DNA of 45,244 bases from Deltaproteobacteria bacterium (lineage in GTDB: Bacteria > JAEEML01). The stretch is taken from positions 1-45,244 of the forward strand of contig JAEEML010000088.1 in the NCBI GenBank assembly GCA_016283195.1, given 5' to 3'. The position numbers were made by a program, and so were the translations under genes. How positions within the stretch are numbered: the first letter of the stretch is position 1; every line of letters starts with the position of its first letter. Under the pieces are notes generated by a model. The model was not told the origin of the DNA, made no database searches, and was given only the letters and a program-made list of their open reading frames with translations. Below are positions 1 through 45,244 of this stretch, piece after piece.

Positions 1-1077
1 AATAATGCCGTGCGGCGAATGGATCAGATGATCCATCTTTTTGTAATTTTCCGGCGAAAAGCCGAGGTCGGTAAGATCGAGCAAAATGGAGCTTCTGTCT
101 AATAGACGCATGGTAATGCGCTCGCCGTGGCTGGTGGGCACGGTGGCAGTACGGATATCAATATCTTTACCGGCCATCTTAATGCGAATACGCCCGTCCT
201 GGGGCAGACGCTTTTCGGCGATATTGAGCCCGGCCATAATCTTAATACGCGAAATCATTGAAGATTGTATTTTTTTGGGCGGGCGGATTTTTTCATGCAA
301 AATACCGTCGATGCGGAAGCGGATGATAAGGTCGCGCTCCATTGGCTCCACATGGATATCGGAAGCATGCTCTTTGATAGCCTGGGAGATGAGCGAGTTG
401 ACAAGGCGGATAATGGGCGCTTCGTCTTCGCTGTCGAGGAGGTCTTTGGTCTCTTCCAGCTCATGGGCAAAGCTATTCAAATCATCGTCGTTTTGAATAG
501 CTTCCATGGTGGCTTCGGCCTGCGCCGAGCGGCGGTCGTAAACACCGTTAATAGCATTTATAATAGTTTCCGAGCGCGCCAGCTTTAAAGCACAGGGGAG
601 GCCAAAATGGTCAGAGAGCTCATCTATAGCGCCAAGCGCATAAGGGTCGCTTATGGCTACCTCGATAGCCCCGTTTTGCTTTGAAAGCGGTAATAATTTG
701 TGCTTTTTGCAAAAGTTAATGGGAAGACCTGCGACCAGCTCATCGGGAATATCTTTTATTTCAATAGAGCTGATTATCGGTAATTCCAGCTGCAGCGCAA
801 TAGCTTTTAAAACAGTCACTTCGCCAGCGAGCTTCTTTTCTAAAATAAATTCAATTTGCGCCGAGGGCGAAAGATTTAAAAGCTCTGCTTCATCCTCTGG
901 AGTAATGGCATTAAGCTCGCCCATAGAGTGCAAAATAGCCGGCAACGGCATAGTGGCATAACTGGGCACCTCTACCATAGCCGCCGGTTCCGGGGTTATA
1001 GTGGCTACTTGGGGAAGCGGCATATTTACTACCGTTTTTTCTTCCGCCGGGGCCATATTTTCCACTACATCGCTCAT
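1..1077 (-). CDS. gspE: Type II secretion ATPase GspE, N-terminal part (runs off left edge)
   Basis: This is an open minus-strand frame of 359 codons with no stop before the window edge. It would be the cytoplasmic hexameric ATPase that powers type II secretion. The visible part holds a Pro/Ala-rich leader, a GspE N-terminal (MshEN-like) region with the typical hydrophobic pattern around residues 50-150, and the start of the ATPase domain (SDIHVEP, RIDGILHE, and LPQDGRIRIK-type motifs). It stops at HSPHGII, immediately before where the Walker A loop is expected, so the catalytic core lies outside the window. The start ATG (1075-1077) overlaps the gspD stop in an ATGA, which implies translational coupling. 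Family assignment is firm; a PilB/MshE-type ATPase is unlikely because the partner is a GspD-like secretin. Confidence 0.9.
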   Translation of the reverse strand, partial: MSDVVENMAPAEEKTVVNMPLPQVATITPEPAAMVEVPSYATMPLPAILHSMGELNAITPEDEAELLNLSPSAQIEFILEKKLAGEVTVLKAIALQLELPIISSIEIKDIPDELVAGLPINFCKKHKLLPLSKQNGAIEVAISDPYALGAIDELSDHFGLPCALKLARSETIINAINGVYDRRSAQAEATMEAIQNDDDLNSFAHELEETKDLLDSEDEAPIIRLVNSLISQAIKEHASDIHVEPMERDLIIRFRIDGILHEKIRPPKKIQSSMISRIKIMAGLNIAEKRLPQDGRIRIKMAGKDIDIRTATVPTSHGERITMRLLDRSSILLDLTDLGFSPENYKKMDHLIHSPHGII

Positions 1078-3740
1078 GGAGCGGCCTCACTTTGAGCATT
1101 GGTAGTAGCCTCACTTGTTGCTGGTTGCGACGTTTCAGAGGGAGCTTGTTCCACTTCGCCGGCTCCTTCATCAGCTTTGGCGCCATGCACTTCTTCGGTC
1201 ATTTCGGAAAATTCGGCTGTCTCCATTTCCGGCATAATAAGCGTCTCTTCGCCGTTGCCTTCGCCGCCGTTTTCAATGCGCTTCATCTCATTTTCTATTT
1301 CGGCCAGCAGTGTTGCGGCCATGCCGTTTTTACGAGCATAATTGACATAGGGACGATAATCTTGCGAACCGCCGTAAAACATCTTTTCAAAGCGCTGATG
1401 CTCCAGCAATTTACGCTTGGCGATAGCCTCCATATCGCTTTTGTCTCTAATAATGTAAGGCGTTAAAATTATAAGCAAACTAACCTTTTCTTTTTCCCAA
1501 GAGCGAGTTTTGAAAAGCCAGCCGAAAATGGGAATATTGCCAAGAAGCGGAATTTTAGATTCCGACTCGCGGTAACGTTCACGAATGAGGCCGCCGATTA
1601 CCATGGTTTGCTGATCATCCGGGGTAATAACGGTTTTGGTCTTTCTGGTGGCGGTCATCGGCTGGCCGGTAGCTTCATCTTTACCAATCAAATCTTCGAT
1701 AGAAAGATCAACTTCCAGGCGCACTTTACCAAACTCATTGATATGCGGCGTAAGACTTAGTTTCAAAGAAACATCAATGCGGTCGGTACGAGAATAAAGC
1801 CCGGCATAAGCCGAAAGAGCCGAACTGGCACTGCTACTTAAACCGGCTAAATTATTCAAAGTTGAGCCATAGCCTTCTTGGAAGGGGATTTTTTGTCCTA
1901 CTTCAATCTCGGCTTCTTCGTTGTCGGTTACTGTAATATGCGGAGTAGAGAGAATATTGGAATTGGTATCATTTTCCAAAGCTTTTAAAACCACACCGAT
2001 ACTGGGAATAGTCACCGAAGTGCCGCCGATAGTGCCGGTAAACATCTCACCCAAAACGCCGCCTATAGCTCCGCCAAAAATATTAAAGAGGTCGGCAACC
2101 CCGGAGGCGCTGGTGATGGCCGTCATGGTGGAGTTACTGGAAGATTGAATAAAACCTATACCTTGCGAGAGATTTTTATTGCCGGAACCTTTATCAAAAG
2201 GAATACCGCTATGCCAACCGGTACCGAATTGGTTGTTTTTGCCAACTGTCACTTCCATAATAGCCGCTTCGATAAAAACCTGCAGGCGCGGGCGGTCCAG
2301 CTGTTCTATAACTTTTTTAAGGCTTTTATAATCGCGGGCGGAGCTCACAATCACCAAGCTGTTGGTGGCTTTATCGGCGGTGATTTTTACTTCGCCCTCA
2401 AAAAGCGCCGCGCTATCGGCCGGCCCTTTTTTATTATTGGCTGCCTTCTTGTTATTTCCGCTATTAGAACGCCCCTGAGCCAGCGAAGAGAGCGTATTGG
2501 CTACATCTTCGGCAGTAGCGTTTTTTAAATAATGAACGCGAATTTGGCCTTCATCTTCGGTGAGCTGCACATCCAGCTTGCTCACAATATCCATAATGGG
2601 AGCAAAACTGTCATGGCCGGCCAGGATAAAGAGCTGATTAGTGCGATCATCGGGAATTATTTTGGAAATATTTACCGAACTGCCGACAGAGTCCTCCGCC
2701 GGTTTATTGCTGTTTTTACTATTGCCGCTATTAGAGGCCGGCTTTTTATCCACATCATATATTTGCTTTATTTTTTCCGCTACTTCGCTGGCAATACCGT
2801 TTTCTATGGGAATAATTTGCAACTCTTCCCGGCCGCCGGCTTGGTCCAGAGTATCAATAATACTTTTTATGCGGTGAATATTATTGCCATAATCGGAAAG
2901 AATCAGAGTATTGGTGGGCTGGAAGACGGTCATCGAGCCGTCAGAAGAAACCATTCCTTTGATAATATTAGATATATTTTGAGCATCAACATATTTAAGT
3001 TGCAATAAAATAGTTACCAGAGAATCGGTCCAAGGCACATTTTTGGCATCGTCGTAATAAGTAGGAATCGGTGATTTAATAGCCTCTTTAGAAGAGGTTA
3101 ATTTATAAAATTTGCCGGAGCGCACTAAAGTTAAATTATTGATTTCAAGAGCCGACAAAAAGGCTTGGTAGGCCTCATAAGCTGTAACCTGAGTAGGGCA
3201 CAAAATGGTGATTTTTTGTCCTTTTATTTTTTCAGGCACAATGAAGTTGCGCCGCGTAATATCGCTTATAGCTTTAATAACATCTTCTACGGCCGCTTTA
3301 TTAAAATCAAAATAAAATTTACCTTTGCGGCTTCTGGCGGCGTAGTCGATGGTGGTTTCCTCTTCGCCGCCACCCCCTTGAGAGCCTTTATTAGCTGCAG
3401 AAGAGGCGGCCGGAGCGGCAGCTTGGGCTACTTTGGTGGGCTCACTCGCGCTGCTGCTACTGGCGCTCTCTTCGTTATTACTTTCGTCTTCTTTGGTTTC
3501 TGCTTCGGCAGCATTCCGGAATCTGGCCGCTCTTTTCACTTTTAGCGAATCAATAGCATGCTGACGGCCCGGAGACAAACGCCTAGCGTCACGGTTTAAA
3601 ATATGGCGCGGGGGACGAACTCTGTTTTCGCCCTCCTCTTCCTCTTGAGCTTTCAGCGGTGTAGCCACTAAAACAGTGGCTAAGAGAGCAAGTAGCGGCC
3701 AGGCAGGTCCAAACGGTATTTTACGAAAATGCAGGAACAT
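1074..3740 (-). CDS. gspD: Type II secretion outer-membrane secretin GspD
   Basis: This 888-residue protein would form the outer-membrane channel of the type II secretion system. It has a cleavable signal peptide (residues 1-31, ending PLKA before QEEEE), a charged low-complexity segment to about 130, then N0 (about 140-215), N1 (about 240-300), N2 and N3 ring domains separated by Asn/Ser/Lys-rich linkers. The secretin beta-barrel domain follows (about 485-760), with the conserved VIGGLI and IPLLGNIPIFGWLF motifs. An unusual 90-residue acidic, Ala/Glu-rich tail follows the barrel; pilotin binding there is possible but not shown. The start has an AGGA Shine-Dalgarno nine bases upstream. It sits directly behind a candidate sigma-54 promoter and overlaps gspE by four bases. 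Confidence 0.93.
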   Translation of the reverse strand: MFLHFRKIPFGPAWPLLALLATVLVATPLKAQEEEEGENRVRPPRHILNRDARRLSPGRQHAIDSLKVKRAARFRNAAEAETKEDESNNEESASSSSASEPTKVAQAAAPAASSAANKGSQGGGGEEETTIDYAARSRKGKFYFDFNKAAVEDVIKAISDITRRNFIVPEKIKGQKITILCPTQVTAYEAYQAFLSALEINNLTLVRSGKFYKLTSSKEAIKSPIPTYYDDAKNVPWTDSLVTILLQLKYVDAQNISNIIKGMVSSDGSMTVFQPTNTLILSDYGNNIHRIKSIIDTLDQAGGREELQIIPIENGIASEVAEKIKQIYDVDKKPASNSGNSKNSNKPAEDSVGSSVNISKIIPDDRTNQLFILAGHDSFAPIMDIVSKLDVQLTEDEGQIRVHYLKNATAEDVANTLSSLAQGRSNSGNNKKAANNKKGPADSAALFEGEVKITADKATNSLVIVSSARDYKSLKKVIEQLDRPRLQVFIEAAIMEVTVGKNNQFGTGWHSGIPFDKGSGNKNLSQGIGFIQSSSNSTMTAITSASGVADLFNIFGGAIGGVLGEMFTGTIGGTSVTIPSIGVVLKALENDTNSNILSTPHITVTDNEEAEIEVGQKIPFQEGYGSTLNNLAGLSSSASSALSAYAGLYSRTDRIDVSLKLSLTPHINEFGKVRLEVDLSIEDLIGKDEATGQPMTATRKTKTVITPDDQQTMVIGGLIRERYRESESKIPLLGNIPIFGWLFKTRSWEKEKVSLLIILTPYIIRDKSDMEAIAKRKLLEHQRFEKMFYGGSQDYRPYVNYARKNGMAATLLAEIENEMKRIENGGEGNGEETLIMPEMETAEFSEMTEEVHGAKADEGAGEVEQAPSETSQPATSEATTNAQSEAAP

Positions 3741-3795
3741 AGCATATCCTTTGTTTGCATTGTGTCGGCATCCCTAAAATGCCGATTTGCTTATA

Positions 3796-3811
3796 TGCAA
3801 TAATCAGGCCA
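3796..3811 (-). promoter_or_regulatory. Candidate sigma-54 (-24/-12) promoter of gspDE
   Basis: On the minus strand the site reads TGGCCT-GATTA-TTGCA. The invariant GG and GC are separated by exactly ten bases, as in the consensus TGGCAC-N5-TTGCW. It predicts a transcription start near 3785 and a 5' leader of about 45 bases before the gspD ATG at 3740. No other intergenic region I inspected carries a GG-N10-GC match of this quality. The paired palindromes upstream raise confidence that it is used. Confidence 0.65.
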
Positions 3812-3876
3812 ATTTTAAAAAGCAAAAAATTGTTATAAGTTGTTGCAGGTTAGCTTTATTTTTTTCAATTTGCCGC

Positions 3877-3934
3877 TGTGACAAAATGTCAATTATCTCT
3901 GCACCAGCGGAAGATTGTGCGACATTTTGTCACA
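3877..3934. promoter_or_regulatory. Paired 14-bp inverted repeats: candidate enhancer-binding-protein sites
   Basis: Positions 3877-3890 (TGTGACAAAATGTC) and 3921-3934 (GACATTTTGTCACA) are perfect reverse complements. Each arm is itself an imperfect palindrome of the form TGACA-N3-TGTCA. Their centres are about 44 bp apart (near four helical turns) and lie about 100 and 142 bp upstream of the predicted sigma-54 start site. That is the usual place for NtrC-type activator sites. No T-tract follows the stem on either strand, which argues against an intrinsic terminator for the upstream gene. Confidence 0.6.
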
Positions 3935-3953
3935 TAAACGAGTTCAGGGCTTA

Positions 3954-6900
3954 TTAAAAATGGTAATTGCGGCTATTGATAGCGCCGGCGACAGATTGAT
4001 CGCCGCGCAGGTTATAAATGAGGTCGAAATAGAGATGGCGTTCGTCAGGATCAATAAAGGGGTCATCCTGGGAAGTGCCAAGTTCATAGATAATATGCAG
4101 CCTGTCAGCCGGAATATGGACACTGTAACTCCCTATTCTGTTCATACTGGCGTTCATAAGATCATTAGCTGCCACATCGTCATCAAAGAAGCTTTTCTGG
4201 CCATCAAAAGCACTATTATATATACTATCTGAAATATTGGAAAAGCTTTCGTCGCAGAGCATATTAAGGCCCATCAGGCTATCCACCAGTGTCAGTTGGC
4301 TCTCGCTTTCCAGGCCGGCAATAGCCGAGCTCTTGTTATATGGGCTACTGTTGCCATAAATGGTGGAGCCGGAAACAATGCCTTCGCTATCTACAAGGCA
4401 AAGAGCCGTGCCGCAGTTTTCCACATCATAACATACGCCTTTTTCCACCGGAGCGCCTAAATAGTTATTGCCAAGCTGGACATTGTAAAGAGCCAGCGGG
4501 CCGGAGCTGTTATAAATAGCGCCGCCGGCCAGTAATCGCGCTGCAGAAGGTTCGGTGGAAACTGCGCTGTTTTCATCAAAAACGACATTGGTTAAAAGCA
4601 CACGCATGGCCCTTTCACTGTAAATAGCACCGCCCTTGGCTATATTTTGTTTTGTTACAGCGCTGTTTTTCACAAATGAGCTGTCCTGCACCACCAGGCG
4701 GCTATCATTGGTATTGGTAATAGCGCCGCCCCAAGCTTCGTCATTTTGTTCATTTATATTGCGCGAGAAATAGGAACCGCTGATAACTGCCAAGGCAGAG
4801 CTATTATTCATTAAAACAGCTTCCAGCTTACCGGCCACAAATTCGCTTATACCGCAGTTTTCGATATAAAGAGCCGATCCTTCCTCATTATCGGCAAAGG
4901 CGCCGGGCTCCTTATTGCCCATAAAGGTGATATCGTGGAGCGAAAGGCGCTTCATGGTATTGATAGTGAAAAGCGGCTCATTGGCAGAAGGCGTATATAA
5001 AATAGTGGTGCGCTGTTCATAAAGATTTTCGCCACGTTCGGAAATACTCTTTTCAGAACCTTTAAAGGAGCCATAAACATCAATAGTGGCCTCACCGCCG
5101 AGATCGAGCAGGATATTTCTGTCAGCCGTATAATCACCACCGGCTATCCAAATAGCTGCCTCTTTACAGGCCGCGTCTTTAAGCAGATTATAAGCCAAAT
5201 CAAAGGCCGCATTGACAGTAGCCAGCGCCTCTTCCCAGCTCTGCCCGCTCTGCCCGTCGTCTCCTTCTGTGCGCACATAGACGATACATGGTTCAGTGAG
5301 TTCCAAACAGGTAGGTTCCATATTGTCATCATAATAACAAACTGTTTCATCTTTATGGTAACAATCGCCGTCAAAATTCTCGCAAGTAGGCTTACAGGCA
5401 ATATTTCTCCCGTTTATACTATCCGGATAACCAGGCTCAAAGGAAAGGTGCTGACCGCCCGGCGGGCAAACCTGGACATCGCCGAATCTGTCAAGTGCAT
5501 AATAGCAGCCTTTGCCGGCAAGACCACTATCACATACCTGCAAATCATTGCAGGAGCAGCTGGAGCAAGAAGAGCCGTAATAGCCGCCGGTACATTCGCT
5601 ACAGGTGGTATTGCCTTGCCAATTGGTATAACAATTGCAGGAACCATCACCACCGGTGCCCTGTCTACAAGAGCCATGACCGCTACAAGGATTAGTAGGC
5701 CCGCCCTGGCAGGTAATTGTGCACGAAGGACCGGCATAGCCACTGACACAAGCATTGCAGGCAGCTCCCGTCCAATGACCCGGACCAGTACAGGAGCAAG
5801 TGCCGTCCTGCTGACAGGTACCGTGACCACTACAGGGATTAGTAGGCCCGCCGGGACAGGTAGTTTGACAATTTGAGCCAACATAGCCGGGTTTACAAGT
5901 AGCGCAAGCCGGAGCCGCCCAGTTGCCGTTACAAGAACAAGTGGGGGTGGTCACATTTTTACCGTCATGGCATTCACCACGGCCGTTACAGGGATCAGCG
6001 GCGCCGCCGGGGCACTCTAAAGAGCAATCAGGGCCGCCATAGCCGGGTTTACAATCTTCGCAACCGGCAGCCAAATCCCAATTGCCGGCACAAACATCAC
6101 AAGCAGAACCGCTCCAATGGCCAGAGCAAGAACAGGTGGGCGTTACATTCTTACCGGCCGTGCAGGTACCATGGCCGTTACATTGGTTAGCAGCGCCGCC
6201 GGGGCACTCCAAAGAGCAATCAGGGCCGCCATAGCCAGGTTTACATTCATTGCAATCTGTCCCAGTCCAATTGCCTTTGCACACATTGCAAGCCGGGCCA
6301 GCCCAGTTGCCGGTACAAGAACAAGTGGGCGTCACATTTTTACCGGCAGAGCAGGTACCATGGCCGTTACATTGATTAGTAGCACCGCCGGGACATTCGG
6401 CATTGCAATCGGAGCCGCCATAGCCATCTGCGCAGGTATCACAAGCAGTGCCGGTCCAATGGCCGCCACATTGTGTGCAAGAGCCATTACCATTTAGGCC
6501 ATCAATGCAGGAGCCGCCTTTACATTGCGCGCTGCCGGTTCCGCCGGGGCAGGTATTTTCACAATTTTGGCCATATTTGCCATCTATACAATCAGCACAG
6601 TTCTGCCCCACATCAAAGCCGCTTTGGCAACTCGTACAGTTACCGTTTCCCCCAGTGCCACCATTACAAGTACCATGGCCGTAACATTGCGCGCTGCCGG
6701 TTCCGCCGGGGCAGGCATTGGAACAGGTTGGCCCCCAGTAGCCATCAGCGCACTGAGTACAACTTGGCATGGCCCAGCCGGTTTTACACTGGGTACAATT
6801 TGATTCGGTGGTGAAATTGCCGCTGCAGGCACCACAATTGCCGAGGCCATGTACACCGTCATCACATTCCGACTGACCATTGCAAATACCGCCCGCGCTG

Positions 6901-9026
6901 CCGAGTCCCTGGCAGGTGCCGGTACATTGGGGGCCAAAGTAGCCCTCTTTGCAATCGTTGCAATTAGCCTCTGCACTCCAGTTGCCACTACAATTAATGC
7001 ACTTGCCTTCACTGGTACAGGTGCCGCGACCAAAGCAGATTCCCTGACCCTCAGCCACGCCTGGGCAGGGCAGACAACTTGGCCCATAATAGCCATTTGC
7101 ACACTCATTGCAGGTAGCGCCAGTATAATTAGCAGCGGTACAGGTACACTTGGGTTTGCCGTTAGCTATGGAGCAATTACCATGGCCGTTACAGGTATTG
7201 GGCGTGCACTTGGGTTCACAAGTGCCATTTTGGTCTTCATCCTGATAATCACTCTGACACTTACAATCAACTTGGCCGGTAGTGCTATTTATATAGCATT
7301 CGGCACCGGTCGGGCAGCTATGCTGGGCAACTTCACAAGTTGGCATACAAGTGCCGTCATTGTTAGCGTCCTGATAACCAGCGGCGCAGGCAGTACAAGA
7401 GCCGTTGGCATCTAAAGCGTAGCCAGTATCACAATTACAGCTATTACTGGTTTCGCCGCCGCAAGTGCCATGGCCGTTACAAACATTGGCAGCTCCGCCC
7501 GGGCAGGGTTTACATTCCGGGCCGGCATAGCCGGTATTGCACTTATTACATTCTATTCCTGCCCAGCCGGTATAGCATGAGCAGCTATTGCTGGTTTCGC
7601 CGCCGCAGGTACCATGACCGTTACAGGCATTATCCGCGCCGCCCGGGCAGGGAGTACATTCCGGGCCGGCATAGCCGCGCGCGCACTTTTGACAGTTATC
7701 ACCACTATAGTTGGGCTTACATTCGGTGCAGTATTCACCTTGCCAATGGTCGGCACAGAGGCAGGTACCATGGCCATCTTTTCCTTCATCGCAGGTGCCA
7801 TGTTCCGAGCAGGCACAAGGCAGGCAATCCGGGCCATAGTAACCGGGTGCGCACTCATTACAGCTCACACCGGCCCAGCCTGGCAGACAGGTGGCACAAT
7901 TGCTATTTTTATCAAAGTGGTTAAAACACTCGCATTCACCATTGCCGGTGCGGCCATCCAGACAAATGCCGTGACCATTGCAAACCCCATTCTCACTGCC
8001 CAGCCCCGGACAGCGCCCTGTACATTCATCATTAAAATAGTTGGCTACACACTTATCGCAGGCCGGGTAGCCGGTAAAATTGCCTTCACAGCCGTTGCAA
8101 TCAACACCGGCCACGCCTTCATCACAAACACAGGAACCGTCAGGCTGGCATTTTCCTTTATTATTACAAGGGGTTTCTGCTCCGCCAAGGCATTCGATTT
8201 GGCAATTATCGCCCACATAGCCGGGCTTACAAACCGCACAATCGCTAGCGGCATCCCAATTGGTAAGACAAAGGGAGCAGGAAGTTTCTATATCATAATG
8301 ATTCAAACAGGTTGTACAGCCGCTTTCCGCTGTAAAATGGTTATTGCAGGTACAAACGCCATCGCCATCTACGCCATCGTTACATTTGCCGTGGCCACCG
8401 CAAACAGCGCCTTTCTCTACTCCCGGGCAAAGGCCGTCGCACTTTTTGCCAAAATAGCCATCTTTACAAACACTGCAATCTTCACCGCCCCAGTTTCCGT
8501 CGCACTTACAGGAGCCATCACCGTCAACACCATCATCACAAACACCGTGGCCGCTGCAAATTTCGCTATCAAAACCGGGACATTTTCTCTGGCACTTTTC
8601 GCCGTAGCGCCCGGCTTCACAGCGCATTTGGCAAATGGATTTACCGCTGGAGTTTTCTTTGCAAACCCAGCCTTGCTCTAAAACACAGGAAGCGCTGCAA
8701 CCGTCGCCGGCTTTATTATCGCCATCATCACAATCTTCCAGGCCCTCTTTGCGCCCATCACCGCACACAACGGAAGTGCCATCAATACAAACACTATCTT
8801 CGCAATGCTGGGTATTAATGTCACATTCGCTATTGTCTGTGCATATTTTATGACAAGTGCCCAAAGCGCATACAAGGCCGGTTTTACACTCATCACTGTT
8901 CTTACAAGCTGTGCCTTCGGGCAAATTATTGGCTATTCCGTTTATGGTGTTGTCAGGATCTCCGCAACCGCTTGTCACCAGCAGGACCGCCATACTCAAA
9001 AAGAGTGCCAATTTAGAAAATCGCAT
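3954..9026 (-). CDS. Giant Cys-rich lipoprotein: EGF-like array plus beta-helix domain
   Basis: This 1690-residue protein is probably a surface-exposed lipoprotein. A signal peptide ends in a lipobox-like TSGC (Cys21). A short Cys-rich motif and a DUF4215-type module (CGDG...EDCDDGDN...GDGCS, about residues 85-115) come next. A very long EGF/laminin-like array (about 130-1160) is built of CNGHGTC, C-x-C and GYxGPxC units. After a Cys-rich linker, residues about 1245-1690 look like a right-handed beta-helix (YVRTEGDDGQSG, IWIAGGDYTADR, many short Asn/Ser-rich turns), as in 'choice-of-anchor Q' proteins. The ATG has an AGGAGG at ideal spacing. It lies 40 bases after its paralogue at 9067-12063 and is probably cotranscribed with it. 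Adhesion or binding is a reasonable guess; no catalytic motif was found. Confidence 0.85.
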   Translation of the reverse strand: MRFSKLALFLSMAVLLVTSGCGDPDNTINGIANNLPEGTACKNSDECKTGLVCALGTCHKICTDNSECDINTQHCEDSVCIDGTSVVCGDGRKEGLEDCDDGDNKAGDGCSASCVLEQGWVCKENSSGKSICQMRCEAGRYGEKCQRKCPGFDSEICSGHGVCDDGVDGDGSCKCDGNWGGEDCSVCKDGYFGKKCDGLCPGVEKGAVCGGHGKCNDGVDGDGVCTCNNHFTAESGCTTCLNHYDIETSCSLCLTNWDAASDCAVCKPGYVGDNCQIECLGGAETPCNNKGKCQPDGSCVCDEGVAGVDCNGCEGNFTGYPACDKCVANYFNDECTGRCPGLGSENGVCNGHGICLDGRTGNGECECFNHFDKNSNCATCLPGWAGVSCNECAPGYYGPDCLPCACSEHGTCDEGKDGHGTCLCADHWQGEYCTECKPNYSGDNCQKCARGYAGPECTPCPGGADNACNGHGTCGGETSNSCSCYTGWAGIECNKCNTGYAGPECKPCPGGAANVCNGHGTCGGETSNSCNCDTGYALDANGSCTACAAGYQDANNDGTCMPTCEVAQHSCPTGAECYINSTTGQVDCKCQSDYQDEDQNGTCEPKCTPNTCNGHGNCSIANGKPKCTCTAANYTGATCNECANGYYGPSCLPCPGVAEGQGICFGRGTCTSEGKCINCSGNWSAEANCNDCKEGYFGPQCTGTCQGLGSAGGICNGQSECDDGVHGLGNCGACSGNFTTESNCTQCKTGWAMPSCTQCADGYWGPTCSNACPGGTGSAQCYGHGTCNGGTGGNGNCTSCQSGFDVGQNCADCIDGKYGQNCENTCPGGTGSAQCKGGSCIDGLNGNGSCTQCGGHWTGTACDTCADGYGGSDCNAECPGGATNQCNGHGTCSAGKNVTPTCSCTGNWAGPACNVCKGNWTGTDCNECKPGYGGPDCSLECPGGAANQCNGHGTCTAGKNVTPTCSCSGHWSGSACDVCAGNWDLAAGCEDCKPGYGGPDCSLECPGGAADPCNGRGECHDGKNVTTPTCSCNGNWAAPACATCKPGYVGSNCQTTCPGGPTNPCSGHGTCQQDGTCSCTGPGHWTGAACNACVSGYAGPSCTITCQGGPTNPCSGHGSCRQGTGGDGSCNCYTNWQGNTTCSECTGGYYGSSCSSCSCNDLQVCDSGLAGKGCYYALDRFGDVQVCPPGGQHLSFEPGYPDSINGRNIACKPTCENFDGDCYHKDETVCYYDDNMEPTCLELTEPCIVYVRTEGDDGQSGQSWEEALATVNAAFDLAYNLLKDAACKEAAIWIAGGDYTADRNILLDLGGEATIDVYGSFKGSEKSISERGENLYEQRTTILYTPSANEPLFTINTMKRLSLHDITFMGNKEPGAFADNEEGSALYIENCGISEFVAGKLEAVLMNNSSALAVISGSYFSRNINEQNDEAWGGAITNTNDSRLVVQDSSFVKNSAVTKQNIAKGGAIYSERAMRVLLTNVVFDENSAVSTEPSAARLLAGGAIYNSSGPLALYNVQLGNNYLGAPVEKGVCYDVENCGTALCLVDSEGIVSGSTIYGNSSPYNKSSAIAGLESESQLTLVDSLMGLNMLCDESFSNISDSIYNSAFDGQKSFFDDDVAANDLMNASMNRIGSYSVHIPADRLHIIYELGTSQDDPFIDPDERHLYFDLIYNLRGDQSVAGAINSRNYHF
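5930..6440 (-). repeat. 192-bp-period coding repeats in the EGF array
   Basis: Near-identical blocks encoding a 64-residue unit (CPGGA..CNGHGTC..GKNVTPTCSC plus a GNW and GYGGPDC segment) recur with a 192-bp step; for example, the same GGGCCGCCATAGCC string occurs at about 6031 and 6223. The nucleotide similarity exceeds that of the other EGF modules, so these copies arose by recent duplication. Confidence 0.65.
7439..7690 (-). repeat. 144-bp-period coding repeats in the EGF array
   Basis: A 48-residue unit (GGETSNSC, TGWAGIEC/TGYA, CPGGA..CNGHGTC) is present in adjacent copies; identical GGTTTCGCCGCC strings occur at 7449 and 7593. This is a second repeat family, of different length from the 192-bp family in the same gene. 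Confidence 0.65.
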
Positions 9027-9066
9027 TTTGCCCTCCTAATTGCTTTAGCGCAAAAAACAAACGTTT

Positions 9067-12063
9067 TTAGCCTCCGATATCGGGGAGATATAGTGCGGAC
9101 TCAAAGGGACCGGCGGCAGATTTATCGTTCATAAAACGCGCCAAGCCATTTAAATCAAAGAATATTCCATATTTATAAAAATCGGCGGGCAAGAAATCGG
9201 GCACCAAATATTCTCCTGGCGTCATATTTAACTGAATATCTTTTTGCGTCATCACCTCTCCCAAGGCTCTATCAATATCTTCGGCATCAAAATATGAAGC
9301 GGCGGTTTCACCAATACCAAGTATATTGGCAAAGTTATCTCTATCATCCTTATTTTGAGCAAAAACCGAATTATAAACATTCATTTTTGTGTCGGCACTA
9401 TAAAGGGCTACGCTGCCGGTATTATTATTTACCAAAAGCCCATATAAATTAACCGGCAATGTGCTTTGGGTATATAAAACGGATCCTTCATGTTCACTAT
9501 CACTCTTAACGCTATTTTCACTAAATTGTAAATTATAACCATAGAGGCTGGCTTTATCATAAAGCGCTATAGCTCCGCCCTGAGCAAGGCGCTCACCGAT
9601 AAGCCTATTTTTATTAAAAACACTGTTAATATAAACATTACGGCTAACTTCTCCGGCAAAAATCACTGCTCCACTAGCTTTATCAGCCAGCAAAGAATTA
9701 CCCATAAATGAGCTGTTAACAATATGCAAATGGCCAAGATTAAAAATAACCCCGCCAAAACCTGGCCCGCCATCAGAAGTAATGCCGGATATTCCGGACC
9801 CGGAAATAATGAGGCTGGCATCAGGAGCTATCTCAACAAAAGGCGAACTAGATCTTTCGGTTTCAAAAGCGGATATATAGGTATTTTCAAGAACTACTGT
9901 TGATGCTCCTTTGGCTTTTATTAACTTTTCGGTTTCATTTGTAGCGGCGCTCATGCCGATGGAATCAAGCAGCAAATAGCTCTTATTGTTAAGTTCCGCA
10001 AAATATGAGGCTTTAAGAGCAATAATAGCGCGGGATTCTTCACTATTTTTTCTTTCGCCGATATTCTTTTCTTCGCCGCGGAAGCCGCCGTATATATAAA
10101 GGCGCATTTCATCGGCCCCATGTTCTTCGGGCAAAAACGGTTTGCTCATTACATAATTGCCGGCCGTTAAAAGGATAAACATATCACGGCAAGCAGGAAG
10201 GCGTTCTGCCCAAAGAGCCATAGCCCGATCAAAGGTGGCTACGGCATTAACCCAACCTGAGCCGTCTTTGTCATCATTGCCATCTTTTTGATTTACAAAA
10301 ATCCAGCACTTGTCTCCGCTATCGGCCATGGAAAGGCACACTGGTTTGCCCTCAGCTTGGCGTTCATAATAACAGGCCGAATAATCCCCTTCTTTTTGCG
10401 TAAAACAGCCGCTTTCGGCACAAGTATATTGACAGTTAACGTTCTCCCCGCTTTCCGGCTCATAATAATAATGTTGCAATCCCGGCGGGCAAACATGGCC
10501 GTATTCTCCTTCTTCATAATAGCAAGTACCATCGTTTGCCTTGCCATCGCGGCAAGTGGCCCGTTCCGGGCAATCACAGGGAGTGCAACGTGAGCCGTAA
10601 TAACCGGGCTTACAGGTATCACAGACCTTATTGTTGCCATTGTTACCTGTCCAGCCCTCATCACAAGTACAGGTGCCGTCTTTATCTTTGCCATCATTAC
10701 ATTTTCCGTGAGTACCGCATTGGCAGGCCACACAATTTTCACCATAGTGACCGGAAGCGCACTCGTTACAATCAGGACCGGTAAAGCCGGGTTTACATTC
10801 ATTACAAGCCTGGCCATCCCAGTTGCCGGTGCAGGCACAGGTTGGATTCACATTTAGGCCGGCAGAACAGGTGCCGTGGCCGTTACACTGAGCAGCAGCG
10901 CCGCCCGGGCACTCTAAAGAGCAATCAGCGCCGCCATAACCGGCGTCACATTCGGTGCAACCGTCACCGGCAAAACCGGTTTTACATTCCGCACAATTCT
11001 CGCCGGTAAAATTGCCGCTACATTTACAGGAACCGTCGCTGTTACAAGTTCCGTGCGGAGCACAGGGGCAAAGCTGACAATTCTCACCAACATAACCTTC
11101 CGCACACTCATTGCAATTCGGGCCGGTAAAGCCCTCTTTGCAACTATCGCAAGCCGGACCGGCAAAATTGCCATTGCAAGTACAAGTGCCGTTACCGCCC
11201 ACGCCGTCTGAACAGGTGCCGCGAGCCGAACCGCCGCAGGGGCCGGTAGCAGTGCCGGTGCCGGGGCAGCTGCTTGCGCATTTTTCGCCATAATAACCGG
11301 CAATACATTCATTACATGAAGCGCCGGTGAAATTACCGCTACAACCGGAACAATCAAGGCCCAAAACGCCGTCGTTACATTTACAGGCGCCGGTGCCAGC
11401 TACACCGCCGTCACAAGTTCCCTGGCCGTTACAGGGATTTTCGGCACCGCCAAGACATTCATTTGCGCAGTTAGGGCCAAAATAACCGGCCTTACATTCG
11501 CTGCAATCGGCACCGTCCCAGTTACCATGACATTCACAAGTGCCGCTGCCTTCCACACCGTCATCACACACCCCATGGCCACTGCAAATGGCACTGTCAA
11601 AACCGGGGCATTTTTGCTGGCATTTTTCGCCAAAGCGGCCGGGCTCGGCACACTTCTCGCTGCAAACGGTTAAGCCTTTTTCGTTTTCTTTGCAGCGCCA
11701 GCCTGTTTCCAATTTGCAAACAGAGCTGCAACCGTCGCCGCTGGTGTTGTTGCCATCATCGCATTCTTCATTATTGCCTTCGCGATAGCCGTCACCGCAA
11801 ACCGAGGCAGCGCCGCTAACACAAATACCAACTTCATCGCAATGCTGGGTATCGACATTGCAATCGCCTTTATAGGTGCATAGTTTATGGCATTTCCCGT
11901 TAAAGCAGTAAAGGCCGCTGCGACATTCCGAAGTACTCTGACAAAGCTCGTCTTCTGGCAAGTCTTTAATTTTTCCCGGCTCTTCTTCGACATTATTGCC
12001 GCAGGCAAAACACAAGAAAGGCAGCGTTATTACTAACAAATTCGACATGCGCATCTTAGCCAT
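9067..12063 (-). CDS. Cys-rich EGF-array lipoprotein with C-terminal beta-helix domain (paralogue)
   Basis: This 998-residue paralogue of the 3954-9026 product has the same architecture with a shorter array. A signal peptide ends with a Cys in FACG (Cys21, weak lipobox). The same N-terminal Cys-rich head follows (TQHCDE, then CGDGYREG..ECDDGNN..GDGCS). EGF/laminin-like modules run over about 130-530, and a beta-helix-like region from about 588 to the end begins with WIFVNQKDGNDDKDGSGW. A GGGAG Shine-Dalgarno precedes the ATG. It appears to be the first gene of a two-gene lipoprotein operon transcribed from the AT-rich gap at 12064-12254. Location at the cell surface is inferred from the lipobox and disulfide-rich modules. 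Function is unknown. Confidence 0.83.
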   Translation of the reverse strand: MAKMRMSNLLVITLPFLCFACGNNVEEEPGKIKDLPEDELCQSTSECRSGLYCFNGKCHKLCTYKGDCNVDTQHCDEVGICVSGAASVCGDGYREGNNEECDDGNNTSGDGCSSVCKLETGWRCKENEKGLTVCSEKCAEPGRFGEKCQQKCPGFDSAICSGHGVCDDGVEGSGTCECHGNWDGADCSECKAGYFGPNCANECLGGAENPCNGQGTCDGGVAGTGACKCNDGVLGLDCSGCSGNFTGASCNECIAGYYGEKCASSCPGTGTATGPCGGSARGTCSDGVGGNGTCTCNGNFAGPACDSCKEGFTGPNCNECAEGYVGENCQLCPCAPHGTCNSDGSCKCSGNFTGENCAECKTGFAGDGCTECDAGYGGADCSLECPGGAAAQCNGHGTCSAGLNVNPTCACTGNWDGQACNECKPGFTGPDCNECASGHYGENCVACQCGTHGKCNDGKDKDGTCTCDEGWTGNNGNNKVCDTCKPGYYGSRCTPCDCPERATCRDGKANDGTCYYEEGEYGHVCPPGLQHYYYEPESGENVNCQYTCAESGCFTQKEGDYSACYYERQAEGKPVCLSMADSGDKCWIFVNQKDGNDDKDGSGWVNAVATFDRAMALWAERLPACRDMFILLTAGNYVMSKPFLPEEHGADEMRLYIYGGFRGEEKNIGERKNSEESRAIIALKASYFAELNNKSYLLLDSIGMSAATNETEKLIKAKGASTVVLENTYISAFETERSSSPFVEIAPDASLIISGSGISGITSDGGPGFGGVIFNLGHLHIVNSSFMGNSLLADKASGAVIFAGEVSRNVYINSVFNKNRLIGERLAQGGAIALYDKASLYGYNLQFSENSVKSDSEHEGSVLYTQSTLPVNLYGLLVNNNTGSVALYSADTKMNVYNSVFAQNKDDRDNFANILGIGETAASYFDAEDIDRALGEVMTQKDIQLNMTPGEYLVPDFLPADFYKYGIFFDLNGLARFMNDKSAAGPFESALYLPDIGG

Positions 12064-12111
12064 TTGCTTCTCCCAAATTTAAATAAAGAATCTGCCCATT
12101 TCCATATCCAT

Positions 12112-12170
12112 AGCGGAATAAGGAACAGCCCTATTATTATAATACAAATAAAATAATTAATAAAATACTT
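12112..12170 (-). promoter_or_regulatory. AT-rich divergent promoter region between lipoprotein and kinase genes
   Basis: The 190-bp gap is strongly AT-rich around 12131-12172. A perfect TATAAT lies on the minus strand at 12136-12141, and another overlaps it on the plus strand at 12138-12143. The matching -35 elements are weak (TTTATT for the minus strand). I saw no sigma-54 match or clear operator. Confidence 0.4.
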
Positions 12171-12269
12171 ATTGCTGTAATTGGCGCGATTACCATGAGT
12201 TTACTTGCAATTCAATTCTTCTTCCAATAAAAAGGCCCTTGGTACGCTTGCGCCATGAGCGGAGTTAAT

Positions 12270-14420
12270 ATGCAATACTGCCCTATTTGCGATACACAAT
12301 ATGAAGATTCGTTAAAAATCTGTCCCAAGGACGGAGCCCAATTGCTGACTATAAAGAACCGCGAGGATCCCCTCATCGGCTCCCGCCTTAAGGATCGCTA
12401 TCTTATTCTCAAAAAAATCGGCGAAGGCGGCATGGGGGCGGTTTATCTGGCCGAACAGCAGCCGCTTGGTCGCCGGGTCGCCATAAAAATGCTCAATTCC
12501 GATGCCCGCGATGACCCGGCTCTCGTTAAACGCTTTCTCCGCGAAGCCAAAGCGCTAAGTGCCCTCTCGCATCCCAATATTGTTTCCATCATCGACTTTG
12601 GCAACACCACCGATGGGGCTGTTTTCCTGGTTATGGAGTATTTGGAAGGGCATCAGCTGGATTATTACACCGGCGAGCACCGTCTTTCCAAAGAAGATCT
12701 GGACAATATCATCTCCCAAACAGCCGCCGGTCTCGCTGCCGCCCATGCTCACGGTCTTATTCATCGCGACATCAAACCGGCCAACATATTTGTCACCGAA
12801 GTAGCCGGGCAAAAAGTAGTTAAAATCCTGGATTTCGGCATAGTTAAAAGTGAAGGCAAAGGGGAGACCAATCTCACGCAATCAGGTAGCGTAGTGGGCA
12901 CCCCTGGTTATATTTCCCCTGAGCAACTCAAAGGCGGTAGCGAGCCGGACAGCCGCTCGGATATTTATGCTCTGGGCGCGGTTATTTATTTTCTTATCAA
13001 AGGCGTACGCCCTTATGACGGCCCTTCGACCCAGTCTATTATTTTTAAGCAGCTGACCGAACCGCCGAATCCCGTTGATTTTGAGCAATACGGTTACGAT
13101 AAAGATATGCGCCAGATAGTTTTAAAAGCCATGGCCATGAACCCGGAGGAGCGCTTTAAAACCACCACCGAGCTCGCCCAAGCCGTGCATCTGGCCATTT
13201 TGGGCAAAAGGCGCTTTAACTGGCGAAAATTTATCATTTTAAATATTATTGTCCTGGCTTTGGCACTCGCGGGGGCACGCGGTTTACAACTTTATATTGC
13301 CCAAGAGCGCCAGCTGGCCGCTACCAGCGATAACACTATCTATTTCGGCCTCTCAAATGCGCTTACCGGCCACAACCGGGAGATGGGTCGGGCAGTTAAA
13401 AATGGTATTGAGGTGGCTATAGCCCGTTACAACGCCATGGGTGGTTTTCATGGCCGAAAAGTAGATTTAATATTAAAAAATGACCGCTATCAGCCGGAAA
13501 AAGCCCAAACTAACGTTAAAGAATTTATCGCCGATACAAAAGTAATGGCTATTGTCGGCAATGGCGGCGATGCCAGTGTAAAAGCTGTTTTGCCGCTGGT
13601 AAACGAAGCTAAAATCCCCCTTATCGGAGCTATTTGCGGCGCTGACTTTATGGCTCCTAAACCGCCGCTGCCTTATGTTTTTAATCTCTCTTCCGGGTAC
13701 AATGCCCAAATGGCCAGAGCTTATGGCTATTATTTTAAAGAATTAGGCCTTAAGAGCTCGGAAATAGCCATCTTTGCTCAAAATGACACCTATGGCCAGG
13801 AGGCTGTCCTTTCGGCGCAAAATTACCTTAAACAGCAGGGACTTTCCCCGGATATTACCGTATTTTGGCATGAAGTCGGAAGCTCCGAAACAACCAGCCA
13901 GTTTGCGGCCTTAAAAGCTGCCCCGCACATTAAAGCCATTATAAGCGCCACCATTGCCCGGCCCATTGCCTATTTCATAGCCGATATGCGGCGCAACGGC
14001 CTAAGCCACCCTTTGATCACCGTCGGTTCGGTGAGCACTATGGAAATAGCCCGGGAAATATCGGCTTTAGGTCTCGAAAATACCAATAATATTTTTGTCA
14101 CCATGACCTTGCCGCCCATAGATGCCGACCTGCCCATGCTGCGCCGTTTTTATGAAGATTTTGCCGAATTTGCCCCCACCGAGCCCACTACGGAATTGGC
14201 TCTGCACGGCTATTTGGCCATGCAAATGACTTTAAGAGCTCTCGCTGCTTTGCCGGGCGATTTAAGCCGCGAAAATCTGCGTCTGGCACTGGAAAGTCTC
14301 CACAGAAACAACTTGGGATTCGGTGGCTATTGCCAAATGTCGGCCAATGATCATACCTGCTTGGAAAAAACTTGGCTTTTGCGCTTTGACGGAGAAAGTA
14401 CCTGGCAAGTCATACCTTGA
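12270..14420 (+). CDS. Receptor Ser/Thr kinase with periplasmic binding-protein-like sensor
   Basis: This is a membrane-spanning PknB-type kinase. The N-terminus carries a small zinc-ribbon-like motif (YCPIC...CPKDG). The kinase domain (about 40-310) has the Gly loop GEGGMG, VAIK lysine near 73, HRDIKPAN near 165 and DFG near 188, so it looks catalytically intact. A single membrane helix (about 318-340) leads to a C-terminal domain (about 357-716) resembling LivK/Leu-Ile-Val-binding proteins (FGLSNALTG, GIEVAIARYNAMGG, VAIVGNGG-like, IFAQNDTYGQEA). The ligand is probably a small molecule in the periplasm; which one cannot be read from the sequence. An upstream ATG at 12255 is in frame, but the ATG at 12270 has GGAG at proper spacing and is preferred. 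Confidence 0.9.
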   Translation: MQYCPICDTQYEDSLKICPKDGAQLLTIKNREDPLIGSRLKDRYLILKKIGEGGMGAVYLAEQQPLGRRVAIKMLNSDARDDPALVKRFLREAKALSALSHPNIVSIIDFGNTTDGAVFLVMEYLEGHQLDYYTGEHRLSKEDLDNIISQTAAGLAAAHAHGLIHRDIKPANIFVTEVAGQKVVKILDFGIVKSEGKGETNLTQSGSVVGTPGYISPEQLKGGSEPDSRSDIYALGAVIYFLIKGVRPYDGPSTQSIIFKQLTEPPNPVDFEQYGYDKDMRQIVLKAMAMNPEERFKTTTELAQAVHLAILGKRRFNWRKFIILNIIVLALALAGARGLQLYIAQERQLAATSDNTIYFGLSNALTGHNREMGRAVKNGIEVAIARYNAMGGFHGRKVDLILKNDRYQPEKAQTNVKEFIADTKVMAIVGNGGDASVKAVLPLVNEAKIPLIGAICGADFMAPKPPLPYVFNLSSGYNAQMARAYGYYFKELGLKSSEIAIFAQNDTYGQEAVLSAQNYLKQQGLSPDITVFWHEVGSSETTSQFAALKAAPHIKAIISATIARPIAYFIADMRRNGLSHPLITVGSVSTMEIAREISALGLENTNNIFVTMTLPPIDADLPMLRRFYEDFAEFAPTEPTTELALHGYLAMQMTLRALAALPGDLSRENLRLALESLHRNNLGFGGYCQMSANDHTCLEKTWLLRFDGESTWQVIP

Positions 14421-14442
14421 TGATACTTTTTAATACATAAAC

Positions 14443-14471
14443 TTGACGCCGATTCATTTCCTCATTATAGA
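14443..14471 (+). promoter_or_regulatory. Promoter of grpE-dnaK
   Basis: TTGACG (14443-14448) and TATAGA (14466-14471) are separated by exactly 17 bases, a good sigma-70 promoter. The same stretch also reads CTTGAC-N12-CCTCATTA, which resembles a heat-shock (sigma-32) promoter with a short spacer. The predicted leader to the grpE GTG is about 37 bases. No CIRCE inverted repeat was seen. Confidence 0.65.
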
Positions 14472-14514
14472 GACTTAAACCATTTTCCCTGCTAGTCGTA
14501 CAAGGGAGGTTATT

Positions 14515-15174
14515 GTGATTAGTAATGAAGCATTAGAAGAAGCCATGAAGGCTGCCGAAGAAAGTGTGGATAACCATATAGCTGCTGCCAAAGAGGCCGA
14601 AAGCCTGATCAGCACCGAGGTGCCGGAAGACTCAGGAGCGCCGAGTACGGCCGAAATAGCCGCCTTAAAAGCCGATATTAATAAAAAAGAGCAGGAATTA
14701 GCCTCTACCAAAGATGCTCTTTTGCGCACTGCCGCCGATTTTGAAAATTATCGCAAGCGCTCGGAAAAAGAGATTAATGAAATTCGCAAATTTGCCGCCA
14801 AGCAACTTTTGCTGGATTTTCTCCCGGTCATGGACAACTTTGAGCGGGCTATAGAGCACCTGCCGGATAGCACCGAAGAACCTGTAAAAAACATGGTAAC
14901 CGGCATAAAAATGATCAAAGACGGCTTTTTAGCCACTTTGCGCCGCCATGGGGCCGAACCTTTTGATTCTCTTGGCAAAACTTTTGACCCAAATATTCAC
15001 GAAGCGCTCACCCAAATGCCCACAAATGAATACGAACCGGGCCAAATTTGCCAGGTTATGGAGCGCGGCTATATGTTGCATGATCGCCTTTTAAGGCCGG
15101 CTAAAGTAGTGGTGGCCTCCGCTATGCCTAAAGCTGCCGAAACTGCCAGTGACCAGGAAACAGCCGGAGAATAA
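14515..15174 (+). CDS. grpE: Nucleotide exchange factor GrpE
   Basis: This 219-residue cochaperone would release ADP from DnaK. It shows the usual long acidic, Ala/Glu-rich coiled-coil N-terminus (residues 1-85), then the GrpE core motif ([12 protein letters not shown], about 78-90; [14 protein letters not shown], about 105-118) and the C-terminal beta domain ([20 protein letters not shown]). The start is GTG with a strong GGGAGG upstream. It is two bases ahead of dnaK and shares its promoter. The C-terminal tail is Ala/Glu-rich and probably disordered. Confidence 0.95.
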
Positions 15175-15176
15175 TC

Positions 15177-16994
15177 ATGGGAAGAACAATCGGTATCGAT
15201 CTCGGAACCACCAACTCTTGTGTTGCCGTTCTTGATGGCAATGATCCGCTGGTTATTCCCAATAACGAAGGCTCCAGAACCACCCCCTCGATTGTGGCTT
15301 TTTCGGCCAAGGGCGAGCGACTCGTCGGCCATATCGCCAAGCGCCAGACAGTCACCAACGCCAGCAACACCATTTATGCCGTAAAGCGCTTTATCGGGCG
15401 CAAATTTACTTCTGAGGAAGTTACACAGGATATAACCGCCCTGCCCTATAAAGTAACTGCGGCCGGCAACGGCGACGTGCTGATAAATGTCGGTGGCAAA
15501 GAGCTTTCGCCGCAGGAAATTTCCGCCATGATCCTCGATAAACTGCGCCAAACAGCCGAGGAATACCTGGGCGAGCCGGTTAGCGATGCGGTTATCACCG
15601 TGCCGGCTTATTTCGATGACAGCCAGCGCCAGGCCACCCGCGATGCCGGCCGCATTGCCGGCCTCAATGTAAAGCGCATCATCAACGAACCTACGGCCGC
15701 CGCTCTCGCCTATGGCCACGGACATAGTGACGATGATGGTAAAATTATCGCCGTTTATGATTTAGGCGGCGGTACCTTTGATATTTCCATTTTGGAGCTT
15801 AGGAAAGGCGTTTATAACGTCCTCTCCACCAGCGGTGACACCCATCTGGGCGGCGAAGATTTCGACCGCCGCATTATCGATCATCTCTTAAACAAATTTA
15901 AGGAAGAAACCGGCGTGGAGCTCCACGACAATCCTATGGCCATGCAGCGGGTTAAAGAGGCCGCCGAAAAAGCCAAATTGGAACTCTCCAGTTGTACAGA
16001 GACAGAGATAAATCTGCCCTTTATTGCCGCTTCACAAAATAATTCACATCACCTCATTGCCACTTTAACAAGAGTTGAGCTGGAATCGCTAACCGAAGAG
16101 CTGGTGCAGCGCACTATTGCCCCATGCAAAGTGGCCCTAAATGATGCCAAATTAACCCCGGCCCAGATAAATGAAGTACTCCTGGTTGGCGGCATGACCA
16201 GAATGCCCCTGGTGCAGGAAACAGTTTCCAAATTTTTCGGGCAAAAAGCCAATAAAGAGCTCAACCCCGATGAAGTGGTAGCTGTTGGCGCGGCTGTGCA
16301 GGGTGCTATTTTAAGCGGTCAAGTAAAAAATGTGCTGCTGCTCGATGTCACCCCGCTTAGCCTGGGCGTGGAGACTTCCGGTGGCGTCATGACGGTGCTC
16401 ATTCCTAAAAACACTACCGTTCCCTGCCACAAATCACAGGTATTTACCACGGCTTACGACAATCAGCCCTTTGTCAGTGTGCACATTTTGCAAGGCGAGC
16501 GCCCCATGGCGGCCAATAACAAAACACTGGCCAAATTTGACCTGGTAGGCATTCCGCCGGCCCCGCGCGGTATCCCGCAAATTGAGGTTTCTTTTGATAT
16601 AGATGCCAACGGCATTGTCACTGTTTCCGCCAAAGATCAAGGCACCGGAAAAACCCAAAATATGCGCATCACCTCTTCTTCAGGCCTCTCCGAAGAAGAA
16701 ATTAAATCCATCATCAGCGAAGCCGAATCTTATAAATCAAACGATATATTAAATAAGCAACTGGCCGAACTCAAAAATACGGCTACCGGCCTTATTTATA
16801 CTGCCGAAATGGCCGTTAAAGAGTACGGCAGTTCGCTTTCCACCAAAGATTTAGACCTCATCCAAGCCGATATTGCAGCCTTAAAAGAGGCCATTGAAGG
16901 CGACGATGCCGAGGAAATAAAAAATCTCACCACCCAGCTCGAAGGCTCCAGCCACCGTTTTGCCGATATTCTTTACGGCGAGGCTCTAAAATAG
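15177..16994 (+). CDS. dnaK: Chaperone DnaK (Hsp70), lacking the usual C-terminal tail
   Basis: This 605-residue Hsp70 is complete through the nucleotide-binding domain ([13 protein letters not shown] at the N-terminus, [21 protein letters not shown]), the interdomain linker ([14 protein letters not shown]) and the substrate-binding beta and alpha parts. It ends at LYGEALK, so it lacks the 30-35 residue disordered tail and EEVKD-like end seen in E. coli DnaK (638 residues). It is transcribed with grpE. dnaJ is not adjacent; the next gene encodes threonylcarbamoyl-AMP synthase. Function is presumed normal, though the missing tail may alter cochaperone use. Confidence 0.96.
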
Positions 16995-17015
16995 CTTTTT
17001 TTAAAAGGCTAAAAA

Positions 17016-17660
17016 ATGCTAACTGATAACGATTGTCTAAATGTGCTTTTTCCTCCTCTCTCCAGTGGGGAATTAGCTGTTTTTGCCACCGATACGGTAA
17101 TTGGCCTGGGTTGCCGGATATACCGCCCGGATTTGGTAAAAAAGATATGCGCCGTAAAGGGGCGCCCAATAAATCAGCCGATGGCCCTCTTGGTCTCTTC
17201 CGTTGCCGCCGTAGAGGAAATATCCGCCACCAAGCTAAACCGCGATTTACAAATACTGGCTGAAAAATGCTGGCCGGGCCCGCTGACTTTTTTGGTCAAA
17301 GTAAACGCCGAAAGAATTAAAAGTCATCCTGAATGGTATGCGCTTTTGGCACCAAGCGGCTTTTTGGGCGTGCGTCTTCCGGCTTGCCCGCCACTTTTGG
17401 AAGTCATAGATAAAATGGGCGGTGCCATCATCGCCACCTCAGCCAATTTACATGGTGAAAAAACACCATTAAGCGCCGCTGATTTAGCTCCGGCAATAAA
17501 AAAAGCGGCCGGCGGAATTTGGTTGCCGCCGGGGCTGAAAACTTCCGGACTCGCTTCAACAGTGGTTAAAGTTGAAGGAGAAAGTATTAAGCTGCTGCGG
17601 GAAGGATTTTTTTCGCTAAAGCAGTTGAAAGAGTTTTTAGGCTATGATAAAAGGGCCTAG
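17016..17660 (+). CDS. tsaC: Threonylcarbamoyl-AMP synthase (Sua5/YrdC family)
   Basis: This 214-residue protein would make threonylcarbamoyl-AMP from threonine, bicarbonate and ATP for the tRNA t6A37 modification. It contains the family signatures: FATDTVIGLGC near residues 22-32, the KGRPINQPMALLV nucleotide/threonine-binding segment (about 48-60), and SANLHGEKTPLS (about 147-158). Length matches the single-domain TsaC type; the C-terminal Sua5 domain is absent. A YciO-type paralogue is the main alternative. It lies 21 bases after dnaK and is probably cotranscribed with it. Confidence 0.85.
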   Translation: MLTDNDCLNVLFPPLSSGELAVFATDTVIGLGCRIYRPDLVKKICAVKGRPINQPMALLVSSVAAVEEISATKLNRDLQILAEKCWPGPLTFLVKVNAERIKSHPEWYALLAPSGFLGVRLPACPPLLEVIDKMGGAIIATSANLHGEKTPLSAADLAPAIKKAAGGIWLPPGLKTSGLASTVVKVEGESIKLLREGFFSLKQLKEFLGYDKRA

Positions 17661-17672
17661 TCTTTTATGACA

Positions 17673-17696
17673 GCCTGTTGCCTTGATAAGGCAGGC
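17673..17696 (+). promoter_or_regulatory. Hairpin abutting the ribosome-binding site of the next gene
   Basis: GCCT..GCCTT-GAT-AAGGC-AGGC forms a bulged stem-loop whose 3' arm ends one base before the GGAG that serves the ATG at 17708. No T-tract follows, so it is not an intrinsic terminator. It could limit translation or mark an RNA end between tsaC and the ExbB cluster. Confidence 0.35.
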
Positions 17697-17707
17697 GGAG
17701 AGTATTT

Positions 17708-17959
17708 ATGAGGTCATTTAGATTAAAAATTGCTTTGGGATGTGCCGTTTTGGCATCCTTGCTATTGACCTCCGATATTCTTTGGGCTAAAGCAGGTCGC
17801 AAGGTGATACGCCTAGAGGCCATTAAGGTAGAAGGACGCATCCAAAAGCCCGAAGCCTTTTACATTTTGCAGCGTAGCAACCTTAATTTTGAGGCACTGG
17901 AGCTCAAAGAGAGCTTCATACCTAAAATAGTGGATTCTGTTAACCATAAGCCCTTCTGA
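17708..17959 (+). CDS. Small exported protein heading the ExbB/ExbD cluster
   Basis: This 83-residue protein has an N-terminal signal peptide (about residues 1-29, ending ILWAKA). The mature part, about 55 residues, contains VEGRIQKPEAFYILQRSNLNFE, rich in charged residues and without Cys. The ATG has a GGAG nine bases upstream, and the gene sits 38 bases before exbB in the same direction. I do not recognise a named family. Position suggests a periplasmic accessory of the ExbB/ExbD/AgmX machine. Codon use and RBS support a real gene despite its size. Confidence 0.75.
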   Translation: MRSFRLKIALGCAVLASLLLTSDILWAKAGRKVIRLEAIKVEGRIQKPEAFYILQRSNLNFEALELKESFIPKIVDSVNHKPF

Positions 17960-17997
17960 GCCACGGCAGGCCAGAAGAAACCTTTGAGGAGGAAAGG

Positions 17998-18651
17998 ATG
18001 CTTGCGGGTATAGCCAAATTTTACGTCGAAGGCGGCGCGTTTATGCACCCGATCACGCTGATGTCGGTGATTTCCATCGCCATCATGATTGAGCGCGTTT
18101 ATGCCCTGTACTTCAAGTACAACATCAATGCCGATCAATTTATGGCCCAAATCCAAAAACTGGTTATGGCCAATAATATCGATCGCGCTATCAAACTGTG
18201 CAATGCAGCTCCCAAGGCGGCTCTGCCCAGAGTTATCAAGGCAGCTCTCACCCGCGCCAACAAAGGCGAGGTAGAGATTTCCAACGCCATTGAAGAATCG
18301 ACTCTGGAAGTTCTGCCCCAGCTGAACAAGCGGACACCGCTTCTCACCACGGTTTCCGGTATGGCCACCATGCTCGGTCTTCTCGGTACCATTATCGGTC
18401 TGATCGATGCATTCGCCGCCGTGGCTACTGCACCGCCGGATAAGAAAACCGAGATGCTGACCTTGTCCATCGCTATCGCTATGAACACCACCGCTTGGGG
18501 TCTGATTGTCGCTATCCCCACCACCTTCGTGGCCGTTCTTTTGAACACCACCACCAAGAAAATTGTGGAAGATATCGATCTGTACTCTGTAAAGATGCAG
18601 AACCTCTTGGTTGCTCGTGGCAAAGGTACTACCAATCCTCTGGATCACTAA
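17998..18651 (+). CDS. MotA/TolQ/ExbB proton-channel protein
   Basis: This 217-residue inner-membrane protein would form the pentameric stator of a proton-driven envelope complex. It has a first membrane helix near residues 15-35 (HPITLMSVISIAIMIERVYALY), a cytoplasmic loop with the AALTRANKGE and LPQLNKRTPLLTTVSGMATMLGLLGTIIGL family signature (about 100-140), and a third helix (about 165-185). An AGGAGG lies just upstream of the ATG. Two ExbD genes and an AgmX-like gene follow, the arrangement of myxobacterial motility-type motors (AglRQS) and of TonB-like transport systems. The sequence alone does not decide which. Confidence 0.92.
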   Translation: MLAGIAKFYVEGGAFMHPITLMSVISIAIMIERVYALYFKYNINADQFMAQIQKLVMANNIDRAIKLCNAAPKAALPRVIKAALTRANKGEVEISNAIEESTLEVLPQLNKRTPLLTTVSGMATMLGLLGTIIGLIDAFAAVATAPPDKKTEMLTLSIAIAMNTTAWGLIVAIPTTFVAVLLNTTTKKIVEDIDLYSVKMQNLLVARGKGTTNPLDH

Positions 18652-18690
18652 TTAGATCGCATCTATGGTTAGTACCGCTCTAAGGAGAAG

Positions 18691-19347
18691 ATGATGGGTT
18701 ACAAGCCATCCAAAAAAGGCATTCCGGATTTAGAGACCGGAGCAAATTTGACTCCAATGATGAACCTCATCATGCTGCTCATTCCCTGTTTGCTTATGTC
18801 CACGGTCTTCATCGAGATCACCGTTCTTAATGTGGCCGCGCCCTCTATCGGCGCCCCCGGCGGTGCCAGTGATACCCCTCCTCAGAACGATAAACCTCCG
18901 CTGAACCTGACCGTCACCATTACCAGCAAGGGTTATACCGTTGCCGGTTCTGGTGGCGTTCTGGGTGCGGAAGTCAAAGAGGGTGAGGAATCTAAAGGCC
19001 CGACTATCCCCATTAAGGAAGCATCCGTAAACTGCAGCCAATACATCGATACAGGGCCGGTGCCACGCGACAAAAATCGCGACAGAAAGCCCTGCACCAA
19101 AGACGAAGCGGCGCAGAATGTACATCGTACCTTCTGGATCTATGATAACGAAGCTTTGCAAAAAAAGCTGGTTGAAATCAAAGATGCCTATGAAGACGAA
19201 GAGCGCATTATCATTTCTGCCGAGCAGGATGTCCATTATGAAGCGGTTATCCATGTTATAGATATCTCCCGCCAAATTAAGGATCCCGCCAGTGGCGAAG
19301 TGCGTGAACTCTTCCCGGAAGTTGTCATCAGCCCCGGATTTATGTGA
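18691..19347 (+). CDS. ExbD/TolR-like protein lacking the proton-carrying Asp
   Basis: This 218-residue protein has one N-terminal membrane helix and a periplasmic domain, as in ExbD. The helix reads NLTPMMNLIMLL; aligned with the ExbD pattern NVTPxxDVMLVLL, the essential Asp25 is Asn25. The periplasmic part is longer than usual, with a Pro/Gly-rich linker (residues about 50-70) and a segment with several Cys (NCSQYIDTGP...RKPCTKD) before the C-terminal ExbD fold. It is followed by a second ExbD that keeps the Asp. The likely role is a structural partner in a mixed ExbD dimer. Confidence 0.85.
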   Translation: MMGYKPSKKGIPDLETGANLTPMMNLIMLLIPCLLMSTVFIEITVLNVAAPSIGAPGGASDTPPQNDKPPLNLTVTITSKGYTVAGSGGVLGAEVKEGEESKGPTIPIKEASVNCSQYIDTGPVPRDKNRDRKPCTKDEAAQNVHRTFWIYDNEALQKKLVEIKDAYEDEERIIISAEQDVHYEAVIHVIDISRQIKDPASGEVRELFPEVVISPGFM

Positions 19348-19376
19348 TAGCCGGTTTATGAGGAGTACTAGACGCT

Positions 19377-19964
19377 ATGTCTGATCAGAATATTGAAGCC
19401 CAGAATGCTAGCGAGAGCGCTGCCCCGGCCGCTGCTGCGGTACCGGGTTTTGAGCCGGCTCCCGAAGGTGCCATAAAGGAAAAAAAGAAACGGCCCGTAG
19501 AAACTATCGGTTCGAGTCTTAGTATTGACTCCCTTATGGATATTATGACCATTCTCCTGGTCTTCCTACTTAAGAGCTACTCCGCCGACCCGGTGCAAAT
19601 CAAACAGGCCCCGGGCCTGAGCTTGCCTTTCGCCACTTCCGAATTAAAGCCAGAAGAAGCTACAGCTATCACCATTACTTCCACTTCTATCACCGTCGAT
19701 GATAAAAAAGTGGTTGCTCTGGAGGATGGCAAGCCCAACCAGGCTGATATCGCCGGTGACCACCTGATTCAGCCGCTCCTTGATTCCCTCGTTGAAGCCG
19801 TTGACCATCAAAAACGCATCGGCCAAATGAATAAAAAGGAATTTAGCGGAATAGTCACTGTCGTTGCCGACCGCCACATGTCTTTTAATATGCTCATAAA
19901 GATTATGTACACAGCCGGCCAAGCTCAATTCAGCAAATATAAATTTGCGGTCATAAAGAGCTAA
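19377..19964 (+). CDS. ExbD/TolR-like protein with intact Asp
   Basis: This 195-residue paralogue has a long Ala/Glu/Lys-rich cytoplasmic N-terminus (residues 1-45) before its single membrane helix, SLMDIMTILLVFLL, which carries the expected proton-carrying Asp (Asp55). The periplasmic domain (about 75-195) ends with VADRHMSFNMLIKIMYTAGQA, the usual ExbD C-terminal strand and helix. It is 29 bases after the Asn-type ExbD. It presumably supplies the proton pathway for the complex, as expected of the ExbD/MotB role. A GAGG Shine-Dalgarno precedes the ATG. Confidence 0.9.
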   Translation: MSDQNIEAQNASESAAPAAAAVPGFEPAPEGAIKEKKKRPVETIGSSLSIDSLMDIMTILLVFLLKSYSADPVQIKQAPGLSLPFATSELKPEEATAITITSTSITVDDKKVVALEDGKPNQADIAGDHLIQPLLDSLVEAVDHQKRIGQMNKKEFSGIVTVVADRHMSFNMLIKIMYTAGQAQFSKYKFAVIKS

Positions 19965-20005
19965 AAAACTTACCTTACAGCATGGTATCGTAGCGGTGAC
20001 ATTAA

Positions 20006-21406
20006 ATGGTTGATGCAAATTCTTCAAATGTCAGAGCACCAAGAGGACCGGTAGCGCAGGCTAATACCAGTCAGCATAAAGTACTGCGCATTCTGGTTTT
20101 AGAGGGGCGCAAGGTCATTGAAGATAAGCTTTTGCGCAAACCGCAGAAGGTTAATATCTCCTGTGATGCCAGCAAAAAAGCCACCATCAATATCCCCAGT
20201 GTCGGCGTGCCACAACACCACTTGCTCTTTGAACCGGCTAAAGGCGGTTATACCCTCTATTTTACCGATAAAATGGGCGGCCGCCTATCGAATGCCAGCG
20301 GTCAAGCGGATTTACAAACTCTTAGACATCACCAGGGTGTTGTAAATCGCGGCGGCATTTACGCTATCTTCATAGATGAAAACACCAAAGGCAAAGTGTT
20401 TTTTGGGGAAGATGCCGTTATTCTCTTTCAATTTGTTGCGCAGCCGCCGGAGCCCAAAGCCGAAAAACTAAATCTTTCCATTAAAGATACTCTGGCTCAC
20501 AGCATAGACTGGATTTTTATGCTGCTTTTAGCCGGTGCTTTTCTTTTTGAAACCGGCTTTGTTTATACTCTCTATCATACACCCATGCCGCCGGAAAAAT
20601 CCTTTGATGAAGTTAACGAGCGCTGGGCGGCCCTCATTGTTCCCGACTTAAAACGGGAAGAAAAACCCCCGGAACCGGAACAAAAAGATGGAGAAGGGCC
20701 TTCTACTAAAAAGAAAGAAGAGCCCCAAAAGATGGAGAAGCAGGATACTTCCAAGATGAGCGAGTCGCAAAAGGAGGCATATACTGCCGCCCGCAAAGAA
20801 AAAGCTCGCTCTCTCGTGGCCGGCAAAGGCGTTTTGGCTATGATCGGCACTGCCGGAGAAGGCTCTGCCAGCGGTTTTGTGGCTGATGTTTTTGGCCAAA
20901 ATGCCGGCATCAGCGAAGGTGCTTTTGATGGCATCACGGGCATCGGTGTGGCAACAGGAGACGGCGAACGCACAAGACGCGGTGGCTCAGCTGTCGGCGA
21001 CGCTGCCAGCATTGATAAGCTCGGCACATCCGGCGGCGGCCAGGTAGCTTCCGGCACCAAAAAAGAGACTAAGGTGTCATCGGTTGTAAAAAGTGAGGCT
21101 CCGGAAGTTGACGGCGATCTCGATCCCAATGCCGTAGCCAAATATGTTAAAGCGCGCATGACCTCTATCAAAGAATGCTATGAGCGTGAACTAAAGCGCG
21201 ACCCCAAACTGGCCGGCAAACTTACTATTTCTTTTACTATTGAAACCGATGGCAAAATTTCGGAAACTTATGTAGAAAGCAACACCATGGGCAATAAAAA
21301 TGTGGCCAATTGTATCACCGGCCGCATCAGAAGCTGGCGCTTTCCCAAGCCCAAAGGCGGTAGCGTCACGGTGGCCTATCCCTTTATTTTCTCGCCAAGT
21401 ACCTGA
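20006..21406 (+). CDS. AgmX/PglI-type TonB-like envelope protein
   Basis: This 466-residue protein starts with a cytoplasmic domain (about 25-145) resembling an FHA-like fold (INIPSVGVPQHHLLF, GGYTLYFTDKMGG). A membrane helix follows (about 168-192, WIFMLLLAGAFLFETGFVYTLY), then a long Glu/Lys/Pro-rich periplasm-spanning segment (about 205-260) and a Gly/Ser-rich region. The C-terminal domain (about 370-466) has two conserved Cys (IKECYERELK, VANCITGRIRSWRFP), which matches the AgmX/PglI C-terminal family. This is the TonB-like arm of the upstream ExbB/ExbD motor; in Myxococcus such proteins (GltJ/AgmX) act in gliding. Gliding itself is not shown here. Confidence 0.85.
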   Translation: MVDANSSNVRAPRGPVAQANTSQHKVLRILVLEGRKVIEDKLLRKPQKVNISCDASKKATINIPSVGVPQHHLLFEPAKGGYTLYFTDKMGGRLSNASGQADLQTLRHHQGVVNRGGIYAIFIDENTKGKVFFGEDAVILFQFVAQPPEPKAEKLNLSIKDTLAHSIDWIFMLLLAGAFLFETGFVYTLYHTPMPPEKSFDEVNERWAALIVPDLKREEKPPEPEQKDGEGPSTKKKEEPQKMEKQDTSKMSESQKEAYTAARKEKARSLVAGKGVLAMIGTAGEGSASGFVADVFGQNAGISEGAFDGITGIGVATGDGERTRRGGSAVGDAASIDKLGTSGGGQVASGTKKETKVSSVVKSEAPEVDGDLDPNAVAKYVKARMTSIKECYERELKRDPKLAGKLTISFTIETDGKISETYVESNTMGNKNVANCITGRIRSWRFPKPKGGSVTVAYPFIFSPST

Positions 21407-21525
21407 TTCTGCTTATTCTCAGCTCTCTTTCGGCTAAAAAGCCATTGAAGAAATTAAGAATAATTAGTAAAAGAGGCTTTTGTCCTAGTAAAGGACAAGT
21501 GTAATAAACAAAGGCAGGCGGTTAA

Positions 21526-23514
21526 ATGCCGGAATTGGGGTCAATAATTGGCGATCGTTATGAGCTCATAAGCGAACTGGGCCAAGGAGCCATGAGTATC
21601 GTCTATGCCGCACGTGACCTGCGCCTAAACAGGCAGGTGGCCATTAAAATGCTCCTGCCGCATCTTGCCGGTAAAGAAGAAGCGGTACTGCGCTTTCAGC
21701 GCGAAGCAGCCGCAGTGGCCAGGCTTGATGAGCACCCCAATATTGTCCGCATTTATGATTATAGCGGCCCGGATGTAACTCCGGCCTACCTCGTTATGGA
21801 ACTGGTATCCGGCCCTACTCTGGCCACCTTTATGGCCAGCCATCCTCTGTCCTGGCCGGATCTTGCTGCCATTATTGTAGAACCTCTGGCCAGAGCTCTG
21901 GCTGTGGCTCACGAAACCGGAATCATTCACCGCGATATTAAGCCGGAAAATATCATGTTTAGCTCTGCCGGCCAGATTAAACTGGTGGATTTTGGCATTG
22001 CCAGAGCTGTTGGCAGTGCCACACTCACTTCCACCGGAGCACTCATGGGCTCACCGGCTTATATGGCGCCGGAATATATCAACGGCGAGCCGCCGGATAT
22101 AAGAGCCGATATTTATTCCTTGGGGATTCTGCTCTATCACCTGGTCACCTCGGCTATGCCTTTTGAAGCCTCAAATCCGGCGGCGCTTTTTAAAAAAATC
22201 TGCTCCGGTGAATTTTCCCCGCCGGAACAATTCGAGCCCAAAGTAAGCCGCCAGTTAAATAGCGTAATTTGCAAGGCACTAGCCTTAAACCGCGCAGAAC
22301 GCTTTCAAAGTGCCGCTGAACTGGCCAAAGCTTTACAAGATATCGCCAATACTCTTTCACTCGGCCCGATAGATGAAGCTCTGGCAGCCTATTATGCCGC
22401 GCCTGAGCAATATATTGCCGAAAAACTGCCACTCTGGCTGGAGGGGGAAAAAGAGGCGGCCCGGCAGGCTGCCGCTGCCCGGCACACCGGCGAAGCCCTG
22501 GCTCATTATGAGCGTCTTTGCACCTTTTGCCCGGATAATCAGGAACTGGCCGGCGCCATAAAGCACCTCTTAAAAAAAGAGTGGCGCTGCCATTTTGCCA
22601 AAACCTTGCTGATCGTTCTTCTTATAATACTTCTTTTAAGCGGCGGCGCTTTTACTCTTTTTTGGACTCTGCCGCCGGACGAAGTGGACGCACCTCTAAA
22701 TGATGCCCTAAGCGATAGCGCCATGCTGCCGGAGATAACCGGCGCCAATAGCTCCGATGCTGTAACGGATATTAAAAATCCGCCAAACGATACCATAACC
22801 GATAAAGCGCCTATTAAGCCGCCGGCAGAAAATATGGCGGCTAAAACCAGGCCGGCAGTACAAAAAATTCGCGCTCTGGTTGATAAAACTACCCATAAAA
22901 GACGCGAGCGTAATATTCCTGCGCCGCCTCCGGCACAGGCGGCCAAGGTGGAAGATCCTTCTTCTGCCGCCCTCTCTCCGGCCGCTAAAACACCAAAGAC
23001 TCCTCCCCCGGCCGAAGACGCTACAGCGGAAAACCAAGTATTGCCAGTGAGTTCAAAAGCAGAAACGCCAAAAATTCCAGTGACTTTTCATGCCTTTCCC
23101 TTTGCCTCTATTTGGATTGACAATAAGCTGGCCGCCCAAAATGCCATGACGCCCATAACTGTCAATTTATCACCTGGCACCCATAAAGTCCGCTTTGAGC
23201 ATCCGGCCGCGCACACGCTCGAAGAGACTTATTCAATAGACGAAAAAAATAACGAACCTGCCTTCCGCGTGCACATGCAGCCCTTGCCGGCCAAATTAAT
23301 TCTGGATATTCCCGAGGGCTCTCTGGTAGAACTGGGAGATGAGCGCTGGCTAACCAGCCCCTATAGCAAAAACGAAGGCCACATTGTAGAATTACCTGAC
23401 AAAGCCTTCCGTCACAGCTATAAGGTAACAATAACGGAGCCGGGGCGTTCTCCCTGGAGCAAGGTTGTTGAATTTAAGGCCGGAGAAACAGTGCGGCTCA
23501 CTTCCGGAAGATGA
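21526..23514 (+). CDS. Membrane Ser/Thr kinase with C-terminal PEGA-like domain
   Basis: This 662-residue PknB-type kinase has the Gly loop GQGAMS, VAIK lysine near 41, HRDIKPEN near 137 and DFG near 155, all intact. A helical, TPR-like stretch follows (about 285-345), then a membrane helix (about 357-384), a Pro/Ala/Lys-rich linker (about 385-525) and a C-terminal extracytoplasmic domain (about 518-662) with PEGA-like features (ASIWIDNKLA, LSPGTHKVRFEH, VELGD). Unlike the kinase at 12270, its sensor is not a binding-protein fold. It starts a run of closely spaced genes (next start 16 bases on). Its substrate is unknown. Confidence 0.88.
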   Translation: MPELGSIIGDRYELISELGQGAMSIVYAARDLRLNRQVAIKMLLPHLAGKEEAVLRFQREAAAVARLDEHPNIVRIYDYSGPDVTPAYLVMELVSGPTLATFMASHPLSWPDLAAIIVEPLARALAVAHETGIIHRDIKPENIMFSSAGQIKLVDFGIARAVGSATLTSTGALMGSPAYMAPEYINGEPPDIRADIYSLGILLYHLVTSAMPFEASNPAALFKKICSGEFSPPEQFEPKVSRQLNSVICKALALNRAERFQSAAELAKALQDIANTLSLGPIDEALAAYYAAPEQYIAEKLPLWLEGEKEAARQAAAARHTGEALAHYERLCTFCPDNQELAGAIKHLLKKEWRCHFAKTLLIVLLIILLLSGGAFTLFWTLPPDEVDAPLNDALSDSAMLPEITGANSSDAVTDIKNPPNDTITDKAPIKPPAENMAAKTRPAVQKIRALVDKTTHKRRERNIPAPPPAQAAKVEDPSSAALSPAAKTPKTPPPAEDATAENQVLPVSSKAETPKIPVTFHAFPFASIWIDNKLAAQNAMTPITVNLSPGTHKVRFEHPAAHTLEETYSIDEKNNEPAFRVHMQPLPAKLILDIPEGSLVELGDERWLTSPYSKNEGHIVELPDKAFRHSYKVTITEPGRSPWSKVVEFKAGETVRLTSGR

Positions 23515-23529
23515 GCGTAAGAGGCTAAT

Positions 23530-24444
23530 GTGGCATTTCGCATAAATATCGGCGCTATTACTTTGGCCATTATTTTGAATCTTTGGCCCCTCTTAGTGCA
23601 CGCCCAAATGCCGGCGCCGCCCTCGCCACCGCCACCCTCTGCCGGAGATCCTGCGGAAGGAGCATTTTCCCCCACCGACACCTTCAGGCTGGGCAAAAAT
23701 CAATTTACCCACGGCCAATATGATGAAGCTATAAGCAACATAACCGCCGTTATTTATCCTCTGAGCCTGGACTCGGAAGACGATGTAGTGGAAGCCAGGC
23801 GTATTTTGGCTATTGCATATTATCTCACCGGGCATAAGGATCTTGCCACTACCGAATTCACCAAATTGCTCTATTTGCGCCCTCTTTATAAGCTGGATCC
23901 TTTCTTAGTGGCCCCATCCATTATCGAATTTTTTGAACAAATCAGAAAAAAATTAAAGCCGCAGTTAGACCCGCTCATTATGTCCGAAGTAGATAGTTCC
24001 AAACAAGCCAGCAGTGCTCTAAGCGGCAAATCTATCCGCGTGGAATATCACTATAATTCCCGGGCTCTTACTTTTTTCCCTTTTGGCATCGGCCAATTGC
24101 AAAACGGCGACAAAGCCTTGGGCTATACCTCGCTGGCCGTGCAAACCTCGGCACTCACACTAAATATTGTTTCGGCCATTGTGGCTTATCGCAGCAACAA
24201 TAGCTATTCTGCTCTTTTAAGGGCCAATGCCGCCGGCGAAGACCCTTGGCAAAAGGAGCGTTTGCAAGAGCTCTCAAGCCGCAGCAAGGCCATGATGATT
24301 ACCAATATAATAGCGGCCAGTGTCTTCACTCTCACCTGGTTTTTAAGCGCTGTCCACGCCAATTATCGCTATGTACCTTATCGCACGGAAATCTCCAGCG
24401 AAGACGTGGACCAAGCTCTGCTTAACGGGGGAGAAAGGCCGTGA
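23530..24444 (+). CDS. Exported TPR-like protein with two membrane segments
   Basis: This 304-residue protein starts at GTG with GAGG at good spacing. Residues 1-27 form a signal peptide or anchor (LNLWPLLVHAQ), followed by a Pro-rich linker, then a helical repeat region (about 45-140) of the kind that counts ALAYYLTGHKDLATTEFTKLLYL as a TPR. Two C-terminal membrane segments follow (about 178-220 and 255-280), the first around FFPFGIGQLQNGDKALG, a motif seen in DUF5683-like membrane proteins. It overlaps the following gene by four bases (GTGA), so the two products are translationally coupled. Function is not recognised. Confidence 0.75.
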   Translation: MAFRINIGAITLAIILNLWPLLVHAQMPAPPSPPPPSAGDPAEGAFSPTDTFRLGKNQFTHGQYDEAISNITAVIYPLSLDSEDDVVEARRILAIAYYLTGHKDLATTEFTKLLYLRPLYKLDPFLVAPSIIEFFEQIRKKLKPQLDPLIMSEVDSSKQASSALSGKSIRVEYHYNSRALTFFPFGIGQLQNGDKALGYTSLAVQTSALTLNIVSAIVAYRSNNSYSALLRANAAGEDPWQKERLQELSSRSKAMMITNIIAASVFTLTWFLSAVHANYRYVPYRTEISSEDVDQALLNGGERP

Positions 24445-25310
24445 CTTTCATTCATAAATACATAGATGAAGAGTATGCCGACCTCTATGAAAAAGAGTAT
24501 ATAAAGCGCTTTGGTAAACCGTTTGCCATGCTGCTCTGGAAGGCGCTCCATCTCAATTTAAGCGCGGACCAAAAACTCATTGACTTTTCGGCCAGTCACG
24601 GTTTTCCCTCACTTTTATTTTTGCGCAAACTCTCGCCCGGCAGCCAGATTGTGGCTTTAAGCGAAGATTATATTGCTTTGCGCTATTTGCATCTTTTGGC
24701 CGGAGCTGAAGACAATAAGCGTATTTTTGCCCGTTTTCAAGAAGATGGGCGCACTCCGCTGGCCGGCAACTACTTTGATGCCGGATATTTAAATCTGGCT
24801 TTTGATGCCATAAGTAATATTCCTGTTTCCTTAAGCGAATTGGCCCGCGTGGTAAAGCCCGGCGGCCAGGTGGCGCTGGTGGCTCCGCTCCAGGACAGCT
24901 TAAGCGAAATATACGACCTGGTGGCCACTATTTTAAATACCATGGAAGAGCCGGAATATTTGGCCGAACTGATGAATAACCGCCTTGATGCCGCCGATGA
25001 GCCTTGGCTTTTGGAAACCATGCGCAGTGCCAATGTACAAAATGTCAAACTCTATCGCACCACCTTCTCGGTGGAGTTGCCGCAGGGCTCTTATGTGAGC
25101 CGCGACCCTTTAATGAACCGCTTTTTGCTGCGCCAAGTCATGCGCACCTTGCCCTCAAAAATGCAAAAAGTCATTCTCCATCGCTTAAGCGCCATCCGCG
25201 CCGCCGCCCCGTTTAATATGCAGGTAACAGCCGCCTGCGCTATCGGCCAGGCCCCAAATTCTCCGGAATTGCCTTTGGCTGAGCGGCTAAATAGAGCCAG
25301 GGTTACTTAA
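24441..25310 (+). CDS. Divergent class I SAM-dependent methyltransferase-like protein
   Basis: This 289-residue protein starts with GTG overlapping the previous stop. Residues about 45-165 follow the order of a Rossmann methyltransferase: a beta-strand with IDFSASHGFPSLLFLRKL, an acidic end VALSED, and the post-motif ELARVVKPGGQVALVAPL typical of methyltransferase motif 4/5. The Gly-rich SAM loop is degenerate (SASHGFPS rather than GxGxG), so activity is uncertain. The C-terminal 100 residues have no obvious match. The link to the kinase and TPR genes upstream is by position only. Confidence 0.65.
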   Translation: MTFIHKYIDEEYADLYEKEYIKRFGKPFAMLLWKALHLNLSADQKLIDFSASHGFPSLLFLRKLSPGSQIVALSEDYIALRYLHLLAGAEDNKRIFARFQEDGRTPLAGNYFDAGYLNLAFDAISNIPVSLSELARVVKPGGQVALVAPLQDSLSEIYDLVATILNTMEEPEYLAELMNNRLDAADEPWLLETMRSANVQNVKLYRTTFSVELPQGSYVSRDPLMNRFLLRQVMRTLPSKMQKVILHRLSAIRAAAPFNMQVTAACAIGQAPNSPELPLAERLNRARVT

Positions 25311-25346
25311 GATAGCTTTTTTCGCCCTTAAAAGACAAATTGCCAA

Positions 25347-25374
25347 TTGCTTTACGCGGCAAAACTTGCATAAT
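25347..25374 (+). promoter_or_regulatory. Candidate promoter of the SycD-like gene
   Basis: TTGCTT (25347-25352) and CATAAT (25369-25374) are 16 bases apart in the 91-bp gap. The -10 matches five of six consensus bases; the -35 is weaker. It would give a short leader before the GTG at 25402. Confidence 0.45.
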
Positions 25375-25401
25375 GGGAGCCTGTAACGGAGGCCGCAGAG
25401 C

Positions 25402-26199
25402 GTGGTTCAGGCAATTGCAAATCATTTAGAAAATCTGCTTAAAAGCGGCGCTATCAGCCCAGCACAAATGGGGGCCATCAGCGAAGCTGAGCTCACAGCG
25501 CTCTATGCCTTCAGCCTTAAGGAGCTTGATGCCGGCCAATATGAAAACGCTCTGAAATTGCTTGGCGGCCTGACAGCTCTCGATGGCAGTAAAGCTAAAT
25601 ACTGGCGCGCGCTGGGAGTAGCCGCCCAATGCGCTTCTTTAAACAACGAAGCCCTTATGGCCTATGAAAAAGCCCTCGCCCTCGATAATAAAAGCGCTTA
25701 TATCTATATTTACCGCGCCGAAATATACCTTTTGCAAGGCAAAATCGGTGCCGCCAAAGAAGATCTGTACACCGCTTATCTCCTGCACAAAAAGCACCAA
25801 TTGGCACCGCCACTTTTGGAGCGCCTCGATAAAACCAATAAACGCCTTAAAAGCAAAGAGTCAGCCATAAGTCCGCCCCATAAAGACGCTGCCCGGCCGG
25901 CACCACCCCAAAAAGCGGAAAAAACAGAAAAAGCCGCGCTTAAAACCGGAATTTCCCAGAGTTTCGACGAAGATTTGGAAAAAACGCTCACCGCTATAAA
26001 AGCCATAGAAAAGCCGTCTGTAGCCGCAAATAGCGAGAAAATGGCGGCGCACAGTATTAAAGCTCCATTGCCGCATAAAAAGCCGGCCGCCAAAGAAGAG
26101 GCGCTGGATGCGGAAGAGGCCACTAAAACAGCTATAAAAGCCCCTTTTGACCCGGAAGTCACCAAAACATCCATAAAGCCGATTAAAGGGGCTCCGTAA
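25402..26199 (+). CDS. SycD/LcrH-like TPR protein with Lys/Ala-rich tail
   Basis: This 265-residue protein starts at GTG (GGAGG upstream). Residues about 1-150 fit the SycD/LcrH type III translocator chaperone pattern in order: ISEAELTALYAFSLKELDAGQYENALKLLGGLTALD, then YWRALGVAAQ, then the YRAEIYLLQGKIGAAKEDL repeat, i.e. three TPRs. Residues 150-265 are a Lys/Ala/Pro-rich, probably disordered tail with TKTAIKAPFDPEVTKTSIK repeats that are not part of the family. No other type III component is visible in the window, so a secretion role is only a possibility; a generic TPR scaffold is equally plausible. It overlaps the next start by one base. Confidence 0.72.
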   Translation: MVQAIANHLENLLKSGAISPAQMGAISEAELTALYAFSLKELDAGQYENALKLLGGLTALDGSKAKYWRALGVAAQCASLNNEALMAYEKALALDNKSAYIYIYRAEIYLLQGKIGAAKEDLYTAYLLHKKHQLAPPLLERLDKTNKRLKSKESAISPPHKDAARPAPPQKAEKTEKAALKTGISQSFDEDLEKTLTAIKAIEKPSVAANSEKMAAHSIKAPLPHKKPAAKEEALDAEEATKTAIKAPFDPEVTKTSIKPIKGAP

Positions 26200-26591
26200 T
26201 GGAGACAGGCGGCAAAAAGATAAGTGCGGAACTCTTAAATCCGGAAGAAACTTCTCTGCCGGCGGTTTATGATGAGGCCATAGCCGTTGATTATCAGGAA
26301 CTCTCCAACCTCGCCTGCTGGCTTGATGTCGTTACCACCATTATTACCGGCAGCGATGAATTAAATACCGCCACGCTCACCGAAGCACTTTTGGCCGGTG
26401 CGCGCTATAACGGGGCCGATTTAGAAGAGCTGGCCGCCGAATTTCCGTCTCCCGGCAGCACTAAACTGCCGGGCCAAAATATAGATGCCGAAGCCATCTG
26501 TATGGCCCTCTGCACTGCCAGTGAAGCTCTCATAGAGCAGCTTTTGCTCTCCCTTGCCGAGCAGCGCACCATTAAAGCACGGCGAATTTAA
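26199..26591 (+). CDS. Small acidic protein of unknown function
   Basis: This 130-residue, acidic, mostly helical protein has no signal peptide or membrane segment. It starts at the ATG overlapping the stop of the SycD-like gene (TAATG), a coupling that suggests joint production and perhaps binding to that protein. Residues about 40-130 are Ala/Leu/Glu-rich helices (ELNTATLTEALLAGARYNGADLEEL, QLLLSLAEQRTIKARRI). I do not recognise a family. Pairing with a chaperone-like TPR protein makes it a candidate client. Confidence 0.65.
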   Translation: METGGKKISAELLNPEETSLPAVYDEAIAVDYQELSNLACWLDVVTTIITGSDELNTATLTEALLAGARYNGADLEELAAEFPSPGSTKLPGQNIDAEAICMALCTASEALIEQLLLSLAEQRTIKARRI

Positions 26592-26624
26592 ATTTGTTTC
26601 ACAAATCTGGGCAAAAAATACCTC

Positions 26625-26653
26625 TTGCCTAGATTTCCTAACTGTGTTGTTAT
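26625..26653 (+). promoter_or_regulatory. Candidate promoter of the FISUMP lipoprotein gene
   Basis: TTGCCT (26625-26630) and TGTTAT (26648-26653) are spaced by exactly 17 bases. The leader to the ATG at 26704 contains a short stem (GCTAC..GTAGC, about 26670-26687) and then GGAGG at good spacing. Confidence 0.5.
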
Positions 26654-26703
26654 GCTCGTTTTGTGCAAGCTACCGCAAAGCGTAGCCAAAGTGGAGGTTA
26701 TTT

Positions 26704-27915
26704 ATGAAAAAAGCTGGTTGGTTTCTCTTCTTATGTGCAGCTCTTTGTTTAAGCACTGCCGCATGCAACAAGAATAACGAGGGCAACAAAAGCGGGGAAA
26801 ATTCCAAGGAAAATAACAATGATAGCAATAAAGTCAGCGGCGAGTGCGAAAAGGGTAAATTCGGCCCGGATTGCCAGCCCTGTACCTGTAAAAACGGCAC
26901 TTGCAATGATGGCAAAGAAGGCAGCGGCGAGTGCGTATTTTGCGAAAAAGGCTTTTATGGGAAAAATTGCGAAAATCAATGCGCATGTAACAGCTTGCAA
27001 ACCTGCATAGGCGGCCCGAACGGCACCGGTTGCCAATGCAAAAACGGCGGGACAGGCAGCGATTGTAGCGATACTTTATCCGATGAAGACGATTTCTGCC
27101 TGCCAAACACTTTCGGCCCAGAATGCCAACCCTGCACTTGTGTCACCACTAACGGCTTTTGTGATGACGGTAAAGAGGGCGGCGGCGCATGCCTCTCCTG
27201 CTACTTTGGCTATTACGGCGCGAATTGCGAACATGAGTGCGAGTGTGCAGATAGCCAGGTGTGCAATGACGACATTACCGGCATCGGTTGTAAATGCTCC
27301 GGCGGCTTTACAGGCGATGATTGCTCCACTTGTTCTTTAACCGAAGGGCAAAAAGGCACTTTTACGGATCAGCGCGATGGCAAAGAATACGCCACCGTAG
27401 TTATAAATTGCCAGGTTTGGCTGGCAGAAAATTTAGCCTATGCGGGCCAGGATGTAGGCTGCGACGCCAGCACCGATGATGCTGATTTTCTAAACAAATA
27501 CGGCTGCTTATATCTTTGGGAAAGTGCAAAGAAAGCTTGCCCCACTGGCTGGCATTTACCAAGCAAGATGGATCTTCACGAGCTCATTAATTATTTGTAT
27601 GTAGATGAAGAGGACGAGGCCGATAAATATGAACAAGCCTTTCTCGCCCTTATTAAAGCCGCTGCCTGGCAGGAAGAGGAAAGCAGCACTGCTACCGGCT
27701 TTGATGCTCTGCCGGCCGGCAGCTTGCGCTACTTTTTGGCAGACGGCGAATTAGTAGATAAATACAGCGTGGATTTTGGTGAAGGTGCCGAATTCTGGTC
27801 CAGTGATGTAGATGATCTGAATGCTACCACGCTGAGTTTATGGCTAGGTGAAGCCAGAGCCGTTTCCAGCTACTATAAGGACTCTTTATATTCCGTGCGT
27901 TGCATCAAAGATTAA
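26704..27915 (+). CDS. EGF-like lipoprotein with FISUMP domain
   Basis: This 403-residue protein has a signal peptide with lipobox-like STAAC (Cys21). An Asn/Lys/Ser-rich linker follows, then two pairs of EGF/laminin-like Cys modules (about 45-210, CKNGTCNDGKEGSGEC, FYGKNCENQCAC, FGPECQPCTC). The C-terminal region (about 212-403) matches the Fibrobacter succinogenes major paralogous (FISUMP) domain: GTFTDQRDGKEYATVVI, VWLAENLAY, YGCLYLWESAKKACPTGWHLPS, and FWSSDVDD. It is a smaller relative of the two giant lipoproteins by its Cys-rich head, but has a different C-terminal domain. Probably surface exposed; role unknown. Confidence 0.87.
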   Translation: MKKAGWFLFLCAALCLSTAACNKNNEGNKSGENSKENNNDSNKVSGECEKGKFGPDCQPCTCKNGTCNDGKEGSGECVFCEKGFYGKNCENQCACNSLQTCIGGPNGTGCQCKNGGTGSDCSDTLSDEDDFCLPNTFGPECQPCTCVTTNGFCDDGKEGGGACLSCYFGYYGANCEHECECADSQVCNDDITGIGCKCSGGFTGDDCSTCSLTEGQKGTFTDQRDGKEYATVVINCQVWLAENLAYAGQDVGCDASTDDADFLNKYGCLYLWESAKKACPTGWHLPSKMDLHELINYLYVDEEDEADKYEQAFLALIKAAAWQEEESSTATGFDALPAGSLRYFLADGELVDKYSVDFGEGAEFWSSDVDDLNATTLSLWLGEARAVSSYYKDSLYSVRCIKD

Positions 27916-27917
27916 TA

Positions 27918-28268
27918 TTAATTATCGCAGCCTTTAGCTTCCAGATATTCTGCCAGTTTTTCCACGCTCTTAGCCCCGATTCCGCGCACTCTCGTTAGGT
28001 CGCTAAGTGTGCTAAAACAGCCGTTTTGCCGGCGTTCTTTAATAATAGCCGCCGCTCTTTTTTCCCCAAGACCGGGCAAAAGCGCCAGCTCCTCAGAGGC
28101 AGCATCATTGACATTCAGCTTTCCGCCGGCGGCCAGGGGCACATTTATTTCGCCATTTGCCGGCTGCTCTATGGCTGAGCTCTCGGCGCTGCCGGGCAGC
28201 CAAGTTAAGCGCCAGAGCAGAATGAGAGCGGAAAGAGCCAGCAAAAGGAGCCAGGGAAGGCGCCGCAT
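27918..28268 (-). CDS. ComEA-like helix-hairpin-helix protein
   Basis: This 116-residue protein has one N-terminal membrane helix or signal anchor (about 5-22, LPWLLLLALSALILLW). The C-terminal half (about 48-112) has two helix-hairpin-helix motifs in the ComEA pattern (LNVNDAASEELALLPGLGEKRAAAIIKERR, then LTRVRGIGAKSVEKLAEYL). ComEA binds incoming DNA at the periplasmic side of competence systems. It ends two bases from the convergent FISUMP gene and starts directly after the pdxJ-like stop, so it is the last gene of the minus-strand operon; this is the place where acpS is common in related clusters. Confidence 0.85.
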   Translation of the reverse strand: MRRLPWLLLLALSALILLWRLTWLPGSAESSAIEQPANGEINVPLAAGGKLNVNDAASEELALLPGLGEKRAAAIIKERRQNGCFSTLSDLTRVRGIGAKSVEKLAEYLEAKGCDN

Positions 28269-29000
28269 TTAGCGCCAGGGGCCTTCAATAAGAGCTGTTT
28301 TAATTTCGGCTAAGGTCTCTTTAAGGCCGATGGCGAGAGAGCGGCTCCAAAAATAGTGGCCGATAATAAAGCTTTTTATCTCTTCCATAGGCGCAAGCAG
28401 GCGAATTTCCCGCGGAGATAAGGAACCGGAAACCGCAATTTCCATGCCAAAGCGCTGGGCACTTTTTACGGCATCGGCAAAAGATGAAAGGGCTTCGCTC
28501 AGAGCCTCATCACTCTGGGCCTCGGCCAGGCGGCGCGTATTTAAAACCACCATCGGTACGGCCAAGCGATAAAGGGCTTTAAGCTGCTCTAAATCAGGCT
28601 CAATGAGCACTGCCGCCGGCACTTCGGCATCTTTAAGATTTTGCAAAAAGGAGCGCAATTGCTCTTTTAACCCCAGAACATTGTAACTTTCCAGTGGGCT
28701 GCTACCCACCGAGTCGCCGGTGATAACAGCCACTTGCGGCTTAACTTCAAAAGCTGTTCTAAGGGCTTCCTGACCGGCCGGAAGCTCCAGCATAAGCGGC
28801 CCGTGCGCAACTTGAGAAAGCAAGCTAACTTCGCGTTTTAAAAGCTGTTTAGCTTCGCTGCGGTAACTTACGGCCACTCCGGCGGCCCCGGCGCTTTCGG
28901 CTAAAAGCGCCAGTTCTATAGGATCGGGAATGGGTGATTTTCTGGCCAGTTGCCAAGCGATAATGGTGTCGAGTTGCAAAAAAATACGCGGTAAAGACAT
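28269..29000 (-). CDS. Divergent PdxJ-like protein with degenerate active site
   Basis: This 243-residue protein follows the PdxJ (pyridoxine 5'-phosphate synthase) TIM barrel end to end at almost the same numbering as E. coli PdxJ. PDPIELALLAESAGA near 26-40, LMLELPA near 69-75, and IIGHYFWSRSLAIGL near 212-226 correspond clearly. The catalytic His45 and His193 are replaced by Ser45 and Ser193, and Asn9, His12 and His52 are Gln, Thr and Gln. Asp11, Arg47 and Glu72 remain. Vitamin B6 synthesis by this copy is therefore unlikely; a changed substrate or a structural role is possible. It lies in glmM's operon, the classical place for pdxJ. Confidence 0.8.
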   Translation of the reverse strand: MSLPRIFLQLDTIIAWQLARKSPIPDPIELALLAESAGAAGVAVSYRSEAKQLLKREVSLLSQVAHGPLMLELPAGQEALRTAFEVKPQVAVITGDSVGSSPLESYNVLGLKEQLRSFLQNLKDAEVPAAVLIEPDLEQLKALYRLAVPMVVLNTRRLAEAQSDEALSEALSSFADAVKSAQRFGMEIAVSGSLSPREIRLLAPMEEIKSFIIGHYFWSRSLAIGLKETLAEIKTALIEGPWR

Positions 29001-29009
29001 TTTAAACTC

Positions 29010-30368
29010 CTAACCAAGGGCTTTGGCAATAACGCCGGCCAATTCCTCGGCCCAGTAAGTAACGCGATCTTCACTGGGGCCTTCAACCATCACTCTGGCC
29101 AAAGCTTCCGTGCCGCTAAAGCGCACCACTGCCCGCCCGTCATGGCCAAATTCATCTTCCATAGCTTTTAGGGCCTTTTTTACCTCTGGAAGATCGTTAA
29201 TCGGTTCTTTTCTGGCCACTTTTACATTAATGAGTTTTTGGGGATAAATTTCCATCACTTTTTTGAGTTCGCTTAAGGGCTTACCGGTGCGCAGCATAAC
29301 TTCAATCAGGCGGATAGCGGCCAGCGTGCCGTCGCCGGTGGTAGAATAATCAAGATAAACCAGGTGGCCTGATTTTTCGCCGCCGAAATTATAGCCGTTT
29401 TTGCGCATTTCTTCCACCACATAGCGGTCGCCCACCTGGGTGCGCACCAGTTTGCCGCCGGCCCGCTCAATAGCCCGCTCCAGGCCCAGATTAGACATAA
29501 CTGTGGCCACAAGAGTATTTTTTGCCAGCGTCCCCTGCTTTAGCATATAGGTGGCGCAGATAGCCATAATTTGGTCGCCGTCCACTTCTTCGCCGTTTTC
29601 GTCGCTGATAAAGAGGCGGTCGGCATCGCCATCTAAGGCCATACCGAGAGCGGCACCGTGTTTAGGCACGAGGCGCATCATCTGCTGCGGGTGGAGTGAA
29701 CCGCAGCGCAAATTAATATTGGTGCCATCGGGAGTCACGCCGAGAGTAGTAACAATAGCCCCCAGCTCGCTCATAATGGTGGGAGCCACATGGTAAGCGC
29801 TGCCATTGGCACAATCCACCACTATGCGCATACCGTCCATATCTAGGTCATCGGGAAATGAGCTTTTGACAAAAACCAGATAGCGCCCTTTGGCATCATC
29901 AACGCGGCTGGCCCGCCCCACATGGCCTTTGGTGGGGCGCATATTGCTGCGGTGATTTTCCAAAACATAGCGCTCCATTTCCACTTCCACCGCATCGGGC
30001 AATTTATAGCCGTCGCGGCCGAAGAATTTTATACCGTTATCCTGATAAGGATTGTGCGAAGCGCTGATTACCACCCCGCCATCGGCCCGCATACTGCGCG
30101 TTAAAAAGGCAATAGCCGGCGTAGGCATGGGGCCAACCAAAAGCACATCTGCTCCGGCCGAACAAATACCGGAAGCCATAGCCATTTCCAGCATATAGCC
30201 GGAAGCCCGCGTATCTTTGCCTATAACAATGCGGTGGCGGTGCCTGCCGGAGCGGGAAGTCATGGCAATAGCTCGCCCCAAAGCCAGAGCCACTTCAGAA
30301 GTCATGGGATATTGATTGGCAATACCGCGCACCCCGTCGGTGCCGAATAATTTACGCGTTACGCTCAT
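29010..30368 (-). CDS. glmM: Phosphoglucosamine mutase GlmM
   Basis: This 452-residue enzyme converts glucosamine-6-phosphate to glucosamine-1-phosphate for peptidoglycan and LPS precursors. It starts [15 protein letters not shown], has the phosphoserine loop [16 protein letters not shown] (Ser about 102), the metal-binding DGDADR (about 244-249), the sugar-binding GEKSGH, and the phosphate-binding [14 protein letters not shown] near the end. Length and motif order are typical. Downstream of cdaA and cdaR it forms the widely conserved cdaA-cdaR-glmM order, in which CdaA and GlmM interact. It overlaps cdaR by four bases. Confidence 0.97.
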
Positions 30369-31321
30369 TTGCCCCTTCTCCTTTTCTGGGTGGATTTGGC
30401 TTTTTGCGGGATATATTCCACCACTGCCGAGGGCAGAGTACTAATGATATAAGCCCCCTCCGGCACACCCTGGAGCTCCGGCTCAAAAGCTACAGTACCG
30501 GAAGATATACTACTTAAATCTTCTGCCGAAACCACAAGACGCAATTTTTTAACATCCATCTTATCAATAATGCGCTTGGGCCCACGCACCGTAACTGAAG
30601 CCGAGCGCGTTTTAAGCCTGGCGCCGGGAAAATCATTTTCAAAAACAATGGGTACCCTAGCGCTCTTTTTGATGAGCTCCTCATTAATGGGAATCATCAC
30701 AGTGATTTTTGGGGGCTGCCCTTTAAATTGCAAAGGATAATTAATGGGTTTTAGCTCCACTTCCGGCTTTAGATCAATAGTGGCTCCTTCAATATCTATC
30801 ACCTTGGTAAAAATAGCATCAATTTGATTCACTTCTGTAGAAGGACCGGTAATTATTACTGTTTCCGGGTTTAAAATCGCATCATCTCTAATATAACCGT
30901 TAGCCGGCTCGCCTACAATATGAGCGGTAACCGGCACCCGGCGCTCCACCTGCCTATCCAGTTGCAATTGCAAATGGGAGGGCATTACCTGCACCGGTTT
31001 TAAGCCGGCAAAGCTGGGAATTTGCTCCGGGGCCAATGTTATTTGCGCTGTACCCGGGCCTTGATCTCTAAGATCCAAAATATAAGGCATGGGCGTCCGC
31101 TCATTCCAAGAGCGCAAAGTGGCCAAGGGACCCTGATAAGTCACCTTTACCGTGCTGGGTATTTCCGACATATGCAAAATATCCGGTGCCAAATTTATTT
31201 GAAAAGGCACATCAACTACTTTAGTGGTGCCGATTTCCACCGAAATTAAAAAGTACATTACAATAGCCGTAAAAAGCGAAAAGAGCTTTAAGCGGAAATT
31301 TTCAATGAAAATTTTTCTCAT
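30365..31321 (-). CDS. cdaR: CdaR (YbbR-domain) regulator of CdaA
   Basis: This 318-residue protein has an N-terminal membrane helix (about 9-27) and three YbbR-like extracytoplasmic repeats, visible by the recurring pattern [29 protein letters not shown] and [14 protein letters not shown] Lys/Arg-rich tail closes it. CdaR controls the diadenylate cyclase CdaA in the related cluster of Gram-positive bacteria. It begins two bases after the cdaA stop and overlaps glmM by four bases, so the three genes are translationally linked. Confidence 0.88.
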
Positions 31322-31323
31322 AA

Positions 31324-32124
31324 TTATTTCCTCGGCCGGGGCTCAAAATATTTTTGCAAAACCTGGCGCAAAACATCTTCATCCAAATCGCGGGTTATCT
31401 GTCCGTTTTCGGCGATGGAAATTTGCCCCCGCTCCTCAGAAACCACTACAGCCATGGAATCATACTCTTCGGTAACACCTATAGCGGCACGGTGGCGGGT
31501 ACCCAGCTGCGGATCGAGGTGGGGATTTCTGGTGAGCGGCAAAACCACGCGGGCGGCGGCAATGCGCCCCTGCTGAATGATAACAGCGCCGTCATGAAGC
31601 GGGCCTTTGGGCCAAAATATTTGCTCCAAAAGCGGGGCGGAAAGCTGAGCATCCAGCTTATCGCCGGTAACCGCCAGCTCGCTCAAATTGCCTTCGCGCT
31701 CTATAACAATAATAGCGCCGATGCGCTGTCTGGCCATGGAAGCACAGGCCCGGCTCACCTCTTCCACCAAAAGAGCGCCGCGCTCGGCACTGCTACGCGA
31801 CCAGAGAGTATTGCCGCCAACCCGTGAGAGCACACGGCGGATATCGTGCTGAAACACCACAATAATGAGCACCAAAAGGGAGCTGGTAAAAGTCTCTAAA
31901 ATCCAGGAAAGGGTTTTTAAATTAAATATTTTGGCTCCCAAAAAGACGAGGAGCATGAGAAAGAGACCGGTGAGTACCTGCTGCGCCAGCGTGCCGCGAA
32001 TAAGGTACAAAACCCAATATATTACCATGGCCACCAGGATAATATCTATAGCACTGGTAATCACCGTGCGCACCACTTCCACAGTGGGTGATTGCCACCA
32101 GGTCATAAAGGCTGTTAAATCCAT
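31324..32124 (-). CDS. cdaA: Diadenylate cyclase CdaA
   Basis: This 266-residue membrane enzyme makes the second messenger c-di-AMP from two ATP. Three N-terminal membrane helices (about 13-85) precede the DAC domain, whose motifs LHDGAVII (about residues 180-187) and GTRHRAAIGVTE (about 208-219) are intact. A fitting length and the cdaA-cdaR-glmM order support the call. It is the second gene of the cvpA-like operon, 20 bases after the previous stop. Confidence 0.95.
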   Translation of the reverse strand: MDLTAFMTWWQSPTVEVVRTVITSAIDIILVAMVIYWVLYLIRGTLAQQVLTGLFLMLLVFLGAKIFNLKTLSWILETFTSSLLVLIIVVFQHDIRRVLSRVGGNTLWSRSSAERGALLVEEVSRACASMARQRIGAIIVIEREGNLSELAVTGDKLDAQLSAPLLEQIFWPKGPLHDGAVIIQQGRIAAARVVLPLTRNPHLDPQLGTRHRAAIGVTEEYDSMAVVVSEERGQISIAENGQITRDLDEDVLRQVLQKYFEPRPRK

Positions 32125-32143
32125 AAAAATTTCCTTTTATCCG

Positions 32144-32887
32144 TTAATTATGCGGCTCTCCGCCAAGCTGCCCGGAAGGCATCCCGCCGGATGCTTCTTC
32201 TATTTTTTTCATTACCTCGGGATTTTTTAAGAGATCGTTAATCTGCTTATCATCCAAAATATTTCCGAAATTGCCATTTTTTAATTTTTCCAATAATTCT
32301 GGGCTATTTAATATATCTTTTATCAGTTTGTTATCGGTTAAATCGGCTGGCAACATTTTTTGCGGATTTTTGGCCAAATCCTGCAAAGCTTCCAGCTTTG
32401 GCATAATTTCAAAATCAACACTACTAAGATAATTATGCGATTTCACAAAATTAAATGAGTGCGAACTCTCCGGCTCAAGCTTCTGCAAGAGCTCCCAATT
32501 TGGAAAATTGGCCGTCAGCATGAGCAAGAGCCACAAAAGAATATAAGAAAACATAAGGCCGCTAAAAAGTCCGCCTATAGCGCCCAAAACACGGTTGGCA
32601 TCGTTTAAAAAAGCTTTGATGATGGGGTCTAAAATCCAGCCGACGATAAAAGTCACCATAATAGCGGCCAGAATAATAATCACCAGAGAAGAAGCCGAAT
32701 AGGCCGTCTTAAGAGATATACCAATATTATTATGAATAAATTCCGCAATTTGCGGCGCTGTATAGCGGGCGATAAAAACAGCAGCCACAAGCCCCAATAA
32801 ACGGTACAAATAGCGAAAAGCGCCGGTGGCAATACCGCGGATTAGCAGCAAAAGCACTAATACCAAAACGGCAATATCTATCTTCAT
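32144..32887 (-). CDS. CvpA-family membrane protein
   Basis: This 247-residue protein has four membrane helices (about 3-22, 28-45, 62-88, 100-125), with an Arg/Gly-rich loop (RGIATGAFRYLYRLLGL) and NDANRVLGAIGGLFSGLMF, the CvpA pattern. The C-terminal half is a soluble, Leu/Asn/Lys-rich region with a helix-repeat look (LINDLLKNPEVMKK) not seen in E. coli CvpA. An upstream in-frame ATG at 32914 exists, but GGAGGGG directly precedes the ATG at 32887, which is preferred. It heads the cdaA-cdaR-glmM operon. Confidence 0.8.
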   Translation of the reverse strand: MKIDIAVLVLVLLLLIRGIATGAFRYLYRLLGLVAAVFIARYTAPQIAEFIHNNIGISLKTAYSASSLVIIILAAIMVTFIVGWILDPIIKAFLNDANRVLGAIGGLFSGLMFSYILLWLLLMLTANFPNWELLQKLEPESSHSFNFVKSHNYLSSVDFEIMPKLEALQDLAKNPQKMLPADLTDNKLIKDILNSPELLEKLKNGNFGNILDDKQINDLLKNPEVMKKIEEASGGMPSGQLGGEPHN

Positions 32888-33021
32888 TTTCCCCTCCAGA
32901 TAGGGCTCCTTCACGCGCGCAGGGTAGCACTAAGCGAAGGCGCTAGCAAGGAGGTTTAAAGCTAGTTAGTAGCCTTTTTTCTCTTAGCGACGCTGTAAGA
33001 GACACACTTTAGCCAATATAC

Positions 33022-33088
33022 GACTCATCTTGCTCAATTCTGCTCAAGACCCAATCGAAATTGCCGCTCGTAACAACCGTGCCGCAGT
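33022..33088 (-). repeat. Direct repeat A (copy of 33903-33969)
   Basis: 67 bp matching 33903-33969 at all but one position (33069 versus 33950). The intact copy encodes the last residues of the Tim44-like protein. Confidence 0.9.
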
Positions 33089-33146
33089 CGGCACAAGTGC
33101 CGTCAGCCTTAATGCCACTCGTAGCGCCGCAATTGGGGCAGCCGGG
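33081..33146 (-). repeat. Direct repeat B (copy of 34589-34654)
   Basis: 66 bp matching 34589-34654 with two mismatches (33089 and 33117). The intact copy encodes the internal zinc ribbon. Repeats A and B share GCCGCAGT at their junction, which marks the likely recombination point. Confidence 0.88.
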
Positions 33147-33180
33147 GCGGCTAACGAAGAAAGCAAAATAATTTATCTAT

Positions 33181-33567
33181 CTATAATGTTATAACTTTTA
33201 GGCTGGGAATATGAGCAAAATGTTTATCCTGAGTAACCACTGTCATATCATTGGCCAAGGCAGTAGCAGCAATCCACATATCATTTTCCGGTATAATGTT
33301 GCCGTGTGCCTGCAGTGTATATTTTATTTTACCGTATTCAAAAGCCACATTTTTGGTTACATCAAGAAGTGGATAAGAAAGACAAAATTCTAAATATCTA
33401 TTACGATTTTCAATCCTTAATTGTGATTTTTCCACTCCGAACAGCAATTCACCAAGTACAACAACCGGAATATGAACCCCCTTAAATTTGCGTGCTTCAT
33501 TGGCAATCAGCGTATTTCCCTGAACTATGCGTATAACAACATTCGTATCAAACAAATTACCACTCAC
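33181..33567 (-). CDS. vapC: VapC-type PIN-domain toxin
   Basis: This 128-residue PIN ribonuclease would cleave RNA (in VapC, often tRNA) when free of antitoxin. The conserved acids are present: DTN (Asp7), the Glu of VVLGELLFG (about residue 40), and the ENDMWIAATAL Asp (about 96), with TQDKHF (about 113-118) as the fourth. The gene overlaps the preceding antitoxin gene by 11 bases, the usual TA layout. It is noticeably AT-richer than its neighbours, which suggests transfer. Confidence 0.93.
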   Translation of the reverse strand: MSGNLFDTNVVIRIVQGNTLIANEARKFKGVHIPVVVLGELLFGVEKSQLRIENRNRYLEFCLSYPLLDVTKNVAFEYGKIKYTLQAHGNIIPENDMWIAATALANDMTVVTQDKHFAHIPSLKVITL

Positions 33568-33790
33568 TTGGCTCTATCCTTCGGCATTCTTGCACTGCCT
33601 CCAACATCTTTTCACTATCTTCGTCACTCACAGTGCCAAAAAATCGGTCAATCGGCGAAATTTCACTCTTTGTATTTTCTTGTCTTTTGCTTTTAAATAC
33701 TTGCGTAAGCCGAGATAATAAGGCCACACATTGGTCATAAGAGAAGCTATCCACACTAGCCAGAAGCGTATTAAATGCTACATCACTCAT
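33557..33790 (-). CDS. Antitoxin partner of the VapC toxin
   Basis: This 77-residue antitoxin candidate has a helical, Ser/Leu-rich N-terminal half (VAFNTLLASVDSFSYDQCVALLSRLTQVF), a Lys/Arg-rich middle and an acidic C-terminus (DSEKMLEAVQECRRIEPSEW) of the type that wraps the toxin. GGAGG precedes the ATG at 33790; an upstream GTG at 33796 is too close to it. A TATAAT sits about 25 bases further upstream. The exact antitoxin family is not assigned. Confidence 0.82.
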   Translation of the reverse strand: MSDVAFNTLLASVDSFSYDQCVALLSRLTQVFKSKRQENTKSEISPIDRFFGTVSDEDSEKMLEAVQECRRIEPSEW

Positions 33791-33813
33791 TATCACACCT
33801 CCACCAACCGGGG

Positions 33814-33843
33814 ATTATACCACACTATGAGCTCTTTTGCACC
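33814..33843 (-). promoter_or_regulatory. Promoter of the toxin-antitoxin genes
   Basis: The minus strand has a perfect TATAAT (33814-33819) with a weaker GTGCAA -35 about 17 bases upstream. It precedes the antitoxin GGAGG at the expected distance. Confidence 0.55.
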
Positions 33844-33889
33844 AGCTGACCAAAGTTCGATAGTAGCCGTGTACTTTCCTGATTTCTTC

Positions 33890-35554
33890 TTACCCTACAT
33901 AAGACTCATCTTGCTCAATTCTGCTCAAGACCCAATCGAAATTGCCGCTTGTAACAACCGTGCCGCAGTATTCGCACTTACCGGCCTGGTTCAGCTTAAT
34001 CTCCGCGCCGCAATTAGGACATTCATGTGAATTATAAGCCTTTTCGCTAAAATCTTTAGTGCGGATAAAAGTCCAGTATTCCGTAAAAGCGCGCGGTGTA
34101 GTCTTACTGCCGGAAGTAACATTGCCATCGCGGTCAAGCACATAATCCAGCATGGAAGCATGGATTCTATAAGTCACCGCTTCGTAATAGTAATCATCAT
34201 CAACTTTAGTAAGCTCAATTTGGGAAATATTTACATTTTCGCAAACACTGCGGCGGTTTACCCGCTTATAATTATCTATCCAGAAACGGTGCACGTCAAA
34301 AATGGCATCGGTCTCAAACGGGCGGGCGAGCTCCCAGCGCTGGCTGCTCCAGGCCTCCTGAATGGTAAGAAAAGCCTCCTTTACCCGCTCTTCCAGGCGA
34401 GCGCGGTCAAAGCCGGGGTGGCGCTCAGCAAGGCCAGCCAGTTTGGCTTCCAAGTCGGGGTCCAAAACGGTGGGCAGATTGGTGCCCACCTCTGCCACAT
34501 GCTCGCTGCCGGGCACGAGGTCTATTAGCTCTTTATAGTGGTTAAAATAGGTAACTACCCACTGATGTTCGCCGGAAATTACCGGCGAGCCGCAGTAGGC
34601 ACAAGTGCCGTCAGCCTTAATGCCGCTCGTAGCGCCGCAATTGGGGCAGCCGGGGGCGGTAATTTCATTAGGCCCTTTGGAGAGCACGCCGGCCTTTTTA
34701 GCTAAAATCAAGGTAGCATCAAGATAATAGCGCTTTTCTTCACCCTCTGCCAATAGCGTGTAATCGGCTTCCAGCTTGGTAGTTACTTCAATTTGCTCGG
34801 GATTTGCAGTAGCGTTCTTTATGGCAAAGGAGCCGATAACTACATCTTTTAGCCGGCCTTGGCTATCCGCTAAGAGCGCAGATTTAATAGTTTCCAGCAC
34901 CTCCGGTTTAATATATGGCGTCACGGCTTTTAGTTTTTCTTCATCACCAAGAGCGCGCAAAGTGCGCACAAAGAGGAGCTGGATAAAATCGTAAAAGAGA
35001 GGCTCACTAAAGTGGGCATCGGCCTCTTTGAGTGTTTTCAAATAAATGCGGTGAGTTCGCTGGTTAAGAACTCTCTCCGGCACCGGCGGGCCATATAAAA
35101 TCCGTTTTATCAAAGCATAAATGACAAGCGAAATAACCAGAAGGACAAGGAGAGCGACAATTAAGGTGATTATAGCGAAAAAGACAAAAACAGCTTTATA
35201 GAAAAAGATAGTTGCCGCAGCAGCTGTTTCATCGGTAGCGGCATCACCTAAAACATCGCTGCGGCCGTCGCTGGCGCCGTCAAAAACTACAGCATATATT
35301 GTCTTTAAATCCGGACCGTCAGCGCTATCTTTAGAGCCTTTTTTGTGGCTCCGGCTATGGCTCCGGCTATGGCTCCGGCTCCGGCTGCTGCTATGGCTCC
35401 TATGGCTACTACCGCCCCTATAGGAGTGGCCGCCGCCGGCGCGGGCAAAAGCTTCGGTAGGGTGAAAAGAAAAAGCGGCAATAAAGCATATAATTAGTAT
35501 TTTCAGCCAGCTGGCTAATGAAAGATGAATAAATTTTAAATGCTTGTTTTTCAT
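33890..35554 (-). CDS. Tim44-like membrane protein with two zinc ribbons
   Basis: A 554-residue protein starting at ATG 35554 (GAGG upstream; the ATG at 35593 lacks an RBS). It has a signal peptide (about 1-37, ending AFARA), a Ser/Arg/His-rich segment (SHSRSHSRSHKKGS) and a membrane helix (about 115-155). The rest is cytoplasmic by prediction: two Tim44-like domains, one over about 175-280 (LKEADAHFSEPLFYDF, IKSALLADSQGRLKDVVIG) and one over about 365-490 (ARLEERVKEAFLTIQEAW), each followed by a CPNCG-x-CxYCG zinc ribbon, near residues 285 and 520. The second ribbon ends the protein (TVVTSGNFDWVLSRIEQDES). Its role is unknown. Confidence 0.8.
   Translation of the reverse strand: MKNKHLKFIHLSLASWLKILIICFIAAFSFHPTEAFARAGGGHSYRGGSSHRSHSSSRSRSHSRSHSRSHKKGSKDSADGPDLKTIYAVVFDGASDGRSDVLGDAATDETAAAATIFFYKAVFVFFAIITLIVALLVLLVISLVIYALIKRILYGPPVPERVLNQRTHRIYLKTLKEADAHFSEPLFYDFIQLLFVRTLRALGDEEKLKAVTPYIKPEVLETIKSALLADSQGRLKDVVIGSFAIKNATANPEQIEVTTKLEADYTLLAEGEEKRYYLDATLILAKKAGVLSKGPNEITAPGCPNCGATSGIKADGTCAYCGSPVISGEHQWVVTYFNHYKELIDLVPGSEHVAEVGTNLPTVLDPDLEAKLAGLAERHPGFDRARLEERVKEAFLTIQEAWSSQRWELARPFETDAIFDVHRFWIDNYKRVNRRSVCENVNISQIELTKVDDDYYYEAVTYRIHASMLDYVLDRDGNVTSGSKTTPRAFTEYWTFIRTKDFSEKAYNSHECPNCGAEIKLNQAGKCEYCGTVVTSGNFDWVLSRIEQDESYVG
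35347..35386 (-). repeat. 12-bp tandem repeat coding for Ser-Arg-Ser-His
   Basis: The unit GGCTCCGGCTAT is repeated about three times. On the minus strand it encodes RSHSRSHSRSH in the Tim44-like protein. Repeat number could vary between strains without breaking the frame. Confidence 0.75.
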
Positions 35555-35734
35555 ATATAACCTCAAATAAAAAACACCGCTGAAAGCTATCATATGTTCA
35601 TTTTCTATTCAATTAAGAAAACTTTGCTATTTTTATTGCCATATGGCCCTACTTTTTACTAGGCAGGCGCCATTTATTTTGGCATAATTCGCTGGCTCAT
35701 TGGCTGCGACGCCACGAAAGAAAGGAAGTTATCT

Positions 35735-37150
35735 ATGAGCTATACTATGTTCCGCAAAGCCATGGTAATTTTAACTAATGATCCCGAAGAACCGGTACTA
35801 CGCGATGCCGACCTTCTGATCAAAGACAACAAGGTATTAGCCGTTGGCAAGGAACTAAAGCTGCCGGACGATGCCCCAAGCCGCGTCATTGAAGCCTCAA
35901 TGATGGTCATCACCCCCGGCATGATAAATACGCATCACCACCTTTACCAAACCTTTCAGCGCAATGTGCCCTTTGTGCAAGATGCCAAACTTTTTGACTG
36001 GCTGACCGGCCTCTATAAAATTTGGCAAGAGCTCACACCTGAAGCCGTTTATGTGAGCGCCCAAGTGGGCCTTAGCGAGCTCCTGCTCTCCGGCTGCACC
36101 ACTGTGGCCGACCATTATTATGTCTTTCCCAAGGGGCAGCCGGCCGATATGCTCGATAATACCATCAGGGCGGCCAAAGAGCTCGGCGTGCGCTTCCACC
36201 CCACCAGAGGCTCCATGAGCATGGGTGAATCTCAAGGCGGTTTGCCACCAGATAGCGTGGTGCAAAGCGAAGAAGATATTTTAAAAGACTCCGAGCGGGT
36301 TATTAAAATGTACCATGACCCGGAAGAGTTTTCCATGTGCCGCATTGCTCTTGCGCCCTGCTCGCCGTTTTCGGTAACAGCTACCGGCCTTAAAGAGGCG
36401 GCAAGTCTTGCCCGCTCTTATAAAAATGTGCGTTTACATACACATCTGGCCGAAACTTTTGACGAAAATGATTTTTGCATGCAAAAAGTGGGCATGCGCC
36501 CGCTCGATTATATGGAATCCTGCGGCTGGCTGGGGCCGGATGTCTGGTATGCTCACGGTGTCCATTTTAATGACGAAGAAATTGAGCGCCTAGCCAAAAC
36601 CGGCACCGGCGTAGCCCATTGCCCAGCCTCCAATTTGCGCCTCGGCTCCGGCATTGCCCGCGTGCCGGAGATGATTGAGGCCGGCGTGCCGGTGGGCCTC
36701 GCTGTCGATGGCAGTGCCAGCAACGATTCTTCCAATATGCTGCGCGAAGCGCAACTGGCCCTCATTGTCCACCGCGTGGGCACCGGCGTGCAGTCTATGC
36801 CGGCCTTAAAAGTGTGGCAAATGGCCACCATGGGCTCAGCCCGCGTTTTGGGCCGCGATGATATCGGCCAACTCCTTCCCGGCAAAGCAGCCGATCTTGC
36901 TGTGTGGGATATGGACCATGTGGGCTATGCCGGCGCACTGCACGATCCACTGGCCGCCCTGCTCTTCTGCACCGGTCATAATTATGCCCGCCATGTCTTT
37001 GTAAATGGCCGCCAGGTGGTGGAAAACTTCCAATTAACCGAGCTCGATACCAAAGCTTTGACCCATAAAGCCACTTTGCTCTCTGAGCAGATGATTCAGC
37101 GCGCCGCCGCCAGAACTGGCGTGGATTACCTAAAACACTTAGGAGATTAA
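35735..37150 (+). CDS. 8-oxoguanine deaminase-like amidohydrolase
   Basis: This 471-residue metal-dependent deaminase belongs to the AtzB/TrzN/guanine-deaminase branch of the amidohydrolase superfamily. The metal and active-site residues are visible in order: NTHHHLYQT (about 65-73), the HTHLAE His (about 235-240), HGVHF (about 271-275), and DGSASND (about 328-334). Its resemblance to bacterial 8-oxoguanine deaminase is strong across the length, so oxidised purine salvage is the best guess; hydroxyatrazine-type activity is the alternative. It is five bases ahead of the vWA gene, likely cotranscribed, and its AGGAAG Shine-Dalgarno fits the ATG. Confidence 0.88.
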   Translation: MSYTMFRKAMVILTNDPEEPVLRDADLLIKDNKVLAVGKELKLPDDAPSRVIEASMMVITPGMINTHHHLYQTFQRNVPFVQDAKLFDWLTGLYKIWQELTPEAVYVSAQVGLSELLLSGCTTVADHYYVFPKGQPADMLDNTIRAAKELGVRFHPTRGSMSMGESQGGLPPDSVVQSEEDILKDSERVIKMYHDPEEFSMCRIALAPCSPFSVTATGLKEAASLARSYKNVRLHTHLAETFDENDFCMQKVGMRPLDYMESCGWLGPDVWYAHGVHFNDEEIERLAKTGTGVAHCPASNLRLGSGIARVPEMIEAGVPVGLAVDGSASNDSSNMLREAQLALIVHRVGTGVQSMPALKVWQMATMGSARVLGRDDIGQLLPGKAADLAVWDMDHVGYAGALHDPLAALLFCTGHNYARHVFVNGRQVVENFQLTELDTKALTHKATLLSEQMIQRAAARTGVDYLKHLGD

Positions 37151-37155
37151 TCACC

Positions 37156-38028
37156 ATGGGCCATGGAAGTTATACAGCCGCTGATTGGAGCAAATTAAAA
37201 AACAGCCGCAATTTAAGCAGCGACCAAAATAATGAAGAAATTTTCAAAAGCAAAAAATGCGATCCCCGCTTTGACCCAAAATTCATCAACATGCGCGAGG
37301 CGCGCGATTCTGAGGATCACCCGGAATCAACCCCCATCATCATCGGCCTTGATGTCACCGGTTCCATGGGCTACCTGGCCCAAAAAGTGGCGACAGAAGC
37401 TTTAAATGAAACCATGATGAAGCTCTATTCCACCAATGTGGTAAAAGATCCGGCGCTCATGTTTGCCGCTTATGGCGATTACCAGGACCAATCCCCCTTA
37501 CAAGTGACGCAATTTGAATCGGATATCCGCGTTGCCGAGCAGCTCCTCGACCTCTGGCTGGAAGATGGCGGGAGCGGTCAGGTTGTGCCTAGCCTTTTGT
37601 GGTATTTTGCCGCTAAGCACACCATGCTCGATAATTTTGAAAAACGCCATAAAAAGGGCTTTATCTTTACCATCGGCGATAATGCCAGATGCCGCGAGGA
37701 CTCTTTAAATGAGCTCTATCAAAGAGTTTTTGACGAAAAAGTATCCATGAGCGTAGCGGAAATTTTGCAAATAGCTAAGGAAAAATTTGAAATTTTCCAT
37801 CTCTACCTGGCCGAAAGCGGAGAAGCCATACCCAATGATATCAGAAGAACGCAGCTTCACGGCCACACCATGAAAATAGCTCCCGAAGAAATCGATGCCA
37901 TCCCGGAAATTCTCATCAGCGCCATGCAAATGACCGAGAGCATGAGTATGAAAGAAGCTCTAAATCAGTGGCCAAAAGAAAAACACGGCATCGTACAAAA
38001 AGCTTTAAAATCATTAAAAATTAAATAA
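37156..38028 (+). CDS. Cytoplasmic vWA-domain protein
   Basis: This 290-residue protein has no signal peptide or membrane helix. Residues about 60-220 form a von Willebrand factor A-like domain with a MIDAS-type motif DVTGSMG (about 70-76) and later AYGDYQDQ, where Asp may be another MIDAS ligand. The N-terminus GHGSYTAADWSKLKNSRNL and the C-terminal helices have no recognisable match. AGGAG lies ten bases before the ATG. Its link to the deaminase is by position only. The Thr in DxTGS is a common MIDAS variant, so metal binding is possible. Confidence 0.78.
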   Translation: MGHGSYTAADWSKLKNSRNLSSDQNNEEIFKSKKCDPRFDPKFINMREARDSEDHPESTPIIIGLDVTGSMGYLAQKVATEALNETMMKLYSTNVVKDPALMFAAYGDYQDQSPLQVTQFESDIRVAEQLLDLWLEDGGSGQVVPSLLWYFAAKHTMLDNFEKRHKKGFIFTIGDNARCREDSLNELYQRVFDEKVSMSVAEILQIAKEKFEIFHLYLAESGEAIPNDIRRTQLHGHTMKIAPEEIDAIPEILISAMQMTESMSMKEALNQWPKEKHGIVQKALKSLKIK

Positions 38029-38029
38029 A

Positions 38030-38794
38030 TTACAATTCCATACCTGGCAGGAGGCTGAGTACGTAAGGCCCATCTTTGGTAATGGCAATCGAGTGTTCAA
38101 AGTGGGCACTCAATTTGCCGTCTTTGGTGACCACAGTCCAGCCGTCGGAGAGGCTTTTTACCTTCCAGGTGCCCTCATTGACCATCGGTTCCACAGCAAT
38201 AACGAGCCCCTCGCGGAGGTGAATGCCGCGGTGGCCGGTGTAATAATGGGGCACTTGCGGATCTTCGTGCATGGAGGTGCCGATGCCGTGGCCCACATAG
38301 TCGCGCACACTGGAAAAGCCCTCGGCTTCCACATAATCCTGAATGGTTATGCCGATATCGGAGAGATAATTATCCGGTGTGCAGCAGGCAATAGCCCGCT
38401 TTAAAGACTCTTTGGTGGCGGCCATCAAGTGGGTAGCCACTTCGCTCACTTTGCCGCAAGGCACAGTAATGGCCGAGTCACCCACATAGCCCTTATAAAC
38501 TACACCAAAATCAATGGAGATAATATCGCCCTCTTTTAAAATGCGCTTAGGCGAAGGAATACCGTGCACCACCTCTTCGTTGATGGAGGCGCAGATATTG
38601 CCCTTAAAGCCGTTATAGCCCAAAAACGCGCTTTTAACTCCGCGTTTTTTAATTTCTTTTTCGGCAATAAGGTCGAGATCTTTAGTGGAGACACCGGGCT
38701 TTACCGCCTCGCGCAGAATTTGCAAAATTTCGGCGGTGTGGATATCGGCCACCCGCATGAGCTCTATTTCTCTGGGACTTTTTAAAATGAGCAT
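38030..38794 (-). CDS. map: Methionine aminopeptidase, type I
   Basis: This 254-residue enzyme removes the N-terminal Met of new proteins. The five metal ligands are visible: Asp in ISIDFGVVYKGYVGDSAI (two Asp), His in VGHGIG, Glu in VIAVEPMVNEG, and Glu in SAHFEHSIAIT. Length and motif order match type I enzymes without the zinc-finger extension. It is three bases downstream of the agmatinase gene; the closest preceding Shine-Dalgarno (AGAGG) lies inside the agmatinase 3' end, so it is translated from the same mRNA. Confidence 0.96.
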   Translation of the reverse strand: MLILKSPREIELMRVADIHTAEILQILREAVKPGVSTKDLDLIAEKEIKKRGVKSAFLGYNGFKGNICASINEEVVHGIPSPKRILKEGDIISIDFGVVYKGYVGDSAITVPCGKVSEVATHLMAATKESLKRAIACCTPDNYLSDIGITIQDYVEAEGFSSVRDYVGHGIGTSMHEDPQVPHYYTGHRGIHLREGLVIAVEPMVNEGTWKVKSLSDGWTVVTKDGKLSAHFEHSIAITKDGPYVLSLLPGMEL

Positions 38795-38797
38795 TCT

Positions 38798-39685
38798 TTA
38801 ACCTCTTTTATTAAGCGCTGCCATTAAAAGCTGCACGGCCAGCTTGGCAGCTGTGTAATCGGCATGGTGGAAACCGGGGCGCGGTGAGAGCTCCACCACA
38901 TCGGCGCCCACAATGGTGTGCCCCTTGGCCGCATAGCTGATAATTTCCTTTACTTCGCTGTAAGTTAGCCCTTGCGGCTCAGGGGTGCCTGTAGCCGGCA
39001 TGACCGTAGGGTCGAGAGCATCCACATCCAGAGTAATATAAATCTCTTTGGGCAGATTATCGATATAAGGGAAGGAGCGGCTCACATGGCCGGCACACTC
39101 CCAGCCATAGCAAGTGGGCACCGGGCGGCTCTCTTTAAATTCCTTTTCATCCGGGCAAAAAGCGCGAATGCCGATGGAAGCCACCGGGATATTATAGAGC
39201 TCAATGAGGCGGCGCACAATGCAAGCGTGGCTATATTTGGAGCCCCAATATTCCAGGCGCAAATCGTGGTGAGCATCCAGGTGCAAGAGGCCGGCATTGG
39301 GGTAGCGCTCAAAACAGGCTCCCGCTGCCCCCACAGTGATGGTGTGCTCACCGCCGAGGGCCAAAACGAATTTATCATTCCGGTAAAGTTCCAGGGCTTT
39401 TTCTTTAACAAATTCCACCATTTCCTGAGGGGTCAAATCCTCAATTGGCAGGGGGTCGGCAGTGCGAAATTTAAGCCCGCAAAGATCCACTCCGCTCTCT
39501 TCATCGGTCTCTTCGATATATTGCGAAGCTTTGATGATGGCGGCCGGGCCGTCTTTGGTGCCGGCTTGATAACTCACGGTGGCTTCAAATGGGCAGGGCA
39601 AAATAATAGCCCGCTCTTCTCCCGGCGAAGGCAGAGCGCCGTCAACCGGGGCTAAAAACTGGGTTTCGTCTAAAACTTCTTCCAT
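38798..39685 (-). CDS. speB: Agmatinase/ureohydrolase (SpeB family)
   Basis: This 295-residue member of the arginase superfamily would hydrolyse agmatine to putrescine and urea. The binuclear Mn ligands are intact: GGEHTI (about 125-130), LDAHHD (about 148-153), TLDVDALDP (about 224-232), and the ELSPRPGFHHADYTA end signature. A guanidinobutyrase or related substrate cannot be excluded from sequence. AAGGAG precedes the ATG. It leads a speB-map pair; linked to polyamine supply. Confidence 0.88.
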   Translation of the reverse strand: MEEVLDETQFLAPVDGALPSPGEERAIILPCPFEATVSYQAGTKDGPAAIIKASQYIEETDEESGVDLCGLKFRTADPLPIEDLTPQEMVEFVKEKALELYRNDKFVLALGGEHTITVGAAGACFERYPNAGLLHLDAHHDLRLEYWGSKYSHACIVRRLIELYNIPVASIGIRAFCPDEKEFKESRPVPTCYGWECAGHVSRSFPYIDNLPKEIYITLDVDALDPTVMPATGTPEPQGLTYSEVKEIISYAAKGHTIVGADVVELSPRPGFHHADYTAAKLAVQLLMAALNKRG

Positions 39686-39775
39686 AAAAGCTCCTTTGGG
39701 CCCAAGGGCCGCTGTTAGGCTCTTCTACGACCATAAAAGAAAAAATGCAATGGGTTTCACGCGCAACTTAGCGGT

Positions 39776-39812
39776 AGCCGCGAATTTAGGTGCCTGCTTA
39801 CGCGGCTTTTTT
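39776..39812 (+). terminator. Plus-strand intrinsic-terminator-like hairpin
   Basis: AGCCGCG (39776-39782) pairs with CGCGGCT (39801-39807) and is followed by TTTTT to 39812. Both flanking genes are on the minus strand, so no known plus-strand gene ends here. The hairpin may terminate an unannotated plus-strand RNA; its 18-base loop makes it imperfect. Confidence 0.4.
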
Positions 39813-39828
39813 ATATAGGTTTAGGCCC

Positions 39829-41094
39829 TTATAAGAGCTTGCAAAGCTGCTCGCAGTTTTTGGCCGCCGCGCCGGTATTTTTATCCACCGTGTTTTTGGC
39901 CATGGCCCCCAGCTTTTTAAGCTCTTCTTCACCGGCAAAGAGCTTTTTTATCGTCTCGGTCATCTGGGCAATGGTGTTTTGCTGCAAACCGCCGCGGCCG
40001 TGGAGCAAAGTGGCTTCTACTTTAAAATTATCCATTGAAGGGCCAAAAAGCACCGCTTTACCACAAATAGCCGGCTCCAGAATATTCTGCCCACCTCTTT
40101 TGCAAAAGCTGCCGCCCACAAAGACCAAATCGGCTGTATAGTAGAGATCCATCAGCTCGCCCACACTATCCAGCACAAAAAGTGTGCCGGCTTCAATGTG
40201 CGTATTTTGGCTGCGCAGAGAAATTTTGAGGCGCGCTTTGGCGGCTTCGGCCAAAATATCTTCTATATGCTCCATATAGCGCGGCGCAACAGCCACCGCC
40301 AAATCCGGCATATTTTCCATTAATTCGGCAGCCATTTTAATAAGCGGCGCTATTTCCGCATGATGGATAGAGCCCAAAACCAAAAGGCGGCTTTTCTCCT
40401 CACGGCTAAAAAGATGGCGCTCTTTGGCCCGGGATAGGCCGCCTAAAAGGTTATCATATTTGGTGTTGCCGGTTACAAGAACATGGCTCGGCATAGCGCC
40501 GCCTCTAAGGGCCCGCTCGGCTTCATCGGAAGAGCGCATTAAGAGCAAATCGAGCATTTTGAGCAAATTGCCGGTAAAGGTAAAAAGCAGGCGATAATAA
40601 ACGGCCGTGCCTTGAGAGAGGCGGCCGTTATGAAGCACCAATTTAGCGCCGGATTTACGGGCTCTCAGCATGAGCACCGGCCAGAGCTCGGTATATTCCA
40701 GCACTAAAACAGTGGGCCTTATAGCCGCTATAAAGCGGCTAACCGGCCCAGCCATGTCATAGGGAGCATAGAGCACCGGTCCATACTCTTTAAGCTGCTT
40801 TTGGCCGAGACTCATGCCGCTATCGGTAATAGTGGTAATAACTATGCCGTAATCGGGATGAGCAGCATGAAAAGCGGCAATAGTGGGCTTTAGAGCCAAT
40901 AGGTCGCCCATGGAAGCGCCGTGGAACCAAATGCGCTTTTCCGGCAAATTTTTGAGTTTTTGCGTGAGCTCACCGCTAAAACGCCCCAAGCGCTGCAATA
41001 CACCGTGGCGCACCTTGGGATGGAGCAGCAAAAAGGGACTTACTGCCAAATAGGCCAAAGGGCTTATTATATACTGGTAAAGCCAGGCGAGCAT
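39829..41094 (-). CDS. waaA: Kdo transferase WaaA (KdtA)
   Basis: This 421-residue inner-membrane glycosyltransferase adds 3-deoxy-D-manno-octulosonate to lipid A precursors, showing that the cell makes LPS. The N-terminal anchor (about 3-25) is followed by the family signature FHGASMGD (about 57-64), ITTITDSGM, VLEYTELWPVL (about 131-141) and, in the C-terminal lobe, VLGSIHHAE and the GGSFCKRGGQNILEPA sugar-nucleotide motif (about 327-342). It starts 26 bases after the HoxU-like gene without a clear Shine-Dalgarno, so it may be read through from the redox operon. Confidence 0.95.
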   Translation of the reverse strand: MLAWLYQYIISPLAYLAVSPFLLLHPKVRHGVLQRLGRFSGELTQKLKNLPEKRIWFHGASMGDLLALKPTIAAFHAAHPDYGIVITTITDSGMSLGQKQLKEYGPVLYAPYDMAGPVSRFIAAIRPTVLVLEYTELWPVLMLRARKSGAKLVLHNGRLSQGTAVYYRLLFTFTGNLLKMLDLLLMRSSDEAERALRGGAMPSHVLVTGNTKYDNLLGGLSRAKERHLFSREEKSRLLVLGSIHHAEIAPLIKMAAELMENMPDLAVAVAPRYMEHIEDILAEAAKARLKISLRSQNTHIEAGTLFVLDSVGELMDLYYTADLVFVGGSFCKRGGQNILEPAICGKAVLFGPSMDNFKVEATLLHGRGGLQQNTIAQMTETIKKLFAGEEELKKLGAMAKNTVDKNTGAAAKNCEQLCKLL

Positions 41095-41120
41095 AAAGTG
41101 AAAGCGAAAAGGCCGCTTAA

Positions 41121-41876
41121 TTATTTACGGCAATCTGGGCAGAGGTCGAAGAAGTCTGCCGGTACGCTGGAGATATTCTGGAAATGCTCGAGTTGGAACA
41201 TCGGAGCATAGGCATAACCACAGCGTTTGCAGGTCTTCATGGGCAATTCGCGGTTCCAGCGGGCGAGAGAACGCTTGGTGATGACCTGATCCAAACCAAT
41301 GCAGTTGGTGGGACAGGCCACGGCACAGGCGCCGCAACCGATACAGGTGCTGGCTACATCGTGGAAAGGCGAAATGGCCTCTTTGTGCTCACCGCGGCCG
41401 GCGAAAGAGAGCGCTTCGATACCCACGAGTTCGCGGCAGACACGTACGCAGAGGCCGCAAAGAATGCACTTATTGCCGTTATTCTTTTCAAAGGGCAATT
41501 TGTCCGCATCAATACCAAAGCGATCTTTAGCCATTTGACGGAGCTCTTTAGACTCCGGCGCTCTGGCCAAAAGGAGCTCCATAACCATCTTGCGGTTGCG
41601 GCGCACCTTTTCGGTATTGGTGAAAACTTCAATTCCCTCTAAAATCGGATAATTGCAAGAGGTGGTGAGTTTGGTCTTGCGGCCGTTTTTAACTTCCACC
41701 AGACAGAGGCGGCAGGCGCCATAGGGCTTCACCGCCGGGTTGTGGCAGAGATAGGGAATATCATAGCCATTAGCGAGTAAGAAATCCAATAAACTGGACT
41801 CGCGGGGGGCAGAACATTTTTTGCCATCCACTATGAACTCGACCATGGGGGCGTTATTTACTTTTGCTTCGGTCAT
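41121..41876 (-). CDS. HoxU/NuoG-N-like iron-sulfur subunit
   Basis: A 251-residue electron-transfer protein. In order: a plant-type [2Fe-2S] domain (Cys near 44, 55, 58 and 73, CHNPAVKPYGACRLC), an NADH-dehydrogenase His-Cys helix (about 85-120), and two [4Fe-4S] motifs (CILCGLCVRVC, about 137-147, and CIGCGACAVACP, about 183-194). This matches the N-terminal part of HydA or HoxU without an H-cluster domain. It ends in a CxxC...CPDC zinc-ribbon-like tail (about 215-250) that HoxU lacks. It follows nuoF by 18 bases and has GGGAG before the ATG. Confidence 0.86.
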   Translation of the reverse strand: MTEAKVNNAPMVEFIVDGKKCSAPRESSLLDFLLANGYDIPYLCHNPAVKPYGACRLCLVEVKNGRKTKLTTSCNYPILEGIEVFTNTEKVRRNRKMVMELLLARAPESKELRQMAKDRFGIDADKLPFEKNNGNKCILCGLCVRVCRELVGIEALSFAGRGEHKEAISPFHDVASTCIGCGACAVACPTNCIGLDQVITKRSLARWNRELPMKTCKRCGYAYAPMFQLEHFQNISSVPADFFDLCPDCRK

Positions 41877-41894
41877 ATTTGTCTCCCTGGCTGG

Positions 41895-43775
41895 TCACTC
41901 GACGGTTACCGCGCCAAACTTACAAACTTCTTTACAAACACCGCACTTAATACATTTAGCGCTATCGATAACGTGTTTCTCTTTACGAGCGCCGGAGATA
42001 CAATTTTGCGGGCAGTTCTTGGCGCAAACGGTACAACCGGTACAGTTATCGTTAATGCTAAATTTGATGAGCTTCTTGCACACTTTGCCCGGGCACTTCT
42101 TCTGGAAGATATGGGCTTCATATTCTTCGCGGAAGTGGCGGAGAGTGGAGAGCACCGGGTTGGCAGCGGAACCGCCCAAAGCACAGAGTGAGCCCTGAGA
42201 AAGCGTTTCGCAGACAGCTTCGATGAGTTCCAGATCATCAGCGCGGCCCTTGCCCTCGGTGATGCGGGTTAAAATCTCTTTCAGGCGGGCAAGACCTTCA
42301 CGACAGGTGGTGCACTTGCCACAGGATTCTTCGCAGAGGAATTCCACAAAGTATTTGGCAAAATCCACCATACAGGAGTCTTCATCGAGAACAACCATAC
42401 CGCCGGAGCCCATCATGGAGCCCACTTTGGAGAGTTCGTCGAAATCAACGGGCATATCGAGATATTTCTCGGGAATACAGCCGCCGGAGGGGCCACCAGT
42501 TTGCACGGCTTTGAACTTTTTGCCGTTTTTGATGCCGCCGCCTACGCCAAAGATGATATCGCGCAGGGTGGCGCCCATGGGTACTTCCACAAGACCGGTG
42601 TTGTTGACTTTACCGGCCAGGGAGAAGATCTTGGTGCCCTTGGAGCCATTCCAGGGATTTTCCGTAACATCGCCGGTACCGATAGCGGTAAAGGCAGCGA
42701 CGCCGTTTTTAATAATGAGCGGCACATTGGCCCAGGTTTCCACATTGTTCAGCACAGTCGGCTTATCGTTTAAGCCAGACTCAGCCATGTGGATGTGTTT
42801 AGCGCGAGGCTCACCGACAAAACCTTCGATGGAAGCGATGAGGGCGGAAGATTCACCGCAGACGAAAGCGCCACCACCGCGGTTGATGCGGATATCAAAG
42901 GAGAAATCGGTGCCTAAAATATTTTTACCCAAAAGGCCGGCTTCGCGCGCTTGAGCTAAAGCAGCTGAGAGGCTCTTAATGGCCAGTGGGTACTCGTTAC
43001 GCACATAGACGATACCTTCGTCGCTGCCGATAGCAAAAGCCCCAATGAGCATACCTTCGATGACGGTGTGCGGGTTGCCCTGCAAAACGGCTTCATCCAT
43101 AAAGGCACCGGGATCGCCTTCATCGGCATTACAAATAACATAGCGCTTACTGGCGCCAAGTTTATCGGCTGCTTTCCGGCAGCTCTCCCACTTTTTGCCG
43201 GTGGGGAAACCGCCGCCGCCGCGCCCGCGGAGTCCGCTCTTAATGATGTCGTTAATAACATCTTCGGGCTTCATGCCGGAGAGCACTTTAGCGAGAGCCT
43301 GGTAACCACCGGCGGCTAAATAGCTCTCAATGCTTTCGGGGTCGATAACACCCAAAATACCGGTGAGCTCACGCTTTTGATTTTTATAGAAGGGGATATC
43401 ATCCTCTTTTTCAATCTTTTTGCCCTCGGCATCGGTGTAAAGTAGGCGCTCCACCGCTTTGCCGCTTATGGCGCTGTCTAAAATGTCGGCGGCATCAGCC
43501 ACCTGGACTTTTTTATAAAAAGTCTTTTGGGGATAAACAACAACTACCGGGCCCATTTCGCAAAAGCCCAGACAGCCGGTGACCAGTAATTCAACTTTAT
43601 CGCCCAAATTCTTTTCACTGATGAGTTTTTTAAACTCGGCAACTAATTTTTGACAGCCGTTGGCAGTACATCCGATACCGCCACAAACAGTAACAACCGG
43701 GCGGTCGCTCTTTCTGGCAGCGGCGAGAGTTGCTTCAAGATCCTGAAGCTGTTTTATTGATTTAATCCGTTCCAT
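41895..43775 (-). CDS. nuoF: HydB/NuoF-like NAD(H)- and FMN-binding subunit
   Basis: This 626-residue flavoprotein would oxidise or reduce NAD(H). It has an N-terminal thioredoxin-like [2Fe-2S] domain (about 25-100, VCGGIGCTANGC and TGCLGFCEMGP), the NuoF core with the FMN/NADH glycine-rich loop GRGGGGFPTGKKWE (about 183-196), the [4Fe-4S] site CGKCTTCREG (about 485-494), and a C-terminal ferredoxin with two [4Fe-4S] motifs (CTGCTVCAKNCP, CIKCGVCKEVC, about 580-615). This domain order is that of HydB/HndC of bifurcating hydrogenases rather than of complex I. It starts 17 bases after nuoE. Confidence 0.92.
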   Translation of the reverse strand: MERIKSIKQLQDLEATLAAARKSDRPVVTVCGGIGCTANGCQKLVAEFKKLISEKNLGDKVELLVTGCLGFCEMGPVVVVYPQKTFYKKVQVADAADILDSAISGKAVERLLYTDAEGKKIEKEDDIPFYKNQKRELTGILGVIDPESIESYLAAGGYQALAKVLSGMKPEDVINDIIKSGLRGRGGGGFPTGKKWESCRKAADKLGASKRYVICNADEGDPGAFMDEAVLQGNPHTVIEGMLIGAFAIGSDEGIVYVRNEYPLAIKSLSAALAQAREAGLLGKNILGTDFSFDIRINRGGGAFVCGESSALIASIEGFVGEPRAKHIHMAESGLNDKPTVLNNVETWANVPLIIKNGVAAFTAIGTGDVTENPWNGSKGTKIFSLAGKVNNTGLVEVPMGATLRDIIFGVGGGIKNGKKFKAVQTGGPSGGCIPEKYLDMPVDFDELSKVGSMMGSGGMVVLDEDSCMVDFAKYFVEFLCEESCGKCTTCREGLARLKEILTRITEGKGRADDLELIEAVCETLSQGSLCALGGSAANPVLSTLRHFREEYEAHIFQKKCPGKVCKKLIKFSINDNCTGCTVCAKNCPQNCISGARKEKHVIDSAKCIKCGVCKEVCKFGAVTVE

Positions 43776-43792
43776 GCGTTTGCCATTCCTTA

Positions 43793-44272
43793 TCAGGACT
43801 TTTTGCTGTCCGCTTTAATGTCGTTAATGACCTTGTTAATCTTATTAGCCGTGGCATTGCCGATGGTCTCGCCATCCATAATCACGACCGGACCCATAGC
43901 ACAGGCACCAACGCAGTTGACCCGCTCAACGGTAAAGAGCAGATCTTTGGTGGTTTCGCCGGCTTTGATTTTGAGATTCTCCTCGATTTTGTCGAGAATA
44001 CGGCCGGCTCCGCGCACATGGCAGGCAGTACCCATGCACACAGTGCAAATATGTTTGCCGCGCGGTTTTAAGCTAAAGGCTTTGTAAAAAGTGGCCATGC
44101 TGTAAATGCGGGCAATGGAAATCCCGAGGCTTTTGGCTACATGCTCGAGAGCCGGGCGGGGCAAATAGCCCTCAGCGGCCTGGATATCTTGCAGAATAGC
44201 CAGCAAATTGGCCTCGGCATACTCATTCTTGGCGAGAATGGCATCTATTTTTGCAGTATCATAACTAGCCAT
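43793..44272 (-). CDS. nuoE: HydC/NuoE-like [2Fe-2S] subunit
   Basis: This 159-residue thioredoxin-like subunit passes electrons to or from the NuoF partner. The family sequence YLPRPALEHVAKSLGI, then CMGTACHVRGA and NCVGACAMGPVVIM, gives the four Cys ligands (about residues 90, 95, 130, 134). A longer frame exists to 44392, but GGAGG ahead of the ATG at 44272 fixes the start; the extra region is out of place over porB. It starts one base after porB ends. Confidence 0.92.
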   Translation of the reverse strand: MASYDTAKIDAILAKNEYAEANLLAILQDIQAAEGYLPRPALEHVAKSLGISIARIYSMATFYKAFSLKPRGKHICTVCMGTACHVRGAGRILDKIEENLKIKAGETTKDLLFTVERVNCVGACAMGPVVIMDGETIGNATANKINKVINDIKADSKKS

Positions 44273-44273
44273 A

Positions 44274-45209
44274 TTATTCCTCCACCTGAACGGCCGAGCG
44301 CTCAAATTTGTAATATTCTTCGCGCACAAGGCCTTCCAGAATCTCAACATCCTCGGCGCTAAGGTGTTTATAGCGCCCTTGCGGAGAGACATAATCTTTG
44401 AGCGGTTTTAAGAAAGGCGGCTTATAGGTTTGATAAGTCACGCCGTCCACCACTTCAAAGAGCGGATAAACACCGGTTTGCACCACGAGACGGGAGAGGC
44501 GGATACCCAGTTCGGAGCCGCACTTCCAGCCGGTGGGGCAAGGAGCAAAGCAGTGGAGGAAGACCGGACCGTCGGCCGCTTTGGCTTTTTCCACTTTGGA
44601 GACAAAATCAAAGGGGTAGCCCAGGCTCATAGTGGCGCAGTAGGCGATGCGGTGATCGGCCATAATGCGGGCCAGCGGTTTTTTCCAGGTTTTTTGACCT
44701 TTGGAGAGCTTGCCGGCCGGGCTGGTGGTGGTTGTCGCCCAGAGCGGAGTGGAGCTGGAGCGCTGCACACCGGTATTCATGTAAGCCTCGTTGTCATAGC
44801 AGAGGTAAATGATGCGGTGGCCACGTTCCATAGCGCCGGAGAGAGCCTGAATACCAATATCGGATGTACCGCCATCACCACCGATAGCCAAGATGGTGGG
44901 CTCTACATCGTAAGGCAGGCGGCCTTTACGGCGGAGTGCTTTGATGGCTGCTTCCACACCGGAAGCCACGGCAGCGGCGTTTTCAAAAGCCACGTGGATC
45001 CAGGGCACATTCCAGGCTGTTTCCGGGTAAGATGAAGAAATGATCTCCATACAACCGGTGGCATTGCAAACAATGGTATTACGGCCCAGGACTTTGAGCA
45101 TCCAGCGCAACACCAGAGCGGGGATACAGCCCTGACAGGCTCTGTGGCCCTGGGAGAATAATTCTTGCTTAGGCAGCACTTTCGCTGCAAACACATTAAG
45201 TTCGTTCAC
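44274..45209 (-). CDS. porB: Pyruvate:ferredoxin oxidoreductase beta subunit
   Basis: This 311-residue subunit binds thiamine diphosphate in the enzyme that splits pyruvate to acetyl-CoA and CO2 with reduced ferredoxin. It has the TPP motif GGDGGTSDIGIQALSGAME (about 108-126) with DNEAYMNTGVQRS (about 137-149), the [4Fe-4S] Cys of HRACQGC (about 22-28) and NATGCMEI (about 49-56), and CFAPCPTGW (about 223-231), all as in PorB. A 2-oxoacid other than pyruvate is the main alternative. The start is GTG overlapping the upstream stop (GTGA). Confidence 0.9.
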   Translation of the reverse strand: MNELNVFAAKVLPKQELFSQGHRACQGCIPALVLRWMLKVLGRNTIVCNATGCMEIISSSYPETAWNVPWIHVAFENAAAVASGVEAAIKALRRKGRLPYDVEPTILAIGGDGGTSDIGIQALSGAMERGHRIIYLCYDNEAYMNTGVQRSSSTPLWATTTTSPAGKLSKGQKTWKKPLARIMADHRIAYCATMSLGYPFDFVSKVEKAKAADGPVFLHCFAPCPTGWKCGSELGIRLSRLVVQTGVYPLFEVVDGVTYQTYKPPFLKPLKDYVSPQGRYKHLSAEDVEILEGLVREEYYKFERSAVQVEE

Positions 45210-45244
45210 GACCGTACTCCTATTACTTCGGCTTCACCGGCAGG
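45206..45244 (-). CDS. C-terminal end of the gene preceding porB (probably porA)
   Basis: Twelve codons and a TGA (45206-45208) remain, ending AEVIGVRS. The stop overlaps the porB GTG, so the two are coupled. Position upstream of porB makes PorA the best candidate; the sequence is too short to confirm. Confidence 0.5.
   Translation of the reverse strand, partial: PAGEAEVIGVRS

Follow-up and report, generated by a model that had tools for sequence, protein, structure and literature searches.

Paired palindromes upstream of a putative sigma-54 promoter at the type II secretion gene gspD of a deltaproteobacterium

Type II secretion is usually viewed as constitutive, or as controlled by quorum sensing or growth phase. 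The arrangement of a sigma-54 promoter with a pair of upstream sites is textbook knowledge. In Escherichia coli and Proteus, GlrR (QseF) activates glmY and rpoE from sigma-54 promoters (PMC6075780, PMC8745638). The sites of PilR have GTCT elements near TGT-N11-AGA (PMC6058289). In Desulfovibrio vulgaris, several enhancer-binding protein motifs combine TGT with ACA half-sites, the spacing of which varies; a type III secretion system is furthermore under a sigma-54 activator (PMC4641369). In Plesiomonas shigelloides, an rpoN mutant shows repression of the T2SS-2 genes, so that an influence of sigma-54 on type II secretion has a precedent (PMC9743648). A direct site of a bacterial enhancer-binding protein (bEBP) ahead of gspD was not found in the literature searched, which covered few subscription papers. 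The same literature held no described operator with the sequence reported below, in agreement with an earlier reading of this DNA from its letters alone (the sequence-only reading), which had known of none.

The gspD promoter region

The window, i.e. the whole stretch of 45,244 nucleotides analysed here, is contig C131 of a 3.22 Mb genome in 190 contigs. The gspD gene is the first of its operon, and gspE runs off the left end of the window (Table 1). This end overlaps contig C103 by 141 identical bp, and gspE continues there. It is followed, closely spaced and up to about C103:9248, by gspF, the four N-methyl pseudopilin genes gspG, H, I and J, and gspK, L, M and an N-like gene, the last four assigned by position and sequence inspection. 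No promoter-sized gap was seen between gspD and gspN across the window and C103; the promoter described here thus appears to head the genes of the entire apparatus, and control of type II secretion is its natural reading. Directly upstream of the operon, two very large cysteine-rich lipoproteins with EGF-like repeats are encoded on the minus strand (3954-9026 and 9067-12063), possible substrates of type II secretion.

The gap between gspD and the preceding gene comprises 213 bp of non-coding DNA. The sequence-only reading had placed a GG-N10-GC element ahead of gspD, and this element is present on the minus strand. It shows two mismatches to TTGGCACGNNNNTTGCA (13 fixed consensus bases), with GG-N10-GC in a TTGGCAC-N5-TTGCA-like context, and is the sole GG-N10-GC within 220 bp upstream of gspD. 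A scan for sigma-70-like promoters in the same 220 bp found none. TTGGC-N7-TTGCA occurs once in the window against 0.62 occurrences expected by chance, so that the -24/-12 box by itself is weak proof. Counted from the -12 element, transcription is predicted to start at about 3786. The predicted 5' UTR contains a small hairpin, TCGGCAT..ATGCCGA (fold -11.1 kcal/mol, z -2.3), and the Shine-Dalgarno sequence is AAAGGA. Towards gspD the order of features is palindrome (3926), palindrome (3885), AT-rich stretch, box, UTR hairpin, Shine-Dalgarno sequence and ATG (3740). An Rfam search of the window gave no match.

Upstream of the box, a 14-mer is present in two copies of opposite orientation and 100% complementarity; the sequence-only reading had given both its coordinates and its sequence correctly. 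Allowing up to two mismatches, the 14-mer has two matches in the window against 0.16 expected, a number reached in none of 100 shuffles. Each arm overlaps an enhancer-like palindrome. The computed centres of the palindromes (about -99 and -140) correspond to the distances of about 100 and 142 bp from the predicted start noted before. Two perfect TGACA-N3-TGTCA cores had been claimed as well: the proximal core is indeed perfect, the distal one starts with C and thus has one broken base. The palindromes are 41 bp (about four turns) apart, lie on approximately the same helix face and are dyad-symmetric, as in the UAS of a bEBP. A CRP-type site, TGTGA-N6-TCACA, is ruled out by inspection, the spacing being N7. 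The sites read GACA-N3-TGTC and not TGTC-N10-GACA as for GlrR/QseF, and they are two isolated palindromes, not a phased TGACA array of at least three units in steps of about 10 bp.

Table 1. Positions of the features discussed. Coordinates without a contig handle refer to the window.
Feature	Position	Strand	Remarks
gspE, 5' part	1..1080	minus	runs off contig; from translation
gspD, type II secretion secretin	1077..3740	minus	first operon gene; Pfam type_II_gspD_N0, Secretin_N, Secretin
gspD predicted 5' UTR	3741..3786	minus	~46 nt; inferred from -12 element
Putative sigma-54 -24/-12 element TTGGCCTGATTATTGCA	3812-3796	minus	GG-N10-GC; 56 bp 5' of gspD
14-mer arm TGTGACAAAATGTC	3877-3890		100% complementary to the other arm
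Proximal enhancer-like palindrome TGACA-AAA-TGTCA	3879..3891		centre ~-99; overlaps arm 3877-3890
Distal enhancer-like palindrome CGACA-TTT-TGTCA	3920..3932		centre ~-140; overlaps arm 3921-3934
14-mer arm GACATTTTGTCACA	3921-3934		100% complementary to arm 3877-3890
EGF-like repeat protein gene	3954..9026	minus	large, cysteine-rich, lipoprotein-type signal; ORF list and inspection; stop ~20 bp before distal palindrome
lpxC	C174		downstream of sigma-54-linked N4 site
Lipoprotein gene	C69		downstream of sigma-54-linked N4 site
Lipoprotein gene with Fib_succ_major	C136		downstream of sigma-54-linked N4 site
Signal-peptide (secreted) protein gene	C151		downstream of sigma-54-linked N4 site
Membrane peptide ORF, 40-50 residues	C68		downstream of sigma-54-linked N4 site
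Candidate sRNA	C149:7290-7434 (L248)	minus	box GTGGCACGCTACTTGCA; palindrome upstream; no ORF
TGACACAC array promoters (L196-L211)	C7:15702, C186:2561, C69:2366, C19:4651, C68:4446, C72:5800, C82:46611, C88:28066

Recurrence of the palindrome in the genome

The genome was scanned for TGACA-N3/4-TGTC patterns, and the resulting site list is complete for these searched patterns only. TGACA-N3-TGTC occurs at a sigma-54 promoter in front of gspD only. All other copies of it are located in coding sequence, beside a TetR gene (C179/C44) or, on C97, upstream of a gene that lacks a sigma-54 box, and a regulon with the exact N3 form was rejected. The N4 form TGACAAAAATGTC, with a spacer 1 bp longer, is strongly over-represented genome-wide. 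The 14-mer TGACAAAAATGTCA occurs 17 times with at most one mismatch against two for the reversed control, the highest count among the 59 genomes compared (0-12 in the others).

Intact A/T-spaced palindromes are found in ten intergenic regions, i.e. those of gspD, C28, C68, C69, C109, C136, C149, C151, C167 and C174. A sigma-54 box (up to two mismatches) follows 72-160 bp downstream in seven of the ten, at about 100 bp in C151, against a background of 8 in 1520 positions (0.5%; binomial P ~1e-14). In the reverse test, 94 sigma-54-like boxes were gathered without regard to palindromes; five of them have a palindrome 30-200 bp upstream, compared to 0/93 for the mirror-image interval downstream. 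Since the N4 form emerged during the search, the motif had not been preset; this choice does not, however, affect the co-occurrence with sigma-54 boxes. The genome-wide co-occurrence, combined with the mirror control, provides good evidence for the palindrome as the UAS of an enhancer-binding protein. Recurrence of the gspD site near other GG-N10-GC elements, proposed as a check in the sequence-only reading, is accordingly seen with N4 spacing (the seven of ten regions) and not with the exact N3 form. As N3 is restricted to gspD and N4 to the other sigma-54-linked sites, a different protein may bind at gspD. The pattern YTGGC-N7-TTGCW has 115 matches genome-wide versus four for the reversed pattern (about 25 expected), many of them inside genes, so that counts of sigma-54 promoters from the pattern alone are inflated. 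Among 40 distant gspD-like loci, searched in a set without a genome of the same phylum, none possesses such an arrangement; one of them (L045) has a lone sigma-54-like box.

The genes downstream of the sigma-54-linked N4 sites are listed in Table 1. The candidate sRNA of C149 is about 145 nt long, non-coding, and ends in a strong hairpin with eight U; its loop of 9 exceeds the limit of 8 in the terminator scan, which leaves the hairpin unflagged. Its Rfam matches are all sub-threshold. The lipoprotein genes of C28, C167 and C69 have a common 5'-UTR hairpin, GTCGC...GCGAC, just 5' of the Shine-Dalgarno sequence.

The palindrome regions of C28, C109 and C167 lack GG-N10-GC at a usable position. 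C28 and C167 possess two palindromes each, ahead of lipoprotein genes, and the palindrome of C109 precedes a gene with a diacylglycerol kinase domain, adjoining ftsZ. Either the regulator is not restricted to sigma-54 promoters, or a further factor uses the same site. These three regions are the main weakness in reading the sites as one regulon. They favour the alternative that an ordinary, non-bEBP factor uses the palindromes as its operator at promoters of different types, the gspD sigma-54 promoter being driven by another bEBP through sites not recognised here. A short symmetric palindrome resembles the operators of many dimeric regulators, and a similar TGACACGGTGTCA pair adjoins a TetR-type gene in the same genome. 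However, seven of the ten regions are at enhancer distance from a sigma-54 box, which is unexpected for a sigma-70 regulator, and the sites keep 70-160 bp from the box, clear of the core promoter. An ordinary factor of this kind is in our view unlikely.

The two TGACACGGTGTCA palindromes by the TetR-type gene (C179:22765-22814 / C44:3058; L013, L002) are 37 bp apart. This pair shares the half-site but is an unrelated operator.

Candidate activators and phased arrays

The sequence-only reading would have been refuted by a genome without rpoN; RpoN is encoded, in one copy (C180, Sigma54_DBD E 1.7e-57). Seven proteins possess full Sigma54_activat and HTH_8 domains, five of them response regulators and two with an FHA domain. 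The NtrC-like regulator to be looked for thus has seven full bEBPs as candidates. Their NCBIfam names lie below the equivalog cut-offs, among the matches listed. L021 (C184:14267), whose neighbour is a 6TM_PilS-domain kinase, is regarded as PilR, and L020 lies beside an LTXXQ (ZraP/CpxP-like) protein as well as a kinase. L022 (C121:21545), whose gene is divergent from a lipoprotein gene, is the sole case among the seven in which the DNA-binding domain has GlrR/QseF as its best NCBIfam model; against the GlrR equivalog it scores 354 bits (cut-off 763). No operator site indicative of autoregulation is present near any of the bEBP genes examined. Our best guess for the gspD activator, and a tentative one, is the GlrR/QseF-like response regulator L022, since GlrR recognises TGTC/GACA half-sites and regulates functions of the envelope (PMC8745638, PMC6075780). 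PilR at C184:14267 comes second, with a rather low probability, and the remainder is spread over the other five.

A second class of sigma-54 promoters is characterised by TGACACAC arrays in 9-11-bp steps, 74-160 bp upstream of eight near-consensus sigma-54 boxes (Table 1). The genes behind them are two comEA-like genes, comM and five Rpn-type PDDEXK_2 nuclease units; three of these five units reach or nearly reach a contig end, and the gene was judged there by near-identical upstream sequence. The pilA gene (C189, L102:993-1057 and 1417) has a near-perfect sigma-54 box and, about 400 bp upstream, a TGACA/TGTCA array in 10-bp steps, located beyond a C-rich repeat that resembles an insertion. 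The array class is probably a PilR-type DNA-uptake (competence) regulon, separate from the palindrome class, with a half-site, and possibly an activator, common to both. A minor-pilin operon (C104:20030-20046, minus strand; L103, L110) has the sigma-54 box TTGGCACGCTTTTTGCT; its upstream repeats, CTATGCAAAAA, are of a different kind, which suggests yet another activator.

PilR could also activate gspD itself, a special case of bEBP control, the TGACA half-site being that of the pilA and competence arrays; a single regulon would in that case comprise type IV pili, competence and type II secretion. In keeping with this, pilA combines its sigma-54 box with six TGACA/TGTCA units, among them TGACA-N5-TGTCA, a bEBP (L021) lies beside the 6TM_PilS kinase, and TGACACAC arrays occur at eight other sigma-54 promoters. 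Yet the arrays consist of direct repeats of about 10 bp, whereas gspD has A/T-spaced palindromes that stand alone; among the promoters examined none combines the two classes, if the single N5 palindrome in the pilA array is disregarded. Activation of gspD by PilR is hence judged improbable.

The inverted 14-mers might instead act in RNA and terminate the transcript of the gene at 3954-9026 or stabilise its 3' end, for the region folds as a 15-bp stem (-27.1 kcal/mol, z -4.75) just past the upstream stop codon. But no T-run follows the stem, and the scan for intrinsic terminators reports none; each arm is itself palindromic, and elsewhere single copies without inverted partner stand ahead of genes, not behind them. 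We give an RNA element very little credence. A coincidence of box and palindromes is scarcely credible: TTGGC-N7-TTGCA alone is expected at the chance frequency given above, but the palindrome pair arises in 0/100 shuffles, and the genome-wide P (~1e-14) and the mirror control (0/93) speak against it.

Proposed mechanism and comparison with described systems

Judged from sequence, gspD is likely to be under sigma-54 control by a bEBP acting via the palindromes. The proposal of the sequence-only reading that type II secretion is switched by an enhancer-binding protein is supported by the presence of rpoN and bEBPs, the seven of ten regions, the empty mirror stretch and the position at the operon head. 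That the operon would be switched on, and not constitutive, follows from established sigma-54 biochemistry.

We infer activator binding, looping and activation, and with them the identity of the activator and a binder shared by N3 and N4 sites, as follows. The gspD-gspN operon would be transcribed from the sigma-54 promoter, where RNA polymerase with sigma-54 would wait in the closed state. Dimers of the enhancer-binding protein would occupy the two TGACA-(A/T)3-TGTCA palindromes on nearly the same helix face, the AT-rich DNA in between would be looped, and the activator would touch sigma-54 and open the promoter at the expense of ATP. Via TGACA-(A/T)4-TGTC it may also act on lpxC, the lipoprotein and secreted-protein genes and the candidate small RNA, which would amount to an envelope/export regulon. 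A single enhancer-binding protein with the operator TGACA-(A/T)3-4-TGTC, co-inducing the complete type II secretion operon, LpxC as the committed enzyme of lipid A synthesis, surface lipoproteins and a small RNA, is an undescribed regulon that we consider possible, at somewhat less than even chance. If it is true, the export machine and its envelope would be made together. With a direct sigma-54 enhancer at gspD, one signalling protein would control the whole export machine in an all-or-none, ATP-gated manner, and the common operator defines a concrete regulon whose targets are named, with seven named candidates for the activator.

Among the described systems, Plesiomonas shigelloides offers a transcriptome effect only, with no operator or activator described in the accessible text (PMC9743648). 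Desulfovibrio vulgaris differs in half-sites placed 9, 11 or 12 bp apart, and no type II secretion target is seen in the accessible part of that source (PMC4641369). PilS-PilR at pilA is alike in its sigma-54 promoter and NtrC-family activator, and a PilS-type kinase is found here by L021, whereas the gspD sites are isolated palindromes and pilA of this genome has phased arrays. The GlrR consensus is TGTC-N10-GACA (PMC8745638); here, in contrast, GACA-N3/4-TGTC has the half-sites reversed in order and a short A/T spacer. GlrR is nevertheless alike as a response-regulator bEBP with a TGTC/GACA half-site and with envelope homeostasis and small RNA targets (PMC6075780, PMC8745638), and the putative regulon described here, like that of GlrR, combines envelope genes with a candidate sRNA.
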